Origin: Kocuria coralli
Lineage (GTDB): Bacteria > Actinomycetota > Actinomycetes > Actinomycetales > Micrococcaceae
Length of the DNA stretch: 64,000 nucleotides
NCBI RefSeq assembly: GCF_008831305.1
Contig: NZ_ML708613.1
Coordinates: 124,001-188,000 of the forward strand
Direction of reading: 5' to 3'
Each line of letters starts with the position of its first letter. Position 1 is the stretch's first letter. Made by a program: the position numbers and the translations under genes. Below the pieces are notes generated by a model. It ran no database searches. It had not been told where the DNA came from and worked only from the letters and a program-made list of their open reading frames with translations. Positions 1-64,000 of the stretch are shown piece by piece.

Positions 1-86
1 CCGAGCAGATCTACATCCGCGGCCGGCGGGAGGGTATGGGCCGGCGCGACGACTCCAGCGTGTACGACATCTTGCGATCGCGCTAG
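1..86 (+). CDS. C-terminal end of an unidentified protein (partial)
   Basis: An open frame enters the window and closes at TAG 84-86, leaving only the last 27 residues. They are rich in arginine, glycine and aspartate and end in the residues YDILRSR. A strong hairpin follows 33 bases later, which supports a real gene end. There is too little sequence to name a family. Confidence 0.5.
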   Translation, partial: EQIYIRGRREGMGRRDDSSVYDILRSR

Positions 87-119
87 GCGACCGCCGCAAG
101 ACCGTCGCGATGGTTGCCG

Positions 120-165
120 CCGTCCGCCCGTTTCCGCGGGGATCTCCGCGGAAACGGGCGGACGG
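120..165 (+). terminator. Perfect 20-bp hairpin, probable terminator
   Basis: Arms 120-139 and 146-165 are exact reverse complements around a 6-base loop. There is no T-run, as is usual for actinobacterial terminators. It lies just after the partial gene that ends at 86 and before the next promoter. Confidence 0.7.
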
Positions 166-261
166 CCCCGCAACAGGCGAGGTGGGGTCGCTCTCAATCC
201 ACCCCGCGGGCGGGAGGGGCACCGCTACGCTGTGGGGAACCCATCTGAAAGGACCCTTGCC

Positions 262-1200
262 TTGTCTCACCCTGCCCCCGCCCTCTCCGCCGAAAAAGGC
301 GGGCTCGCCTCAACGCGCCGCACCAGTGTTCCCGGCAACCTGGTCCGCGGCGCCATGATCGGCACGGTCGAGACCGTTCCCGGTGTCAGCGGTGGCACGG
401 TGGCGCTCGTGGTCGGGATCTACGACGACCTGATCGGTTCCGCCAGCGAGGTCATCTCGGCCTTCCGTGCGCTGTTGCTGGGCCCGGACCGCAGCGCCGA
501 GTTCAAGGCGCACATGGGTAATGTCGCCTGGCGCGTGGTGATCCCCGTGGTCATCGGCATGGTGGCCGCGCTGCTGCTGATCGCCGGGCCCATGGAGCAT
601 TTGGTGGCCACCTATCCGGAGCTGATGCGGGCGATCTTCTTCGGCATGGTCGTGGGCTCGGTATGGGTGCCGTTCTCCCTGGCGGGCAAGGGATGGAACT
701 GGGCCGACGTCCTGCTGGGCATCGGCGCGGCACTGGTCGCCTTCTTCCTGGTCTCCATGCCCACCACCACCCTGGAACCGCAGCCGTGGATCATCATCCT
801 GTCCGCCGCCGTGGCGGTATCCGCACTGTTGCTGCCGGGTCTCTCCGGCTCCTTCATCCTGCTGACCATCGGCATCTACCAGCCCACGCTGCGCGCCGTC
901 GACAACCTGGACTTCGGTTACCTCGGCCTGTTCCTGCTGGGCGCTGTCCTGGGGATGATCGTGATCGTCAAGGCGCTGCAGAAGCTGCTGGAACACCACC
1001 ATCGCGGCACCATGATCGCTCTGGCCGGCCTGATGATCGGCGCCCTCCGCTCGCTGTGGCCCTGGCAGGACGACGACCGCAATCTGCACGCGCCCGGGGA
1101 CGACTGGGGCATCCTGCTCATGGCAGGCCTGGCCGGCCTGATCGGCGTGGTGATCCTGCTGGTGGTGGACAACCGCATCGCCGCCCGGAACGGTCAGTAG
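262..1200 (+). CDS. popT: DUF368 polyprenyl-phosphate translocase (PopT-like)
   Basis: This is a 312-residue polytopic membrane protein of the DUF368 family. Members have been shown to return undecaprenyl phosphate across the cytoplasmic membrane for cell-wall recycling. The family signature is visible near the N-terminus (GTVETVPGVSGGTVALVVGI), with a second related repeat around residue 190 (LLPGLSGSFILLTIGIY); the two PG(V/L)SG repeats are typical of its inverted-repeat fold. I chose TTG 262 because AAAGGA (248-253) sits 8 bases before it; an in-frame GTG at 232 has no ribosome site. A TACGCT box at 226-231 is a plausible -10. The gene is single and convergent with an acyltransferase. The family call is strong; the lipid specificity is inferred from characterised homologues. 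Confidence 0.88.
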   Translation: MSHPAPALSAEKGGLASTRRTSVPGNLVRGAMIGTVETVPGVSGGTVALVVGIYDDLIGSASEVISAFRALLLGPDRSAEFKAHMGNVAWRVVIPVVIGMVAALLLIAGPMEHLVATYPELMRAIFFGMVVGSVWVPFSLAGKGWNWADVLLGIGAALVAFFLVSMPTTTLEPQPWIIILSAAVAVSALLLPGLSGSFILLTIGIYQPTLRAVDNLDFGYLGLFLLGAVLGMIVIVKALQKLLEHHHRGTMIALAGLMIGALRSLWPWQDDDRNLHAPGDDWGILLMAGLAGLIGVVILLVVDNRIAARNGQ

Positions 1201-1211
1201 CCAGCCGGCGC

Positions 1212-1263
1212 ACGACGACGGCCCGGTGCTCCTGCGTAAAGCAGGGCACCGGGCCGTCGTCGT
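1212..1263. terminator. Bidirectional hairpin between convergent genes
   Basis: Arms 1212-1229 and 1246-1263 pair over 18 bp, and an inner CCTGC/GCAGG pair extends the stem. It separates the convergent popT and acyltransferase genes, so it can end transcription from both sides. Confidence 0.75.
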
Positions 1264-1303
1264 CAGAAGGGGCGCTGACCGGCGTCCCGGGCGACCTGAT
1301 GGA

Positions 1304-2302
1304 TCAGGCGGTCGTGCGGGCCTTCGGCTTGGGCCAGGGGGCCTTGAACAGCCAGGAGAACGGTGCTCCGCGCTGGAAGAGCCGGGCCAGGACCCAGGAG
1401 CCCAGGAAGGCCATGGTGCAGCCGGCGATGTAGTGGATCCAGAAATTCTCCACGCCCGCCATGACCAGGATGCGGCGCGTGACCAGCATGATCGGGATGT
1501 GCGCCACGTACCAGACCAGCGAGGTCCGGCCGATGAAGCGTATCCACCCCGTCCGGGCGTCGGGGATGGCCCTCACCAGGGTGATCGCCGCGATGATCCC
1601 CGCGATGGCGAAGGGGACGATCTCCACGCGGTACTCGATGCGTGCCGGGTAGGTGAGCGAGAAGTAGGCCCCGAACGCGGCCAGCACCGCCGCGATGATG
1701 GCGGGCGTGGGACGCAGCAGGCGATTGACCAGATCCCAGTGCCGGGAGGCCAGCTGGCCCAGGAAGAACCACCCTGCGAAATAGAGGAGCTGGCCCAGCA
1801 GGGATGCCGCGTAGGGCTCGAACCACGAGCCGATCCAGGCCGCGAGCACCGGCACCCACGCAGGCAGGAACTTGATGAACGGCGCGATGGCGAAGTAGAT
1901 CATCAGGAAGAAGATGAACCACAAGTAGGACGTGGAGACCCAGGCCATGGGCTCCAGATATTGCTCGCCGCCGTTGCTGACGCCCAGGAAGATCGCCGCC
2001 CAGATGACATACGGCCACAGCAGGTTCTGCATCTTCCCGAGCGTGTACTGGCCCAGGTTCTTCTTGAGCGCCCGGTCCAGCAGCAGCCCGGAGAGCAGCA
2101 TCAGCGCCGGCATGCGGAACGGCACCAGAACGTCCTGCAGGGCCTGGAACCAGATCGTCGGGAAGATCTGGTATTCGATCAGCGTGGTGGAGCCGTGTCG
2201 CAGGATCACCAGCACGATCGCCAGGCCGCGCATGGTGTCCATCCAGGTGAAACGCTGGGTGGTCGGCATCGGGGTGACGGCAGTGTTTTGGGGGGCGGGC
2301 AT
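1304..2302 (-). CDS. Acyltransferase family 3 integral membrane protein
   Basis: This 332-residue protein has about ten hydrophobic segments. It carries the acyltransferase-3 RX10H motif in its first transmembrane segment (MRGLAIVLVILRHG), where the arginine and histidine are the conserved catalytic or acyl-donor residues. Family members transfer acetyl or other short acyl groups from the cytoplasm to extracytoplasmic glycans, lipids or antibiotics. There is no SGNH domain, so a partner or direct transfer would be needed. It is a single gene with nothing in the neighbourhood that reveals the acceptor. Family confidence is high; the substrate is unknown. Confidence 0.82.
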   Translation of the reverse strand: MPAPQNTAVTPMPTTQRFTWMDTMRGLAIVLVILRHGSTTLIEYQIFPTIWFQALQDVLVPFRMPALMLLSGLLLDRALKKNLGQYTLGKMQNLLWPYVIWAAIFLGVSNGGEQYLEPMAWVSTSYLWFIFFLMIYFAIAPFIKFLPAWVPVLAAWIGSWFEPYAASLLGQLLYFAGWFFLGQLASRHWDLVNRLLRPTPAIIAAVLAAFGAYFSLTYPARIEYRVEIVPFAIAGIIAAITLVRAIPDARTGWIRFIGRTSLVWYVAHIPIMLVTRRILVMAGVENFWIHYIAGCTMAFLGSWVLARLFQRGAPFSWLFKAPWPKPKARTTA

Positions 2303-2513
2303 AGGACTCCATGATCCGGGCAGAGCTGAGCGCTAGGTCGCATGCCTTGGCTCCAGTGGTCAACATGGGTCAGCTTGCCCCCATAACTGCAAGTTGCGCA
2401 AATGCTTGAGAGATGCATCACCTTTCGTTCGCCCCTGTCAGGAGCCCGGCCGTCCCCTCTGGAAGGAGGTCATGACGGGGCACGGGGATGACGGACACGG
2501 GCATAGTGGTGGC

Positions 2514-3149
2514 ATGTCCCACCACGAACGCGTCCGTGCGGTCTACGACGACGCCGCCCCCGCCTACGACGCCCTTCTTCCCGACCTCCGGGTGGAGCAG
2601 CCCGTCGACCGGGCCATGATCGGCGCCTTCTGCGACGAGGTCCTGGCCACCTCCGATCACCGGGTCCTCGATGCGGGGTGCGGCAACGGCCGCATGATCC
2701 AGGAGCTGCGCAGCCGCGGGGTCTCGCCCCAGGGGGTGGACCTGTCGTCGGGGATGATCGGCCAAGCACGACGACGGGAGCCGGAGATCGATTTCCGGGT
2801 CGCCGATCTGCGTCATCTCCCCTACGCGGACGCGAGCTTCGGCGGTGTGATCGCCTGGTACTCCCTGATCCACTACGACTACCCGGAACTCGCGGAGGCG
2901 CTGACAGAGCTCGCCCGGGTGACGGCGCCTGGCGGCATCCTGCTCACGGGGTTCCAGTCGGGCGCCGGGGCTCGCGAGATCGTCAACGCGTACGGGACCA
3001 GCGGCACGATGACCGCCTGGCTCCACCCGCCTCAGGAACTCGGCTCCATCGCGGAGCGATCGGGGTGGACGACGACGGCGACCACCCTCCGGGCCCCCGT
3101 CATGGAGCCCTACGGCCAGGGGTTCGTGCTGGCCCGCCGGGCGGGCTGA
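2514..3149 (+). CDS. Class I SAM-dependent methyltransferase
   Basis: This is a 211-residue class I methyltransferase. Motif I is VLDAGCGNGRM (SAM-binding glycine loop), followed by GVDLSSGMI at the acidic loop and the post-motif ALTELARVTAPGGILLTG. The start ATG 2514 lies 6 bases after a CATAGT box (2502-2507), which suggests a leaderless transcript. An upstream in-frame ATG (2472) sits only 2 bases after an AAGGAGG sequence, too close for normal initiation, although that sequence is striking. The acceptor substrate cannot be read from sequence or context. Confidence 0.8.
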   Translation: MSHHERVRAVYDDAAPAYDALLPDLRVEQPVDRAMIGAFCDEVLATSDHRVLDAGCGNGRMIQELRSRGVSPQGVDLSSGMIGQARRREPEIDFRVADLRHLPYADASFGGVIAWYSLIHYDYPELAEALTELARVTAPGGILLTGFQSGAGAREIVNAYGTSGTMTAWLHPPQELGSIAERSGWTTTATTLRAPVMEPYGQGFVLARRAG

Positions 3150-3238
3150 CTCGTTCGTCACATCGCGGAATAGCATCCGGCGGCAGCGCGCTACCGATGG
3201 GCGGAAGGACCTGGTCCGCAACTGCCTGGAGGTATACC

Positions 3239-4336
3239 GTGCCGAATCTGTTCGATCCCCTGAACGCCGGCGAACTGCGTCTGCGCAACCGCGTGGTCAT
3301 GGCGCCGCTGACACGCTCCCGCGCCGGTGAGGACGGCGTGCCCACGGATCTTCACGTGGAGTACTACACCCAGCGTGCGAGTGCGGGCCTGATGATCACC
3401 GAGGGCGCGTTCCCGGCCTTCACCAACCGGGCGTTCCTGGGACAGCCGGGAATCACGAACGACGAGCAGCAGGCCGCGTGGGCCCGTGTGGCCGATTCCG
3501 TCCATGACCAGGGCGGGCTCCTCGTCATGCAGATCATGCACGCCGGTCACGTGACCCATCCGGGACTGACCCGGGGAGCCCAGCCGGAGGCCCCCGGAGC
3601 CACCGCTACGGACAAGGCATACCTCCGGACCTACGACGGCAAGCAGGCAACGGTCCCTGCCCGCCCGCTGACCGCCGAGGACCTGGTGCGGGTCAAGGGC
3701 GAGTTCGTCTCCGCCGCCCGCCGGGCCGTGGACGCGGGGATGGACGGCGTCGAACTGCACAGCGCCAACGGCTATCTCCTGCACGAGTTCCTGAGCCCCG
3801 GCACGAACCGGCGAGACGACGACTACGGCGGATCCCCGCAGGCCAGGGCGAAGTTCGTCGTCGAGGTGATCCGGGCGGTGGCCGAGGAGATCGGCGCCGG
3901 GCGCACCGCCGTGCGCATCTCCCCGGAGCACAACATCCAGGGAGTGCCGGAGGTGGACCACGGTGACGTCACCGCCACCTACGACGCCCTGATCGACGGC
4001 GTCAACGACCTGGGGCTGGCTTACCTGTCGGTGCTGCATGCCGCCGTCGACGGCGACCTCGTGACTCACCTGCGGCATCGCTTCAACGGCGCGTTCCTGC
4101 TCAACAGCGGGTTCGGGGCGAACACGGCTCTCGAGGAAGCGGAGCACATCGTCGACGAGGGGGTGGCAGACGCCGTCGTCGTGGGGCGCCCCATCATCGC
4201 CAACCCCGACCTGGTGATCCGGTGGCGCGACGGCCTGCCGGAGAACACCCCGGACCCGGCCACCTTCTACACGCCGGGTCCCGAGGGGTACATCGACTAC
4301 CCCTTCGCGTCCGTGGCACAGCCGGCCCGAGCCTGA
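3239..4336 (+). CDS. Old yellow enzyme family ene-reductase (NemA-like)
   Basis: This 365-residue FMN-dependent TIM barrel is of the old yellow enzyme class, which reduces activated alkenes, nitro compounds and nitrate esters with NADPH. Visible signatures are the N-terminal LRLRNRVVMAPLTRSR, the substrate-binding HSANGYLLHEFLSP (His and Asn contact the carbonyl) and the FMN-phosphate region ending VVVGRPIIANPD. The length is typical of NemA and 12-oxophytodienoate reductase-like enzymes. GTG 3239 was chosen because GGAGG (3228-3232) is 6 bases upstream. The physiological substrate is unknown; detoxification is the usual role. Confidence 0.88.
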   Translation: MPNLFDPLNAGELRLRNRVVMAPLTRSRAGEDGVPTDLHVEYYTQRASAGLMITEGAFPAFTNRAFLGQPGITNDEQQAAWARVADSVHDQGGLLVMQIMHAGHVTHPGLTRGAQPEAPGATATDKAYLRTYDGKQATVPARPLTAEDLVRVKGEFVSAARRAVDAGMDGVELHSANGYLLHEFLSPGTNRRDDDYGGSPQARAKFVVEVIRAVAEEIGAGRTAVRISPEHNIQGVPEVDHGDVTATYDALIDGVNDLGLAYLSVLHAAVDGDLVTHLRHRFNGAFLLNSGFGANTALEEAEHIVDEGVADAVVVGRPIIANPDLVIRWRDGLPENTPDPATFYTPGPEGYIDYPFASVAQPARA

Positions 4337-4403
4337 GGGGCGCTGGAGCTTCCGCTGAGGGGTGTCCTGGCAGGGCATCCCTCGAGATGCCGACTGACCG
4401 TAG

Positions 4404-5450
<1,047 letters not shown>

Positions 5451-5541
5451 CCCCTAGCGAGCCCCCTTACATTCCCCGCACGGCATATACACGCAGACAC
5501 ACCACACCGCAAAGACATCAAGAGACATCAGGAGCAGCGAT

Positions 5542-6105
5542 ATGGAGACGGACCAGTTCATCGCGCAGATGGACGCAGGCCGGCCGGCGCTTCCCGGCAC
5601 CGATCTGGCGCAGACGATGGACGCCCTCGCGAACGAGGCCATCCGGCTGTGCATGGAGCTGAACACCCGGTACACCACCCCGGAGGAACGGGTCGAGATC
5701 ATGTCGCGGATCACCGGTCGCGAGGTGCCGGCCTCGTTCCGCATCTTCCCGCCGTTCACGGCCGACTGCGGGAAGAACATCCGCCTGGGCGAGCGGGTCT
5801 TCATCAACAGCGGCTGCCGGTTCCAGGATCAGGGCGGCATCACGATCGGCGACGACGCCCTCGTCGGCCATAACGTCGTGATCGCGACCCTCAACCACGA
5901 TCTCGACCCCGAGCTGCGAGCCAGCACCGTCCCGGCGCCGGTCGTGATCGGTCACAGCGTGTGGATCGGCGCGAACGCGACCGTTCTTCCCGGCGTCACG
6001 ATCGGCGACGGCGCCGTGGTCGCGGCCGGGGCGGTCGTGACCAAGGACGTGCCCGCCCGGACGGTCGTGGGCGGGGTGCCCGCCCGCGTCATCAAGAACC
6101 TCTAG
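5542..6105 (+). CDS. Hexapeptide-repeat sugar O-acetyltransferase (Maa/LacA-like)
   Basis: This 187-residue left-handed beta-helix acetyltransferase is of the maltose/galactoside family and uses acetyl-CoA. The N-terminal helical region is followed by hexapeptide repeats from about residue 70 to the end, and the catalytic histidine lies in ATLNHDLDP. The start is supported by AGGAG upstream of 5542. Its stop overlaps the stop of the convergent penicillin-binding protein gene by four bases. These enzymes often act as general thiogalactoside or maltose acetylases; the true substrate is not known. Confidence 0.87.
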
Positions 6106-8075
6106 CGCGCCCCGGCATCCTGGGCCGCCTGCAGGAACTCCAGGGCCAGCGGCCCTCCGGTGACCGCTCCGCCCTCGCCGTCCTCGACGAAGACCGAGAT
6201 CGCCAGGTCCTCGTGGGCGGCGATGATCCAGGCGTGCGTCTTGGGCGGGTCGTCATTGCCGAACTCCGCGGTGCCGGTCTTGCCGATCGCGGTGTCCGGG
6301 TTCAGCGCCTGCAGGGTCTCCAGATATCCGGTGGCCACCACCTCGCGCATGCCCGTCCGCAGCTGCTCCGCCTCCTCCTCGGTCAGCGGGGTGGAGGCGG
6401 TCGCGGTCGAGGAGGGGGCGTCGTCGGTCACCAGGACGGGCGCCACGGTGTGACCGGCCACGACGGAGGCCGTGATGGCCGCCATCGCCAGCGGCGAGAC
6501 CAGCGTCCGGCCCTGGCCGAACAGCGCCGCGGCGTGCGCAGCCCCCGTCTCCTCATCGGGCATGGAGCCGCTGAAGGCGTCGATGCCCAGGTCGTATTCC
6601 TGGCCGAGGCCCAGCGAATGCGCGGCGGTGGAGAGCGCGGTCTGGTCGACACGGTCGTACTGGGAGATGAAAGCCGTGTTGCACGAATGCGCCAGGGCGT
6701 CCTTGATCGGGATCTCCCCGATGAAGTCCGGCGAGTACCCGGGAGCGTTGCCGAACTGGGCGCCTCCGGCGGTGATCGTGGGGGTGCAGCTCACGGTGGA
6801 GTCCATGGTGTCCCCCAGCCGCACCATGGCGAGCGAGGTCACGACCTTGAACGTGGACCCCGGCGGGTACTGCCCCTGCGCGGCCGTGGGGTAGCTCTGG
6901 GACCCCGCGCCGTCGGCCAGTGCCAGGATGTGCCCGTCGGACGGGCGGATCGCCACGATGGCGGAGGGGGACTCCACGTCGGCCAGGGTCGACTCGGCGG
7001 CCTCCTGCAGCGCCTGATCCAGGGAGATGTGCAGATCCTCGCCGCTCACCGGGTCCGTCTCGAAGACCGTGCGCGCAGTCGAGGACTGCGGTGTGCCGTC
7101 CTCGGCCAGCTGCGCGATGGACACGGCCACGCCGTGGCGCCCCGAGAGCCTCTCGTTGAACGCCGCCTGCAGTCCCCCGCGCCCGATCGTGTCCCCGGCG
7201 ACCAGCTGGCCATCGGAAGCCTCGATGTCCTCGGCGGTCACATCGCTCACGCGCCCCAGGGTGCTCGCCGCGAAGGTGCTGGTGGGGGCCAGGGCCATGG
7301 TGGTCTGCGACGCCGTGTACCCGGGGATGGCCTCCGCCGCCGCCGAGTCCAGCTCGCGATAGGCGTCCGCGCGCAGCGAGATCGCGGGCACGAAGGCATC
7401 GGCGGAGGACTGGGCGACCGTGGCGGCATACGTGTCGGCGTCCACGTCGACGACGGCGGCCAGCTGACGCGCCGCGGAGTCCTGCTGGGCCGCATCGACA
7501 CCACTGAGGTCCAGGCCCACCTGATAGACGGGCCGCTGGGAGACGATGACCTGGTCGCCGGCGCCGACGATGCTGCCGCGTTCCGCCGGGTTGCTGGCCA
7601 GGCGGAAGCCCTCGCCCTCCGCCATCGAGGGCTCGAAGATCGTGGGGGACCACACCGGCTGCCAGGCCTCGTCCCCGTCGGGGCTGATGGTCACGGTGGT
7701 GTCGTAGCTCCACTGCTCCTCGACGTCCGGGACATCCCAGGTCCAGGTGAAGGTGGCGTCGCGGGACCCGGCGTCGTCGATATCGCCCAGGGACGCGACC
7801 TCGACGGTCCACTCGGCGCCGGGCACGTTGGCGACGATGCGGTCGAACTGCTCCTGGGCCTCGGCACCGCTGATGCCCTCGAAGGCGATCCCGGAGATGT
7901 CGTGGTCGCTGAGGGCCTGAGCCAGGGCGGTGGCCTCGTCGCTGCCGCGGCCTCCGTTGATCAGGCCGCAGCCGGTGGCCAGCAGCATGAACGCACCGGC
8001 ACCCGCGCCGCCCAGCAGCGTGCGACGGCTGAGGATCCCGTACGTGACGGGTGGCTGAGGTCGTTCTGATGTCAT
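6102..8075 (-). CDS. Class B penicillin-binding protein, Tat-type lipoprotein with MecA_N domain
   Basis: This is a 657-residue D,D-transpeptidase that cross-links peptidoglycan outside the membrane. The N-terminus has a twin-arginine stretch (SRRTLL) followed by a lipobox ending LLATGC, so export by Tat and lipid anchoring are likely; most class B enzymes use an uncleaved anchor instead. An NTF2-like MecA_N domain spans about residues 40-160, a dimerisation region follows, and the transpeptidase domain starts near 350. Active-site motifs are STFK (Ser near 406), SCN (near 465) and KTG (near 597), all intact. Start ATG 8075 has GGAAGG upstream. MecA_N domains occur in beta-lactam-tolerant PBPs, but resistance cannot be inferred from this alone. 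Confidence 0.9.
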
Positions 8076-8165
8076 GGCTGCCTTCCGATCTGACGGCCGG
8101 GACAGGGGGGTCCGGCCGATCTGAGTCGATGCTAAGGCAAGGACCCGGGTGCGAGGACGCAGCCG

Positions 8166-10136
8166 CTACGGGCGTGACGAAAGGTACTCGCCCAGGACCG
8201 CCGACCCCAGGTCCTCCGGCTCCGGGGCGACCACTCGTCCGTCGACCCGGCGGGCCATCGCACCCAGGAACCGTTCGAGCCCTGGGTCGTCGCCCAGCCT
8301 GAAGAACGTGCTCTGGGCGCCGAGCCGGGAGACCTTGTCCAGCTCCGCGACGGTCAGCTCCAGCGTGGGCTGGGAGGTGGGCCAGTCGAAGTAGGCGTCG
8401 CCGTCGGGCATCAGGTGGGCGGTGGGCTCGCCGTCGGTGACCACCAGGAGCACGGGCTGCATGGCCGGGTGCTTCCGGAAGAACCTGCCGGCCAGGAGCA
8501 GGCCGTGATGCAGGTTGGTGCCCTGCTCGTGGACCGGCGGCAGGGCCGTCAGCTCCTCGGCGGCCATGCTGTGCGCCCAGCGCCCGAAGGAGATCAGCTC
8601 GAGGGCGTCGCCGCGGAATCGGGTGGAGACCAGATGATGCAGCGCCAGCGCGGTGCGTTTCATGGGCAGCCACCGCCCCTGGGCGGCCATCGAGAACGAG
8701 GTGTCCACCAGCAGCGCCACGGCCGCCTGGGTGCGTGCCTCGGTCTCCTGGACCTCGACGTCGCTCACCTGCAGCCGGACACCGCGGGCGGGTGAGCCCC
8801 CTTCGGCGACGGTTCGCTGCACCGCGTTGGTGATGGTGCGCGTGACGTCCCAGGGCTCGACGTCGCCGAACTCCCACTCCCGCGTGGCCCCCGTGGGCTC
8901 TCCGGCGGCACCGGCCAGGCGGGTGTCGCGGGCGCCGGCGCGGCCGCTGAGCTGGCGCGCCGTGTCCTGCAGGAGGGACTTCCCCAGCCGGCGGATGGCC
9001 TTGGGGGAGAGCTTGAGAGAGCCGTCCGAGGCGCGTTGCAGCAGCCCGGAATCGCGCAGTGCCTTCTCCAGCTCGGAAAGGGTCCGGGCGTCGACGGCGG
9101 CCTCGTCGCCCAGTTGTCGGGCGAGGGCCTCGACGTCGATGTCGTCCAGGCCGGCGCCCTGATGATTCTGGGCGAGCTGATCGGAGAGCGCGTCCAGGTC
9201 GGCGATGTCCTGCAGCAGTCCCGTCCCGTCCCCCAGGCCCATGCCCTCCTGTCCGTCGAACCGTTCCGAGCCGGTCCAGTCCTCCCCGGGACGCAGCGCC
9301 TGCAGGTTGGCGTCCAGCTGACCCAGCTGGGCCATCAGCTCCGGGGAGCCGAATGCCTGGGCCGAGAGCTGCATGAGCTCCTGCCGCTGCTCGGGGGTCA
9401 TCGAGTTCATCATCCGCTGGGCGGCGGCCGACCGCTGGGCCATGGCGTCGATCAGCTCGTCCACGGACTGCGGGTCCTCGGGGAAGAACTCCCCGTGCTC
9501 GTCCATGAACTCCTGGAAGTCGGCCTCCGTGTCCTCGCCGCGGGCGTGCTTGGCCAGCAGGTCGTTGAGGTCGCGGAGCATCTCGCCGACGCGCTCGCGG
9601 TCCTCGTCGGTGGCGTTCTCCAGGGCCTGCTTCATGCCCGCGAAGCGCTGGTCCAGGACCTCCCGGCCCAGGAGATCCTTGATCCGGTCGTAGGTCTCCC
9701 TGGCGTTCTGCGAAGCCCAGTCGTAGTCGGCCAGTTCGCTCACGGCCGCCGCGGTCGATTTCGGCAGATCGTCCAGCCGCATCTCCCGGAACTGACGGTC
9801 CATGGGATCCATGCGGGCATCGCGCAGGAACTGCTCGCGTTCCAGGCGCAGCGCTTTGTCCAGGAGGTCCTTGACCTCGTCCAGCGTCCCGCCGAGCTTA
9901 TGGCGTTTCAGCAGGTCACGGCGCCGTTGGTTGACGCGGCGGGAGAGGTCGTCCAGGCCCCGCTGGTTCCGGCCCCCGCGACGCAGGAACTCCCGCAGCG
10001 CCTCCCGGGGGGAGTAGCCCTCCATGACGTCGCGGCCCACGGCGTCCAGCGCCTCGGTCAGATCGACCGGGGGCGCAAGGGGGTCCGGGCCGCCGGTGTA
10101 GCGGCCGTATCGGCTGTAGTGACGATGAGCGGCCAT
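8166..10136 (-). CDS. VWA-domain protein, partner of the adjacent AAA ATPase
   Basis: This 656-residue protein has a long charged, helical N-terminal region (about residues 1-430, rich in Leu/Arg/Glu/Asp) and a C-terminal von Willebrand A domain. The MIDAS metal site DTSFSM lies near residue 475, with the later threonine and aspartate in VVTDGEPT. It is the chelatase-subunit-D-like half of a MoxR/chelatase-type pair with the ATPase gene 45 bases upstream on the same strand. Such pairs remodel or insert metal into target proteins; the client here is unknown. Start ATG 10136 has AAGAAGGG upstream. Confidence 0.82.
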   Translation of the reverse strand: MAAHRHYSRYGRYTGGPDPLAPPVDLTEALDAVGRDVMEGYSPREALREFLRRGGRNQRGLDDLSRRVNQRRRDLLKRHKLGGTLDEVKDLLDKALRLEREQFLRDARMDPMDRQFREMRLDDLPKSTAAAVSELADYDWASQNARETYDRIKDLLGREVLDQRFAGMKQALENATDEDRERVGEMLRDLNDLLAKHARGEDTEADFQEFMDEHGEFFPEDPQSVDELIDAMAQRSAAAQRMMNSMTPEQRQELMQLSAQAFGSPELMAQLGQLDANLQALRPGEDWTGSERFDGQEGMGLGDGTGLLQDIADLDALSDQLAQNHQGAGLDDIDVEALARQLGDEAAVDARTLSELEKALRDSGLLQRASDGSLKLSPKAIRRLGKSLLQDTARQLSGRAGARDTRLAGAAGEPTGATREWEFGDVEPWDVTRTITNAVQRTVAEGGSPARGVRLQVSDVEVQETEARTQAAVALLVDTSFSMAAQGRWLPMKRTALALHHLVSTRFRGDALELISFGRWAHSMAAEELTALPPVHEQGTNLHHGLLLAGRFFRKHPAMQPVLLVVTDGEPTAHLMPDGDAYFDWPTSQPTLELTVAELDKVSRLGAQSTFFRLGDDPGLERFLGAMARRVDGRVVAPEPEDLGSAVLGEYLSSRP

Positions 10137-10181
10137 CTCCGGCCCTTCTTCCTGCTCGGTCCTGCGGCTCGGCCTTCCTGC

Positions 10182-11606
10182 TCAGCCGTAGATCGTGCCC
10201 TCGGCGTCGGCGTCCTTGGAGATCTTCTGCGAGAGGAACAGAGCCTCCAGCGCCAGCTCGATCGCATTCGCACGTTCGCCGGGGGTCGTCGCGCCCAGCC
10301 GGTCGGCGAGCTGGTCGTAGAGACCGGCGGTGCTCCCGCCGTCCTCCGCGTCGTCGCCCTCGTCCTCTTCCAGCTCGGGCAGGCCGCCCAGGAACTCCCG
10401 GGCGGGGACGTCCCCGCCGGTGCTGACGGTCACGGTGCCGTCCAGGGCCTCGATGAGGGGCCCCAGGTTGATGCCGCGGAAGGACGACTGCACGGTCTCC
10501 ATGGTGGCCCGGCGCAGCAGATGCTCCAGGACGGCGATCTCGCGGCCCTCTTCGCCGGACTCGAACTCGATCTTGCCCGCCAGCACCTCCACGGCCGCCT
10601 CGATGTCCACCAGGCGGGCGACCGCCTGCTCCTCCCCGTGCAGGGTGGCCCGGCGCAGGGCGGAGGCCGCCGTCGTCTCCGCCCCGGCGATCGAGAAGCG
10701 GGCGGAGACGCCCGAGCGCTGGTCGACCGCAGGGGACTCGCGCAGCAGGCGGGTGTAGCGGGCCAGGATCTCCAGCAGGGTGTCCGGTACCTCGGCCACC
10801 AGGTCGGCCTCCTGCCGGGTCACGGCGATCTCGTCGGCCAGCTCGATGGGGTAGTGGGTGCGGATCTCCGCGCCGAAACGGTCCTTGAGCGGCGTGATGA
10901 TCCGGCCGCGGTTGGTGTAGTCCTCCGGATTGGCGGAGGCGACCACCAGGACGTCCAGCGGCAGGCGCAGCACGTAACCGCGGATCTGGACGTCGCGCTC
11001 CTCCATGACGTTGAGCATGGAGACCTGAATGCGCTCGGCGAGGTCCGGGAGCTCGTTGATGGCCACGATGCCGCGGTGGGCGCGGGGCACCAGGCCGAAG
11101 TGGATGGTCTCCGGGTCGCCCAGCCGGCGTCCTTCGGCCACTCGGACGGGGTCGACGTCGCCGATCAGGTCCGCGACGGAGGTGTCCGGGGTGGCCAGCT
11201 TCTCAACGTAGCGCTCGTCGCGGTGCCGCCACGCGATCGGCAGGTATTCGCCTTCCGCCTCGATGCGCGCCCGCGTGGCCTCCGTGATGGGGTCCTCCGG
11301 ATGCTCGTGCAGGTCGGAGCCCTCGACCTCCGGGGACCACTCGTCCAGCAGTCCCGCGAGGGTGCGCAGGAGCCGGGTCTTGCCCTGGCCGCGCTCGCCC
11401 AGCAGCACGATGTCGTGGCCCGCGATCAGCGCCCGTTCCACCTGGGGCAGCACGGTGTCGCTCAGGCCATGCAGACCGGGCCACGGATCGCGGCCTTCGG
11501 CCAGTGCGGAGAGGAGATTGTCGCGGATTTCCTGGCGCAGGGGGCGGTAGTCGTAGTCCGACGCGCGCAGCTCGCCGAGGGTGTGGATGTCGGGGCGCTC
11601 AGTCAC
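10182..11606 (-). CDS. MoxR/magnesium-chelatase-type AAA+ ATPase
   Basis: This is a 474-residue AAA+ ATPase. Walker A is GERGQGKT (near residue 70), the insert typical of chelatase ATPases follows, and sensor and arginine-finger regions lie around VVASANPEDYTNRGRIITPLKDRFG. The start is GTG 11606: a TAGCGT -10 box (11614-11619, minus strand) lies 7 bases before it and no Shine-Dalgarno is present, so translation is probably leaderless. It is followed by the VWA gene, which supports an ATPase/VWA co-chaperone pair. It is not accompanied by cobalamin or chlorophyll genes, so a cofactor chelatase role is not supported. Confidence 0.83.
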   Translation of the reverse strand: MTERPDIHTLGELRASDYDYRPLRQEIRDNLLSALAEGRDPWPGLHGLSDTVLPQVERALIAGHDIVLLGERGQGKTRLLRTLAGLLDEWSPEVEGSDLHEHPEDPITEATRARIEAEGEYLPIAWRHRDERYVEKLATPDTSVADLIGDVDPVRVAEGRRLGDPETIHFGLVPRAHRGIVAINELPDLAERIQVSMLNVMEERDVQIRGYVLRLPLDVLVVASANPEDYTNRGRIITPLKDRFGAEIRTHYPIELADEIAVTRQEADLVAEVPDTLLEILARYTRLLRESPAVDQRSGVSARFSIAGAETTAASALRRATLHGEEQAVARLVDIEAAVEVLAGKIEFESGEEGREIAVLEHLLRRATMETVQSSFRGINLGPLIEALDGTVTVSTGGDVPAREFLGGLPELEEDEGDDAEDGGSTAGLYDQLADRLGATTPGERANAIELALEALFLSQKISKDADAEGTIYG

Positions 11607-11659
11607 ATCGTCAACGCTAGACCCCCCGTCAAGAGGGTGGTGTGGCCCCCGAGCGGTCT

Positions 11660-11822
11660 TGAGGTGCGAGTTGAGCCGCCGATCGCCGTCGTCCATCCCG
11701 CGAGACACGAGTTGGGCCGCCCATCAGCGCTGACGGGCGGCCCAACTCGCAACTCGCCGCTGGAGGGGTCCGCGAGGGGGCGAGGGATGGCACCGATCAG
11801 CGGTCCAACTCACATCTCGGCG
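11660..11822. repeat. Nested palindrome element between divergent leaderless promoters
   Basis: The inner palindrome 11708-11728/11729-11749 has 21-bp arms, no loop and one mismatch. Flanking segments near 11660-11688 and 11793-11822 are degenerate reverse complements of each other, many differences being G-T wobbles, and both resemble the palindrome half found at 35948. The element lies between the -10 boxes at 11614-11619 (minus) and 11837-11842 (plus), so it cannot be a simple terminator for either gene. Confidence 0.7.
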
Positions 11823-11836
11823 GAGGACTCCGCGAG

Positions 11837-11842
11837 TAGCGT
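11837..11842 (+). promoter_or_regulatory. TAGCGT -10 box of a leaderless gene
   Basis: TAGCGT sits 7 bases before GTG 11850, with no Shine-Dalgarno between, so transcription should begin at or next to the start codon. Confidence 0.6.
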
Positions 11843-11849
11843 GGGGTTC

Positions 11850-12494
11850 GTGAGTAACGACGACGCCGGCCGCCCCACGATCGTGATGCTCGTCCGTCAT
11901 GGGGAGACCCCCACCACGGGCAAGGTCCTCCCCGGGCGCGCGCCCGGCCTGCACCTCTCGGAACGCGGGCGGGAACAGGCCCGGGCGGTCGCGCAGCGAC
12001 TGGCGGGCGTGCCCGTCAGCGCCATCTACACCTCCCCCATGGAGCGCACCCGGGAGACGGCCGTCCCGTCCGAGCGGGCCACGGGCTTGACGGCCCGGAC
12101 GGAGCAGGACCTCATCGAGTGCGACTTCGGCGATTGGACCGGCGAGAACCTGACCGATCTGATGAAGCTGCCGGAGTGGTCCACCGTGCAGCGGGCGCCG
12201 TCGTCGTTCCGCTTCCCGAACGGCGAGAGCTTCTCCCGCATGCAGTCCCGAACGGTGGACGCCGTGGACCGGGCACGTGAGGCGCACCCCGGAGGAGTGG
12301 TGGTCTGCTTCTCCCACGCCGACCCGCTCAAGGCCGTCCTGGCTCATGCCCTGGGCACGCACCTGGACCTGTTCCAGCGGATCGTGGTGGACCCGTGCTC
12401 GGTGTCGGTCATCGCCTACCACCCAGGCCAGGCCCCCGCGGTGCTCCGGGTCAACTCGACGGACGGCCCGCTGGCCTCCCTGATCCCGCCATGA
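11850..12494 (+). CDS. Histidine phosphatase, MSMEG_4193 family
   Basis: This 214-residue member of the phosphoglycerate-mutase-like superfamily has the catalytic loop LVRHGET with the phospho-acceptor histidine near residue 18. A second arginine/histidine pair is in YTSPMERTRET and CFSHADPLK. Its closest recognisable family is the actinobacterial MSMEG_4193 putative phosphomutases, which commonly sit beside SCO1664-family genes as here. GTG 11850 is chosen because of the leaderless TAGCGT box. Its stop overlaps the next start (ATGA). Substrate unknown. Confidence 0.85.
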   Translation: MSNDDAGRPTIVMLVRHGETPTTGKVLPGRAPGLHLSERGREQARAVAQRLAGVPVSAIYTSPMERTRETAVPSERATGLTARTEQDLIECDFGDWTGENLTDLMKLPEWSTVQRAPSSFRFPNGESFSRMQSRTVDAVDRAREAHPGGVVVCFSHADPLKAVLAHALGTHLDLFQRIVVDPCSVSVIAYHPGQAPAVLRVNSTDGPLASLIPP

Positions 12495-13195
12495 CCCCCG
12501 ACGACGAAACCCTCCTGTCCACCGGGGAGATCGACCTCCTGGGCCTGATCGAGGCCAGCAGCAACTCCGCCCTGCTGGCCAGGGTCAGTGCGGGCGGCCG
12601 CACGAGCCTGGCGATCTACAAGCCCGGTGAGGGCGAGCGCCCCCTCCGCGACTTCCCGCCGAAGATCTACCGCCGTGAACGCGCGGCCTATGTCCTCTCC
12701 GATGCCCTGGGCTGGGAGGTCGTGCCCACCACCGTGCTGCGGGAGGACGGGCCGTTCGGGCCCGGCTCGCTCCAGAGATACATCCAGCACGACCCCCTGC
12801 TGCACTACTTCACGCTCTACGACACCCGCCCGGAGACGCATGACGAGCTCCTGAGGATGGCGGTCTTCGACCTCGTCGCGAACAACACCGATCGCAAGGG
12901 CGGGCACGTGCTGCTGGATCCCGACGGCCACGTCTGGGGCATCGACCAGGGCCTGTGCTTCTCCGCGCCCTTCAAGCTGCGGACCGTGATCTGGGAGTTC
13001 GCGGGACGGCCGGTGCCCGATGATCTGCTGGAGGACCTGGGCGGGCTGCTGGACGAACTGCCCGCCGAACTGGCCGAGCTCCTGTTCCCCATGGAGCAGA
13101 TGGCCCTCCAGATGCGCGTCGCGGATCTCCTGGAGAACCCCGTCCTGCCGTTCGACGAGACGGGCGGCTATCGCGTGCCCTGGCCCCCGCTGTGA
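12491..13195 (+). CDS. SCO1664-family protein (kinase-like fold)
   Basis: This is a 234-residue conserved actinobacterial protein. The central FDLVANNTDRKGGHVL followed by HVWGIDQGLCF resembles the catalytic Asp-x-x-Asn and metal-binding Asp of phosphatidylinositol-kinase/HipA-like folds, and the N-terminal LAIYKP would supply the ATP lysine. It is translationally coupled to the phosphatase gene through a 4-base ATGA overlap. In many actinobacteria the same pair is near mycothiol or DUF3090 genes, which are not seen here. Function unknown; the kinase-like call rests on these motifs. Confidence 0.8.
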   Translation: MTPDDETLLSTGEIDLLGLIEASSNSALLARVSAGGRTSLAIYKPGEGERPLRDFPPKIYRRERAAYVLSDALGWEVVPTTVLREDGPFGPGSLQRYIQHDPLLHYFTLYDTRPETHDELLRMAVFDLVANNTDRKGGHVLLDPDGHVWGIDQGLCFSAPFKLRTVIWEFAGRPVPDDLLEDLGGLLDELPAELAELLFPMEQMALQMRVADLLENPVLPFDETGGYRVPWPPL

Positions 13196-13239
13196 GGGAC
13201 CCGGGGAGAGCCTCACGATGACAACTTCTGCGAACCGTG

Positions 13240-13268
13240 TTGCCCGGGCGGCCCTTCGCGTCTACTGT
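13240..13268 (+). promoter_or_regulatory. Promoter of the beta-glucoside operon
   Basis: TTGCCC (13240-13245) and TACTGT (13263-13268) are separated by 17 bases, a sigma-70-type arrangement. The predicted transcript begins just before the cre-like site and the RAT. Confidence 0.6.
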
Positions 13269-13276
13269 TCTTGGTG

Positions 13277-13290
13277 AGCTAACGCTTACA
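13277..13290 (-). promoter_or_regulatory. cre-like operator for catabolite control
   Basis: Read on the minus strand the site is TGTAAGCGTTAGCT, which fits the catabolite-responsive element pattern TGWAARCGYTWNCW at every position. It lies between the -10 box and the antiterminator, where a bound LacI-family regulator would block transcription. The cognate regulator is not in this window, and actinobacteria lack a classical CcpA, so the binding protein is inferred. Confidence 0.55.
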
Positions 13291-13346
13291 GGATTGTTAC
13301 TTGGCAGCCCCGCCTCCTCGCGGGACCTGCACACCGAGGCAAGACC
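13291..13346 (+). promoter_or_regulatory. RAT: ribonucleic antiterminator bound by LicT
   Basis: The segment starts GGATTGTTAC and ends GGCAAGACC, the two conserved sides of the BglG/LicT recognition hairpin. Its 3' side (AAGACCT) is also the 5' side of the following terminator, so the two structures exclude each other. The licT gene lies 3.7 kb downstream. The loop region is longer than in textbook RATs. Confidence 0.85.
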
Positions 13347-13380
13347 TGAGATGCACCCGTGTGCGTCTCGGGTCTTTTTT
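13342..13380 (+). terminator. Intrinsic terminator (attenuator) of the beta-glucoside operon
   Basis: The stem 13342-13356/13361-13375 has two G-T wobbles, a 4-base loop CCGT, and runs into a stretch of T residues. This is a rare canonical T-tract terminator in the window. It overlaps the RAT and so is the switch controlled by LicT. Confidence 0.88.
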
Positions 13381-13457
13381 ATTGCCCGGAAATAGCCGGT
13401 GAGCGTAGTCAGCATCCTCGGCGACGACGCCGGGGCGAACCGGAAAGGCAGACGATC

Positions 13458-16888
<3,431 letters not shown>

Positions 16889-16907
16889 CCATCGCAGCGC
16901 CTGCGGT

Positions 16908-16934
16908 ACCCGGGTGGCTCCCCGCCGCCCGGGT
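16908..16934 (+). terminator. Hairpin between bglA and licT, possible partial terminator
   Basis: Arms 16908-16917 and 16925-16934 (ACCCGGGTGG with CCGCCCGGGT) pair with one wobble. There is no T-run. It could attenuate transcription into licT or stabilise the upstream message. Confidence 0.4.
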
Positions 16935-16999
16935 CCCCGCGGGGGGCAGTGCACCCCGCAGGGACCGGAGCGGTGCCCAGGAACCTGCGGCGGGAGTCC

Positions 17000-17038
17000 G
17001 GAGATGAGCTCAGGAGATGAGCTCAGGAGATGAGCTCA
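17000..17038 (+). repeat. Three exact 13-bp tandem repeats before licT
   Basis: GGAGATGAGCTCA occurs three times in a row (17000-17012, 17013-17025, 17026-17038), with a degenerate fourth copy. Each copy carries a GGAG and an ATG. Because 13 is not a multiple of three, the ATGs fall in all three frames. The array ends 16 bases before the licT start. Confidence 0.9.
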
Positions 17039-17054
17039 AGAGCTGAGAAAGACG

Positions 17055-17903
17055 GTGAACGTGGAGATCCTGCGGGTCTTCAACAACAATGTCGTCCTGG
17101 CCAGACCGGCCCAGGGCGATGAGGTCGTGCTGACCGGCCGGGGCCTGGGTTTCCAGGCCAGGCCCGGGCAGGCCGTGGACGAGTCCAAGGTCGTCCGCGT
17201 CTTCGCCCCGGTGGACGGCCGCGACGTCGACCACCTCGGCCAGCTCGTGGCCGCGGTGCCGCCCGAGCACGTGAAGCTCGCGGTGGTGGCCCTCGAGAGC
17301 GCGGGGCTCTCCGAGGTCGCCGACAGCAGTCCTTCCCTGGTCGTCACGCTGTCCGACCACCTGAGTTTCGCGATCAAACGGGTGCGGGAGAACATCCGCC
17401 TGGACTATCCGCTGGAGACGGAGGTCGGGCATCTGTTCCCCACGGAGCTGAAGCAGGCGCAACAGGTGCTGGCAGCGGTCAACGAGGCCAGCGACGTCCG
17501 GCTTCCCGACAGCGAGGCCGTGGCCATCGCGCTGCACCTGGTCAACGTCGGCTTCACCACGGGGGACCTGTCCTACACCTACAAGCTCACGGGCATCCTG
17601 CAGCAGCTCCTGGAGGTCGTGGGCCAGACGTACGGGCGGAACCTGGACAACTCGTTCATCAGCGTGGCCCGTTTCATCACGCATCTGCGGTATCTGTTCG
17701 TCCGCATCCAGTCCGGCAAGCAGCTCGCGGGAGAGGCCTCGGCGGTCGGTGAGGCGATCCGGACCTCGCAGCCGGAGGCCTACCGCTGCGCCGAACGCGT
17801 CGCTGCCCTCCTGGAACTGCGCCTCGACACCACCGTGACCCCCGATGAGACGGCCTACCTGGCGTTGCATATCGCCCGGGTGGTCTCCGACCCCAGAACC
17901 TGA
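17055..17903 (+). CDS. licT: LicT/BglG-family transcriptional antiterminator
   Basis: This 282-residue RNA-binding antiterminator has the co-antiterminator domain (about 1-55, VEILRVFNNNVVLA with the later GLGFQARPGQ). Two PTS regulatory domains follow: PRD1 (histidines in VGHLFP and ALHLVN) and PRD2 (histidines in FITHLRY and LALHIARV). Phosphorylation of these histidines by HPr and EII sets its activity. Its target is the RAT at 13291. The start may be GTG 17055 or GTG 17061. Being inside the operon, it can amplify its own expression. Confidence 0.93.
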   Translation: MNVEILRVFNNNVVLARPAQGDEVVLTGRGLGFQARPGQAVDESKVVRVFAPVDGRDVDHLGQLVAAVPPEHVKLAVVALESAGLSEVADSSPSLVVTLSDHLSFAIKRVRENIRLDYPLETEVGHLFPTELKQAQQVLAAVNEASDVRLPDSEAVAIALHLVNVGFTTGDLSYTYKLTGILQQLLEVVGQTYGRNLDNSFISVARFITHLRYLFVRIQSGKQLAGEASAVGEAIRTSQPEAYRCAERVAALLELRLDTTVTPDETAYLALHIARVVSDPRT

Positions 17904-17978
17904 ACGGCGCCCGAGCGGTGCGGCGGCCCCGACCGGACCGGTATCGTCGTCGCGCGGAAGAACCCGCCCCGAACCGCA

Positions 17979-18024
17979 CGCCATTCATCGTGCCCCATTC
18001 ATTTCACGCCCCATTCATCTCACA
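17979..18024 (+). repeat. Tandem 16-bp repeats before the HAD gene
   Basis: A unit close to CCCATTCATTTCACGC is present about three times, ending just before the Shine-Dalgarno of the next gene. The copies differ at a few positions. Confidence 0.7.
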
Positions 18025-18037
18025 AGGAGAACACCGC

Positions 18038-18850
18038 ATGACCGACTACCGCCTCGTGGCCTTCGACATGGACGGCACCCTGCTGGACTCCAGCCGCGAT
18101 CTCCAGCCGGGGACCCGCCGGGCCTTCGAAGCCATGCATGCGGACGGGACGCGCATCATGCTCGCCTCGGGGCGCCCCATCCCGGGTCTGGCCATGCTCG
18201 CCCGCAAGCTCGGCCTGGGGGAGAACCTGGTGTTCGCGGGGATGAACGGCTCCGTGGTGGTGGACCAGGCCAGCGGCGAGGAGATCGCTCGCCACCCGCT
18301 GCCCATGGACACGGCGGTGGCGCTGATCAAGGCCGCCAAGCGCCACGGGATCCGGGTCATGATCCCGAACGACGGCGAGCTGATCGTCGAGGACGGCTCC
18401 CACCCCGTCGTGACCCACGAGGCCGGCGGGAACGACCTGACCATCCGGGTGGTCGAGGACCTGACCGCGATCGACGTGGCGCCCACCAAGGTCCTGTTCA
18501 CGGCGGACCGGGAGATCCTGGAACCGCTGTTCGACGATCTCGTGCGCGAGTTCGAGGGTGCCATCGAACTGGCCTACTCCGCGCCGATCTACCTCGAGGC
18601 CACCGCCCGGGGCGTCGACAAGGGCTCGGCGATCACGGACTTCTGCAAGGCCGACGGCGTGGAGCTCTCGCAGGTGATCGCATTCGGCGACAACGGCAAC
18701 GACATCGGCATGCTGCGGACCGCCGGCCTGGGCGTCTGCATGGGTAACGGCATCCCCGAGGCCAAGGAGGCCGCGGACCTGGTCACCACGTCGAACAACG
18801 ACGAGGGCATCGCCCGGGTCCTCTCCCAGCACTTCGACTTCGAGTTCTGA
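18038..18850 (+). CDS. Cof-type HAD-superfamily phosphatase
   Basis: This is a 270-residue haloacid-dehalogenase hydrolase of the Cof/YidA class with a type IIB cap. Motif I is FDMDGTLLD (nucleophile Asp and acid/base Asp), motif II is LASGRP, and motifs III/IV are in TKVLF and VIAFGDNGNDIGML. Family members dephosphorylate sugar phosphates and related metabolites. Its position after licT suggests it relieves sugar-phosphate stress from the beta-glucoside operon, which is inference. AAGGAG lies before the start. Confidence 0.88.
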   Translation: MTDYRLVAFDMDGTLLDSSRDLQPGTRRAFEAMHADGTRIMLASGRPIPGLAMLARKLGLGENLVFAGMNGSVVVDQASGEEIARHPLPMDTAVALIKAAKRHGIRVMIPNDGELIVEDGSHPVVTHEAGGNDLTIRVVEDLTAIDVAPTKVLFTADREILEPLFDDLVREFEGAIELAYSAPIYLEATARGVDKGSAITDFCKADGVELSQVIAFGDNGNDIGMLRTAGLGVCMGNGIPEAKEAADLVTTSNNDEGIARVLSQHFDFEF

Positions 18851-18908
18851 GCCCGGGGGTTCACCAGGCCCAGCTGCCCCGATAGCCGCGACCCGCTAGC
18901 GTGGGTTC

Positions 18909-20258
18909 ATGGAACGCGTGTGGTGGAACGGGCCGCTCGACGTCGAAAGCCTCGCGCTCGATTCGGTCGATGCGGCTGCCCGGGCTCTGGGAGAGCTCAC
19001 CGGAGACGCCGGCCGGTTCGCGCCTTCGGCGCCGGCCACCGCGGCGGCCTTCGATTCGCTGGGTCACCTCCGCGTCGATGGCCGGATGCCCCGGTTGTTC
19101 TCGCCGTTGTCCGACTTCTGGCCCACCCGGGACGGCTGGGTCCGGACCCACGGGAACTACCCGCACCACGCTCGCCGGATGCTCGCAGCGCTGCAGGTGG
19201 ACGATGTCGCAGCCGTCTTCGACCCGGGGGCCGATGCCGGGAGCGTGAGGGACGCGGCCGGCGTCGTCGGCGATGCGCTGCTGCGGATGACCGCTGCCGA
19301 TGCGGAGCGGTCCATCCAAGCGGAGGGAGGCATTGCCGCCGCTGTGCGGAGCCCTGACGAGTGGTCGGCAACCCTGATGGCTCAGGATCTCGCGGGGACC
19401 CCGTGGCTGCAGATCACCCCCGCTGCAGCGGCCGGCCGGCCCGACGAGGCGCTCTGGCATCAACGTCCTCACTCTGATCGTTCGACCGTGCGCCCGCTCT
19501 CCGGCCTGCGCGTCCTAGACTTCACCCGCGTGATCGCGGGGCCCATCGCCACGCGGCTCCTGGCAGCGCTGGGAGCGCAGGTGCTGCGCATCGACCCTCC
19601 GCAGCTGCCCGATCTGCTGGACCAGCACATCGATGCCGGGTTCGGCAAACGATCCGCCTATGCGGACCTCGCGAACCCGCGGGACCGGGCGGCCGTGCTC
19701 CGGTTGGTGCAGTCCGCCGACGTGGTGGTCACGGGGTACCGCCCGGGGGCCTTGCGGCAGTTCGGCCTGGACGAGCAGTCCCTCCTGGCGGCACGACCGG
19801 AGCTGATCGTGGCCAGCCTGGACGCCTGGGGAAGGAGCGGCCCCTGGGGCCGACTGCGCGGTTTCGACAGCATCGTTCAGGCGGCCAGCGGGATCGCCAC
19901 GATCTACGGTCACGACGATGGATCGGGCTGGCGGCCCGGTGCGCTGCCCTGCCAAGCCCTGGACCACGCCACCGGCTACGGGGTCGCCGCCGGGATCATC
20001 GAGCTGCTGGCCCGTCAGGCGCAGTCCGGCCTGGGCGGTGCGGTGCATCTGGCGCTGGCCAGAACTGCCGCGGAGTTGCTCGCTCGGCAGAGCGTTGACG
20101 CTCCGGTGAGCGAGCTGGACCTCCCCGCAACGCGCACCATGGACAGTGAGTTCGGGCCGTTGGCCTATACGCCACCGCCTCTGCTCGTGGACGGCGAGCT
20201 CCTGGACTACACGGCCGCGCCCGTTCCGCCAGGCTCCTCCCCTTTGTCCTGGTGGTGA
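18909..20258 (+). CDS. CaiB/BaiF family III CoA-transferase with extra N-terminal half
   Basis: This 449-residue protein begins with about 190 residues resembling a CaiB small-domain region (FSPLSDFWPTRDGWVRTHGN). The normal start of a family III CoA transferase (PLSGLRVLDFTRVIAGPIAT) appears only near residue 198. The catalytic aspartate, which forms the acyl anhydride, is present in LPCQALDHATGYG. Start ATG 18909 lies 6 bases after a TAGCGT box (18897-18902), so it is probably leaderless. The acyl substrate is unknown. The same architecture is known in other actinobacterial CoA transferases. Confidence 0.83.
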   Translation: MERVWWNGPLDVESLALDSVDAAARALGELTGDAGRFAPSAPATAAAFDSLGHLRVDGRMPRLFSPLSDFWPTRDGWVRTHGNYPHHARRMLAALQVDDVAAVFDPGADAGSVRDAAGVVGDALLRMTAADAERSIQAEGGIAAAVRSPDEWSATLMAQDLAGTPWLQITPAAAAGRPDEALWHQRPHSDRSTVRPLSGLRVLDFTRVIAGPIATRLLAALGAQVLRIDPPQLPDLLDQHIDAGFGKRSAYADLANPRDRAAVLRLVQSADVVVTGYRPGALRQFGLDEQSLLAARPELIVASLDAWGRSGPWGRLRGFDSIVQAASGIATIYGHDDGSGWRPGALPCQALDHATGYGVAAGIIELLARQAQSGLGGAVHLALARTAAELLARQSVDAPVSELDLPATRTMDSEFGPLAYTPPPLLVDGELLDYTAAPVPPGSSPLSWW

Positions 20259-20545
20259 TCGACCCGTCGGTCTTTGCGATGGCGTGCGACGGTCATGCCC
20301 GCCCCGACCAGGGCCATTGATGTCACCGCGGGAAGAGAGGTGATCATATAGGCGGCTACTGATATGGCACTGATCGTGCAGTCCGCCAGATCGTTTCTCA
20401 GCATTCCTCTGCTCTGGTCGTGCTTGGACGCCTTGTGCATGAGAAATGTGACGAAGACCTGGCTAACGAGGCCGAAGATCAAGAGGGTAATCGCTATCCT
20501 GTCTGATCTTAAGAGGAATGCAAATATAGCCATTGCATATATCAC
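20207..20545 (-). CDS. Small three-helix membrane protein, unknown
   Basis: The frame encodes about 112 residues with at least three hydrophobic stretches (IFAFLLRSDRIAITLLIFGL, then VAAYMITSLPAVTSMALVGA) and a charged tail. It is 41 bases after the DUF805 gene on the same strand, and both are lower in GC than their surroundings. The 3' end overlaps the convergent CoA-transferase gene by 52 bases. GTG 20545 has no Shine-Dalgarno. The frame stays open upstream to a GAGGAG right after the DUF805 stop, where only ATT (20575) could serve as start. Function unknown. Confidence 0.5.
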   Translation of the reverse strand: MIYAMAIFAFLLRSDRIAITLLIFGLVSQVFVTFLMHKASKHDQSRGMLRNDLADCTISAISVAAYMITSLPAVTSMALVGAGMTVARHRKDRRVDHHQDKGEEPGGTGAAV

Positions 20546-20586
20546 AAGCGGTACTACGGGGAGATATCGTGAAATACTCGTGCTCC

Positions 20587-21081
20587 TCAGAAGGTCGGCT
20601 CAGGGGCGGGTGGCTTGTCGAAACGCGCGCCGTCGGGTCTGGAGGGGCGTAAGGCGAATACGGCGAGAGCGACCCACCCCGGCGTCGTGAACAGGAGCAG
20701 TAGTGCCCACCATCCGGAAGAATTGCCGTCGTGCAGTCTGCGCACCGTCAGGGCGACAAAGGGGATGGCGCTGATCAGCAGTACGACCAGGAAGACGAAG
20801 CTCAAGGAGGAGCCGAAGGCATTCAGCTGCGCTGCATCCTGCGTGGTTATCAGGGCCGGTCTTCCGCCACCAAACAATGCCGTCAGAGCGGAGTACCCGG
20901 TGGTGATGGTTACGAGCAGCGAGAAGATCCACCAATATTCTGATCGAGAGGATCGCCCGCTGAATTGATAGTACCTATCGTAGAACAAGCGTATAGCGCA
21001 CAGCAGAGATGCTTTGACCGGTGCTTCTTCGTCAGGGTCGTGATAGTCGGCGGGCCTTTCGGCGATATGTCGCGTCTGCAT
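20587..21081 (-). CDS. DUF805 membrane protein
   Basis: This 164-residue protein shows the DUF805 signature: YYQFSGRSSRSEYWW near the start of the domain, four hydrophobic segments, and VRRLHDGNSSGWW before the last helices. The family is widespread and uncharacterised. ATG 21081 was chosen because AGGAGC lies just upstream; longer in-frame starts run into the repeat region. It probably forms a small operon with the membrane protein downstream. Confidence 0.82.
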   Translation of the reverse strand: MQTRHIAERPADYHDPDEEAPVKASLLCAIRLFYDRYYQFSGRSSRSEYWWIFSLLVTITTGYSALTALFGGGRPALITTQDAAQLNAFGSSLSFVFLVVLLISAIPFVALTVRRLHDGNSSGWWALLLLFTTPGWVALAVFALRPSRPDGARFDKPPAPEPTF

Positions 21082-21189
21082 CTTGCTCCTATCGATTGCA
21101 TCGACGGGTCTCCAATCACCGTACAACAAGGGTCCAGATCGTCGTTGAGAGAGACGAGCCCGACGGCGGAGCAGCTCGCTCTCATTCTT

Positions 21190-21320
21190 CGAGTGGTCGA
21201 TCTGATCGCCCATCCCCGCCGATGGGCGAGCAGATCGACCACTCGCGGGTGTGGAGCGATCAGACTGACCACTCGTCGGATTTAAGCCATCAGACTGACC
21301 GCTCGGCGTCGGCGTCGGCG
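21190..21320. repeat. Long palindrome plus two direct half-copies
   Basis: Arms 21190-21214 and 21221-21245 pair over 25 bp with one mismatch around a 6-base loop, and the inner part is the shared GCCCATC/GATGGGC core. Two further copies resembling the 3' arm (CAGACTGACC at 21261 and again at 21291) follow in direct orientation. The element lies downstream of fadH and upstream of the DUF805 gene. Confidence 0.8.
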
Positions 21321-21351
21321 CGGCTGGCCCAGGCCCGGTCCGCAGCCCGGG

Positions 21352-23481
21352 TCAGAGAGTCGCGGCCAGGCGGGTGCCCTGGTCTATGGCTCGTTTGGCG
21401 TCGAGCTCCGCGGCGACGTCCGCCCCGCCGATCACATGGACGGTCAAACCACGCTCCCGCAGGGGGTCGGCGAGTTCGTTCCGCGAGACCTGGCCCGCGC
21501 ACACGACCACCGAATCCACCGGCAGCAGCAGGGGCACCCGTTCCCCCTCCTCACCCGACTCATCCGGCGTCCGGATAGCCAGAGCGGCGGGTGAGGACGA
21601 TTCGCCCAGCCCGGTTGCGGCCGCCGAGGCCGCGGCTCCGGCCGGGGTGTCCAGGGGAACGGTGAGGTGGAGGCCGTCGTCATCGATGCGTTCATAGGTC
21701 GCACCGGTGATGAAGCGGACGCCTTTGTGCTTCAGCGATGCCCGGTGCACCCACCCCGAGGTCAGGCCCAAGTCCTTGCCGATGCCGGTCGCGCGCCGTT
21801 GGATCAGATACACCTCGCGCGGTGACGGCGCCGGCGCAGCGGGCCCCAGGCCTCCGGGAGCCCCGTCTCCCGTGACGCCCCATTCGGCCTGCCAGGCGGG
21901 CAGGTCCACGGCGGGAGACGAAGCGTGGGTCAGGTACTCCGAGACGTCCACTCCGATGCCACCGGCGCCGACCACCGCCATCCGGGAGCCGGCTCGGCGG
22001 GCGCCCGTGAGCAGATCGGGGTAGGCGATCACGGACGGGTGATCCAGCCCGGGGATCGCGGGAACCCGGGGCGTGACGCCGGTGGCCAGGACGACGTCGT
22101 CCCATCCGCCGCCGACCAGGGACTCCACGGAGACCGCTGCGGACAGATGCACGGCCACCCCGGCCAGCTCCAGCTGCCGCGTGAAGTACCGGATGGTCTC
22201 CGCGAACTCCTCCTTCCCCGGTATCCGCCGGGCCAGCGCGAACTGCCCGCCCAGGTGATCCCGGGCCTCGAACAGCTCCACATGGTGTCCGCGCCCGGCA
22301 GCAGCCAGCGCGCACGAGAGGCCCGCGGGCCCGGCCCCCACCACGGCGACTCTCTTGACGGTCCGCGACGGCTCCAGGACCAGGGTGGTCTCGTTCCCCG
22401 CGCGAGGGTTGACCAGGCAGGTCGCGCGCCGGTGCGCGAAGGTGTGGTCCAGGCAGGCCTGATTGCAGGCGATGCAGGTATTGATCTCCTCCGCGCGGCC
22501 GGTGCCGGCCTTGGCCACCCACTCGGGGTCGGCCAGGAAGGGGCGGGCCATGGAGATCAGGTCGGCCTGCCCCGAGGCCAGGATCTCCTCGGCCGTATGG
22601 GGCATGTTGATCCGATTCGAGGCCGCCACCGGCACGCTCACGGAATCCCGCAGCCGCCCCGTGGCTTCGCTGAACGCAGCCCTCGGCACCGAGGTGACGA
22701 TGGTCGGCACACGGGCCTCGTGCCAGCCGATGCCCGTGTTGAACACGTCCACGCCGGCGGCTTCGAGCTCGAGCGCCAGCTCGGCGACGTCGGACCAGCG
22801 CTGCCCGCCGTCGACCAGGTCCAGGAGGGAGATCCGGTACATCACCAGGAAGTCCGCCGGAACGGCGGCGCGGACGGCCTCCGCCACGGCCACCGGGAAA
22901 CGACGACGGCGCACGGCGTCCCCGCCCCACTCATCCGTCCGGTGGTTGGTCCGCTCGGCCAGGAACTGATTGAGCAGATAGCCCTCGGAGCCCATGATCT
23001 CCACGCCGTCGTACCCCGCTTCGCGAGCGAGCTCCGCCGCCCGTGCGAACGAGGCGACGGCGGCCTCGACCTGACCGGCTGTCATCTCGGCTGCGGGGAA
23101 GCGGTTGATCGGGGCGTGCGAGGCAGACGGAGCCAATGCGGCCTCGTGAGCGGCGTAGCGCCCCGCGTGCAGGACCTGGAGCAGGATCCTGCCCCCGGCA
23201 TCGTGCACGGTCTCCGTGAGGATCCGGTGCTCCGCGGCCTCCGCCTGCGTGGTGATCCGTCCGCCGCCCGGATAGAGCACGCCGGCCCCGTCCGGGCTGA
23301 AGCCGCCGGTGACCATCAGCGAGGCGCCGCCGCGTGCGCGTTCCGCGAAGTAGGCGGCCAGCTCGGGGAACTGCGCGGGGTCGTCCTCCATCCCGGTGTG
23401 CATGGAACCCATGACCACCCGGGTGGGCAGGGTGAGTGCTCCGACGGTGACGGGGGTGAACAGGCGGGGGTAGGCCGTCAT
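21352..23481 (-). CDS. fadH: NADPH-dependent 2,4-dienoyl-CoA reductase
   Basis: This 709-residue flavoenzyme reduces 2,4-dienoyl-CoA during beta-oxidation of polyunsaturated fatty acids. An FMN-binding old-yellow-type barrel (about 1-340) is followed by a [4Fe-4S] cluster with spacing C-x2-C-x3-C-x11-C in CIACNQACLDHTFAHRRATC. The FAD/NADPH-binding module starts at VAVVGAGPAGLSCA, with the second nucleotide fold at MAVVGAGGIGVDV. Length and domain order match E. coli FadH, with an extended insert near residues 520-620. It overlaps the upstream gene by 4 bases (ATGA). Confidence 0.92.
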   Translation of the reverse strand: MTAYPRLFTPVTVGALTLPTRVVMGSMHTGMEDDPAQFPELAAYFAERARGGASLMVTGGFSPDGAGVLYPGGGRITTQAEAAEHRILTETVHDAGGRILLQVLHAGRYAAHEAALAPSASHAPINRFPAAEMTAGQVEAAVASFARAAELAREAGYDGVEIMGSEGYLLNQFLAERTNHRTDEWGGDAVRRRRFPVAVAEAVRAAVPADFLVMYRISLLDLVDGGQRWSDVAELALELEAAGVDVFNTGIGWHEARVPTIVTSVPRAAFSEATGRLRDSVSVPVAASNRINMPHTAEEILASGQADLISMARPFLADPEWVAKAGTGRAEEINTCIACNQACLDHTFAHRRATCLVNPRAGNETTLVLEPSRTVKRVAVVGAGPAGLSCALAAAGRGHHVELFEARDHLGGQFALARRIPGKEEFAETIRYFTRQLELAGVAVHLSAAVSVESLVGGGWDDVVLATGVTPRVPAIPGLDHPSVIAYPDLLTGARRAGSRMAVVGAGGIGVDVSEYLTHASSPAVDLPAWQAEWGVTGDGAPGGLGPAAPAPSPREVYLIQRRATGIGKDLGLTSGWVHRASLKHKGVRFITGATYERIDDDGLHLTVPLDTPAGAAASAAATGLGESSSPAALAIRTPDESGEEGERVPLLLPVDSVVVCAGQVSRNELADPLRERGLTVHVIGGADVAAELDAKRAIDQGTRLAATL

Positions 23482-23846
23482 GGGGTGTCGCTCAGGCGGT
23501 CCGTGGGAACCGGGAGTTCGTATTCCGTCCCATACACGTCCAGGGCGCCGAAGTCATCCACCCGCACCACGACGACGGTCGGGCTCGTCTCCTGGATCGT
23601 CACCTTGACCCGGCGTCCGTCGTCGATATCGATCCACCAGGGCCGGGCCAGATGCTTCAGGCCCTGGGTCTCCAGGCGCTCCTCCGCCGTCTCCAGGTCG
23701 GTGGCCTGTCCCAGCTGGCGGCCGAGCAGGTCGAACGGGAGGAAATCGCCGTGGTCGGTCACCACGATCGTCCCGACCGTCTCGCCGTCGGAGGGCCTGA
23801 CATGCTCGAAGGAGTTCTCGGGGTCGTATGGGCCTGGCAGGGTCAT
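23478..23846 (-). CDS. Conserved hypothetical protein coupled to fadH
   Basis: This is a 122-residue acidic soluble protein with no motif I can place. It alternates short strands (TVGTIVVTDHGDFLPF, WWIDIDDGRRVKVTIQ, TVVVVRVDDFGALD), suggesting a small beta-barrel. ATG 23846 lies 6 bases after TAGGTT (23853-23858, minus strand), a leaderless arrangement. Its stop overlaps the fadH start, so the two are co-translated. It may assist or regulate FadH, but this is only context. Confidence 0.75.
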   Translation of the reverse strand: MTLPGPYDPENSFEHVRPSDGETVGTIVVTDHGDFLPFDLLGRQLGQATDLETAEERLETQGLKHLARPWWIDIDDGRRVKVTIQETSPTVVVVRVDDFGALDVYGTEYELPVPTDRLSDTP

Positions 23847-23886
23847 GACCTCAACCTACCGCGCGGTCTGCGAAGGGCCATGCGCG

Positions 23887-23944
23887 CCGAGACCGGAGTC
23901 TGGTCGCCGATCGGCGTTGATCGGCGACCAGACTCCGGTCTCGG
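23887..23944. repeat. Perfect 26-bp palindrome, probable terminator element
   Basis: Arms 23887-23912 and 23919-23944 are exact reverse complements with loop GGCGTT. It lies 24 bases after the stop of the dicarboxylate symporter gene (minus strand). It belongs to the window's family of long intergenic palindromes. Confidence 0.88.
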
Positions 23945-23967
23945 CTGCGAGTGCGCGGCAGCCGGTG

Positions 23968-25611
23968 CTAGAACACCATGCCGAAGGCCCAGGGCCCGAG
24001 CAGCACCGTGAAGATGGTGATGAGCACGATGCCCACCACGTTCAGCACGACGCCGCCGCGAACCATCTCGGTGATCTTCACGTGCCCGGAAGCGAACACG
24101 ATCGCGTTCGGCGGGGTGCCCACGGGGAGCATGAACGCGCAGGTGGCGGCCAGGGCGGCGGGGATCAGCAGGGTGATCGGGTCGACCCCCAGGCCGATGG
24201 CCACACCGCCCAGGATCGGGATGAACGCTGCGGCGGTCGCGGTGTTGCTGGTGATCTCGGTCAGCAGCAGGACGATGGTCACCACCACGGCCAGCAGCAG
24301 GATCAGCGGGAGGGCGCCGAGGCCCCCGACCTGATCGCCGAACCATGCATCCAGGCCGGTGGCTGCAACGGCGCCGGCGAGCGACAGACCGCCGCCGAAC
24401 AGCAGGAGCACACCCCAGGGCAGGCCCTCTTCGGCGTCCTTCCACTGCAGGGTCATGTTGCCGCGCTTGTCACCGGGGATCAGGAACAGCAGCACACCCG
24501 CGGCGATGGCGATCACGGTGTCGTCGAAGACCTCCAGCCAGGGCCAGGCCGCGGCAACGCTGGGGATCCCGCTCAGGATGCCCGGAACGATCCAGAAGAA
24601 CGCCGCGGCCGCGAATACGGCAAGGACTACCCATTCGCCCTGGCTCATCTTGCCCAGGTTGTCGATCTCCTTCTGGATCAGCTGCTTGCCGCCCGGGATC
24701 TCCTTGATGTTGAACCGGAAGATCACGCGGGTCATCAGCAGCCACGCCAGGGCGATGAAGACGATGACGATCGGGACGCCCAGCATCATCCACTGGGCGA
24801 AGCCGACGGTCTCGCCCAGGTCCTCGCTGATGTAACCGGCGACGATGGCGTTGGGCGGGCTGCCCAGCAGGGTTCCCAGGCCGCCGATCGTGGATGCCCA
24901 GGCGATCGAGAGCACCAGGGCCACACCGAACTTACGGATGTCCGGGTTGTCGATGATCTCGCTCAGGGTCTCGGTGGCGGCCAGGTCGGTGCGGATGGAG
25001 GCGGTGTCCACGTCTTCGGCCTGGCCGTGCTTCTGGCTGTTCTCCACCACCAGGGTCAGCACGCTCAAGGCGATGGGCAGCATCATCAGCGCGGTGGCGG
25101 TGTTGGAGACCCACATGGAGATGAACGCGGTGGCGATCATCATGCCCAGGATGATGCGGCGGGGCTGGGCGCCCACGGTCCGCAGGGTCAGCAGCGCGAT
25201 ACGGCGGTGCAGGTTCCACTTCTGCATCGCGATCGCGATCAGGAAGCCGCCCAGGAACAGGAAGACGATGGTGTTGGCATAAGGCGCCGTGGCCTCGGCG
25301 GGAGTGAGTTCCGTGAGGATCGGGAACAGCACGATGGGAAGCAGGGAGGTCACCGGAAGCGGCATGGCCTCCGTCATCCACCACACGGCCATCAGGGAAC
25401 CGATGGCACCCACCATCCGGGCGTCCTCGGAGACATCGGCGGCGCCGAGGAGGAACCAGACGAGAGCGAACATCACGATGCCCAGGAACCGGAACAGCCA
25501 GAGCTTGCCCGTTGCGTTGCTGGGGGCCTCCTTGCTGCTGCTCACCGAAGCCTGGCCGGCCTGGTCCGCTTGCGGGGAGGGAGGGGACGAGTCGGTATTC
25601 GTGCTTGGCAT
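23968..25611 (-). CDS. DASS-family sodium-coupled dicarboxylate symporter
   Basis: This 547-residue SLC13-type transporter imports C4-dicarboxylates such as succinate, malate or citrate with sodium. The two signature SNT motifs are visible (VSNTATALMMLP and ITSNTATAAAF), each at a hairpin tip that binds the substrate carboxylates and Na+. There are about eleven transmembrane segments after a 45-residue polar N-terminus. ATG 25611 was preferred over ATG 25629 because AAGGTGG lies before it. It is divergent from an acyl-CoA synthetase gene, with CRP-type boxes between them. Confidence 0.88.
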   Translation of the reverse strand: MPSTNTDSSPPSPQADQAGQASVSSSKEAPSNATGKLWLFRFLGIVMFALVWFLLGAADVSEDARMVGAIGSLMAVWWMTEAMPLPVTSLLPIVLFPILTELTPAEATAPYANTIVFLFLGGFLIAIAMQKWNLHRRIALLTLRTVGAQPRRIILGMMIATAFISMWVSNTATALMMLPIALSVLTLVVENSQKHGQAEDVDTASIRTDLAATETLSEIIDNPDIRKFGVALVLSIAWASTIGGLGTLLGSPPNAIVAGYISEDLGETVGFAQWMMLGVPIVIVFIALAWLLMTRVIFRFNIKEIPGGKQLIQKEIDNLGKMSQGEWVVLAVFAAAAFFWIVPGILSGIPSVAAAWPWLEVFDDTVIAIAAGVLLFLIPGDKRGNMTLQWKDAEEGLPWGVLLLFGGGLSLAGAVAATGLDAWFGDQVGGLGALPLILLLAVVVTIVLLLTEITSNTATAAAFIPILGGVAIGLGVDPITLLIPAALAATCAFMLPVGTPPNAIVFASGHVKITEMVRGGVVLNVVGIVLITIFTVLLGPWAFGMVF

Positions 25612-25668
25612 GCGAGCCACCTTGAGCATTGGAGATAAAAGGATGCGTAAGCGAAGCTAACAGTGAAA

Positions 25669-25684
25669 CGTGACCTGGGCCACA
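25669..25684. promoter_or_regulatory. Degenerate CRP/GlxR-type box
   Basis: CGTGACCTGGGCCACA matches TGTGA-N6-TCACA at 8 of 10 defined positions. It is 58 bases upstream of the symporter start, a fitting place for a promoter operator. Confidence 0.4.
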
Positions 25685-25757
25685 TTCCCGCTAGGCAGTT
25701 GTCCAAGTTTCCCGGATCGGAGGGTCGGTACGCCCACACCGAACCCTAGGCGGACTT

Positions 25758-25773
25758 TGTGACTGACTTCACA
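25758..25773. promoter_or_regulatory. Perfect CRP/GlxR-type box
   Basis: TGTGACTGACTTCACA fits the consensus TGTGA-N6-TCACA at every defined position, and the palindrome extends by one base each side. It lies between the divergent symporter and acyl-CoA synthetase genes. CRP-family regulators such as GlxR use this site in actinobacteria; the regulator is not in the window. Apart from the two boxes, I see nothing else coding in 25612-25903. Confidence 0.7.
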
Positions 25774-25903
25774 ATGGCATACCGTTGGTGGACATAGGTT
25801 CTACGTAGAGCGCGATCCTCCGCGGCTCCACGCGCATTCCCGGCGGTGACTGCCCGAGTGCCCTGCTCTGTCAGCAGCCCCGGCCGAGACCCAAGGAGCT
25901 CCC

Positions 25904-27715
25904 TTGCGAGAAATTACCGTTCCCCTGCTGGTGGAGACCCCGCCGACGTCGAACACCACGGACCTCCTGGTGCGCAACGCCGAGAAGGCATCCGACCCCG
26001 CACTGTTCTCCCGCCGAGTCGGCGAGGCCTGGGTGCCCATGCACGCCAGCGAGGCGATGGCGGAGGTGATCGCGCTGGCCAAAGGCTTCGTCGCCGCCGG
26101 GGTGCAGCCCGGTGACCGGGTGGCCCTCATGTCCCGCAACCGACTGGAGTGGTCCCTGCTGGACTTCGCGATCTGGTTCGCCGGCGGCGTCGTGGTACCG
26201 GTCTACGAATCCTCCGCCCCCACCCAGTTGGCCTGGAACCTCTCGGACTCCGGGGCCGTCGGCCTGGTCGTGGAGACGCATGAGCACAAGGGGACATGGG
26301 AGCGGGCCGCCCACAACGAGGACCTCTCGGGTGTCCACAGCGTGTGGTGCCTGGACGACGGCGCCATGGACCACCTGCGGGAAGGCGGGAGGGACGTCTC
26401 CGACGAGGAGATCGAGCACCGCCGCCAGCTGGCGAACCTGGACGACCTGGCCACCATCATCTACACCTCCGGCACCACCGGCCGTCCCAAGGGCTGCGAG
26501 CTGACCCACGGCAACTTCGTCGAACTGGCGGACAACGCGGCCGCCGCCATCCCGGAGGCTGTGCACGAGGGTGCGAAGACGGTGATGTTCCTGCCGCTGG
26601 CCCACGTGTTCGCCCGCTTCATCGCGGTCATGGCCGTGGGCGCCGGGGTCAACATCGCGCACACCTCGGACATCAAGCAGCTGCTCGAGGATCTCAAGAC
26701 GTTCCAGCCGAGCTTCCTGCTGGTCGTGCCGCGGGTGTTCGAGAAGGTCTACAACTCCGCTCAGCAGAAGGCCGAGGCCGGCGGCAAGGGCAAGATCTTC
26801 GACCGTGCCGCCAAGGTGGCCATCGAATGGTCGCGCGCCGACGAGCGGGGCAAGGTGCCGCTGGCGCTCAAGCTCCAGCACAAGCTCTTCGACAAGCTCG
26901 TCTACGGCAAGCTGCGCGAAGCCATGGGCGGTCAGGTCGAATACGCCGTTTCCGGCGGCGGGCCGCTGGGCGAGCGTCTGGGCCACTTCTTCCACGGCAT
27001 CGGCCTGCTGGTGCTCGAGGGATACGGCCTGACCGAGACCACCGCGCCCATCACGGTGAACACGGTCCAGAAGATCAAGATCGGCTCCGTGGGCAAGCCG
27101 CTGCCCGGCACCTCGGTCAGGATCTCCGACGACGGCGAGGTCCTGGGCAAGGGCATCTGCGTGATGAAGGGCTACTGGAAGCAGCCCGAGAAGACCCGGG
27201 AGGCCTTCGACGACGACGGCTGGTTCCGCACCGGCGACCTGGGCGACCTGGACGAGGACGGCTACCTGCGCATCACGGGCCGCATCAAGGAGCTCATCGT
27301 GACCGCCGGGGGCAAGAACGTCAGCCCGGTGATCCTGGAGGATCAGGTCCGGGCGCATCCGCTGGTCTCCCAGTGCATCGCGGTGGGGGAGAACCGCCCG
27401 TTCATCGCAGCCCTGGTCACCCTGGACGAAGAGGGCCTGCCGGCCTGGCTCGATGCCCACGGACTGGACTCGGGACTCACTGTCGAGCAGGCCATGGAGC
27501 GCGACGAGATCCGGCAGGCCATCCAGGAGGCGATCGACTCGGCCAACGAGGCGGTCTCGCGAGCCGAGCAGATCCGGGAGTTCCGGATCCTCTCCGAGGA
27601 CTTCTCCGAGGCCGACGGCACGCTGACGCCCTCGCTGAAACTGCGGCGGCGCCACGTGCTGTCCAACAACGAGGACCTGATCAACGAGATCTACGGGGGC
27701 GCCCTCCAATCGTGA
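25904..27715 (+). CDS. Long-chain acyl-CoA synthetase (FadD15-like)
   Basis: This is a 603-residue AMP-forming ligase that activates fatty acids to acyl-CoA. Motifs are the P-loop YTSGTTGRPKGCE, the adenylate motif EGYGLTETTAP, the hinge FRTGDLGDLDEDGYLRITGR and the C-terminal catalytic region around LKLRRR. TTG 25904 is the likely start, with AAGGAG 6-7 bases before. The CRP-type box upstream suggests carbon-source control, fitting nearby fadH. Closest type is actinobacterial FadD15/AMP-dependent synthetases; chain-length preference cannot be read. Confidence 0.9.
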   Translation: MREITVPLLVETPPTSNTTDLLVRNAEKASDPALFSRRVGEAWVPMHASEAMAEVIALAKGFVAAGVQPGDRVALMSRNRLEWSLLDFAIWFAGGVVVPVYESSAPTQLAWNLSDSGAVGLVVETHEHKGTWERAAHNEDLSGVHSVWCLDDGAMDHLREGGRDVSDEEIEHRRQLANLDDLATIIYTSGTTGRPKGCELTHGNFVELADNAAAAIPEAVHEGAKTVMFLPLAHVFARFIAVMAVGAGVNIAHTSDIKQLLEDLKTFQPSFLLVVPRVFEKVYNSAQQKAEAGGKGKIFDRAAKVAIEWSRADERGKVPLALKLQHKLFDKLVYGKLREAMGGQVEYAVSGGGPLGERLGHFFHGIGLLVLEGYGLTETTAPITVNTVQKIKIGSVGKPLPGTSVRISDDGEVLGKGICVMKGYWKQPEKTREAFDDDGWFRTGDLGDLDEDGYLRITGRIKELIVTAGGKNVSPVILEDQVRAHPLVSQCIAVGENRPFIAALVTLDEEGLPAWLDAHGLDSGLTVEQAMERDEIRQAIQEAIDSANEAVSRAEQIREFRILSEDFSEADGTLTPSLKLRRRHVLSNNEDLINEIYGGALQS

Positions 27716-27867
27716 GCGCGCCGGGCGTGCTCGCCTCGACTGTGATGTCCGCTGACAGCGAGATCGCCCCTGCGCTTCGGCGTCGCCGGGAATCACCGGG
27801 CGGCGGACGCTGCTGAACACGACGATCCCGCGGTTCTACCGCCCACCGTCGTGAAAGGTCCGCCACT

Positions 27868-28848
27868 ATGGCCATGCCGTTGTCCGTCCTCGATTTCGCC
27901 ACCGTCCGTGAAGGCCACTCCGTCGGGGAGGCCTTCGCGGAGTCCGTCGCCCTGGCGCAGGCCGCGGAGGAGCTGGACTACCGGCGGGTCTGGTACACCG
28001 AGCACCACAACATGGGCTCGATCGCCTCTGCGGCGCCGGCGGTGCTGATCGCCCACATCGCCTCGCAGACCTCGACCATCCGTCTCGGGTCGGGTGGCGT
28101 GATGCTGCCGAACCACTCCCCGCTGGTGATCGCCGAGCAGTTCGGCACCCTGGCCGAGCTGCATCCCGGTCGCATCGACCTGGGCCTGGGGCGTGCTCCG
28201 GGCACCGACCAGGTGGCGGTCCGCGCCATGCGCCGTGACCTGCGCGCCGCCGAGGAGTTCCCGCAGGACGTGAAGGAACTGCAGGGCTACCTGCGTGACG
28301 AATCGAGGGTGGCGGGCATCCGCGCGGTGCCCGGCGCCGGGACGAACGTGCCGCTCTACATCCTGGGTTCCTCCCTGTTCGGCGCCCGCCTGGCGGCGGC
28401 GTACGGTCTGCCGTACGCGTTCGCCTCCCACTTCGCCCCGGATGCCCTGGAGCAGGCGGCGGCGGTCTACCGCGCCGAGTTCGAGCCCTCCGAGCAGCTC
28501 GCCGAGCCCTATCTGATGGCCGCCGTGAACGTGGTGGCCAACGACGACCCCAACGTGGCGGTCGCCGAGAACGAGTGGTATCGCCGGAACCGGGTCAAGA
28601 TGATGGCCGGGCGCGGCCGGACGCTGACCGACGAGGAGCTGGACCTGGTCATGCACTCGGCCGCCGGCCAGCAGATCCTGCACATGATCAAGTACACGGC
28701 CGTCGGCGACGGCGCTCAGGTCACCTCCTACCTCGAGGATTTCGCCCGGCGCGCCGAGGCCGACGAGCTGATCATCGCTCCCGTGGGCTCCACCGGTGAG
28801 ATGACGCGGAACTCCCTGCGGGTCCTCCGCGACGCCTGGGGCCGATGA
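27868..28848 (+). CDS. Luciferase-like monooxygenase family protein (MsnO8 type)
   Basis: This is a 326-residue TIM-barrel flavoprotein of the bacterial luciferase-like class. Typical features are the N-terminal [32 protein letters not shown] and [17 protein letters not shown]. It would use reduced FMN or F420; the sequence does not settle which. AAAGG precedes the start. It is followed 29 bases later by an SDR with its own promoter. Substrate unknown. Confidence 0.86.
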
Positions 28849-28877
28849 CCGGTAGCCGGCCCGCATAATGAATGCCT

Positions 28878-29780
28878 ATGCGTAACTTTCTGCCACCACT
28901 GTCATTACCGGATCAGACGGGCCGTACATGGCTGGTCACGGGAGCCACGAACGGACTGGGCAAGGAGACCGCCCGTGACGCCTCGCGTGCCGGGGCGCGC
29001 GTGATCGTGGCCGCCCGCAACGAGCAGCGCGGTTCCGAGCTGGTGAGCGAACTGGGCAATGCCCGCCTGCTTCGCGTGGACCTCGCGGAGCTGGCGTCCG
29101 TCCATGCGGCGGCGGCCGCCCTGGACGAGCCCGTGGACGTCCTGGTCAACAACGCCGGGGCGGTCGCCGGCTCCAGGGAGGAGACGGCCGACGGCTTCGA
29201 GCTCATGCTCGGCACCAACGCCCTGGGCCCGTTCGCCTTCACCAACCTGATCCTTCCGTGGGTGAAGGACCGGATCGTGATCGTGGCCTCCGGAGCCCAC
29301 CGCTGGGTGGAGATGGACTTCGACGATCCGCACTTCCTGCGCCGTCGTTTCTCGTTCACCTCTGCCTACGGCCAGTCCAAGCTGGCGGACATGCTGTGGG
29401 GGCTGGGCCTGTCCCGCAGGCTCACCCGCGCCGCGGACCACGAGGGGGCTCCGCGCCGGGCCGTGCAGCTCGTGCATCCCGGGTGGGTCCAGACGAACCT
29501 CCAGAACCACTCTCCCTCGCAGGTGTTCAACAAGTTCGTGACCGTCTCCGCGAACTTCGGAGGGCAGTCCGCCAGCGATGGCGCCCAGAACTCCCTGATC
29601 GCGGCCACCCGCGATCTGCCCGAGTGCAGCTATGTGGGCCCCGGCCGCCGCGGCCAGCTGAAGGGGGCGCCGTCGTTGCTGGGACGCTCCCCCCACGCCT
29701 CCAACCCGGAACTGGCCGACGCGTTCTGGACCTTCGCCGAGGGGGAGACCGGCACGCAGCTGCCGGCGTTCACCGGCTGA
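28878..29780 (+). CDS. Short-chain dehydrogenase/reductase
   Basis: This 300-residue SDR resembles retinol-dehydrogenase/protochlorophyllide-reductase-like members. The cofactor motif is TGATNGLGKETA, the NNAG structural motif is in LVNNAGAV, and the catalytic pair is in SAYGQSKLA. ATG 28878 is preferred over ATG 28872 because it lies 8 bases after a CATAAT box (28864-28869), consistent with leaderless initiation. A long hairpin follows the gene. Substrate unknown. Confidence 0.86.
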   Translation: MRNFLPPLSLPDQTGRTWLVTGATNGLGKETARDASRAGARVIVAARNEQRGSELVSELGNARLLRVDLAELASVHAAAAALDEPVDVLVNNAGAVAGSREETADGFELMLGTNALGPFAFTNLILPWVKDRIVIVASGAHRWVEMDFDDPHFLRRRFSFTSAYGQSKLADMLWGLGLSRRLTRAADHEGAPRRAVQLVHPGWVQTNLQNHSPSQVFNKFVTVSANFGGQSASDGAQNSLIAATRDLPECSYVGPGRRGQLKGAPSLLGRSPHASNPELADAFWTFAEGETGTQLPAFTG

Positions 29781-29809
29781 GCCCTTCCGGTCGCGACGTC
29801 CATCGTTCC

Positions 29810-29860
29810 GAACACGGAAAAGTGCATTTCAGGGCACGATCCCTGCACTTTTCCGTGTTC
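29810..29860. terminator. 17-bp hairpin after the SDR gene
   Basis: Arms 29810-29826 and 29844-29860 are exact reverse complements, and a short AGGG/CCCT pair lies inside the loop. It is AT-richer than the other palindromes and lacks their GCCCATC core. Confidence 0.75.
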
Positions 29861-29970
29861 TTCCGGCCGACGACGGCGATGAGCAGCGTCGGGCGATTCA
29901 TCCTTTGTGCCGCCCCGGCTCCTGCTTCCGGAGGACGCCCCGGGCAGGCCCGCGCCCCTAGTCTGACTGC

Positions 29971-31284
29971 ATGGTTGAACGTAAGGGCAGAGCAGGCACC
30001 AGGCGCCGGTGGATGGTGACGGGGCTGACCCTGCTGGCCTTCATCATCGGGCCGCTCCTGACCACGCTGGCCTTCGGCGTGGTGGGGGTCCTGATCTCCG
30101 ACGGGACGCCGGAGATGGCGGGGTTCCCCTATTCGGAGCAGCAACTGCGCACGATGATGGCGATCGACGTCGCGCTGGGACTGGTGGCGGTCGGGTTGCT
30201 GCCGGTCGCCCTCCGCCGGGCGCCGGAGTCCCAGCTGCTGGAATCGGGGGACAGGTCCGAGGTCTTCCAGCTGAAGGAGCCGGTCTCCGCGCTCATCGCA
30301 GCCCTGGTGATCGGGTTGCTGGTGACTGCCTCCAGCTCGGCCTTCCCCGCCTGGTTCATCGCCATCGTCTCGATCTGCTCACGGGGTAACCGGCGGTGGA
30401 TCTACTGCATCCCTCCCGTGGCGCTGGTCTCCGTCGCCGCGGGCTTCTTCGTCTTCCCGAGCGGCGGGGACCTCTGGGCAACGCTGATGGCCATCGCCCT
30501 GGGCATCGCCATCACCGCGCTGCCCATGGTGATCGGGCTGCTCCGGTGGAGCCGTCGTCGTCAGATCCGGGCGCTGCGCTCCGAGGCCGCGACCGCGCGC
30601 CGTGAAGCCGAGGCCCTGGTGCGGGCCGAGCAGGCCCGCGTGGCGAAGACCCGTGCCGAGGAGCGGACCCGGATCGCCCGGGAGATGCACGACACCCTGT
30701 CCCATCGCCTGGCCCTGATCAGCACCTACGCCGGGGCGCTGGACTACCGCGAGGACCTGGACCGGGACACCGTGCGCTCGACCGCCCGCCTGGTGCAGCA
30801 GACCGCCTCCACGGCCTCGGCCGAGCTGCGCACGGTGCTCGACGTGCTGCGCGACGATCCCTCCGACACCCGTCCCGAGCCCGACCTGACGCTGGCCGAC
30901 GGGCTGCTCGAGGAGATGCGCTCCACCGGCATCCGGATCGACGTGGTGGTCGACCGGCCGCCGCTCAGCGAGGTGCCGGATACGGCGTCGCGAGCCTTGT
31001 ACCGCATGCTCCAGGAGGCGCTCACCAACGCCGTCAAGCACGCCCCCGGTGCTCCCATTGCGGTTCGCTGGCAGGGCGACGACGACGAAGTGCACCTGAC
31101 CGTCACCAACCCCTTGCCCGGGTCCCCGAGCGATCCGAGGGGAACCGGCCGGGGTATCGGGCAGCGCTCGGGCTTCGGGCTGATCGGCCTGGACGAACGC
31201 GCCCGGGCGCTGGGCGGTAACGTCAGGACCACCAAGACCAGGGATGAATTCCGTCTGGAGGCCACCGTCCCATGCCGCAGTTGA
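29971..31284 (+). CDS. NarL/LiaS-type sensor histidine kinase
   Basis: This 437-residue kinase has about six N-terminal transmembrane segments (to about residue 190) and a short coiled linker. The HisKA_3 phospho-acceptor is in RTRIAREMHDTLSHRL, followed by a HATPase domain with the N-box ALTNAVKHAPG and G-box GFGLIGLDERA. ATG 29971 lies 6 bases after TAGTCT (29959-29964), so it is probably leaderless. It overlaps the response-regulator gene by 13 bases. The membrane sensor has no extracellular domain, as in intramembrane-sensing kinases. Confidence 0.9.
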   Translation: MVERKGRAGTRRRWMVTGLTLLAFIIGPLLTTLAFGVVGVLISDGTPEMAGFPYSEQQLRTMMAIDVALGLVAVGLLPVALRRAPESQLLESGDRSEVFQLKEPVSALIAALVIGLLVTASSSAFPAWFIAIVSICSRGNRRWIYCIPPVALVSVAAGFFVFPSGGDLWATLMAIALGIAITALPMVIGLLRWSRRRQIRALRSEAATARREAEALVRAEQARVAKTRAEERTRIAREMHDTLSHRLALISTYAGALDYREDLDRDTVRSTARLVQQTASTASAELRTVLDVLRDDPSDTRPEPDLTLADGLLEEMRSTGIRIDVVVDRPPLSEVPDTASRALYRMLQEALTNAVKHAPGAPIAVRWQGDDDEVHLTVTNPLPGSPSDPRGTGRGIGQRSGFGLIGLDERARALGGNVRTTKTRDEFRLEATVPCRS

Positions 31285-32066
31285 ACGATTCCGCAGGACC
31301 TGCATCCACCTCGGCCGAGGCTCAGCCCGCCGGGGTGGTCCGTGTCCTGCTCGTGGACGACGAGGCCCTCATGCGCGCCGGTCTGCGCCTGATCCTGGAC
31401 GGGGCCGAGAACATCAGCGTGGTGGGCGAGGCCGGCAACGGCCAGGAGGCGGTCGGCGTCGCCGGCCGGGTGCACCCTGACGTGGTGCTCATGGACATCC
31501 GCATGCCGGGGACGGACGGGATCCAGGGCTGCCGGGGCGTGAGGGCGCTGCCGGACCCGCCGCAGGTGCTCATGCTGACGGCCTTCGACACCGACGCCTT
31601 CATCCTGGACGCGCTGGAGGCCGGGGCCATCGGCTTCCTGCTCAAGGACACCCCGCCCAGGAACCTGGTCCGGGCGGTGCAGGACGCGGCCGTGGGGACC
31701 TCGAGCGTGTCGCCCTCGGTCCTGTCGCACCTGATCTCCGTGGCGGCGGCGCAGGGCCGGCGCCCGGTCCAGCAGGAGGCGACGGAGGGCGAGGGGGCCG
31801 CCTTGCGTGGCGCAGCGGGCGATGCGACGGGTGCCCAGGCGGCGCCCGGGCGGCCGGCCGGACCGGACCCGCTCGACGCCCTCAGCGACCGGGAGCGGGA
31901 GATCGCCGACGCGGTGGCCCGGGGGCTGACCAACACGGAGATCGCCGAGGAGATGTTCCTGTCCATCACTACGGTGAAGACCCATGTGGCCAGGGTCTTC
32001 ACCAAATTGGACGTGACCAACCGGGTCCAGGTGGCCATCATGGTGCTCCAGCACGGCCGGAGGTAA
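31272..32066 (+). CDS. NarL-family response regulator
   Basis: This 264-residue regulator is the partner of the kinase upstream. The receiver domain (about 20-140) has the acidic pair in LLVDDEAL and the phospho-aspartate in VVLMDIRMPG. The LuxR-type helix-turn-helix is at the C-terminus (ALSDREREIADAVARGLTNT). The linker between them is unusually long and rich in Gln, Ala and Gly (about residues 155-200). Target genes are not evident. Confidence 0.9.
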   Translation: MPQLNDSAGPASTSAEAQPAGVVRVLLVDDEALMRAGLRLILDGAENISVVGEAGNGQEAVGVAGRVHPDVVLMDIRMPGTDGIQGCRGVRALPDPPQVLMLTAFDTDAFILDALEAGAIGFLLKDTPPRNLVRAVQDAAVGTSSVSPSVLSHLISVAAAQGRRPVQQEATEGEGAALRGAAGDATGAQAAPGRPAGPDPLDALSDREREIADAVARGLTNTEIAEEMFLSITTVKTHVARVFTKLDVTNRVQVAIMVLQHGRR

Positions 32067-32120
32067 CCGGCCGGAACGGCGCGCCGCTCCCGCCGGCGTC
32101 GATGTCCGCAGGCGTGAGCC

Positions 32121-32243
32121 TCAGCCCTGCCTGGCCTTGAAGCGGGGGTTCTTCTTGTTGATCACATAGGTCTTGCCCCGCCGGCGGATGACCTGGGCGC
32201 CGGGCTTGTTCTTGAGCGAGCGCAGGGAGTTCCGGACCTTCAT
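32121..32243 (-). CDS. rpmJ: Zinc-independent ribosomal protein bL36 (type B)
   Basis: This 40-residue ribosomal protein of the large subunit begins [20 protein letters not shown] and contains no cysteine. Normal bL36 holds a zinc ribbon, so this is the cysteine-free paralogue (YkgO type) that replaces it when zinc is short. TAGGAGG precedes the start. A Zur-like box lies 12 bases upstream of the start, shared with the divergent COG0523 gene. Family assignment is secure; regulation is inferred from the box and known biology. Confidence 0.93.
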
Positions 32244-32254
32244 TTGTTCCTCCT

Positions 32255-32273
32255 AATGAGAATGGTTAGCATT
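32255..32273. promoter_or_regulatory. Zur-like (Fur-family) operator
   Basis: AATGAGAATGGTTAGCATT is an imperfect inverted repeat (AATG..AA facing TT..CATT), close to the actinobacterial Zur pattern TGA-AAT-TT-CA. It separates the divergent bL36 type B and COG0523 genes, both classic zinc-limitation genes. Similar sites occur at 39569 and 39636. Confidence 0.65.
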
Positions 32274-32309
32274 TAGGAAGACCATACGCCGTGTGAGAAG
32301 AGGATGCGA

Positions 32310-33338
32310 ATGAAGACGGAGGTCACCGCCGTCGTCGGGGCCTGCGGCCCGGAGCGCCACCGGTACGCGCGCTGGCTCGCGAGGTACTGGGACGCGGAGC
32401 TGATCGCCGCTCGCCACCCGGACCAGGACTGCTCGGCGCTTGAACGCGCCGTCAGGGTCTCCCACGGGCATGCGGCACGGCGGGCGGTGGTGCTGGAGTA
32501 CCCGGTGCAGGTGCCGGCGCTGGAGATCATCGGGGAGATCGTCGACGGGGGCGCGCCCGTGGAGCTCACCGATCTGATCTGCGTCGTCGACGCACCCCAT
32601 CTCATCGCGGACCTGACCTCGACGGAGCGGCTCGATACGGCCGGGCCTGGCGGGCAGGGAGATCCTGCGGCCCGCCTCTGCCGGGGAGAGCTGGTGGTGA
32701 CCCAGATCGAGTACGCCTCAGCGGTGGTCCTGGTCAATGCCGAGCACCTGGGTTCCCAGGAACTGAATCTGCTGCTGAGCCTGATCAGCCACCTGGCCCC
32801 CAAGGCGCAACTGGACGTGGCCACGTCCTCCGCGGGGCCTCCCGCGCGCAGATGGCTGGGCGGATTCCGCAAGGAGCAGACGCAGGCGGGCTGGCTCAGC
32901 CTGCTCAACGACGATTTCCACCCCCGCTTCGAGGACCCCGACGTCGTGTCCTTCAGGTACGAGCAGCTGCGTCCGATGCATCCCGGCCGGTTCTCGGATG
33001 TGATCAGCCGTTTTACGGCCTCCTGCGATGACGGCATGCTGCTGCGCTCGGCCGGTTTCGTCCACCTGGCCACGCGCCCGCACGTCACCGCCCACTGGGA
33101 CCAGGTGGGTGCCCACCTCTCCCTCGCGCCGGCGTGCCTCGATCATGAGCTCTCCGCTGACGACGAGCCCCTGGCGCTGGGCCAGGACCTCGTCCTGATG
33201 GGACTCGGGGTGGATGCCGACCGGCTCGCCGAGGAGCTGGACGGCGCCGCCCTCACGGATCGGGAGCTGACCGCGGGTCCCATGGAGTGGGCCACCTACC
33301 CCGACCCCTTCCCCGGCTGGAGCACGGCCGACCAGTGA
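32310..33338 (+). CDS. COG0523 (CobW-like) protein with degenerate GTPase motifs
   Basis: This 342-residue protein looks like the G3E GTPase family that delivers zinc or other metals. The CobW C-terminal domain is clear (FRYEQLRPMHPGRFSDVISR, then SAGFVHLATRP), and QIEYASAVVLVNAEHLG matches the usual QIE(F/Y)AD-VVLNKxDL region. The P-loop GxxGxGKT is replaced by VVGACGPERHRYA, the Asn-Lys-x-Asp base-recognition motif by VNAEH, and the CxCC zinc motif is missing. GTP hydrolysis as in normal members is therefore unlikely. ATG 32310 is preferred over 32304 because of spacing to GAGG. It shares a Zur-like box with the divergent bL36 gene. Confidence 0.8.
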   Translation: MKTEVTAVVGACGPERHRYARWLARYWDAELIAARHPDQDCSALERAVRVSHGHAARRAVVLEYPVQVPALEIIGEIVDGGAPVELTDLICVVDAPHLIADLTSTERLDTAGPGGQGDPAARLCRGELVVTQIEYASAVVLVNAEHLGSQELNLLLSLISHLAPKAQLDVATSSAGPPARRWLGGFRKEQTQAGWLSLLNDDFHPRFEDPDVVSFRYEQLRPMHPGRFSDVISRFTASCDDGMLLRSAGFVHLATRPHVTAHWDQVGAHLSLAPACLDHELSADDEPLALGQDLVLMGLGVDADRLAEELDGAALTDRELTAGPMEWATYPDPFPGWSTADQ

Positions 33339-33463
33339 CGGCCCGTGAAGCACCCGTTCCGTAGGCGGGGGCGGCTCCGGGCGGCTCGTGCATTCAGCGC
33401 ATGAGCCCATAGTCTGGTGGGCGACGCGATCAGCGAGACACCATGCATCGAGGAGGCACGTAC

Positions 33464-35194
33464 ATGTCCCTGCCCGGACAGGAAACACTGGCGGAGAATC
33501 CGCTGTTCAACAGCGCGGATTGGTGGCGCCAGGCGGCGGTCTACCAGATCTACCCCCGCAGCTTCAACGACTCCAACGGGGACGGGCTGGGCGACATCCC
33601 CGGTGTGACCGCCAAGGCCGACTACCTCCAGGACCTCGGGATCGACGCCGTCTGGCTCAGCCCGTTCTACCCCTCGCAGCTGGCCGACGGCGGGTACGAC
33701 GTCGACGACTACCGCGACGTCGATCCGCGGCTGGGCACACTCGAGGACTTCGACGAGATGGTCGCGGCGCTGCACGCCCGCCAGATCAAGGTGGTCGTGG
33801 ACATCGTCCCGAACCACAGCTCCAACCTCCACCGGTGGTTCCAGGAGGCCCTGGCGGCCGCTCCGGGCTCACCGGAACGCGACCGGTACATCTTCCGCGA
33901 GGGCCGGGGCGAGAACGGGGAGCTGCCGCCGGCCGACTGGGAGTCCCAGTTCGGCGGCCCCGCCTGGACCCGGGTGACCGAGGCCGACGGCACCCCCGGC
34001 CAGTGGTACCTGCACCTCTTCGCCAGCGAGCAGCCCGACTGGAACTGGGACAACCCGGAGGTCCATCAGGAGTTCCTCACCACGCTCCGGTTCTGGTCGG
34101 ATCGCGGGGTCGACGGGTTCCGGATCGACGTCGCCCACGCCCTGGTCAAGGACCTCGGCGAGGAGCTCTCGGACACCCACGCGCTGCCCAACGAGTTCGA
34201 GCACTTCGGCGCCCACCCCTTCTGGGACCGGGACGAGGTCCACGACATCTACGCCGAGTGGCGCAAGGTCTTCAACGAATACGACCCCCCGCGCACGGCC
34301 GTGGCCGAGGCATGGGTCCACCCGGACCGCCTGGCTCGTTACGCCAGCCCGGACGGCCTGGGTCAGGCCTTCAGCTTCGACCTGCTGGAGGTGCCGTTCA
34401 CCGCGGAGAACTTCCGCCGGGCGATCACCAAGAACCTGGACGAGGCGCAGCGCAGCGGGGCCTCGTCCACCTGGGTGCTGTCCAACCACGACATCGTCCG
34501 CCATCCCACCCGCTACGGCCTGGATCTGGACGGGCTGCTCGAGCGCCTCGAGGAGCACCCCCGGACGCCGTCGGGCGGGACCGATCTGAGCGTGGCGGCC
34601 AAGCAGTGGCTGCTCCTGGACTCCCCGGACGAGTTGCTGGACCGCGCCAAGGGCCTGCGCCGCGCACGGGCCGCCGAACTGCTGATCCTGGCCCTGCCCG
34701 GGTCCGCTTACGTCTACCAGGGCTCGGAGCTCGGCCTGTACGAGGTCCTGGAGATCGCCGCCGACGAACGCCAGGACCCCTCCTTCTTCCGCAACCCGGG
34801 CAAGGACCAGGGCCGCGACGGCTGCCGCGTGCCGCTTCCCTGGGAGAAGGCGGCCGAGGACTACGGCTTCGGCGGCCCGGCGTTCCTGCCGCAGCCCGGC
34901 TGGTTCGCCGAGCACGCCGTCGATGCCGAGAACGAGGACGAGGAGTCGACGCTGAACCTGTACCGGGCCGCCCTGGCCGCCCGCCGGCGCCTGCAGGGGG
35001 CCGAGCAGATGGCCTGGGGCCCGCTCGACGGCGGCGAGGTGGTGCACATCGTCCGTCCCGGCGGCTGGGAGTCGGTGACCAACTTCGGGTCGGAGCCGGT
35101 CGAGCTGCCCGCCGGTGAGGTCGTCGTCGCCAGCACCCCGGTGGAAGGCTCCACGCTGCCCGGCGAGACCACGGTGTGGCTCAAGACCGACTGA
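33464..35194 (+). CDS. GH13 alpha-glucosidase (oligo-1,6-glucosidase/maltase type)
   Basis: This 576-residue enzyme has the alpha-amylase fold and hydrolyses alpha-glucosidic bonds in maltose, isomaltose or related oligosaccharides. The catalytic nucleophile Asp is in GFRIDVAHAL, the acid/base Glu in VAEAWVHP and the stabilising Asp in SNHDIVRHPTRY. GDGLGDIPGV and VVDIVPNHSS are the family's conserved regions. ATG 33464 is favoured by GAGGAGG 7 bases upstream. A TAGTCT box at 33410-33415 may be the promoter. There is no signal peptide, so it works inside the cell. Confidence 0.92.
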   Translation: MSLPGQETLAENPLFNSADWWRQAAVYQIYPRSFNDSNGDGLGDIPGVTAKADYLQDLGIDAVWLSPFYPSQLADGGYDVDDYRDVDPRLGTLEDFDEMVAALHARQIKVVVDIVPNHSSNLHRWFQEALAAAPGSPERDRYIFREGRGENGELPPADWESQFGGPAWTRVTEADGTPGQWYLHLFASEQPDWNWDNPEVHQEFLTTLRFWSDRGVDGFRIDVAHALVKDLGEELSDTHALPNEFEHFGAHPFWDRDEVHDIYAEWRKVFNEYDPPRTAVAEAWVHPDRLARYASPDGLGQAFSFDLLEVPFTAENFRRAITKNLDEAQRSGASSTWVLSNHDIVRHPTRYGLDLDGLLERLEEHPRTPSGGTDLSVAAKQWLLLDSPDELLDRAKGLRRARAAELLILALPGSAYVYQGSELGLYEVLEIAADERQDPSFFRNPGKDQGRDGCRVPLPWEKAAEDYGFGGPAFLPQPGWFAEHAVDAENEDEESTLNLYRAALAARRRLQGAEQMAWGPLDGGEVVHIVRPGGWESVTNFGSEPVELPAGEVVVASTPVEGSTLPGETTVWLKTD

Positions 35195-35225
35195 GGCCGG
35201 CTGCCGGCTGCACGCCCTCGCCGCA

Positions 35226-35273
35226 CCGGGAGTCCGGTCGCCCATCGCGATTGATGAGCGACCGGACTCCCGG
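35226..35273. repeat. Long palindrome between convergent genes
   Basis: Arms 35226-35246 and 35253-35273 pair over 21 bp with one mismatch, with loop GCGATT. It carries the shared GCCCATC core and probably ends transcription from both the GH13 gene and the convergent DUF4287-like gene. Confidence 0.8.
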
Positions 35274-35297
35274 TTCGTCTGCTTCGCCCATCCGGGG

Positions 35298-35870
35298 CTA
35301 CAGCTCCTTGAGCCGGTCCTTCCAGATCGCGCGCCAGCGTTCGAGGTCGTCGGGGCTCGCCAGGTTGACGTGGGAGGCCGCCACCAGCACCTTGGGGTCG
35401 TCCTTGGACTCCTTGGGGCTGACATCGACGCTCCCGCGGCTGCCGTCCGCGAAGGTCACGCCCCAGTGCAGGCGCTTGCCGGTGCCCGACGTCCTCGGTC
35501 CGTCGGTGACCGCCAGGCCGTCGAGCTCGCCGAGGTCCCCGGCGGCCTCGCACCACCGGTCGAAGACCTCGCGCATGGTTCCCGGGAGGGTGCGGGTGGC
35601 CGATACCTGGAAGGTCCCGTCGTGGGCCTGGCCTTTGATCCGGCGTCCGATCCACTGCTCGTAGGCCACCGCCACGGACTGCGCCCACCATCCGGTGTTG
35701 GGCACGGAGGCCGGCATCGCCTTGTAGGCGGCGTCAGCCAGGACGTTGTGGGGCAGGTCGTCCCCTCCGGCGTCGTCGAGAATGCGCGCCCATTCGCTCC
35801 AGGCCAGCCCGGTGGCCTTCTCGATGGCAGCCGCTCGCGACGGCGGGGTGGCGGGTCGTGCCGGTGTCAT
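35298..35870 (-). CDS. DUF4287-like protein with SRPBCC-like C-terminus
   Basis: This 190-residue cytosolic protein starts with a DUF4287-type helical region (ATGLAWSEWARILDDAGG, then GWWAQSVAVAYEQWIG). It continues with a segment like SRPBCC proteins (FQVSATRTLPGTMREVFDRW and ERWRAIWKDRLKEL at the end). Such proteins are common in actinobacteria and have no known activity. ATG 35870 has AGGAAGG upstream. Confidence 0.78.
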   Translation of the reverse strand: MTPARPATPPSRAAAIEKATGLAWSEWARILDDAGGDDLPHNVLADAAYKAMPASVPNTGWWAQSVAVAYEQWIGRRIKGQAHDGTFQVSATRTLPGTMREVFDRWCEAAGDLGELDGLAVTDGPRTSGTGKRLHWGVTFADGSRGSVDVSPKESKDDPKVLVAASHVNLASPDDLERWRAIWKDRLKEL

Positions 35871-35947
35871 GCGTACCTTCCTGGGCCCGGGCTGGGAGCT
35901 GTCCGGCCTCCTGTGCGACAGCATAGAGCCGGAGCCTGCGTTGTCCC

Positions 35948-36015
35948 CTCCGTCGAGATGCGAGTTCAGCCGCCCATCGGCGCCGATGGGCGGCTGAACT
36001 CGCATCTCGACGGAG
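35948..36015. repeat. Perfect 68-bp palindrome without loop
   Basis: Arms 35948-35981 and 35982-36015 are exact reverse complements of 34 bases. It lies 25 bases after the stop of the XRE-cupin gene (minus strand) and upstream of the DUF4287-like gene. The half site resembles the flanks at 11660 and 46013. It is the cleanest member of the palindrome family. Confidence 0.92.
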
Positions 36016-36039
36016 TAGAGGGGTCATCGGGACGACCGT

Positions 36040-36597
36040 TCATGACTCGGCGATATGGGTGTGCATGCGCACGCCCTCGTCGTTGAAGATGCTGAGCACC
36101 TGCGCGGGGCGCTCGCCCGCAGCGCTCATCGCGTGGGGAACGTGCGTGTCGAACTCGGCCGCCTCGCCCCGGGTCAGGACCAGGTCCTGTTCGCCCAGCC
36201 GCAGCCTGAGCCTGCCCGACAGGACGTAGAGCCACTCGTAACCCTCGTGCGTCCGCAGCTCCGGCAGCGTGTCGACGGGCGGATACACGATCTTGTACGT
36301 GTGGATCGCGGAGCCCTCCGGGGCCAGCGGGGCGATCGTGAGCCCGTCCCGCTGGATCACCGGCCGGCGCACCCTGGGGTCGGGACTCTCCCGTTGCACG
36401 AGGTCATCGATCCGGATGCCCAGGAGCCGGGTCAGGGGGACCAGGAGTTCCAGCGACGCCTGGCGCTTGCCGGACTCCAGCCTCGACAGGGTGCTCGCCG
36501 ACATCCCGGCTTGCTGCGCCGCCTGTTTCAGGGTCAGGGAACGGGCGTGGCGGGCCGCCCTCAGGCGTGCCCCGACCAGATCGAGCTCGCGGTTCAT
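36040..36597 (-). CDS. XRE-cupin transcriptional regulator
   Basis: This 185-residue regulator has an N-terminal Cro/C1 helix-turn-helix (about residues 7-62, LTLKQAAQQAGMSASTLSRL) and a C-terminal cupin sensor domain (about 110-180, EWLYVLSGRLRLRLGEQ and HVPHAM). It is divergent from the oxidoreductase/methyltransferase fusion, with a candidate operator between them. This pairing is usual for a local regulator. GGAGGG precedes the start. The ligand of the cupin is unknown. Confidence 0.88.
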   Translation of the reverse strand: MNRELDLVGARLRAARHARSLTLKQAAQQAGMSASTLSRLESGKRQASLELLVPLTRLLGIRIDDLVQRESPDPRVRRPVIQRDGLTIAPLAPEGSAIHTYKIVYPPVDTLPELRTHEGYEWLYVLSGRLRLRLGEQDLVLTRGEAAEFDTHVPHAMSAAGERPAQVLSIFNDEGVRMHTHIAES

Positions 36598-36635
36598 CGG
36601 CGTCCCTCCGTTATCCGGTGATCGGCGCTCTTTGC

Positions 36636-36675
36636 CAATTACGCAAATTGTTTTGCCGGTTCATCATCTTACGGT
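36636..36675 (+). promoter_or_regulatory. Promoter and operator of the TrxR-like/methyltransferase gene
   Basis: TTGTTT (36648-36653) and TACGGT (36670-36675) are 16 bases apart. The inverted repeat CAATT-ACGCA-AATTG (36636-36650) overlaps the -35 box, so a repressor bound there, probably the divergent XRE-cupin protein, would block the promoter. Confidence 0.5.
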
Positions 36676-36687
36676 CACACTGGCCGC

Positions 36688-38256
36688 ATGGAGAACATGG
36701 ATTGGGATGTCGTGATCATCGGTGGCAGCGCCGCGGGGCTGAGCGCCGCTCTCATGCTCGGCCGGGCGCGCCGGCGCACGCTCGTGGTCGACGCCGGGAG
36801 CCCCCGCAATCGTTTCGCCGCGCACATGCACGGGGTGCTGGGCAACGAGGGGCGCCCGCCCGCCGAGTTGCTCGAACAGGGCAGGTCGGAGGCCTCGGCC
36901 TACGGGGTGGAGTTCAGGGCCGGAACGGTCGAGCGGGTGGAGGAGGCCGAAGCCGGGGTCGAGGTCCTGCTCCGCGATCAGGGGGTCATCCGCGCCCGGG
37001 CGCTCGTCGTCGCAACCGGCATGTCCGACGAACTTCCCGAGGTCCCGGGCCTGGCCGAGCGCTGGGGGCGGACCGTGCTGCACTGCCCCTACTGCCACGG
37101 CTGGGAGGTGGCCGATCAGCGCCTGGGCGTCCTGGTCACCTCGCCCATGGGCCTGCATCAGGCCCAGCTCGTCCGGCAGTGGAGCGACCGCGTGACCGTG
37201 TTCACCGCGGGGGCCGAACCGCTGGACATGGCCACCGAGTTCCGGCTGCGCTCCCGGGGCGTCGACCTCGTGGCCTCGCCCGTGGAGCAGGTCCTGGGCG
37301 AGTCCGCCGACCGCATCTCGGCAGTACGGACCGCCGACGGTGTACTGACCGAGATCGACGCGCTGTTCGTGGCAGGCCGCCCGCGGCCCCATGACGCCTT
37401 CCTGGGGCACCTCGGACTGGAGACGGCGGATACGCCCATGGGCCGTTTCCTGCAGGTCGATGCGATGGGCAAGACCAGCAGCGATCGCATCTGGGCGATC
37501 GGCAATGTGGTCAACCCGGCCCTGACGGTCCCCATGTGCATGGGCGCGGGCGCCTACACCGGTGGGGCGGTCAACGCTGCGCTGGTCGGCGAGGACTTTG
37601 ATCGGGCCGCCGGGGACCCGGCCAACTGGGCGGATCTGCTGCCGAGCGACTATTGGGAGCACCGGTACACCGCCGCCGACCGGATGTGGTCAGGGCAGGT
37701 CAACCACGTCCTCGCCGGGGTCGCTGCAGACCTGCAGCCCGGATGGGCCCTGGATCTGGGATGCGGGGAGGGCGCGGATGCGATCTGGCTCGCCCGGCAC
37801 GGCTGGACCGCCACGGGGATCGACATCTCCGAGACCGCGATCCGCCGCGCCGCCGAAGCCGCGCGCACCGCGGAGATCCCCGAGGGCCGGATCTCCTTCA
37901 GGGCCGCCGACGTCTCCACGCTCGACGACGAGGCCCGGTACGACCTGGTCACGGCGAGCTTCCTGCATTCGCCGGTCGATCTGCCCCGCACGGAGATCCT
38001 GCGGGCGGCGGCGCAGCGGGTCGCACCGGGCGGGCACCTGCTGATCACCTCCCATGCCACCGTGCCGCCGTGGGGAAACCTGCCGAAGGCGCTCGAGCCG
38101 CGCTTCCTCGGACCGGAGGAGGAGATCGCCGAGCTCGGCCTCGACGCCGGCCAGTGGGCGGTGCGGATCGCCGAGACCCGTCCCCGGGAGGTCACGGGCC
38201 CGCATGGCGACCATGCCACGATCGACGACTCGATCGTGCTGCTCCAGCGCCGCTGA
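36688..38256 (+). CDS. Fusion: thioredoxin-reductase-like flavoprotein plus SAM methyltransferase
   Basis: This 522-residue bifunctional protein has an N-terminal part (about 1-310) like thioredoxin reductase, with FAD motif VVIIGGSAAGLSAAL, redox pair CPYCHG (about residues 133-136) and the C-terminal FAD site WAIGNVVNPA. The C-terminal part (about 330-522) is a class I methyltransferase with motif I ALDLGCGEGADAIWLA and GIDIS. This order recalls the separate GliT-like dithiol oxidase and thiol methyltransferase that inactivate dithiol compounds, so a thiol-modifying or detoxifying role is plausible but unproven. ATG 36688 or 36697 may start it. It is divergent from an XRE-cupin regulator. 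Confidence 0.88.
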   Translation: MENMDWDVVIIGGSAAGLSAALMLGRARRRTLVVDAGSPRNRFAAHMHGVLGNEGRPPAELLEQGRSEASAYGVEFRAGTVERVEEAEAGVEVLLRDQGVIRARALVVATGMSDELPEVPGLAERWGRTVLHCPYCHGWEVADQRLGVLVTSPMGLHQAQLVRQWSDRVTVFTAGAEPLDMATEFRLRSRGVDLVASPVEQVLGESADRISAVRTADGVLTEIDALFVAGRPRPHDAFLGHLGLETADTPMGRFLQVDAMGKTSSDRIWAIGNVVNPALTVPMCMGAGAYTGGAVNAALVGEDFDRAAGDPANWADLLPSDYWEHRYTAADRMWSGQVNHVLAGVAADLQPGWALDLGCGEGADAIWLARHGWTATGIDISETAIRRAAEAARTAEIPEGRISFRAADVSTLDDEARYDLVTASFLHSPVDLPRTEILRAAAQRVAPGGHLLITSHATVPPWGNLPKALEPRFLGPEEEIAELGLDAGQWAVRIAETRPREVTGPHGDHATIDDSIVLLQRR

Positions 38257-38274
38257 GCCACCCGCGCCGCGGCC

Positions 38275-38730
38275 CTAGCTGGAGCTCCGATCCTCGCTCC
38301 GGTGGATTCTGGGTGGCGCGGTGACGCCGCACCTCGCCTTCGCCAGCGTCGGCGGCAGGACCCGTGCCGGCTGCAGGATCTGCTGCGGGCCTCCGGCGAG
38401 GATCCATGCCTGCAGGGCGCGGAAGCGCTTCTCCTGCTCAAGCCCGGTGAACCAGGCCAGGGGCCCGATCTGGCCGCTCGGCCCGTCCCGGCGCGCGACG
38501 GCGGCCACGCTGGCGAGCTCGCAGCGGCCCAGGCACGGTGAGCTGATCAGCACCGCTCCCCGTGTCTGCCGGATCGTCGAGTGCATCAGGTCGGTCTGAT
38601 CGGGCTGGCCGGTCTGATCGGCGGGCTGGGCGAGGCGTCGCAGGGCGGTGCATCGCGGCCCCATGCACCAGGCCAGGACGGGGCCGCTGGCCTCGGCGTC
38701 CGTCCGTCTCGATCTCTTATCGTCTGTCAC
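38275..38730 (-). CDS. Thioredoxin-like [2Fe-2S] ferredoxin domain protein
   Basis: This 151-residue protein has cysteines spaced as in NuoE-type thioredoxin-fold ferredoxins: C-x4-C in WCMGPRC and C-x3-C in SPCLGRC, the likely four ligands of a [2Fe-2S] cluster. The linker between them has a small duplication (DQTGQPDQT). The C-terminal part is unassigned. GTG 38730 overlaps the stop of the upstream methyltransferase gene by four bases (GTGA), so the two proteins are made together. The pair is under Fur-family-type boxes. It may donate electrons to a metal-release or biosynthetic step; this is inference. Confidence 0.75.
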   Translation of the reverse strand: MTDDKRSRRTDAEASGPVLAWCMGPRCTALRRLAQPADQTGQPDQTDLMHSTIRQTRGAVLISSPCLGRCELASVAAVARRDGPSGQIGPLAWFTGLEQEKRFRALQAWILAGGPQQILQPARVLPPTLAKARCGVTAPPRIHRSEDRSSS

Positions 38731-39554
38731 TGTCTGGTCCTTCCCATGCCTACGAGGGTGGTGGCGTCGACCCGGCCGACCCCGTGGGCGTGCAATCGTT
38801 CGAGATAGTCCTTCCGGACCTGTTCCACCTGACGGTCCCCGAGGTCTGCAAGCAGCGCCCGGAAGCCGGAGCCGATCACCAGGTCCCAGGCCAGATCGTC
38901 CGTGAGCTGTACGGAGTAGGGGCAGGTGGTCACCACCACCTCCTCCAGGCCGCGCTCTTCCAGCCAGCGGGTGAAGACCGGAGGTGTGTCGATCCGGTAG
39001 ATCTCCGCTCGCTCGGCGCGCGTGGCGGCTGCCTCCGCCACCGCCGGGGCGATCGGCTCCACGGCGGCGATGAGGTGGCGCGCCACGGTTTCCATCGCGC
39101 CCTTCTGCCAGATGGTCAGCGCCACGCGCCCGCCCGGACGAGCCTGGGCGAGGAGATGCTCGGTACCGGTGGTCATCTCGGGGAAGAAGAAGATGCCCAG
39201 AACGCATTGCACCAGGTCGTATCCGAAGGGCCGGGGCGGCAATGCCGTGGCGTCGGCGACGGTGAAACGGGCCCAGCCGAGACCCTCGGCAGAGCACCGG
39301 TCCCTGGCGGCGCGGATCTGCCGTTCCGAGGTGTCCACGCCCCATACCGTTCCGGTGGGTCCCACCCGTCGGGCGGCGGGCAGGGCGGAGGCTCCGTTCC
39401 CACAGCAGGCATCCAGCACATGCTCCCCGGGGCGGGGATCCGACAGTGCAACGGTCTCCTGGCTGACGGGCCCCCACAAGGCCGTGTCGAGCCGGTCGAA
39501 CGCCTCCTCGACGTGGTCGAAGGCTCGGCTGTAGTTCTCTTGGGCGGGCACCAT
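38727..39554 (-). CDS. Class I SAM-dependent methyltransferase in metal-responsive operon
   Basis: This 275-residue methyltransferase of the UbiE/MenG-like fold has motif I VLDACCGNGASALPA, motif II YDLVQCVLGIFFFPEM and post-motif ARPGGRVALTIWQKGA. ATG 39554 lies 6 bases after TAGGCT (39561-39566, minus strand), so it is probably leaderless. A Zur-like box starts at 39569 immediately upstream. It is co-translated with a [2Fe-2S] protein and divergent from an Opp-type ABC/MFS operon. A role in making or altering a metal-binding small molecule is attractive, but no classical metallophore synthase is visible. Confidence 0.8.
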   Translation of the reverse strand: MVPAQENYSRAFDHVEEAFDRLDTALWGPVSQETVALSDPRPGEHVLDACCGNGASALPAARRVGPTGTVWGVDTSERQIRAARDRCSAEGLGWARFTVADATALPPRPFGYDLVQCVLGIFFFPEMTTGTEHLLAQARPGGRVALTIWQKGAMETVARHLIAAVEPIAPAVAEAAATRAERAEIYRIDTPPVFTRWLEERGLEEVVVTTCPYSVQLTDDLAWDLVIGSGFRALLADLGDRQVEQVRKDYLERLHAHGVGRVDATTLVGMGRTRQ

Positions 39555-39568
39555 GCGAGCAGCCTAGA

Positions 39569-39583
39569 TGAGAACAATATTCA
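39569..39583. promoter_or_regulatory. Candidate Fur/Zur box upstream of the methyltransferase
   Basis: TGAGAACAATATTCA resembles the Zur pattern. ATGAGAA followed 7 bases later by CA(A/T)T is shared with the site at 32255. It lies where a bound repressor would cover the leaderless -10 region of the methyltransferase gene. Confidence 0.45.
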
Positions 39584-39635
39584 ATAACAAGAGATGCCAC
39601 GTGATGAGCGACACGCCCGTCGTCTTGATAAACGA

Positions 39636-39650
39636 TAATGAGTCTCATTA
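39636..39650. promoter_or_regulatory. Perfect 7-1-7 inverted repeat, Fur-family-type operator
   Basis: TAATGAGTCTCATTA is an exact 7-1-7 inverted repeat, the geometry of Fur, Zur, Nur and PerR boxes. It overlaps a GATAAT -10-like hexamer (39634-39639) and lies 38 bases before the first ABC gene, so it probably controls the transporter operon. Confidence 0.6.
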
Positions 39651-39688
39651 ATCTGTGAGGCAATCAACAATCACGATCAGGGGAAACC

Positions 39689-40504
39689 GTGTCCAGTGAT
39701 GCCGAAGTGGAGGTATCGGATCTCGCCGTCGCTGTGGCGGGCCGCTCCTTGCTGCACGACGTGAGCCTCCGGGTGCGCCCGGGTCAGAGGCTCGCCCTCC
39801 TGGGCGCATCGGGGTCCGGCAAGTCCCTGACGGTGCTGGCCCTGCTCGGCTTGCTGGGGCGGCATTTCGAGGTGAAGGGCTCCCTGAAGGTCGCCGGCCG
39901 TGAGCTGCCCTGGCGCCAGGCCCCTGGCCGGCGCCCCGGGATGGCGGCCGTCTTCCAGGACTCCCAGGCCGCCCTGAACCCCGTGGTGCGCCTTGACCGT
40001 CAGCTCCTTCCCGTGGTGGCCCGGCGACGGCAGGTCGCCACGACCGCCGCGGCGAAGATCGTCCGCGACCTGCTGGAGCAGGTGGGCTTCGAGGACCCGA
40101 CGAGGGTGCTGAGCTCCTACCCCTCCCAGCTCTCGGGCGGCCAGCGGCAGAGGGTGTGCCTGGCGCTGGCCATGGCCGCCTCACCGGGCCTGCTGATCGC
40201 CGACGAACCGACCACTGCGCTGGACATGATCAGCCAGCACCAGGTCGTCCAGGCCCTCCGCGGCTGCACCGGTGAAGGACGGAGCGGGTTGCTGTTCATC
40301 ACCCACGACCTGGCTGTCGCCGCCGACCTCTGCGACGACGTGGTGGTCCTGCAGCACGGCCGGATCGTGGAGACCGGGCCCGTGGAGCAGATCCTCCGCG
40401 CCCCGCAGGCACCGTTCACCGCCTCCCTGGTGGCCGCCGCCCGTGCCGGTGTCCTGCCTGCCGCGGGAGCCCTGGACGCGGTCCCGATGGGTGCGGTCTC
40501 ATGA
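39689..40504 (+). CDS. OppD/NikD-type ABC transporter ATPase
   Basis: This 271-residue ATPase of the peptide/nickel/opine-metallophore importer family has Walker A GASGSGKS, signature LSGGQRQRVCLA and Walker B LLIADEPT. GTG 39689 follows AGGGG. The gene starts a tightly coupled operon with ATGA overlaps to the next ATPase. In staphylopine-type systems the same family (CntD) imports metal-loaded opines. Confidence 0.85.
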   Translation: MSSDAEVEVSDLAVAVAGRSLLHDVSLRVRPGQRLALLGASGSGKSLTVLALLGLLGRHFEVKGSLKVAGRELPWRQAPGRRPGMAAVFQDSQAALNPVVRLDRQLLPVVARRRQVATTAAAKIVRDLLEQVGFEDPTRVLSSYPSQLSGGQRQRVCLALAMAASPGLLIADEPTTALDMISQHQVVQALRGCTGEGRSGLLFITHDLAVAADLCDDVVVLQHGRIVETGPVEQILRAPQAPFTASLVAAARAGVLPAAGALDAVPMGAVS

Positions 40505-41280
40505 GCGTGGGCGCAGAGCCGGAGGCGACCTCACTGCGCGGTATCGATCTCTCCCGGACGTTCCGCAGCCGCTCCCGGGTGGTGGCCGCCGTGGAGGACG
40601 TGGATATCGCCGTGCTCGAAGGCGAGTCCCTGGGTCTGGTCGGCCCTTCGGGATCCGGCAAATCGACCCTGCTCTCCCTGCTGCTCGGGACGGAGCGCCC
40701 CGACCGAGGCGAAGTCCTGTTCAACGGCGCTCCCCTGGTCGGCCGCCAGCAGTTGCGCGAGGCCCGGCAGGCCGTGCAGTTCATCCCGCAGGATCCAGCC
40801 TCCAGCCTGGACCCCCGGCGCACCGTCGAACACCAGCTGCGGGAGCCGCTGCGGCGCTTCGGCATCGAGGGCGACCACAAGAGCCTGGTCCAGGATGCTC
40901 TGGAGCAGGTCGGACTCGTGACGGGGTACCTGGGCAGGCGCGCTCACGAGCTCTCCGGCGGACAGGCCCAGCGCGTCGCCATGGCGCGCGCCCTGGTGAC
41001 CAGACCCCGGATCCTGCTGGCCGACGAGGCGGTCAGCGGGCTCGACCTCCCTCTGCGCAATCAGGTGCTGGACCTCCTGAAACAGCTGCACGCCCGGGAC
41101 GGCCTGGGCCTCCTGTTCATCTCCCACGACCTCACGGCGATCCACCAGCTGTGTCAGCGCGCCCTGGTGTTCGACCACGGGCGGGTTGTGGAGGAGGGGC
41201 CCACCTCCGAACTGTTCTACCGGCCCGCTCACCCCACGACGCAGGAGCTGGTGGATGCCATTCCGCTCCTACCCGCGTGA
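40501..41280 (+). CDS. OppF/NikE-type ABC transporter ATPase
   Basis: This 259-residue second ATPase has Walker A GPSGSGKST, signature LSGGQAQRVAMA, Walker B ILLADEAVSGLD and a switch histidine in FISHDLT. It overlaps the upstream gene by four bases and the MFS gene by 26. With OppD it forms the heterodimeric motor of the importer. The peptide-type C-terminal cluster-binding extension is short. Confidence 0.86.
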   Translation: MSVGAEPEATSLRGIDLSRTFRSRSRVVAAVEDVDIAVLEGESLGLVGPSGSGKSTLLSLLLGTERPDRGEVLFNGAPLVGRQQLREARQAVQFIPQDPASSLDPRRTVEHQLREPLRRFGIEGDHKSLVQDALEQVGLVTGYLGRRAHELSGGQAQRVAMARALVTRPRILLADEAVSGLDLPLRNQVLDLLKQLHARDGLGLLFISHDLTAIHQLCQRALVFDHGRVVEEGPTSELFYRPAHPTTQELVDAIPLLPA

Positions 41281-42555
41281 GACCCGCGCCCTGTTGGGGG
41301 CGCAACTGATCTTCAACCTCGGGTTCTACGCGGTGGTTCCGTTCCTCGCGGGAGCCATGGCCTCCGAGTTCGGCATGACCGCCGCGGCGATCGGGATCGT
41401 GCTGGGCGCCCGGACCTTCAGCCAGCAGGGCATGTTCCTGATCGGCGGCCTGCTGGCCGACCGATGGGGAGCCCGCCGGTCCATCCTGGCGGGCTGCCTG
41501 GTGCGCATCGCGGGTTACGCGGTACTGCTCGGGGCCGCAGATTTCACCCTGTTCCTGATCGGGGCGGTGCTCACCGGCGTCGGCGGGGCCTGTTCTCCCC
41601 GGCGCTGGAGGCGCAGCTGTCGCATGCCGACGATCCCACCGGCCCGTCCCGCGGCACGTCGGGGCGCCGTTCGGTGTTCGTGTGGCTGGCGATCATCGGG
41701 GAGGTAGGGGCGGTCGTCGGCCCGGTGCTGGGCTCGGCCCTCCTGGGCTGGGGGCTGGATGCCGCGCTGACCGCCGGTATCGCCGTGTTCAGCGCGGTCA
41801 CGGTTCTGCTGTGGTGGCGTCTGCCCGCTGAGCCCCGGCGTCCTCGCCGGCCCGAGAACACCCCCGACGACGGCGCGCCGGAGTCCGGCTGGATACCCGC
41901 ATGCCTGCGCACCCCGCGGTTCGTGCTCTTCTGCGCGCTGGTCTCGGTCAACCTGCTGGCCTACAACCAGCTCTACTTCGCGATTCCGGTGGAACTGGAG
42001 CGGCGAGGACTGGCCCCCGAATGGCTCGGGGCGCTGTTCCTGCTCGCCTCGCTTCTCACCCTGTCCCTCCAGCTGCCGGTGGCGGCCGCTGCGCGCCGGA
42101 TCGGACCCGGAGCCACACTGGCGGGCGGATTCGGCTTGGTGGGAGCCGCCTTCGTGGTCCTGGCAGGGCTCTCCGACCACACAGGCGACGGAGCGCCGAG
42201 TGCCGTGATGCCCGTGGCCGTCACCGTCGCGGTGCTGGTCCTGGGACACATGATGATCACGCCGACCGTCCTCTCGCTGGTCCCCACCTTCATCCCCGCC
42301 CGGCACGGGGCCTCCTGCCGTGGCGCCTATTACGGCCTGGTGGCCACCTGCGGCGGAGTGGCCGTGCTGGCCGGCAACGTCGTCCTGGGCCGGCTGGTGG
42401 ACGCCGTCGATCTCCACCACTGGTGGGCGGGGCTGCCCTGGACCCCGCTGGTGCTGCTCGCGCTGCTCTCCGCCGTCGCCCTTCCCTGGGTGCTGCCCGC
42501 CGTCCGGGCACCCGAGCCCACCACCCAAGAACTCACCGTCTCGTCCTCTCAATGA
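41255..42555 (+). pseudogene. MdtH/CntE-like MFS exporter with a 1-base deletion
   Basis: The product is a 12-helix DHA1-type MFS transporter of about 433 residues once one base is restored. The reading frame breaks at about 41589-41591 (GGGGCCTG, expected GGGGCCCTG): the N-terminal part ends in LTGVGGA and the rest continues as LFSPALEAQL in another frame. RTFSQQGMFLIGGLLADRWG is characteristic of MdtH-like exporters, the class that includes metallophore exporters. ATG 41255 overlaps the ATPase gene. The indel may be a sequencing error in a G/C run; if real, the protein is truncated after about 113 residues. Confidence 0.75.
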
Positions 42556-42584
42556 CGCGCCGTCCCGATACGCGCCGTCCCGAT
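42555..42584 (+). repeat. Exact 15-bp tandem duplication
   Basis: ACGCGCCGTCCCGAT is present twice in direct tandem (42555-42569, 42570-42584) in the spacer between the MFS and binding-protein genes. The first base is the last base of the MFS stop codon. Confidence 0.85.
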
Positions 42585-42638
42585 ACTCACTGTCTCCAAC
42601 GCACTGTCCCCATGACACACCACGGAAAGGACCCTCTG

Positions 42639-44168
42639 ATGTCCGCACGATCCTCCCTGTCCTCCCGCCGCGCCACCTCCGCTACGGCGCTGTCGGTCGC
42701 CGCTCTGCTGCTGCTCACCGGCTGCTTCTCCGGCGGCTCCTCCGGTGACGGCAGCACCGACGAAAGGGTCGAGCTGGCCATGCTGCAGCCGCCGCGCTCG
42801 GGGCTGTCGCCCTTGAGCGACGACGCCTTCAAGCTGTCGCGCTGGTCGACCGCCGAGACGCTCATCCGCCTCGATGAGGAGGGCAACGCCGAGCCCATGC
42901 TGGCCACGGAATGGGAACAGGTCGACGACACCACCTGGTCCTTCACCCTGCGCGACGGCGTCACCTTCCACGACGGGACCGAGATGACCACGGAGAACGT
43001 CGTCGAGTCCCTGACCCACGCCGTGGAGGCGGAGCCGGCCCCGCGCATCCTCGATGGCGTCGAGATGACCGTGACCGCCGACGGCGACAAGGTGCTGGTC
43101 ACCACGGCCGAGGAGGACCCGCTGGTGCCGCAGCGTCTGTCCAGCCCGCAGCTTTCGGTCCTCGCCCCGGCCGCCTACGAAGGCGACGCCGTGACGCCGG
43201 TCGGTCACGGTACGGGACCCTTCGAGCTCACCGCCGTGGACGGCACCTCCGGTGCGACCCTGGAGCGCTACGAGGACTACTGGGGCGATCCGGCGACCTC
43301 CGCGGGCATCGACGTCTCCTTCGTCCCCGACGGCACGGCGCGCGCCGCGGCGCTGCGCACCGGTGAGGCCGACGTCGTGGAGGCGGTCCCGGTCGGCCAG
43401 GCCGCTCAGGTCGACGAGGAACTGCTGGAGGAGGTGCCCATGCCGCGCACCAACACCCTGTACCTCAATACGGAGAAGGGCCCCTTCGCCGACGCCGGCC
43501 TGCGGGCGGCGGCCAGGGAGGCCATCGACCCGCAGTCCATCGTGGACGGCGTCTACGAGAGCCGCGCCGACGTGGCCTCGGGCCTGCTCGGACCTGCCAT
43601 CCCCTACGCCGCGGAGGGCAGGGATACCGACACCTATCGCGAACTGCTCGACGGGCGGGCGGAGGCCGGCGACCCGCAGGGGCAGAAGATCACGATCGGG
43701 ACCTTCACCGACCGCGCGGAGCTGCCCGAGGTGGCCGTCCAGCTGCAGCAGCAGCTGGAGGCCGCCGGGTTCGAGGTCGAGCTGGAGGTCCGCGAGTACC
43801 AGTACATCGAGTCCGATGCCATCGACGGGGACTTCGACGCCTTCATCCTTTCCCGCGCCACCGTGCTGGACTCGGGGGATCCGGTGGCCTACATGGTCAG
43901 CGACTTCGGCTGCGAGGGCTCCTTCAACATCTCGCAGTTCTGCTCCGAGACCGTCGAGGCCGCCCTTGACCGGGCGGAGGGGGCGACTCCGGGCGAAGAA
44001 CGCCAGGAGGCCATCCTGGAGGCGGAGGCCACGATCCTCGCCGAGGATGCGGCGATCCCCATGCTCCACGAACGCGTCATCCAGGGCGAGCAGGACGGCG
44101 TCGAGGGCGCCGCACGCGACCCGCGCGAGCGCGAGCTCATCACCGCGCAGACCACCCTCGCCCGATGA
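42639..44168 (+). CDS. Opp/Nik/Cnt-type substrate-binding lipoprotein
   Basis: This 509-residue family 5 extracellular solute-binding protein has a signal peptide and lipobox (ALLLLTGC) anchoring it outside the membrane. Typical motifs are WSFTLRDGVTFHDGTEMTTE and GPFELTAVD. The ligand could be a peptide, a nickel chelate or an opine-type metallophore; residues that would decide this cannot be judged here. GGAAAGG precedes ATG 42639. A 15-bp tandem repeat sits in the 83-base gap after the MFS gene. It is coupled to the permease through an ATGA overlap. Confidence 0.87.
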   Translation: MSARSSLSSRRATSATALSVAALLLLTGCFSGGSSGDGSTDERVELAMLQPPRSGLSPLSDDAFKLSRWSTAETLIRLDEEGNAEPMLATEWEQVDDTTWSFTLRDGVTFHDGTEMTTENVVESLTHAVEAEPAPRILDGVEMTVTADGDKVLVTTAEEDPLVPQRLSSPQLSVLAPAAYEGDAVTPVGHGTGPFELTAVDGTSGATLERYEDYWGDPATSAGIDVSFVPDGTARAAALRTGEADVVEAVPVGQAAQVDEELLEEVPMPRTNTLYLNTEKGPFADAGLRAAAREAIDPQSIVDGVYESRADVASGLLGPAIPYAAEGRDTDTYRELLDGRAEAGDPQGQKITIGTFTDRAELPEVAVQLQQQLEAAGFEVELEVREYQYIESDAIDGDFDAFILSRATVLDSGDPVAYMVSDFGCEGSFNISQFCSETVEAALDRAEGATPGEERQEAILEAEATILAEDAAIPMLHERVIQGEQDGVEGAARDPRERELITAQTTLAR

Positions 44169-45997
44169 GCGGACGGGGGTGGGCCGCGGCCCTGATCTCG
44201 CGCGTCGCGGCTTTCGCCGCCGTGGTGGTGCTCATCGGCTCCCTGCCGTGGCTGTCGGGCAACAGCCCGGAGTACACGATCCTGCGCGCCCGCTACGCCG
44301 ACCGGGAGGCCACGCCTGAGGTCCTGGCCCAGATCCGGGGCGAGCTGGGGCTGGACCGCGGCCCGATCGCGGTCTTCGCGGACTGGGCGTCCGGAGTCTT
44401 CACGGGGGACTTCGGCACCTCCTGGATCAGCGGCCGCCCGGTGCTGCCCGGGATGCTCGAGGCGCTGGGGGTCTCCCTGACGCTGATGGGCGCGGCCCTG
44501 ACGGTGGCCCTGTGCATGGCGGCGCTGCTGTGCCTGCCCGTCCTGCGGGCGGGGCTGGCAGGGCGTCCGTCGCGCGGCTCGGGTGCGGCCGCGGCCGCCC
44601 TCACCGCCCTCCCGGAGTTCCTTCTGGCCGCGGTGCTGCTGGTGATCGTGGCCGTATGGCTGAACTGGCTTCCTCCCTACGGATGGCGCGGGATCGAGTA
44701 CGCGATCCTGCCTGCCCTCGCGCTGGGGCTGCCCGGTGGCGGGCTGATCGGCCGACTGGTGGCCACCGCCGTCGCCGGAGTCTTCACGGAACGGTGGGTG
44801 CACACCTGGGCGGTGGCCGGGCACTCCCGGGCCCGCATCGCGCTCGCCGTGCTGCATCGCGCCATGAGCGGCGTGGTCGGTCAGGTCGCCCTGGTCGTGG
44901 TCGGGCTCACCGGCGGCGCCGTGGCGGTCGAGGAGGTCTTCGCCGTCCCAGGGCTGGGCCGCGCGCTGCTCGGTGCCGCAGCCTCGCAGGACATCCCCAC
45001 CCTGCAGGCGGGCGTCCTGCTGCTGCTCCTGCTCGCCGCGGTCTGCGGCGGGGCGGCGGCACTGATCCGCAGATCGCTGCTCGGTCCGGCCGGCCGGTCG
45101 GGACACCTTCCGGTCCCGGGGCCGCCCCTGAGTCCCCGGCGGACGTGGTGGCTGGTCCCGGCGATCTCGGGTGGGGCTCTCCTGGCGCTGATCGTGGCCG
45201 GCCTGATGCGCGACCCCTACGGCTCCGTGTACGGCAGGCTCCAGTCCCCGTCGTGGGCGCTGCCCCTGGGCGCCGACGCCTCGGGGCGGGACGTCCTGGC
45301 CCGCGTGGGCCACGGTGCCGTGGACACCCTCGGCCTGGCACTGGCTGTGACCGCGGCGTGCCTGGTGATCGGCCTGATCATCGGGCTCACGGGGGCCTGG
45401 TCCACCGGCCCGGTCGAAGTCACCAACGCGGCGCCGCCCATCATCGCAGGCATCCTCGTGGTGGCCATCTCCGGCCCGTCCGCGGCTGGGGCCGCCGTCG
45501 CGGTGACCGCCGTGAGCTGGGCACCGCTGGCCGCGCACACCGCCGCCCTGGTCGCGGAGATCTCGGCGAGGCCGTACGTCCGGAGCCTGCCGCAGCTGGG
45601 CGTCAGCCGGGCCCGGATCCTGGTCGGCACCGTCCTCCCGGCGCTCCTGCCCGAGGTGACCCGGCACGCGCTCCTACGGCTGCCGGGCATCGCGCTCGCG
45701 CTCGCCGCCCTGGGCTTCCTCGGTCTCGGACCGCAGCCGCCCGCTCCGGAGTGGGGCCTGCTGCTGGCCGAGGGCATCGGTTACGTGGAACGCGCCCCCT
45801 GGACCGTGCTCGGGCCGGCGTGCGCCCTCGTGCTGGCCTCCGTCCTGGCGGTGTCCCTCTCGAGCGCCGACGGCGGCCGGAACCTGCGCCCGGCCTCGGA
45901 CCTGCCGGCTCCGGATGCCGAGCCTGATGACGGGCAGAAGCCCCCTCGCGTGACTGACGGGGCCGGGCAGCATTCGGAGGCGCTGGCCGGGCGGTAG
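44165..45997 (+). CDS. Fused OppB-OppC-type ABC permease
   Basis: This 610-residue protein contains both membrane subunits of a peptide/nickel-type importer. The first half ends with the DppB signature VEEVFAVPGLGRALLGAA. The second begins near residue 340 and has the DppC signature PLGADASGRDVLARVG and the EAA-type region LPQLGVSRARILV. About twelve transmembrane segments are expected. Normal systems have two separate genes. The start overlaps the binding-protein stop by four bases. The last 60 residues are polar and unassigned. Confidence 0.87.
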   Translation: MSGRGWAAALISRVAAFAAVVVLIGSLPWLSGNSPEYTILRARYADREATPEVLAQIRGELGLDRGPIAVFADWASGVFTGDFGTSWISGRPVLPGMLEALGVSLTLMGAALTVALCMAALLCLPVLRAGLAGRPSRGSGAAAAALTALPEFLLAAVLLVIVAVWLNWLPPYGWRGIEYAILPALALGLPGGGLIGRLVATAVAGVFTERWVHTWAVAGHSRARIALAVLHRAMSGVVGQVALVVVGLTGGAVAVEEVFAVPGLGRALLGAAASQDIPTLQAGVLLLLLLAAVCGGAAALIRRSLLGPAGRSGHLPVPGPPLSPRRTWWLVPAISGGALLALIVAGLMRDPYGSVYGRLQSPSWALPLGADASGRDVLARVGHGAVDTLGLALAVTAACLVIGLIIGLTGAWSTGPVEVTNAAPPIIAGILVVAISGPSAAGAAVAVTAVSWAPLAAHTAALVAEISARPYVRSLPQLGVSRARILVGTVLPALLPEVTRHALLRLPGIALALAALGFLGLGPQPPAPEWGLLLAEGIGYVERAPWTVLGPACALVLASVLAVSLSSADGGRNLRPASDLPAPDAEPDDGQKPPRVTDGAGQHSEALAGR

Positions 45998-46012
45998 TCC
46001 TCCACCCTCTGC

Positions 46013-46072
46013 GCCGAGTAGCGACTTCAGCCGCCCGTCATCTCTGACGGGCGGCTGAAGTCGCATCTCGGC
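46013..46072. repeat. Long palindrome between convergent genes
   Basis: Arms 46013-46040 and 46045-46072 pair over 28 bp with two mismatches and a 4-base loop. The half site matches the one at 35948 with changes that keep pairing. It separates the ABC permease gene from the convergent MHS transporter. Confidence 0.85.
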
Positions 46073-46105
46073 GGGTTGTTCCTGCCGGTAGCCGGCCGGT
46101 TCAGC

Positions 46106-47480
46106 TCATCGCTTGGCGGCGGTGAGATCCCCGAGCATGAGGGCCTCGGTCCGCGAGGTGTGGAGAGCGTCGATATCGTCCAGGGTCCGGTCCTTGGTCT
46201 CGGTGGCCGTCATGGCGGCGGTACCCGAGATGAGGCACGCGCAGGAGACCATGATGGCCACGGCGACCCAGTTGGTCCCGTCGCTGCCCGCGAAGAACGA
46301 CGCCAGGGGAGGCGCGAAACCGCCCGACAGGGCGAAGCCGATCTGCGTGCCCAGGGCCAGGCCGGTCACGCGGACCCGGGTGGGGAACATCTCCGAGTAG
46401 AACGACGGCCAGATGCCATTGGCCATGGAGTAGAAGAAGCCCGCCAGGACGGCACCCATCAGGAAGATCAGCGTCCAGTTGCCGGAGGTCACCGCCCCCA
46501 GGTAGGGGTAGGTCATCACGGCACAGCCGATCACTCCGGCGATGAAGACCGGCTTGCGCCCGATGCGGTCCGCGACCATCGCCGCCAGGGGGATCGCTGC
46601 CAGGGCCACGCCGTTGGCGAGCACCGCCACCAGGAGCATGGTGGAGCGGTCCAGGCCGACGACGGAGGTCCCGTAGGACAGCGCCCACACCTGGAACACG
46701 ATCAGCACGGTATTGATCAACGCCACTGCCGCGATGCGGATCACGGCGGCCTTGTGGAAGCGCAGCAGGTGCCCCAGCGGGGTGGCGTGGTCGTCATGGG
46801 CCGCCTCCTCCTGGAACTTCGGGGGCTCCTCGAGCGTCCGGCGGATGATGTAGGCGACCAGGACGACGACGGCGGAGATCCAGAACGGGATCCGCCAGCC
46901 CCAGGAGAACAGCTGCTCCTCGGTCAGGAACACCGTGAGCGGGATGAACACCGCGGTCGCCAGGAGCGTCCCGAACTGGGTGCCCTGAAGCGTCCAGCTG
47001 GTGGTCAGGGCCCGGTGCTTCTCGGTGGAGTGCTCCAAGGAGACCGAGATGGCCGAGGCCTGCTCACCCGAGGCGGACAGGCCCTGGATGACGCGGCAGA
47101 GCACCAGGAGGCCCGGCGCGAGCAGGCCGACCTGGTCGTAGGTTGGGGAGGCACCCGACGATGAAGGTCGCGAAACCCATCATGAACAGGGTGAGCATCA
47201 TGACGAACCGTCGTCCGTACCGGTCCCCGAGCGGCCCCATGATCACGGCACCCAGCGGGCGGACCACGTATGCGATGCCCACGGTGGACATGGACAGCAG
47301 GATGGCCACTCCGGGAGAGGAATCCGGTGGGAAGAACAGGTGGTTGATCACCAGGGCCGCGGCGGTGCCGTAGACCGCGAAGTCGTAGTACTCGAGCGCC
47401 GAGCCGACCCAGGCCGCCAGTGCCGCTTTGCGAGGTGTCTTGTGGGGCTGGCTCGATGCGATTGCGGTGGCATCGCTCAT
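46106..47480 (-). pseudogene. MHS-family MFS symporter with a 1-base insertion
   Basis: This is a metabolite:proton symporter (ProP/ShiA/KgtP class) of about 457 residues if one base is removed. The N-terminal part runs to FATFIVGCLP and the remainder continues from VLCRVIQGLSASGEQ in another frame. The break is at about 47143, where GTTGGGG on the plus strand has one T too many. The MHS motif GPLGDRYGRR is intact. ATG 47480 has GGAGG upstream. The substrate could be a carboxylate or a compatible solute. The indel adjoins a homopolymer, so sequencing error is possible. Confidence 0.78.
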
Positions 47481-47861
47481 GGGGACCTCCTCCGATCCAA
47501 GCCAGTCCGGCATGTCCGCGTCATCGCGTGACCTTCGGGATCGGTGATCCACTTCACTGGCCATGTCAGGGTACGGGTCCCTGCCTCGGAGTCCATACGA
47601 AACGCAGGCGTTACGTGCGTTGTCCCCCTCGCACCCCTGCCCTCGAGACCCGTCCGGCGCCGGGGCGGGCGAGCCGCGTCCAAGAAATTGTCAGCAACCT
47701 GAGCGTTTCGCGTGACGGATACCACGTCAAAAGATAAGTTTACTGAGGGATCGGAGACCGATCCTGCTCCTCAGGAGGTCGCACGGGTGCGGCACCTGCA
47801 GGGCATGGCCGCGCTGCGATGATTCGGGCGCGGTTTCCCAGCAATGAATTCAGGAGTCATC
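47481..47861. other. Intergenic region between the MHS and PRC-barrel genes
   Basis: No gene is supported in these 381 bases. The region becomes AT-richer near 47680-47745 and contains a small hairpin (GGATCGG-AGA-CCGATCC, 47748-47764) about 100 bases before the next start, probably in the 5' leader of the stress protein. I found no convincing sigma-B-type promoter. Confidence 0.5.
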
Positions 47862-48755
47862 ATGGCCAACTTCACCGTTGAAGAGCTCGAGAGCGGCACC
47901 GTCTACGACGAGAACGGAGCCAAGGTCGGTGACGTCGCCCAGCTGTACCTGGACGACGCAACCGGCGAGCCCAACTGGGTCACCGTGAACACCGGTCTCT
48001 TCGGCACCAATGAGACCTTCGTCCCGCTGGATCGGGCGCGCACCAGCAATGGCGAGATCCACGTGCCCTACACCAAGGACTTCATCAAGGACGCCCCCAA
48101 CCTGGACGCCGATGCGCATATCGAGGAGAGCGAGGAGCGGGACCTCTACCGGTACTACGGTCTCGACCAAGGCTCCGCCGATGTCGCCGCAGACGCCGAG
48201 GGTGCCGGCGGCACCGGTGGTGAGGCGGCTGCCGCCGGTTTCGGCGATGGCACGGGCGGCCGTCGAGGCGGCCGTGACGTCGAGGACGACCGTGCGGCGA
48301 GGGGCCACGACCCGCTGGATGCTCGTACCGCTCAGGGGGCCGATGGGGACCGCGATCGCAACGCCGCCACGGATGCCGAGTCCATGGTCCGGCATGAGGA
48401 GGAGGTCAGAGTCGGCACCGAACGCGTGCAGACCGGCCGGGCCCGTCTGCGCAAGCGCGTCGTCAAGGACACCAAGACCGTGACCGTTCCCGTGGAGCGG
48501 GAAGAGTTCGAGGTGGTCCGCGAGCCCGTCGGCGACGGCGAGACGCATGACGGCGGCACCCTGGGCGAGGACGACGTCGAGGTGACGCTCACCGAGCAGC
48601 GGCCGGTGGTGGATACCGAGGTGGTCGCCAAGGAGCGTGTGGGCCTGGGCAAGAACGTCGTCCGCGACCAGGAGCAGGTTCAGGCCGAGGTCGGCCGCGA
48701 AGAGGTCGAGGTGGTCCGCGATGACCAAGGGGGCCGGGGCGACGAGCGCGCATGA
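47862..48755 (+). CDS. PRC-barrel and DUF2382 stress protein
   Basis: This 297-residue acidic protein has an N-terminal PRC-barrel (about 8-90, GTVYDENGAKVGDVAQLYLD). A Gly/Asp-rich linker follows, then a C-terminal DUF2382 domain made of two related repeats (VRVGTERVQTGRARLRKRVV and VVAKERVGLGKNVVRDQEQV). The family (YsnF/AvaK) is linked to general stress and desiccation in several bacteria. AGGAG precedes ATG 47862. The linker has no clear structure. A hairpin at 48835 ends the transcript. Confidence 0.87.
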   Translation: MANFTVEELESGTVYDENGAKVGDVAQLYLDDATGEPNWVTVNTGLFGTNETFVPLDRARTSNGEIHVPYTKDFIKDAPNLDADAHIEESEERDLYRYYGLDQGSADVAADAEGAGGTGGEAAAAGFGDGTGGRRGGRDVEDDRAARGHDPLDARTAQGADGDRDRNAATDAESMVRHEEEVRVGTERVQTGRARLRKRVVKDTKTVTVPVEREEFEVVREPVGDGETHDGGTLGEDDVEVTLTEQRPVVDTEVVAKERVGLGKNVVRDQEQVQAEVGREEVEVVRDDQGGRGDERA

Positions 48756-48834
48756 CCACGAAGTCCCCGAGTCCCGCCGGTCCGATCCGTGACTGACCGC
48801 TAGGGCTCGGGAGCCGGTTCGAGCCGGCATCCAG

Positions 48835-48873
48835 CTGCGGGGCACCTCGGTGATGGACCGAGGTGCCCCGCAG
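48835..48873 (+). terminator. Perfect 17-bp hairpin terminator
   Basis: Arms 48835-48851 and 48857-48873 are exact reverse complements around GATGG. It lies 80 bases after the PRC/DUF2382 gene and upstream of the hydroxyproline cluster promoter. Confidence 0.75.
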
Positions 48874-48958
48874 ACCCATGTGCTGAGCAGGGCATCGGTC
48901 TCCTCGCATTCGGGAGACGCGGAGGCGGAGCCTGGCTTCAGAAAGTCCGCCTGAACCC

Positions 48959-48999
48959 TTGACGTTGAGTACAATTTCACCGTGTAATAGCACATTACA
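48959..48999 (+). promoter_or_regulatory. Promoter and GntR-type operator of the hydroxyproline cluster
   Basis: TTGACG (48959-48964) is 18 bases from TGTAAT (48983-48988). The -10 is also the left half of the inverted repeat TGTAATAGCACATTACA (48983-48999). A repressor, most likely the GntR protein encoded at 50625, would block the promoter. The half site ATTRCA recurs at 50567, 51341 and 51355. Confidence 0.6.
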
Positions 49000-49031
49000 A
49001 CTCGGTAACGGAGTACGGCAGGAGCCGCAGC

Positions 49032-50544
49032 ATGGATGCGCTACTTGAAGTCATCGGCAGGATCAACACCAATATCTGGAACCCGATGGCCTACCTGGCT
49101 CTCGGACTCGGGCTCTTCTACACCATCTGGACGGGGGCGGTTCAGGTCCGCCGCCTGCCCGACGTGGTCAAGATCCTCCGTGAGGGGGAGAAGAACAACG
49201 CGGGGGGAGATCTCGAGCTTCCAGGCGCTGGCCCTGACCCTCTCCAGCCGGGTCGGCGTGGGCAATATCGCCGGCGTCGCCACGGCGATCGCCGTCGGCG
49301 GTCCGGGGGCGCTGTTCTGGATGGTCGTCATGGCTCTGTTCGGGGGTGCCACGGCCTTCGCCGAATCGACCTTGGCCCAGGTCTACAAGCGCAAGGTGGG
49401 CGATGAGTACCGCGGCGGCATCCCGTACTACATCGAGCGCGGCCTGGGGCAGAAGTGGCTGGCCGTCATCGCCGCGGCCGCGACGATGGTGCTCTACGGC
49501 GCCCTGGCTCCCGGGGTGCAGAGCTTCAACATCGCCAACAGTGCCAATGTCGCCTTCAACGCCCCGACCTGGATCACCGGGCTGGTGGTCACCGGCCTCT
49601 TCGCCGTCATCGTCCTGGGCGGCACCAAACGAATCGTCGCCGTGGCGGACAAGATCGTCCCCTTCATGGCACTCGGCTACATCCTCCTGGCGCTCATCGT
49701 GATCGTCCTGAACGTCAGCGAGGTGCCCGGGGTCATCGCCCTGGTGGTGAGCAGTGCGTTCGGCACCCATGAGATCTTCGGCGGCATCGTGGGCGCGGCG
49801 ATCGCCTGGGGCGTGCGCCGCGCGGTCTTCTCCAACGTCGCCGGCGTGGGCGAGGGCACCTATGCCTCGGCCGCCGCTTCCGTGTCCCATCCGGCCAAGC
49901 AGGGCATCGTCCAGGCTTTCTCCATCTACATCGACACCGTCCTGGTCTGCACCGCTACCGGAACCATGATCCTGATGACCGGCAGCTACAACGTCGTCAC
50001 GGAGGCCGGCGAGACCCTGGCCGACAACGTGCCCGGGATCGAGGCGGGCACCGCCTACACCCAGGTGGCCCTCGAATCCATCTTCCCGGGATTCGGTCCG
50101 ATCTTCGTGGCCATCGCCCTCTTCCTGTTCGCCTTCACCACGCTGATCGCGTTCAACTACATCTCCACCACGGCCGCTGCCTACCTGTTCCACGGCCGCG
50201 GGCTGCCGGTCGCCGTCCGGGTGCTGCAGGTGGCGATGATCGCCATGGTGTACTTCGGGTCGGTCGCCTCGGCCGATCTCATCTGGGGCATCGGCGACAT
50301 CGGCTACGGCACCCTCGGCTGGATCAACATGGTCTGCCTGCTCTTCATGGCCCCGACGGTCGGGAAGGTGCTCAAGGACTACTCGCGGCAGATGAAGGCG
50401 GGCCTCGACCCGGTCTTCGAGCCGGAGAAGCTCGGTATCAAGGGCGCCGACGCCTGGACGGCCGAGACCCCGATGACCGCCGTGCTGGCCGCCGTGGCCA
50501 ACAACCGCAAGCGCGAGGACGCGGACCGGGCCGCCCGCCCCTGA
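49032..50544 (+). pseudogene. AGCS sodium:alanine-type symporter with a 1-base insertion
   Basis: This is a sodium:amino-acid symporter of about 503 residues if the G run 49202-49207 is shortened by one. The first 58 residues (to KNNAG) are in one frame; the rest (GEISSFQALALTLSSRVGVG) is in another. The AGCS signature GVGNIAGVATAIAVGGPGALFW is intact. At the head of the hydroxyproline cluster it probably imports hydroxyproline or a related amino acid. The extra base lies in a G6 homopolymer, so a sequencing error is likely; a real frameshift would leave only a fragment. Confidence 0.78.
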
Positions 50545-50566
50545 GGAGCCCTGGTGGGCAGGTGAA

Positions 50567-50575
50567 ATTGCAGTA
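50567..50575 (+). promoter_or_regulatory. Operator half site upstream of the GntR gene
   Basis: ATTGCAGTA is shared exactly with 51355-51363 before the deaminase gene. It overlaps the start of a TAGCAT -10-like hexamer (50574-50579), as expected for autoregulation. Confidence 0.45.
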
Positions 50576-50624
50576 GCATAGGGCTGTCTTTCACCCCCAC
50601 GTCCCCAGGGACAGATAGCTGACC

Positions 50625-51296
50625 ATGTCCGATATCAATCTGCAGCCGATCGAGAAGCCTCAGGGGGTCCGCGACCGAGTGACGCGGGCCCTTCGAGCCG
50701 CCATCATCTCGGGGGAGATGGCGCCGGGGGAGATCTACTCGGCGCCATCGCTCGGTGCCCGTCTGGGTGTGTCCCCGACGCCGGTGCGTGAGGCCATGCT
50801 CGACCTCGCCAAAGAGGGGCTGGTCGAAAGGCTGCTCAACCGGGGTTTCCGCGTCACCGAGGTCGACGATCACTATCTGGATGAGATCACCGAGCTGCGG
50901 CAGTTGATCGAACCGCCCGTGGTGCGCGATGTCGTCCAGCTCATTCCCGCCGAGGACATCCCCGGATTGCGCGCTGCGGCCGAGAAGATCGTGCAGCGCG
51001 CGGTCGAGCACGATCTCTACGGCTACACGGAGACGGACAAGGACTTCCACCTCGCGCTGCTGCGATATGCGGGCAACGGGAGGATCGTCAAGCTGATCGA
51101 GGAGCTCCGCGCCCAGACCAGGCTCGTGGGCCTGGCCAGCCTGGCCGAGCGCGGAGAGCTGGCCGGATCGGCGGCCCAGCATATTGCGATCGTGGACGCC
51201 ATCGAAGCCAGGGACTCCGATCTGGTCTACCGGCTCATGGTCGACCACATCAGCCAGACCCGGAGCACCTGGGCGGGGAACCCCTCCGGGCAGTGA
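50625..51296 (+). CDS. GntR/FadR-family regulator of hydroxyproline catabolism
   Basis: This 223-residue regulator has an N-terminal winged helix (about 14-80, SLGARLGVSPTPVREAMLDL) and a C-terminal FCD ligand-binding domain (about 90-215) with the metal-binding Asp and His residues of the family (DFHLALLR and HIAIVDAI). It sits between the transporter and catabolic genes, and ATTRCA motifs lie before each unit, so it probably represses the cluster until the substrate or an intermediate binds. Confidence 0.87.
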   Translation: MSDINLQPIEKPQGVRDRVTRALRAAIISGEMAPGEIYSAPSLGARLGVSPTPVREAMLDLAKEGLVERLLNRGFRVTEVDDHYLDEITELRQLIEPPVVRDVVQLIPAEDIPGLRAAAEKIVQRAVEHDLYGYTETDKDFHLALLRYAGNGRIVKLIEELRAQTRLVGLASLAERGELAGSAAQHIAIVDAIEARDSDLVYRLMVDHISQTRSTWAGNPSGQ

Positions 51297-51335
51297 CAAC
51301 ACCTTCAAAGGAACAGGGTGCCCTGCCCCTTCCAA

Positions 51336-51363
51336 GTGCAATTGCACATGGTATATTGCAGTA
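51336..51363 (+). promoter_or_regulatory. GntR-type operators before the deaminase gene
   Basis: GTGCAATTGCAC (51336-51347) is a perfect 12-bp palindrome, followed by ATTGCAGTA (51355-51363). The halves match those at 48983 and 50567. They lie 48-75 bases before the deaminase start. Confidence 0.55.
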
Positions 51364-51410
51364 ATGGACCGGCCTGGTCCTGCCGAAGCTCATCTCCAGG
51401 GAGGCATCAC

Positions 51411-52316
51411 ATGATCGACCCGAACAAGCCGTGGCGCGGGGTCCACGTCGCGACCGCACTGCCCTTCAATGACGACCTCTCCGTCGACTTCGACGGCTTC
51501 GCGGAGCACGTCGCCTGGCTCGCCGAGAACGGCGTCACCGGCGTCGCCCCCAACGGCTCGCTCGGCGAGTACCAGACCCTCACCGACGAGGAGCGCGCCC
51601 GGGTCGTGACCACCGCGGTGGAGGCCGCCCCCGAGGGCTTCGGCATCATGGCCGGCGCCGGCTCGTACGGCGCCCACCAGGCGCGTCACTGGGTGGAGCA
51701 GGCCGCCGAGGCGGGAGCCCAGTCGGTCCTCCTGCTGCCCCCCAACATCTACCGCGCGGACCGTCCCGCGATCATCGAGCACTACCGCGAGGCGGCCAAG
51801 GGCGGACTGCCGATCGTCGCCTACAACAACCCCTTCGACACCAAGGTCGATCTGACCGTCGACATCGTCAGGGAGCTGACCGACGAGGGCCTGATCGTCG
51901 CGATCAAGGAGTTCACCGGCGACGTCCGCCGCGCCTACGAGATCCAGGAGGCGGCCCCGGAGCTCGACATCCTGGTGGGCAGCGACGACGTCCTGCTCGA
52001 ACTCGGCATCGCCGGGGCCGTCGGCTGGATCGCCGGCTACCCGAATGCCCTCCCGCAGGCCAGCATGGAGCTGTACAACCTCTCGACCTCGGGCGACCCG
52101 GAGCAGTGGGCGGCCGCGCTGCCGCTGTACCGTGACCTGCACCCGCTGCTGCGGTGGGACTCGAAGACCGAGTTCGTGCAGGCCATCAAGCTCTCGATGG
52201 ATATCGCCGGGCGCAAGGGCGGAGTGTGCCGTCCGCCCCGATCGCCGCTGTCCCCCGAGATCACGACCCTGGTCACCGCGGCCACCGAGAACGCGATCGC
52301 CAAGGGATACAAGTGA
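51411..52316 (+). CDS. DapA-family 1-pyrroline-4-hydroxy-2-carboxylate deaminase
   Basis: This 301-residue class I aldolase-fold enzyme is of the dihydrodipicolinate synthase/N-acetylneuraminate lyase superfamily. The Schiff-base lysine is in VAIKEFTGD (about Lys165) and the catalytic tyrosine in VAYNNPFD. In this context it should convert Pyr4H2C to alpha-ketoglutarate semialdehyde, releasing ammonia. GGGAGG lies upstream of ATG 51411. The alternative, a keto-deoxy-sugar lyase, is less likely given the neighbours. Confidence 0.85.
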   Translation: MIDPNKPWRGVHVATALPFNDDLSVDFDGFAEHVAWLAENGVTGVAPNGSLGEYQTLTDEERARVVTTAVEAAPEGFGIMAGAGSYGAHQARHWVEQAAEAGAQSVLLLPPNIYRADRPAIIEHYREAAKGGLPIVAYNNPFDTKVDLTVDIVRELTDEGLIVAIKEFTGDVRRAYEIQEAAPELDILVGSDDVLLELGIAGAVGWIAGYPNALPQASMELYNLSTSGDPEQWAAALPLYRDLHPLLRWDSKTEFVQAIKLSMDIAGRKGGVCRPPRSPLSPEITTLVTAATENAIAKGYK

Positions 52317-52396
52317 CAGGGTCGCACCTGACACAGTGGTGAAGGGACCCGTCCCCGACTGCGGCAAAGACGCCATAGACCTCAGAAGGAGTTGCC

Positions 52397-53857
52397 ATGA
52401 ACGCCACGACTCAGCCCGCTTCCGCCGACGCGCTGGTCGCCCAGGCCCACGACGCCTACCGCGTCTGGTCACGGACCGCCCGTGCCGAACGCGCCCGGGC
52501 GCTGCACGCGGTCGCGGACGCCCTCGACGCGAACGCCGAGTTGCTCATCGAGATCGCCAAAGCCGAGACGCACCTGGCCGATGCCCGTCTGACGGGTGAG
52601 GTGAAGCGGACCACCTTCCAGCTGCGGCTCTTCGCCGAGGTCCTGACCGAGGGCAGCTACCTGGATGTCCGGGTCGACCACGCTGACGCGGACTGGCCCA
52701 TGGGTGCCCGCCCGGACCTGCGCCGCACCAGCCAGGCGGTGGGACCGGTCATCGTCTACGCCGCGAGCAACTTCCCCTTCGCCTTCAGCGTGGCAGGCGG
52801 CGACACCGCATCGGCGCTCGCCGCCGGCGCCTCCGTGATCGTCAAGGCCCATGCGGGCCACCCCGAGCTCTCCCGGAAGACGGCCGAGCTCGTACGGCAG
52901 GCGCTGCATGAGGCGGGGGCGCCCGACGGGTTGTTCGCCCTCATCGAGACCAGGGAGGTCGGGCTCCAGGTGCTGCGCGATCCGCGCGTGAAGGCCGGGT
53001 CGTTCACCGGGTCCATTCCCGGCGGACGTGCGCTGTTCGACGTCGCCGTCTCCCGCCCCGAGCCGATCCCCTTCTTCGGGGAGCTCGGCAGCGTGAACCC
53101 CACCTTCGTCACCGTGAAGGCCTCCCAGGAGCGTCCCGGGGAGATCGCGGACGGTTTCCGGGGGTCCTTCACCATGGGCTCGGGGCAGTTCTGCACCAAG
53201 CCGGGCGTGCTCATGCTCCCCGAGGGCTCCGAGATCCTCGAGCAGCTGCGCACCCAGGATCTGCCTGACGGCCAGCCGATGCTCAACGACCGGATCCGAT
53301 CGGGGCACTCCGAGGTCCTCGACGAGCTCTCCGGGCACCCTGCCGTGGAGGTCCTCGCCCAGGGCTCCGACCCGCACGGCGCGGCGCCCTCGCCGACGTT
53401 GCTGCTGACCACCACGGACCAGCTGCTCGCCGACCAGGAGACGCTCTTCCGGGAGTGCTTCGGGCCGACCGGGCTGCTGGTGACCTACCGTGACGAGCAG
53501 GAGATGGTGCGTGTAGCCCAGGCCATCGACGGCCAGCTCACGGCCACCATCGTCGGCGAGGACGACGACGCCGTCGTGACCCCCCTGCTGGACGAGCTGC
53601 GGGAGAAGGCCGGGCGGGTGCTCTGGAACCAGTGGCCCACCGGGGTCAGCGTCACCTACGCGCAGCAGCATGGAGGGCCGTACCCCGCCACGACGGCACC
53701 GTCGACCACCTCGGTCGGCACGGCCGCGATCAGCAGGTTCCTGCGGCCGGTCGCGTTCCAGGGCTTCCCCCTCGGGCTGCTGCCCGACGAGCTGACCGAG
53801 CAACCCGCGGAGACGCTGATCCGTCGCGTCGACGGCACCCTGGCCCCGCTCGACTGA
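52397..53857 (+). CDS. Alpha-ketoglutarate semialdehyde dehydrogenase
   Basis: This 486-residue NAD(P)-dependent aldehyde dehydrogenase oxidises 2,5-dioxopentanoate to 2-oxoglutarate. The general base Glu is in FFGELGSVNP and the catalytic Cys in GSGQFCTKPG. The N-terminal half and the GELGSVNP motif match the KGSADH subgroup that lacks the usual long C-terminal oligomerisation tail. AAGGAG precedes the start. It performs the last step of the hydroxyproline pathway. Confidence 0.9.
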   Translation: MNATTQPASADALVAQAHDAYRVWSRTARAERARALHAVADALDANAELLIEIAKAETHLADARLTGEVKRTTFQLRLFAEVLTEGSYLDVRVDHADADWPMGARPDLRRTSQAVGPVIVYAASNFPFAFSVAGGDTASALAAGASVIVKAHAGHPELSRKTAELVRQALHEAGAPDGLFALIETREVGLQVLRDPRVKAGSFTGSIPGGRALFDVAVSRPEPIPFFGELGSVNPTFVTVKASQERPGEIADGFRGSFTMGSGQFCTKPGVLMLPEGSEILEQLRTQDLPDGQPMLNDRIRSGHSEVLDELSGHPAVEVLAQGSDPHGAAPSPTLLLTTTDQLLADQETLFRECFGPTGLLVTYRDEQEMVRVAQAIDGQLTATIVGEDDDAVVTPLLDELREKAGRVLWNQWPTGVSVTYAQQHGGPYPATTAPSTTSVGTAAISRFLRPVAFQGFPLGLLPDELTEQPAETLIRRVDGTLAPLD

Positions 53858-53875
53858 TCCGGCCGGACAATCCCG

Positions 53876-54877
53876 ATGAGATCCAGCCGCATCATCCATG
53901 CCGTCGACTCCCACACGGAGGGCATGCCCACTCGCGTGGTCGTCGGCGGCGTGGGGGTCATCCCCGGCGACACTATGGCCGCCCGGCGCCGGTACTTCAT
54001 GGACCACATGGATGATCTGCGCACCTTCCTGATGACCGAGCCCCGCGGGCACGCGTCGATGAGCGGTTCCATCCTCCAGCCCCCGACCCGGCCGGATGCC
54101 GACTACGGCGTGCTGTTCATCGAGGTCTCCGGACTGCTGCCGATGTGCGGCCACGGGACCATCGGCACGGCGACGGTCCTGGTGGAGACCGGGATGGTGC
54201 CGGTCCAGGAACCCGTCACCACCATCCGCCTGGACACCCCGGCGGGTCTGGTGATCGCGGAGGTCCGGGTCCGCGACGGGCACGCCGAATCGGTCACCAT
54301 CCAGAACGTGCCCTCCTTCTCCTACGCGCTGGACCAGACGGTCGACGTCGACGGCTTCGGGGAGGTCCCCTACGACATCGCGTTCGGCGGGAACTTCTAC
54401 GCCGTCGTCGATCTCGCGGACCTGGGCCTTCCGTTCGACCGGTCCAGGAAGATCGAGCTCCTCGGCGCGGGCCTGGCGATCATGGAGGCGATCAACACCC
54501 AGAATCCGCCCCTGCATCCGCTGCGCCCGGACATCCTGGGGTGCCACCACGTGTACCTGAAAGCTCCCGATTCCACGGCGAGGTATTCACGCCACGCCAT
54601 GGCGATCCACCCGGGGTGGTTCGACCGCTCTCCGTGCGGCACCGGGACCAGCGCCCGGATGGCGCAGCTCTACGCACGCGGCGAGCTGCCCCTGGACACC
54701 GACTTCGTCAACGAGTCCCTCATCGGCTCCCAGTTCACCGGACGGCTGATCGGCACCGAGGAAGTGGGTGAATTCGATGCCGTCATTCCCGTGGTGACCG
54801 GGCGCGCGTGGGTCACGGGGACGGCGCAGTACATGCTCGACCCCACCGATCCGTTCCCCACGGGGTTCCTCCTATGA
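53876..54877 (+). CDS. 4-hydroxyproline 2-epimerase (proline racemase family)
   Basis: This 333-residue enzyme converts trans-4-hydroxy-L-proline to cis-4-hydroxy-D-proline. Both catalytic cysteines are present, in LPMCGHGTIG (about residue 90) and SPCGTGTSA (about 252). This fits a racemase/epimerase and excludes the trans-3-hydroxyproline dehydratase branch, which has Thr at the second site. The context (D-hydroxyproline dehydrogenase, deaminase, semialdehyde dehydrogenase) favours hydroxyproline over proline. The start is 16 bases after the upstream stop. Confidence 0.9.
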   Translation: MRSSRIIHAVDSHTEGMPTRVVVGGVGVIPGDTMAARRRYFMDHMDDLRTFLMTEPRGHASMSGSILQPPTRPDADYGVLFIEVSGLLPMCGHGTIGTATVLVETGMVPVQEPVTTIRLDTPAGLVIAEVRVRDGHAESVTIQNVPSFSYALDQTVDVDGFGEVPYDIAFGGNFYAVVDLADLGLPFDRSRKIELLGAGLAIMEAINTQNPPLHPLRPDILGCHHVYLKAPDSTARYSRHAMAIHPGWFDRSPCGTGTSARMAQLYARGELPLDTDFVNESLIGSQFTGRLIGTEEVGEFDAVIPVVTGRAWVTGTAQYMLDPTDPFPTGFLL

Positions 54878-56094
54878 CCTCAGCGCTCCCTCTGCCCCCG
54901 ACGACCCCGAGGGTCCCGGCGGGTCCGACGACGGCGCAGCGGGCGGACGTCATCGTCATCGGGGCCGGCGCGCTCGGGGCCGCCTGCGCCTATTTCGCGG
55001 CGCGGGCCGGGCTGAGCGTGCTGATCGTGGAACGCGGGCAGATCGCCAGCGGGACCACGAGCGCCTGCGAGGGCAATCTCCTGGTCTCGGACAAGGAAGC
55101 CGGGCACGAGCTCGATCTGTCGCTGTACTCCCAGCGCGTCTGGCGGGAGGATCTGGCCGAGTTCCAGCGGTTGTGGGAGTTCGAGTCCAAGGGGGGCCTG
55201 GTCGTCGCGCGCACCGAGACGAGTGCTGCGAACCTCAGGGACCTCGCCGTCCGGCAGCGCGATGCGGGGATCCAGGTCACCGACGTGGCCGCGGAGGAGA
55301 TCAGCGGCTTCGAGCCGAACATCAACCCCGAGCTGCGCGGGGCTGCCTTCTATCCCCAGGACGCGCAGTTGCAGCCGATCCTGATGGCGGCCCACCTGAT
55401 CCGGCTCGCCCGGACGCTCAGCCCGACGTCGTTGCTGACCAACACCGAGGTCACGGGGCTGATCCGCGAGGGCGACCGGGTGACCGGGGTGCGGACCAGC
55501 CGGGGCGACTACAGCGGCGGCGCGGTGATCAACGCAGCAGGGCCCTGGGCGTCGACGATCGCGCAGATGGCCGATGTGTCGGTTCCGGTACTACCCCGCC
55601 GCGGGTTCGTGCTGGTCACCGAGCCCCTGCCGAAGACGGTTTTCCACAAGGTCTACGCCGGGGAATACGTGGCCGCGACCCTCAGCTCGGACGGCGGCCT
55701 GCAGACCTCGCCCGTCATCGAGGGCACTCCGGCGGGGACCGTGCTCATCGGCTCCTCCCGGGAGCGGGTGGGATTCGATCGCACCTCGTCGCTGCCGGTG
55801 CTCCGGCAGATGGCGCGGGAGGCAGCCGACCTCTTCCCGGTCCTGCGGAAGAAGAAGATCATGCGGTTCTACGCGGGGTTCAGGCCGTACTGCCCCGATC
55901 ACCTCCCGGTACTCGGCCACGACAGCCGCGCCCCCGGTCTATGGCACGCGGGTGGCCACGAGGGCGCGGGCATCGGCCTCTCGGCGGGAAGCGCGAAGCT
56001 CCTGATCCAGTCGATGGTCGGTGAACGGCCCGATCTGGACATCACCCCGTTCACCCCCGATCGTTTCGCGGAGAACAGCTATGCCGACCGCTGA
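54874..56094 (+). CDS. FAD-dependent D-amino acid (D-hydroxyproline) dehydrogenase, main subunit
   Basis: This 406-residue DAO-fold flavoprotein has FAD motif VIVIGAGALGAACAYFAA and the C-terminal GFRPYCPDHLPVLG. With the next two genes it makes a heteromeric D-hydroxyproline dehydrogenase of the LhpBEF/HcnABC type, producing 1-pyrroline-4-hydroxy-2-carboxylate. It is coupled to the epimerase gene through an ATGA overlap and overlaps the ferredoxin-like subunit by 14 bases. Confidence 0.88.
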   Translation: MTSALPLPPTTPRVPAGPTTAQRADVIVIGAGALGAACAYFAARAGLSVLIVERGQIASGTTSACEGNLLVSDKEAGHELDLSLYSQRVWREDLAEFQRLWEFESKGGLVVARTETSAANLRDLAVRQRDAGIQVTDVAAEEISGFEPNINPELRGAAFYPQDAQLQPILMAAHLIRLARTLSPTSLLTNTEVTGLIREGDRVTGVRTSRGDYSGGAVINAAGPWASTIAQMADVSVPVLPRRGFVLVTEPLPKTVFHKVYAGEYVAATLSSDGGLQTSPVIEGTPAGTVLIGSSRERVGFDRTSSLPVLRQMAREAADLFPVLRKKKIMRFYAGFRPYCPDHLPVLGHDSRAPGLWHAGGHEGAGIGLSAGSAKLLIQSMVGERPDLDITPFTPDRFAENSYADR

Positions 56095-56386
56095 GCCCGA
56101 ACCCGCCCCGAACACGATCACCTTCGACGGCGAGCCCATTCCCGCCCGGCCCGGCCAGACCGTGGGGGCGGCCCTCACGGAGGCGGGTATCAGATCCTGG
56201 CGGGAAACCCGGAAGAACGGGAGACCACGGGGGCTGTTCTGCGGCATCGGCGTCTGTTACGACTGCCTGCTGACGATCAACGGGCAGAGCAACCAGCGGG
56301 CGTGCCTGGCTCCGGCCGAGGACGGGACGTCATGCGAGAGCGGCAGCGGCGAGGAAGGGCTTCGCGATGGTGGGACCGATGAGTGA
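56081..56386 (+). CDS. [2Fe-2S] subunit of D-hydroxyproline dehydrogenase
   Basis: This 101-residue iron-sulfur protein resembles HcnA and the LhpE/F small subunit. The cluster ligands are in FCGIGVCYDC with a fourth Cys in NQRACLAP, a ferredoxin-like fold shuttling electrons between the flavin subunits. Both flanking genes overlap it, so the complex is translated in order. Confidence 0.88.
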   Translation: MPTAEPEPAPNTITFDGEPIPARPGQTVGAALTEAGIRSWRETRKNGRPRGLFCGIGVCYDCLLTINGQSNQRACLAPAEDGTSCESGSGEEGLRDGGTDE

Positions 56387-57830
56387 GACCACGGATCTCC
56401 TGGTGGTCGGGGCCGGCCCGGCGGGCCTCGCCGCCGCGGTCACCGCCGCCGACCACGGTCTGCGGGTGATGCTGGTCGACGCCGGCCCACAGCCCGGCGG
56501 GCAGTACTGGAGACACCCCGACGAGCGCTATCCGGTCGCGGATGAGTCGGCCGGCCACCATGGCTGGAAGGTGCTGACCAAGCTGCGTGACCGGCTCCGA
56601 GTGCACCGGGGAGCCGGTCACATCGACTACCGTCCCGGCACCCAGGTGTGGTTCATCGAAGCCCCTAAGACGGAGTCTTCGCCGTGGTACGTCTACACGA
56701 CCGCCTCGGTCGAGGCTCAACCGGACCATGTTCCGACCGGAAGCGTCAGGGCCATGCGGATCGTGCTCTGCCCGGGTGGATACGACCGGCAGCTGCCCGT
56801 CCCCGGCTGGGATCTGCCGGGGGTCATGGCCGCGGGCGGAGTGCAGGCCCTGCTCAAGGGCAGCCGGACGCTGGCCGGCCGGAGGGCGGTCGTGGCGGGC
56901 ACGGGGCCCTTCCTGCTGCCCGTCGCCGTCGGGCTGGCGGAGGCCGGTGCGGAAGTGGTGGCGATCTGCGAGGCGGGCAACCTCACGGGCTGGGCTAAGA
57001 ACGTGACCGGTGCCGTACAGGTGCCTTCCAAGGGGGTTGAAGGTGCGGAGTACGCGAAAGCCCTGGTCAAGCACCGTATCCCTTACAAAACCTCGACCGC
57101 GGTCACCCGTATCGACGGCGATGGGCAGGTCCAGTCGGCCGTGCTGACCGCACTCGATCGGCGGGGCCGGCCCCGTTCCGGCTCCGAGCGGGCGGTCGAG
57201 GTGGATCTGGTGGCCTTCGGCTGGGGATTCACCCCGTCGATGGAGCTCGTCCAGGCGGTCGGTGCCGAGACCCGAATCGGCAGTGACGAGTCCCTGATCG
57301 CCGTGGTGGACGATATGCAGCGCAGCACCGCGAGCCGGGTCTACATCGCGGGTGAGGCAACCGGCGTGGGCGGGGCGATGATGGCCGTTGCCGAGGGCGA
57401 GCTCGCCGGGCTGGGCGCGGCCGGCGACAACGGTTCGTCCATCGACGGAGCCAGGGTGCGCAAGCTCAGAGGGATTATCCGTCGTTCGGCGGCCTTCGCC
57501 CAGGCCATGCACCACGCCCACCCTGTGCCCGCCCGCTGGACGGACTGGCTCACCGAGGACACCCTCGTGTGCCGGTGCGAGGAGGTCACCTATGCACAGG
57601 TCTGCCACGCCCGAGACGATCTCAGCGCCGATGAGGCACGCAGCGTCAAGATCCTGGCCAGGCCGGGTATGGGCTGGTGCCAGGGTCGAGTGTGCGGTTT
57701 CGCGTGCGCCAAGATCGCGGCCGCCAATGAGGATCGAGATCTCTCCCCGGACGACCTTGCCCGGATGAGCAAACGATCACTGGCCACGCCAGTCTCGCTC
57801 GAGGACCTGGCGGACCTCACGCTGGAGTGA
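56367..57830 (+). CDS. FAD/NAD(P)-binding subunit of D-hydroxyproline dehydrogenase
   Basis: This 487-residue subunit resembles HcnB. The first nucleotide fold is LLVVGAGPAGLAAA, a second Rossmann region starts at AVVAGTGPFLLPVAVG, and the C-terminus has a BFD-like [2Fe-2S] site with cysteines in LVCRCEEVTYAQVCHA and WCQGRVCGFACAK. ATG 56367 is favoured by GGAAGGG 7 bases before; ATG 56379 is possible. It completes the three-subunit dehydrogenase. Confidence 0.88.
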   Translation: MVGPMSETTDLLVVGAGPAGLAAAVTAADHGLRVMLVDAGPQPGGQYWRHPDERYPVADESAGHHGWKVLTKLRDRLRVHRGAGHIDYRPGTQVWFIEAPKTESSPWYVYTTASVEAQPDHVPTGSVRAMRIVLCPGGYDRQLPVPGWDLPGVMAAGGVQALLKGSRTLAGRRAVVAGTGPFLLPVAVGLAEAGAEVVAICEAGNLTGWAKNVTGAVQVPSKGVEGAEYAKALVKHRIPYKTSTAVTRIDGDGQVQSAVLTALDRRGRPRSGSERAVEVDLVAFGWGFTPSMELVQAVGAETRIGSDESLIAVVDDMQRSTASRVYIAGEATGVGGAMMAVAEGELAGLGAAGDNGSSIDGARVRKLRGIIRRSAAFAQAMHHAHPVPARWTDWLTEDTLVCRCEEVTYAQVCHARDDLSADEARSVKILARPGMGWCQGRVCGFACAKIAAANEDRDLSPDDLARMSKRSLATPVSLEDLADLTLE

Positions 57831-57879
57831 ATCCGTCGCGCTTTGGGCTTGCGGACCGTGGTGGAAATGCCCATGTTGT

Positions 57880-58083
57880 TCAGGACCCGGACAGCCGGTC
57901 CCAGATCTCTCGGAGCCCGTCGAGGAACCATTGATCTGTGACAGCGGGGCCGACGACGCCGAACTGCCAGAAGGTGGCTAACCCGGCCAGGCTCGCGAAC
58001 AGGACGACCGAGAGGATCAAGCCGGTCACCGCGAGGCCGTGACTCTGAACGGTTGAACCGTGAGACGAGTACGGGCTGGTCAT
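57880..58083 (-). CDS. 67-residue membrane peptide at the end of the ABC operon
   Basis: This small protein has a polar N-terminus (TSPYSSHGSTVQSHG), one strong transmembrane helix (LAVTGLILSVVLFASLAGLA) and a short acidic tail. GAAAGGA precedes ATG 58083. It lies 53 bases after the second permease gene on the same strand. No family is recognised. It could be an accessory or immunity subunit of the exporter. Confidence 0.65.
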   Translation of the reverse strand: MTSPYSSHGSTVQSHGLAVTGLILSVVLFASLAGLATFWQFGVVGPAVTDQWFLDGLREIWDRLSGS

Positions 58084-58136
58084 GATGCTTTTCCTTTCGG
58101 GAGTCACTGGAGGGCAGGCTTTAGCGGATCGTGTGC

Positions 58137-58886
58137 TCAGACGCGGGTGTCGCGGCGTTCGAGGATCACTGTGCTGGCGACGACCAGGGCGAGGACCAGG
58201 AACACAGCGGCGGCGAGGATCGGAATGAGATCCCCGGCTGTTACCGAGCCGGGGTCGGAGAATGTTCCCGTGCCCAGGAGCGCGGTGCGGGTCACCAGCG
58301 CGTAGGGGGAGGCCAGGGCGGCATCGCCGACGACGTTGAGGGCCACGACCGAGATCCCGGATGCCACGAGCGCCACCGCGATGGGCGCGGCGAACGAGCG
58401 TATGAGCATCGACAGGGCCGACTGCAGGAAGGCGATCGGGAGGGCCATCAGCGCCAGCAGCACCGTGATCCCGACGTACTGGCCTGGCAGCATCCCGGGC
58501 AGGCCGAAACCGAGCTTGCCCATCAGGATGACCGAGATGAGAAGGACGACCTGCATGATCGCGGTCAGCCCCGCGATCACGAGGCCTTTGGCCACGACGA
58601 TGTGCAGGGTCGGGGTGGGGCCGCTCATCAGGGCGTTCCAGTTGCTGCCGCGGTGCTCGCACCGCCAGACGAGGGACCCGATGATCGCGATCCCGGTGGC
58701 CAGGGGGAACAGGCCGTAGAACCCGACCGATTGCACCCACACGGTGTGCCATCCGTCGTCGGGCTGCCCGCCCTGCGCTAGTTGCGTGGCGGCGCCCATC
58801 AGAACCAGGGAGACGGGAAGGAGCACCACTACGGGCCAGCTCAGGGAGCGCTTGAGTTTGAGGAGCTCGGCGTTGAAGGCGCCCAC
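58137..58886 (-). CDS. ABC-2 type permease (LanG/BcrB-like)
   Basis: This 249-residue permease has six predicted transmembrane segments and an N-terminal amphipathic start (FNAELLKLKRSLSWPVVVL) typical of lantibiotic/bacitracin immunity exporters. GSNWNALMSGPTPT resembles the cytoplasmic coupling region. It directly follows another permease of equal length and an ATPase, forming a LanFEG-like set. It has no substrate-specific motif. Confidence 0.83.
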   Translation of the reverse strand: MGAFNAELLKLKRSLSWPVVVLLPVSLVLMGAATQLAQGGQPDDGWHTVWVQSVGFYGLFPLATGIAIIGSLVWRCEHRGSNWNALMSGPTPTLHIVVAKGLVIAGLTAIMQVVLLISVILMGKLGFGLPGMLPGQYVGITVLLALMALPIAFLQSALSMLIRSFAAPIAVALVASGISVVALNVVGDAALASPYALVTRTALLGTGTFSDPGSVTAGDLIPILAAAVFLVLALVVASTVILERRDTRV

Positions 58887-58887
58887 G

Positions 58888-59637
58888 TCAGGCCTCCTGT
58901 CGATCGAAACGGCTGGTGAAAACGGTGAAGAGCAGCGCCGCGACGAGGGTCAGTGCGGCGATGCTCGGATACGCGAGCGGCAGGGTGACGTATTCGCTGA
59001 CGTCGTAGTCGGCAGCGAGGGCCAGCGAGTAGTAGCCCCACGGCGTGAGATGGGCGGCGACCGGGGGAAGGCCCTGGGAGAAGACGGCCAGCAAGGTGCC
59101 GAGGACGCCGATGCCGAGGGCCACGAGCTGGTTCTCGACCTTCGCGGAGATCAGGATGTGCATGGCCAGGACCACCAGGTTCACCGCGAGCATGCAGAGC
59201 GTGAAGCCGGCCCAGTGCCCGAGCGGGGCCGGCGGGAGGATACCCGCCAGCACCTTGCCAGCCAGGAGCACGAGCAGGCTCTGGACCACCGTGAGCACCG
59301 CGACGACGAGACCCAGCGCCATGAACTTGGCCCTGCAGAGCCCGCCGGGAGTGAGCCCGGAGGTTGCCTGGAGCAGCCAGCCGTTGCCCTGATGCTCCAT
59401 GTCGGTTTGTCGGCTCGCGAGGACCGCCAGGAGGAGCGGCGAGACCAGCGGTATGCCCAGGGACATTCCCGCCAGCAGGGCGTTCCAGGCCGATGAGTCG
59501 CCCAGATCGACGTCGGGGTTGCTCACCAGAGCGAACAACGCCAGCGCCACCACGGCGACGACCATGGCCAGGCCGAACACGCCGACCTTCAGGTGGCGCA
59601 TCTTGGCGAACTCGTTGATCACAGCCGGTGCGTTCAC
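58888..59637 (-). CDS. ABC-2 type permease (LanE/BcrB-like)
   Basis: This 249-residue permease is similar in layout to its neighbour, with MEHQGNGWLLQATSGLTPGG at the equivalent position of the coupling helix. It overlaps the ATPase gene by four bases and ends one base before the next permease start. The two permeases probably form a heterodimer. Confidence 0.83.
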   Translation of the reverse strand: MNAPAVINEFAKMRHLKVGVFGLAMVVAVVALALFALVSNPDVDLGDSSAWNALLAGMSLGIPLVSPLLLAVLASRQTDMEHQGNGWLLQATSGLTPGGLCRAKFMALGLVVAVLTVVQSLLVLLAGKVLAGILPPAPLGHWAGFTLCMLAVNLVVLAMHILISAKVENQLVALGIGVLGTLLAVFSQGLPPVAAHLTPWGYYSLALAADYDVSEYVTLPLAYPSIAALTLVAALLFTVFTSRFDRQEA

Positions 59638-60572
59638 AGCCCACCCCCTGCGGTGAGCGACATGAAGACGTCCTCGAGGGTCTGCTCGTCACGGCGGACC
59701 CCGTAGACCCCGATCCGCTGCCCGACCAGGGCGGCGACGGCCCCGGCCGTCTGCTGGTCATCCAGGGCGGGGATCGCGACGTCGCTCCGCCCGGCGTGCC
59801 GTGCGTCGAACGGGCGCAGCGTTGCGACCGCGGCCTGCGGGTCGGAGCAGCTGATGATCACGTCGGGGGCCGAAGCGGTCATCAGCTCGGACCGAGTGCC
59901 CTGGAAGATCATCCGGCCCTGGCTGAGGATCCCGAGGACGTTCGCCGTCTTGTCGATCTCGCCCAGGAGATGGGAGGAGACCATGACGGTGACCCCGTCG
60001 TCCGCGAGGCGGCGCAGGAGACCCCGGATCTCCTCGATCCCGGCGGGATCGAGACCGTTCGTCGGCTCGTCGAGAATCAAGAGCCGTGGCCGCCTGGCCA
60101 GCGCCATGGCGATCCCGAGGCGCTGCTTCATGCCCAGCGAGTAGTTGCGGACCTTCTTGTCCATCTGGTCCTGGAGCCGCACCGTGCGTACGGCGTCGTC
60201 GATCTGCTCGCGATTCAGGCCGAGCAGCCGCTGTACCAGGCGCATGTTCTCGGCCCCGGTCAGGTGCGCGTAGCCGGGAGGCGCCTCGATGAGAGAGCCG
60301 ATACTGCCGAGCAGCTCGCGCCGGGTGCCGCGGGTCATCGGCCGTCCCATGATCTGCACTCGGCCACCGGTGGGCTGGATCAGCGAGAGCAGCATTTTCA
60401 TCGTGGTGGATTTGCCGGAGCCGTTGGGGCCCAGGAATCCGTAGACGCAGCCTGCGGGGATGGACAGGTTCAGATCATCGACGACGGATCGTCCGCCATA
60501 GGTCTTGGTCAGGTTCTCCGTGGCGACAACCGGCGGGGTGACAACGGGCGGGGTGACAGGGGGTGAAGACAT
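59634..60572 (-). CDS. BcrA/LanF-type ABC transporter ATPase
   Basis: This 312-residue ATPase has Walker A GPNGSGKST, the signature YSLGMKQRLGIA (the BcrA-type form of LSGGQ) and Walker B LLILDEPTNGLDP with the D-loop. The N-terminus is a Pro/Val repeat (TPPVVTPPVV) encoded by a 15-bp tandem duplication. It belongs to exporters that protect against bacitracin or lantibiotics and is divergently separated by 121 bases from the regulator gene on the same strand. Confidence 0.87.
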   Translation of the reverse strand: MSSPPVTPPVVTPPVVATENLTKTYGGRSVVDDLNLSIPAGCVYGFLGPNGSGKSTTMKMLLSLIQPTGGRVQIMGRPMTRGTRRELLGSIGSLIEAPPGYAHLTGAENMRLVQRLLGLNREQIDDAVRTVRLQDQMDKKVRNYSLGMKQRLGIAMALARRPRLLILDEPTNGLDPAGIEEIRGLLRRLADDGVTVMVSSHLLGEIDKTANVLGILSQGRMIFQGTRSELMTASAPDVIISCSDPQAAVATLRPFDARHAGRSDVAIPALDDQQTAGAVAALVGQRIGVYGVRRDEQTLEDVFMSLTAGGGL

Positions 60573-60693
60573 GCCTCAACGATCCCGAAGACGCCGTTCG
60601 GTATCGTCCCGCCCCGGCCATATCTTTCGCCTACCTCCATGGGCATAGAGCCCTGGCGCTGTAGACCCTGGGTGATATTCGGAGCCGGTTTTC

Positions 60694-61362
60694 TCAGCGG
60701 CGCCTGATCTCGACCAGGCCGGTCTCGTAGGCGAGGACCACGGCCTGTACCCGATCACGCAGTTCCAGTTTGGCCAGGATCCGGCCCACATGGACCTTCA
60801 CCGTGCCCTCGCTCAGCACGAGCTCCGCGGCGATCTCCGCATTGGACAGGCCGCGGGCGATCAGCGTCAGCACCTCGCGCTCGCGCGGCGTGAGCCTGTT
60901 GAGCCGGTGGTCCGCCACCTCCCGACCCGGTGACGGGCGCGAACGGGTGAAGTGGCCGAGCAGTCGTTTCGTGGTACTCGGGGCCACGACGGCGTCGCCG
61001 CGGTGGACGTGCTCGATCGCCGCTGCGATCTCCTCGAGCGGGGTGTCCTTGAGCAGGAATCCAGAGGCACCGGCCTGCAGGGCGTCGTAGGCGTATTCGT
61101 CGAGGTCGAACGTCGTCAGGATCAGCACTCTCGGTGCGTTCTCCTCCGCCCGGATGCGGCGTGTGGCCTCGACGCCGCCCATGCGGGGCATCCGGACGTC
61201 CATGAGCACAACGTCGGCATCGGTCCGGCCCAGCAGCTCGAGCGCCGTATCGCCGTCGTCGGCTTCCCCTACGACGGCGAGACCGGGCAAGGATTCGAGC
61301 ACCATCCTGAACCCCACCCGGATCATCTCCTGGTCGTCGACCAGCACCACCCGTATCGTCAT
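60694..61362 (-). CDS. NarL/LiaR-family response regulator
   Basis: This 222-residue regulator has a receiver domain with acidic pair VDDQEM and phospho-Asp in VVLMDVRMPRMGG, and a LuxR-type DNA-binding domain (LTPREREVLTLIARGLSNA). It is coupled to the kinase gene by a 4-base overlap. It is well placed to control the ABC genes 121 bases downstream. Confidence 0.9.
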   Translation of the reverse strand: MTIRVVLVDDQEMIRVGFRMVLESLPGLAVVGEADDGDTALELLGRTDADVVLMDVRMPRMGGVEATRRIRAEENAPRVLILTTFDLDEYAYDALQAGASGFLLKDTPLEEIAAAIEHVHRGDAVVAPSTTKRLLGHFTRSRPSPGREVADHRLNRLTPREREVLTLIARGLSNAEIAAELVLSEGTVKVHVGRILAKLELRDRVQAVVLAYETGLVEIRRR

Positions 61363-62621
61363 GATTCTCCTTCCGCCGGGAACACCGCCGTGACCTCGAA
61401 TCCGTCTCCTTCCGCACGGGGTCCAGCTCGGAAGGCGCCGCCGTGCGCGGTGACCCGCTCGCGCATCCCGACCAGGCCGTGACCCCCAGTCGCAGGGGCG
61501 GCGACCGGGGCGGTGCCGTCGTCGGTGACCCGCACCTGGACCCCCTCGTCGTCGTAGCGCAGCCGTACATCCGCGCGGCTGCCCGGACCGGCATGCCGAC
61601 GTGTGTTCGTCAGCGCCTCCTGCACCACCCGGTAGACGGCCAGGCCGACGCTCTCCGGGACGTCGGCGGGAGTGCCCTCGACGAAGAGGACGGTCGGCAC
61701 GCCGGCGGCGGACGATTCCTCGACCAGTCGCTCCAGGTCGCCGATCCCCGGTTGAGGGGCCTGCGAACCGGGCTCGTCATCGCGCAGCACGCCCAGCATG
61801 CGCCGCATCTCCGCCAGGGCCGTGCGCCCCGTGTCCCGGACGGTCAGCATGGCCTCTTTCGCACGCTCCGGCTCGGATCCGGTCTTCGCGGCCGCGCCCT
61901 CGGACATCACCACCACGACGCTCAGGCTGTGGGAGACGATGTCGTGGATCTCCCCGGCGATCCGTGCCCGTTCCTCCGCGACGGCGATCCGCGTCTGCGC
62001 CTCGCGTTCGCGCTCCAGCTGCTCCGCCCGCTCCCGCAGCCCGGCGACGTGGTCGCGGCGGATGCGCACCAGCGTGCCCCACGTCCACACCCAGATCGTG
62101 ATGACCACCAGGGCCCCGAGCTGGCCGAGGTCGAGATAGTAGGCGCTGAGATTCGGTACGACGGCGATCAGGAGCCAGCAGACTACGGCAGCTGCCGCCG
62201 GGAGGGAGACCCGCCAGGCGAACCGCGTGGCGACGTTGTAGAGGGCGAACAGCAGCATGAGGTCGGCCATGATGACCGGAGCACCGAAGAAGAACTGCGC
62301 GCACGCCACCGCCAGCATCGTGATGAGGACGGCCAGCGGGTAGCGGCGGCGCCAGAGGTAGACCGCGCATATGACGAGCGAGAGCACCGCGAGTGCTATG
62401 TAGCTGCCCGGGTCGTCGATCAGGTGCAGCGCGGCGGTCGGCATGGTCGGCAGGTTGTAGAGGAACACCCCCAGTGCGACCAGCAGGTCGACCAGCCAGA
62501 TGCGCTCCCGCAGCCATGAGCCCGGCGGCGGGGAACCACCCTCCCCGGCACTCGGACCTGAGGTGCTCCGCTGGATGGCTGGTGACTCTGTCATCTCACT
62601 CAGGGCTGCCTTCGGGGTCAT
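61359..62621 (-). CDS. LiaS/DesK-type sensor histidine kinase
   Basis: This 420-residue kinase has about five transmembrane segments (residues 40-170) without a periplasmic domain and a coiled linker (VAGLRERAEQLEREREAQTR). The phospho-His is in RARIAGEIHDIVSHSLS, and a HATPase domain follows. A 13-bp tandem duplication covers the start region, so two ATGs (62621 and 62633) exist in different frames; ATG 62621 opens this frame. With the regulator it probably senses cell-envelope stress. Confidence 0.86.
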   Translation of the reverse strand: MTPKAALSEMTESPAIQRSTSGPSAGEGGSPPPGSWLRERIWLVDLLVALGVFLYNLPTMPTAALHLIDDPGSYIALAVLSLVICAVYLWRRRYPLAVLITMLAVACAQFFFGAPVIMADLMLLFALYNVATRFAWRVSLPAAAAVVCWLLIAVVPNLSAYYLDLGQLGALVVITIWVWTWGTLVRIRRDHVAGLRERAEQLEREREAQTRIAVAEERARIAGEIHDIVSHSLSVVVVMSEGAAAKTGSEPERAKEAMLTVRDTGRTALAEMRRMLGVLRDDEPGSQAPQPGIGDLERLVEESSAAGVPTVLFVEGTPADVPESVGLAVYRVVQEALTNTRRHAGPGSRADVRLRYDDEGVQVRVTDDGTAPVAAPATGGHGLVGMRERVTAHGGAFRAGPRAEGDGFEVTAVFPAEGES

Positions 62622-62635
62622 GCTTCGGGGTCATG
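62610..62635. repeat. 13-bp tandem duplication over the kinase start
   Basis: CTTCGGGGTCATG occurs twice (62610-62622, 62623-62635), duplicating the start codon of the kinase gene out of frame. The second ATG opens only a 12-residue frame. Confidence 0.85.
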
Positions 62636-62992
62636 GACTGTTCCGGTCCAGTCTCATAGAACCCCGGCGCGATCTCCTCCATCTGGCGGCCTATTTCCGG
62701 CGAGTGCATATGACCATGGGCGTATGCCTGGGGGCGTATGTGCGCGCGCCCCAACGGGCGCCGGTTTGTAGCGGCCATCCCGTGTTGCTGATGATCCCTG
62801 GACAGCCGGGTTCGTCGAGGAATGGTCCCGTGGGATCGGGCCGGAGTCGATCGACCAACATTGATAATCGCCTTCTCCGCGAGGATCATCGTCAGCAGAG
62901 ATGAGCGCCTCCAGACCGGCCCGTCTTCGACGGCGCACGGCCTACCGGATAGCCTTCCGCCCACCCCGTTCGCATCCAGCAGAGGAGAACCC
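62622..62992. other. Intergenic region between the kinase gene and luxS
   Basis: No gene is supported in these 371 bases. TAGCCT at 62951-62956 is a possible -10 for luxS. I could not recognise an S-adenosylhomocysteine riboswitch. The interval also contains a stretch rich in G/C repeats near 62740. Confidence 0.45.
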
Positions 62993-63466
62993 ATGGCAGA
63001 CGTCGAGAGCTTCACCCTCGATCACACCACCGTGACGGCGCCGTATGTGAGGCTCATCGCCAGCGAGCACGGCCCTGGCGGCGACGTGATCTCGAACTTC
63101 GACCTGCGCTTCGTCCAGCCCAACGAGGGTGAGATCCCCACGGCGGCGCTGCATACGATCGAGCACCTTCTCGCGAGTCTGCTGCGGGACCGCATCGACG
63201 GCGTCATAGATTGCTCGCCGTTCGGCTGCCGCACCGGTTTCCACCTCATCGTGTGGGGCGAGCCGACCGTGACCGACATCGTGACGGCGGTACGCGCGAG
63301 CCTGCGGGTGATCATCGAGGACACCGCCTTCGACGATGTGCCGGGTCTGAGCGCCGTCGAGTGCGGCAACTACCGCGACCACAGCCTGCACGGCGCGAAG
63401 GAATGGTCGGCGCGGATCCTCGAGGCGGGGATCAGCCTCGACGCCTTCGAGCGTGTGGGCGTCTGA
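62993..63466 (+). CDS. luxS: S-ribosylhomocysteine lyase LuxS
   Basis: This 157-residue metalloenzyme cleaves S-ribosylhomocysteine to homocysteine and DPD, the AI-2 precursor, in the activated methyl cycle. Metal ligands are in [12 protein letters not shown] (His-x3-His) and ECGNYRDH (Cys), and the catalytic Cys is in [18 protein letters not shown] precedes the start. Its partner Pfs is not in the window. Confidence 0.93.
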
Positions 63467-63468
63467 GG

Positions 63469-64000
63469 ATGTTCACGGAGCTGCGTGGGAGGACCGTGCT
63501 CGTGACCGGCGGCGCGCAGGGAATCGGGGAGGCGATCGTCTCCGCCTTCGCGGGTGAAGGGGCGCGTGTCTTCAGCGCCGATCTCGTCCATCCGGCAGAG
63601 CAGCCGGACTCTGACCTGAGCGACGGCGACGTGCGACGCGTCCACCTCGACGTGTCCGATGAACGCTCTGTCGAGGAGGTCGTCGGAGCGGTGCGTGGGG
63701 TCGCCGGAGTGCCGGAGGTGCTCGTCAACGCCGCGGGCATCTCCACGATGGCTTTCGCCGTCGACGCGGAGCTCTCCGCCTGGCAACGCAACATCGACGT
63801 CAACGCGACTGGTTCGTTCCTCATCTCCCGCGCCGTCGCCCGTGAGCAGATCGCCGCAGGTTGCGCGGGCAGGATCATCCTCATCTCCTCCCAGGCGGGC
63901 AAGAACGGCTACCGGGGTATGAGCGGCTACGTCGCCTCGAAGCACGCCGTGATGGGGTTGACGAAGACCCTGGCCGTTGAGCTCGCGCCGCAGGGGATCA
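63469..64000 (+). CDS. Short-chain dehydrogenase (truncated by the window edge)
   Basis: The first 177 residues of an SDR are present. The cofactor loop is TGGAQGIGEA, NAAG appears in LVNAAGIS, and the catalytic pair is in SGYVASKHAV. The start ATG 63469 is 2 bases after the luxS stop, so they may be co-transcribed. The sequence resembles 2,3-dihydro-2,3-dihydroxybenzoate dehydrogenase/3-oxoacyl reductase-like SDRs. Function cannot be fixed. Confidence 0.82.
   Translation, partial: MFTELRGRTVLVTGGAQGIGEAIVSAFAGEGARVFSADLVHPAEQPDSDLSDGDVRRVHLDVSDERSVEEVVGAVRGVAGVPEVLVNAAGISTMAFAVDAELSAWQRNIDVNATGSFLISRAVAREQIAAGCAGRIILISSQAGKNGYRGMSGYVASKHAVMGLTKTLAVELAPQGI

Follow-up and report, generated by a model that had tools for sequence, protein, structure and literature searches.

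The window analysed here, 64,000 nucleotides from Kocuria coralli, contains a locus of two divergent units that share one promoter region (Table 1). The importer set encoded in the rightward unit is complete by sequence, with a family 5 lipoprotein, two permease domains and two ATPases. The lipid site of the lipoprotein reads LTGC, and the two permease domains are fused into one protein, NikB-like at residues about 19–298 and NikC-like at about 355–565. A preliminary description of the locus had listed these genes together with an MFS exporter, mostly joined by 4-base overlaps. The two ATPases, the lipoprotein and the fused permease are present as described, but the MFS gene is split across frames. 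Overlaps of 4 bases occur at three junctions only ([2Fe-2S]/methyltransferase, ATPase 1/ATPase 2 and lipoprotein/permease), while ATPase 2 and the MFS gene overlap by 26 bases and a gap of 83 bases separates the MFS gene from the lipoprotein gene.

Table 1. Features of the locus and of the neighbouring presumed Zur regulon (positions in the window).
Feature	Position	Strand	Remark
Cysteine-free bL36 paralog	32121..32243	-	presumed Zur regulon; outside main locus
Zur-type site TGAGAATGGTTAGCA	32257..32271	.	between bL36 and COG0523 genes
COG0523/CobW_C-type protein	32304..33338	+	presumed Zur regulon; outside main locus
Small [2Fe-2S] ferredoxin-type protein, thioredoxin-like	38275..38730	-	GTG start; C22, C27, C66, C70
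Class I SAM methyltransferase, Methyltransf_25, UbiE-like	38727..39554	-	profile matches; accessory
Divergent promoter region	39555-39688		134 bases; two Zur-type 7-1-7 sites
Zur-type site TGAGAACAATATTCA	39569..39583	.	2 mismatches; just 5' of methyltransferase start codon
Zur-type site CGATAATGAGTCTCA	39633..39650	.	2 mismatches; overlaps perfect repeat TAATGAGTCTCATTA
Opp/Nik-type ABC ATPase 1, NikD-like	39689..40504	+	GTG start
Opp/Nik-type ABC ATPase 2, NikE-like	40501..41280	+	profile matches
MFS transporter gene, MdtH-like	41255..42555	+	frame interrupted near 41590
Family 5 solute-binding lipoprotein, Opp5A/NikA-like	42639..44168	+	core of conserved family
Fused two-domain ABC permease	44165..45997	+	NikB-like + NikC-like

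The perfect 7-1-7 repeat reported earlier between the two units is found at 39636-39650. Where a Zur-like site was also reported, there are two predicted Zur-type 7-1-7 sites, at 39569 and 39633, each with two mismatches to TGANAATNATTNTCA; such sites are conserved in relatives. The site at 39633 is similar to TGAGAATGAAACTCATTA, the box seen in genus relatives. With two mismatches allowed, TGANAATNATTNTCA occurs at 21 places in the genome compared to 4 for the reversed control, and the best site of the locus promoter surpasses shuffled sequences with p=0.005. The repeat is the sole exact match to TAATGAGNCTCATTA in the 3.43-Mb genome, where the next best match has two mismatches; with up to three mismatches this pattern is not enriched genome-wide (5 places, 12 for the reversed control). 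We predict with good confidence that the Fur-family regulator of the locus is Zur.

The only perfect box in the genome, TGACAATCATTATCA, precedes a ZnuA gene (PF01297), with genes for an ABC ATPase and an ABC-3 permease coming next. The genome has three FUR-family genes, one of them at a distance of about 4 kb from this box. Among the other sites, that on contig C6 precedes an ABC exporter-type gene, possibly split, those on C8 (131402) and C10 (104737) fall within called genes, the C12 site sits between two genes, and at C1:68999 just one 38-residue frame is seen.

Profile matches confirm that the divergent pair includes a class I methyltransferase. The assignment of its partner as a NuoE-like [2Fe-2S] protein is tentative. 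It draws on the cysteine pattern C-x4-C...C-x3-C, with all four cysteines among the invariant columns of a 4-row and a 3-row alignment, and on a below-cut-off match of an Actinoplanes relative to PF01257; for the protein itself, neither Pfam nor NCBIfam gives a match at E 0.001. Relatives of the [2Fe-2S] protein are often encoded near zinc-regulon genes, in several genomes near COG0523 genes. The profiles used for both proteins were partly built from loci that were later found with them (L193, L213, L244 and L245).

With regard to synteny, proposed earlier as a check, the lipoprotein and the fused permease recur, in many loci with boxes, but the methyltransferase does not recur with them. Among five genus copies only the locus analysed here has it, and it was rejected as a conserved part of the locus because it is not a constant partner. 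In 394 genomes of the class, the relatives nearest to it (8 loci, 38-50% identical) have no family lipoprotein or permease in the 7.5-11 kb read, and relatives at 35-38% identity, found in 40 of 149 family genomes, show no synteny in 29 short loci. The methyltransferase neighbouring the transporter in Lentzea is 43% identical, no closer than the 38-50% relatives, so that its adjacency to the transporter may be coincidence. Those of Rhodococcus and Actinoplanes are not alignable with the Kocuria protein (E 0.5, or no match). Class I methyltransferases that cannot be aligned with each other co-occur with the [2Fe-2S] protein in zinc-linked transporter loci of Kocuria, Actinoplanes and Rhodococcus.

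Members of the lipoprotein and fused-permease family occur across many Actinomycetota as well as in Halomonas, Kushneria, Rahnella and Pectobacterium. One scan at E 1e-3 gave relatives in at least 577 stretches, which may include other subfamilies; the best 80 of these, 60-79% identical, were examined. In a 30-row alignment the lipoprotein is 60-81% identical to the Kocuria copy, and this strong conservation suggests a common ligand. Within the open-access literature and the terms searched, neither the fused-permease family nor the ATP-grasp cluster discussed below came up as the subject of a paper. The earlier suggestion of a match to the staphylopine transporter CntA-F could not be upheld at the level of the subunits, which are nearer to Nik/Opp5A models. 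For ATPase 1 the NikD model gives 210 bits, compared with 188 for CntF and 187 for CntD, ATPase 2 has its top score with NikE, and the lipoprotein reaches 212 bits to Opp5A/NikA versus 53 to CntA. None of these Nik/Opp5A scores is at its curated cut-off, and the Cnt scores are far below theirs (CntA 53 of 800 bits, CntF 188 of 385, CntD 187 of 380, CntC 62 of 440). The nickel-chelate proteins also outscore peptide proteins. This argues against a Zur-regulated importer that serves peptide uptake under zinc starvation, with zinc-binding or histidine-rich peptides as possible substrates. We regard such a function as unlikely, even though the transporter family as a whole includes peptide carriers and dipeptide- and oligopeptide-binding proteins are among the solved relatives of the lipoprotein.

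The promoters of relatives were compared at 107 distinct loci, after removal of 4 duplicates (for example, L246 is L153). A mismatch scan with shuffles was used, as a search for perfect palindromes was too strict for these boxes. The best Zur-type site beats the shuffles (p<0.05) in 37 of 42 operons that start with the lipoprotein gene and in 40 of 65 that start with an ATPase gene. The five lipoprotein-first operons lacking a significant site constitute one outlying subfamily, 42-44% identical. The 25 ATPase-first misses comprise 10 gammaproteobacterial loci and 15 of 55 actinobacterial loci with p of 0.05 or more. That the gammaproteobacterial loci are free of boxes was considered and rejected, as another Zur motif is present: all 10 have GTTATANNATAAC-like sites with up to two mismatches at -54 to -68, significant at p<0.05 in 8 (mononucleotide shuffles, 300 each). 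We take GTTATANNATAAC to be the core of the gammaproteobacterial Zur motif. The motif given as TRWNAYRWTATAWYRTNWCA in PMC6103462 is found within two mismatches at just 7 of the 10 loci. On the actinobacterial side, 38 of 70 loci have a match to the published Streptomyces Zur motif with at most one mismatch in their promoter window, compared with 19 matches elsewhere in 1.33 Mb. The promoters of the family carry phylum-specific predicted Zur boxes, one of actinobacterial type and one of differently spelt gammaproteobacterial type. Homologues without an upstream metal box had been named as evidence against a metal chelate; boxes were found in both phyla.

These boxes bear on a second alternative, in which a nickel or cobalt chelate is imported and recognition of the promoter by Zur, or by a different member of the Fur family, is incidental. 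The best scores of the subunits, all to NikA/B/C/D/E or Opp5A/Opp1B/Opp2C models, would fit this, as would the nickel complexes bound by the nearest solved or characterised lipoproteins and the number of FUR-family genes in the genome. Two different Zur boxes upstream of operons of one family nevertheless make it quite improbable. Zinc-regulon genes moreover adjoin the transporter in several genomes; in Actinoplanes these are bL28, bL33 and S14 together with the [2Fe-2S] gene. One related genus locus has an iron-box-like repeat instead of a Zur box, and this indicates that the type of box tracks the subfamily.

For the MFS gene, comparison with an intact relative of 434 amino acids shows that the N-terminal portion, from 41255, is read in one frame and the C-terminal portion, to 42555, in another. 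The interruption may be genuine or may stem from the assembly. An intact MFS gene adjoins the transporter in none of the five genus copies; in each of them the putative exporter is broken, degenerate or absent. A one-frame MFS (aligned over at least 320 residues) is found somewhere in 42 other distinct loci, not always within the operon, and an importer-only system is thus a trait of the genus, not of the family. Given the broken frame, we propose that the Kocuria system acts as importer only. The locus is also unevenly distributed: 4 of 26 other genomes of the genus have orthologs, and 39 of 347 genomes of the order have the fused permease. Together with the interrupted frame, this could also point to an acquired locus that is decaying and non-functional in this strain. 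We hold this to be very improbable, since the remaining genes are open and the lipoprotein retains the columns invariant in its family. Genus relatives without any MFS retain transporter genes and boxes, so that losing the MFS need not mean losing import.

A staphylopine-type opine metallophore system with its biosynthesis genes elsewhere in the genome would have the same transporter classes as CntA-F, including the MFS protein, but is scarcely credible given the low Cnt scores, the interrupted MFS gene and the outcome of two profile searches. Nicotianamine synthase (PF03059, CntL) is silent genome-wide, in line with the earlier remark that no such gene is visible, in a search whose control gave a match in 1 of 14 genomes. 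Staph_opine_DH (PF10100, CntM) has no match in this genome either, a weak result as no control genome gave one. A search with the Rhodococcus-type PALP protein gave two matches, both on contig C18, which is without a Zur-type site; the one at 25832 adjoins putative PLP decarboxylase-like and FAD-type genes. On the basis of these searches a home-made zincophore was rejected. A metallophore made in the locus by a different chemistry, the other earlier proposal, is not supported: no biosynthesis gene is seen, the methyltransferase is inconstant and the putative exporter is impaired or missing throughout the genus copies. Among relatives, Rhodococcus-type biosynthesis genes lie within 5 kb of the transporter in few of 115 loci (111 distinct), with ATP-grasp at 1 and PALP at 3, one of these weak. 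One adenylation-domain motif, the sign of other biosynthesis that was looked for, occurs within 8 kb at 1 of the 111.

We conclude that the locus probably encodes an importer of Nik/Opp type, under the control of Zur, for a zinc chelate that is produced elsewhere. This supports the earlier proposal of uptake of a metal chelate of foreign origin, with its metal setting and Fur-family control, and narrows it to zinc; the metal, the chelate and the direction of import are what the sequences suggest. At low zinc, Zur would leave the divergent promoter, as its boxes indicate, and both units would be transcribed. Judging from its family, the lipoprotein would bind, outside the membrane, a complex of zinc with a small organic chelator, which the ATPases and the fused permease would then carry into the cytoplasm. 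The chelator would come from other organisms or be a common metabolite, with the locus not its maker. In relatives with an intact MFS protein, this protein may return the chelator to the outside once it is empty, or export one that the cell makes itself. More speculatively, the [2Fe-2S] protein is a candidate for release or handover of zinc in the cytoplasm and the methyltransferase for modification of the chelator. It is a long shot that the pair forms an intracellular unloading module, in which alkylation of a donor atom of the chelator by the methyltransferase releases zinc and the [2Fe-2S] protein aids release or handover to COG0523-type GTPases. If true, the mutually unalignable methyltransferases that accompany the [2Fe-2S] protein would mean that metal release via chelator methylation was assembled more than once.

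The importer family is widespread and, judging by its promoters in two phyla, linked to zinc, yet few of the examined copies adjoin genes of the one biosynthetic type searched, the Rhodococcus type. Many soil, plant-associated and salt-loving bacteria have close relatives of the pump. Identifying its ligand would reveal an extracellular zinc chelate common to such bacteria.

Among known systems, the Opp5A/NikA nickel-chelate proteins (SaNikA, PDB 4ofj; nickel-binding protein 3t66) come nearest to the lipoprotein, both among profile models and among solved proteins. In contrast to these, the Kocuria locus has Zur boxes and adjoining zinc genes, and its lipoprotein reaches 212 of 600 bits (NF045468). 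A cluster of ATP-grasp, DUF364-like, PALP, epimerase, MFS, methyltransferase and Opp genes on Rhodococcus plasmids and in Lentzea shares an Opp transporter, an MFS and a methyltransferase with Kocuria, and on the two Rhodococcus plasmids also the same kind of [2Fe-2S] protein. It differs in its lipoprotein subfamily (26-27% identical), its separate permeases, its biosynthesis-type genes and its methyltransferase, which is not alignable with that of Kocuria. The zinc-linked staphylopine system of Staphylococcus aureus (CntABCDF/CntE) likewise combines an Opp-type importer with an MFS exporter. The Kocuria subunits are nearer to Nik, the permease is fused, CntL has no match and the MFS is interrupted, so the comparison holds only as an analogy. 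In Corynebacterium diphtheriae, PMC6711530 and PMC12445094 describe Nik/Opp-type importer loci, dip2162-2165 and dip2125-2128, that are repressed by zinc and Zur, suggest uptake of metallophore-like molecules, and list nik1 among the loci supporting low-zinc growth; the two dip loci are presumably those called nik1 and nik2 in the 2025 paper. They have two separate permease genes and one annotated ATPase gene, and dip2162 is also DtxR-controlled and divergent from sidAB (NRPS/PKS). As NikA/OppA-like actinobacterial ABC loci under Zur, they are a precedent for the function proposed for the Kocuria locus.

We conclude that the locus is most probably a Zur-controlled importer of the Nik/Opp type for a zinc chelate, which in the genus serves import only. 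The zinc control is well supported, and a zinc chelate is the substrate class that we infer. The strongest evidence for the zinc reading is that one importer family stands under two differently spelt Zur boxes.

The locus lies on contig C4 of the 3.43-Mb draft genome, and the region between its two units has a G+C content of 45.5% compared to 69% window-wide. The divergent pair and the transporter set of the preliminary description are present, but the MFS gene is not intact. It consists of two parts in different frames with a switch near 41590, which may be a real lesion or an assembly error. The 151-residue leftward protein, a putative [2Fe-2S] protein, has the cysteine spacing C-x4-C...C-x3-C. 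Adjoining the locus, at 36040-38256, an XRE-cupin regulator is divergent from a thioredoxin-reductase-like/methyltransferase fusion protein.

Features of the locus and Zur-type sites in the window
Feature	Position	Description
Divergent intergenic region	39555-39688	134 bases, separates the two divergent units
Leftward unit		class I methyltransferase and 151-residue protein, genes overlapping by four bases
Rightward unit		two Opp/Nik-type ATPases, MFS gene, family 5 lipoprotein, fused permease
Zur-type site	32257	between cysteine-free bL36 paralog and COG0523 (CobW_C) gene
Zur-type sites	39569 and 39633	both in the divergent promoter of the locus

The 7-1-7 pattern TGANAATNATTNTCA is found with up to 2 mismatches at 21 places in the genome, compared to 4 for the reversed control, and three of these are in the window. 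Its sole perfect match lies upstream of a ZnuA gene, behind which come genes for an ABC ATPase and an ABC-3 permease; one of the three FUR-family genes of the genome is located about 4 kb from this box. The perfect 7-1-7 repeat described earlier is indeed the only exact match to its own pattern in the genome, but that pattern is not enriched when 3 mismatches are allowed (5 places, fewer than 12 for the reversed control). TGANAATNATTNTCA is consistent with the published Streptomyces Zur motifs tGaNNatSatNNtCa and TGAAAATGATTTTCA (PMC5472717, PMC2823685). Actinobacterial Zur regulons are described as including ribosomal paralogs, COG0523 genes and znu genes (PMC2823685). The stretch 32121-33338, where the bL36 paralog and the COG0523 gene share a common site, is presumably another zinc-starvation locus. 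Elsewhere in the genome, a Zur-like site with 1 mismatch (contig C6, 198367; L271) stands just 5' of an ABC exporter-type gene whose reading frame may be broken in two.

Zur-type sites also precede many operons of the relatives. In 107 distinct loci, the best Zur-type site of each promoter was compared with dinucleotide shuffles (p<0.05), and it exceeds them in 37/42 lipoprotein-first and 40/65 ATPase-first operons. Of these 77 sites, 75 fall between 14 and 98 bases before the estimated start, and the other two at -135 and -200. All five lipoprotein-first operons without a significant site (L087-L091) belong to an outlying lipoprotein subfamily, 42-44% identical, in five large genomes. The 25 ATPase-first operons without one comprise 15 actinobacteria and 10 gammaproteobacteria. 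In each of these 10 gammaproteobacterial promoters a GTTATANNATAAC-like site (no more than 2 mismatches) is located between -54 and -68. The site is significant in 8/10 (p<0.05, mononucleotide shuffles), and the published E. coli motif occurs within 2 mismatches in 7/10. The published Streptomyces motif (at most 1 mismatch) is present in the 140-base promoter window of 38/70 actinobacterial loci, with 19 occurrences elsewhere in 1.33 Mb. A related locus of a genus mate, L248 (G837:C1:1816000-1831000), encodes a paralogous Opp transporter and an intact MFS protein, 62-78% identical to the MFS parts of the window. It has no Zur-type site within 2 mismatches; in its place stands the inverted repeat TTAGGTTCCCCTAACCT, which we take to resemble a DtxR-type iron box.

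Orthologs (78-86%) occur in 4/26 other genomes of the genus. Neither the methyltransferase nor an intact MFS gene is found at the locus in any of the four, one of whose contigs spans only 8.6 kb, to which its absences are confined; two are without the MFS gene, one has a degenerate copy and one a remnant. Counting the interrupted frame of the window, an intact MFS gene is present in 0/5 genus copies. Elsewhere in the wider family an exporter or recycler is common, as 42 further distinct loci apart from L248 contain, at some position, an MFS that aligns in a single frame over at least 320 residues. In two of the four orthologs (G837, G831) the [2Fe-2S] gene is divergent from the transporter, and nearby ABC genes are read as znu-type, the one ATPase checked matching PF00005 only. 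A genus mate's contig (L246) is identical in every letter to that of a Kocuria MAG (L153), which gives the genus as Kocuria. By visual inspection, the left flank of this MAG copy (L153, 1-2449) resembles plasmid or phage DNA, and the importer may therefore be carried by mobile elements.

The fused permease is present in 39/347 genomes of the order (21/105 genera). Scanning genomes with an alignment of the lipoprotein gives at least 577 stretches that encode a relative (E 1e-3), of which the best 80 (60-79% identical) were retained. Among these are Streptomyces, Arthrobacter, Nesterenkonia, Nocardiopsis, Clavibacter and Rhodococcus as well as Halomonas, Vreelandella, Kushneria, Rahnella and Pectobacterium.

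The [2Fe-2S] protein has matches in 22/394 class genomes at E 1e-5, the weaker of which look like another family; six outside its own genome reach E 1e-9 or lower. With neighbours named partly from sequence reading without family search, COG0523-like or ZnuA-like genes are near four of these six (G265, G527, G542, G647) and absent nearby in G493 and G661; in G527 and G542 the importer family lies within the same 15 kb. The [2Fe-2S] gene is also near ZnuA-like and COG0523-like genes on the Rhodococcus JS3073 plasmid, and near a CobW_C gene in L064, from a genome of the family. In Actinoplanes utahensis the transporter lies, together with a class I methyltransferase gene, behind bL28, bL33, S14 and the [2Fe-2S] gene. 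Using profiles built partly from sequences they then match, we find within 5 kb of the lipoprotein the [2Fe-2S] protein in 5/115 loci (111 distinct; L194 and L215 weak, ~31 bits) and the methyltransferase in 6/115 (only L193 and L213 >100 bits). Both are therefore accessory genes.

Two Rhodococcus plasmids carry ATP-grasp, DUF364-like, PALP, enolase-type epimerase, MFS, methyltransferase and Opp genes together with the [2Fe-2S] gene. The four enzymes encoded by the JS3073 cluster share 72-91% identity with their pRZP2 counterparts. The cluster adjoins this importer family in Lentzea albidocapillata, from ATP-grasp to permease, and in Lentzea alba for the part covered by its locus. JS3073 and L. 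albidocapillata have Zur-type sites (2 mismatches) close to where the cluster begins, in JS3073 next to a COG0523-like gene, while the 20 kb of plasmid pRZP2 gave none. We regard this cluster (L095, L270, L193, L210) as a candidate zincophore cluster, on which our literature search found no paper. In the Kocuria genome itself, a PALP gene stands beside putative PLP decarboxylase-like and FAD/NAD(P)-binding-type genes (L268, C18:16500-36400), a possible small biosynthetic set; the genome scan gave no TGANAATNATTNTCA site on this contig.

The proposed match of the transporter set to CntA-F is not supported, with Cnt models scoring far below cut-off and Nik and Opp5A models higher, and the NAS family has no match in the genome. 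The locus thus works like a metallophore importer yet does not qualify as a Cnt system by these comparisons. The nearest solved structures to its lipoprotein are nickel-binding proteins. In function, the closest documented system is that of C. diphtheriae, with two Zur-repressed NikA/OppA-like loci for which import of metallophore-like molecules has been proposed (PMC6711530, PMC12445094).
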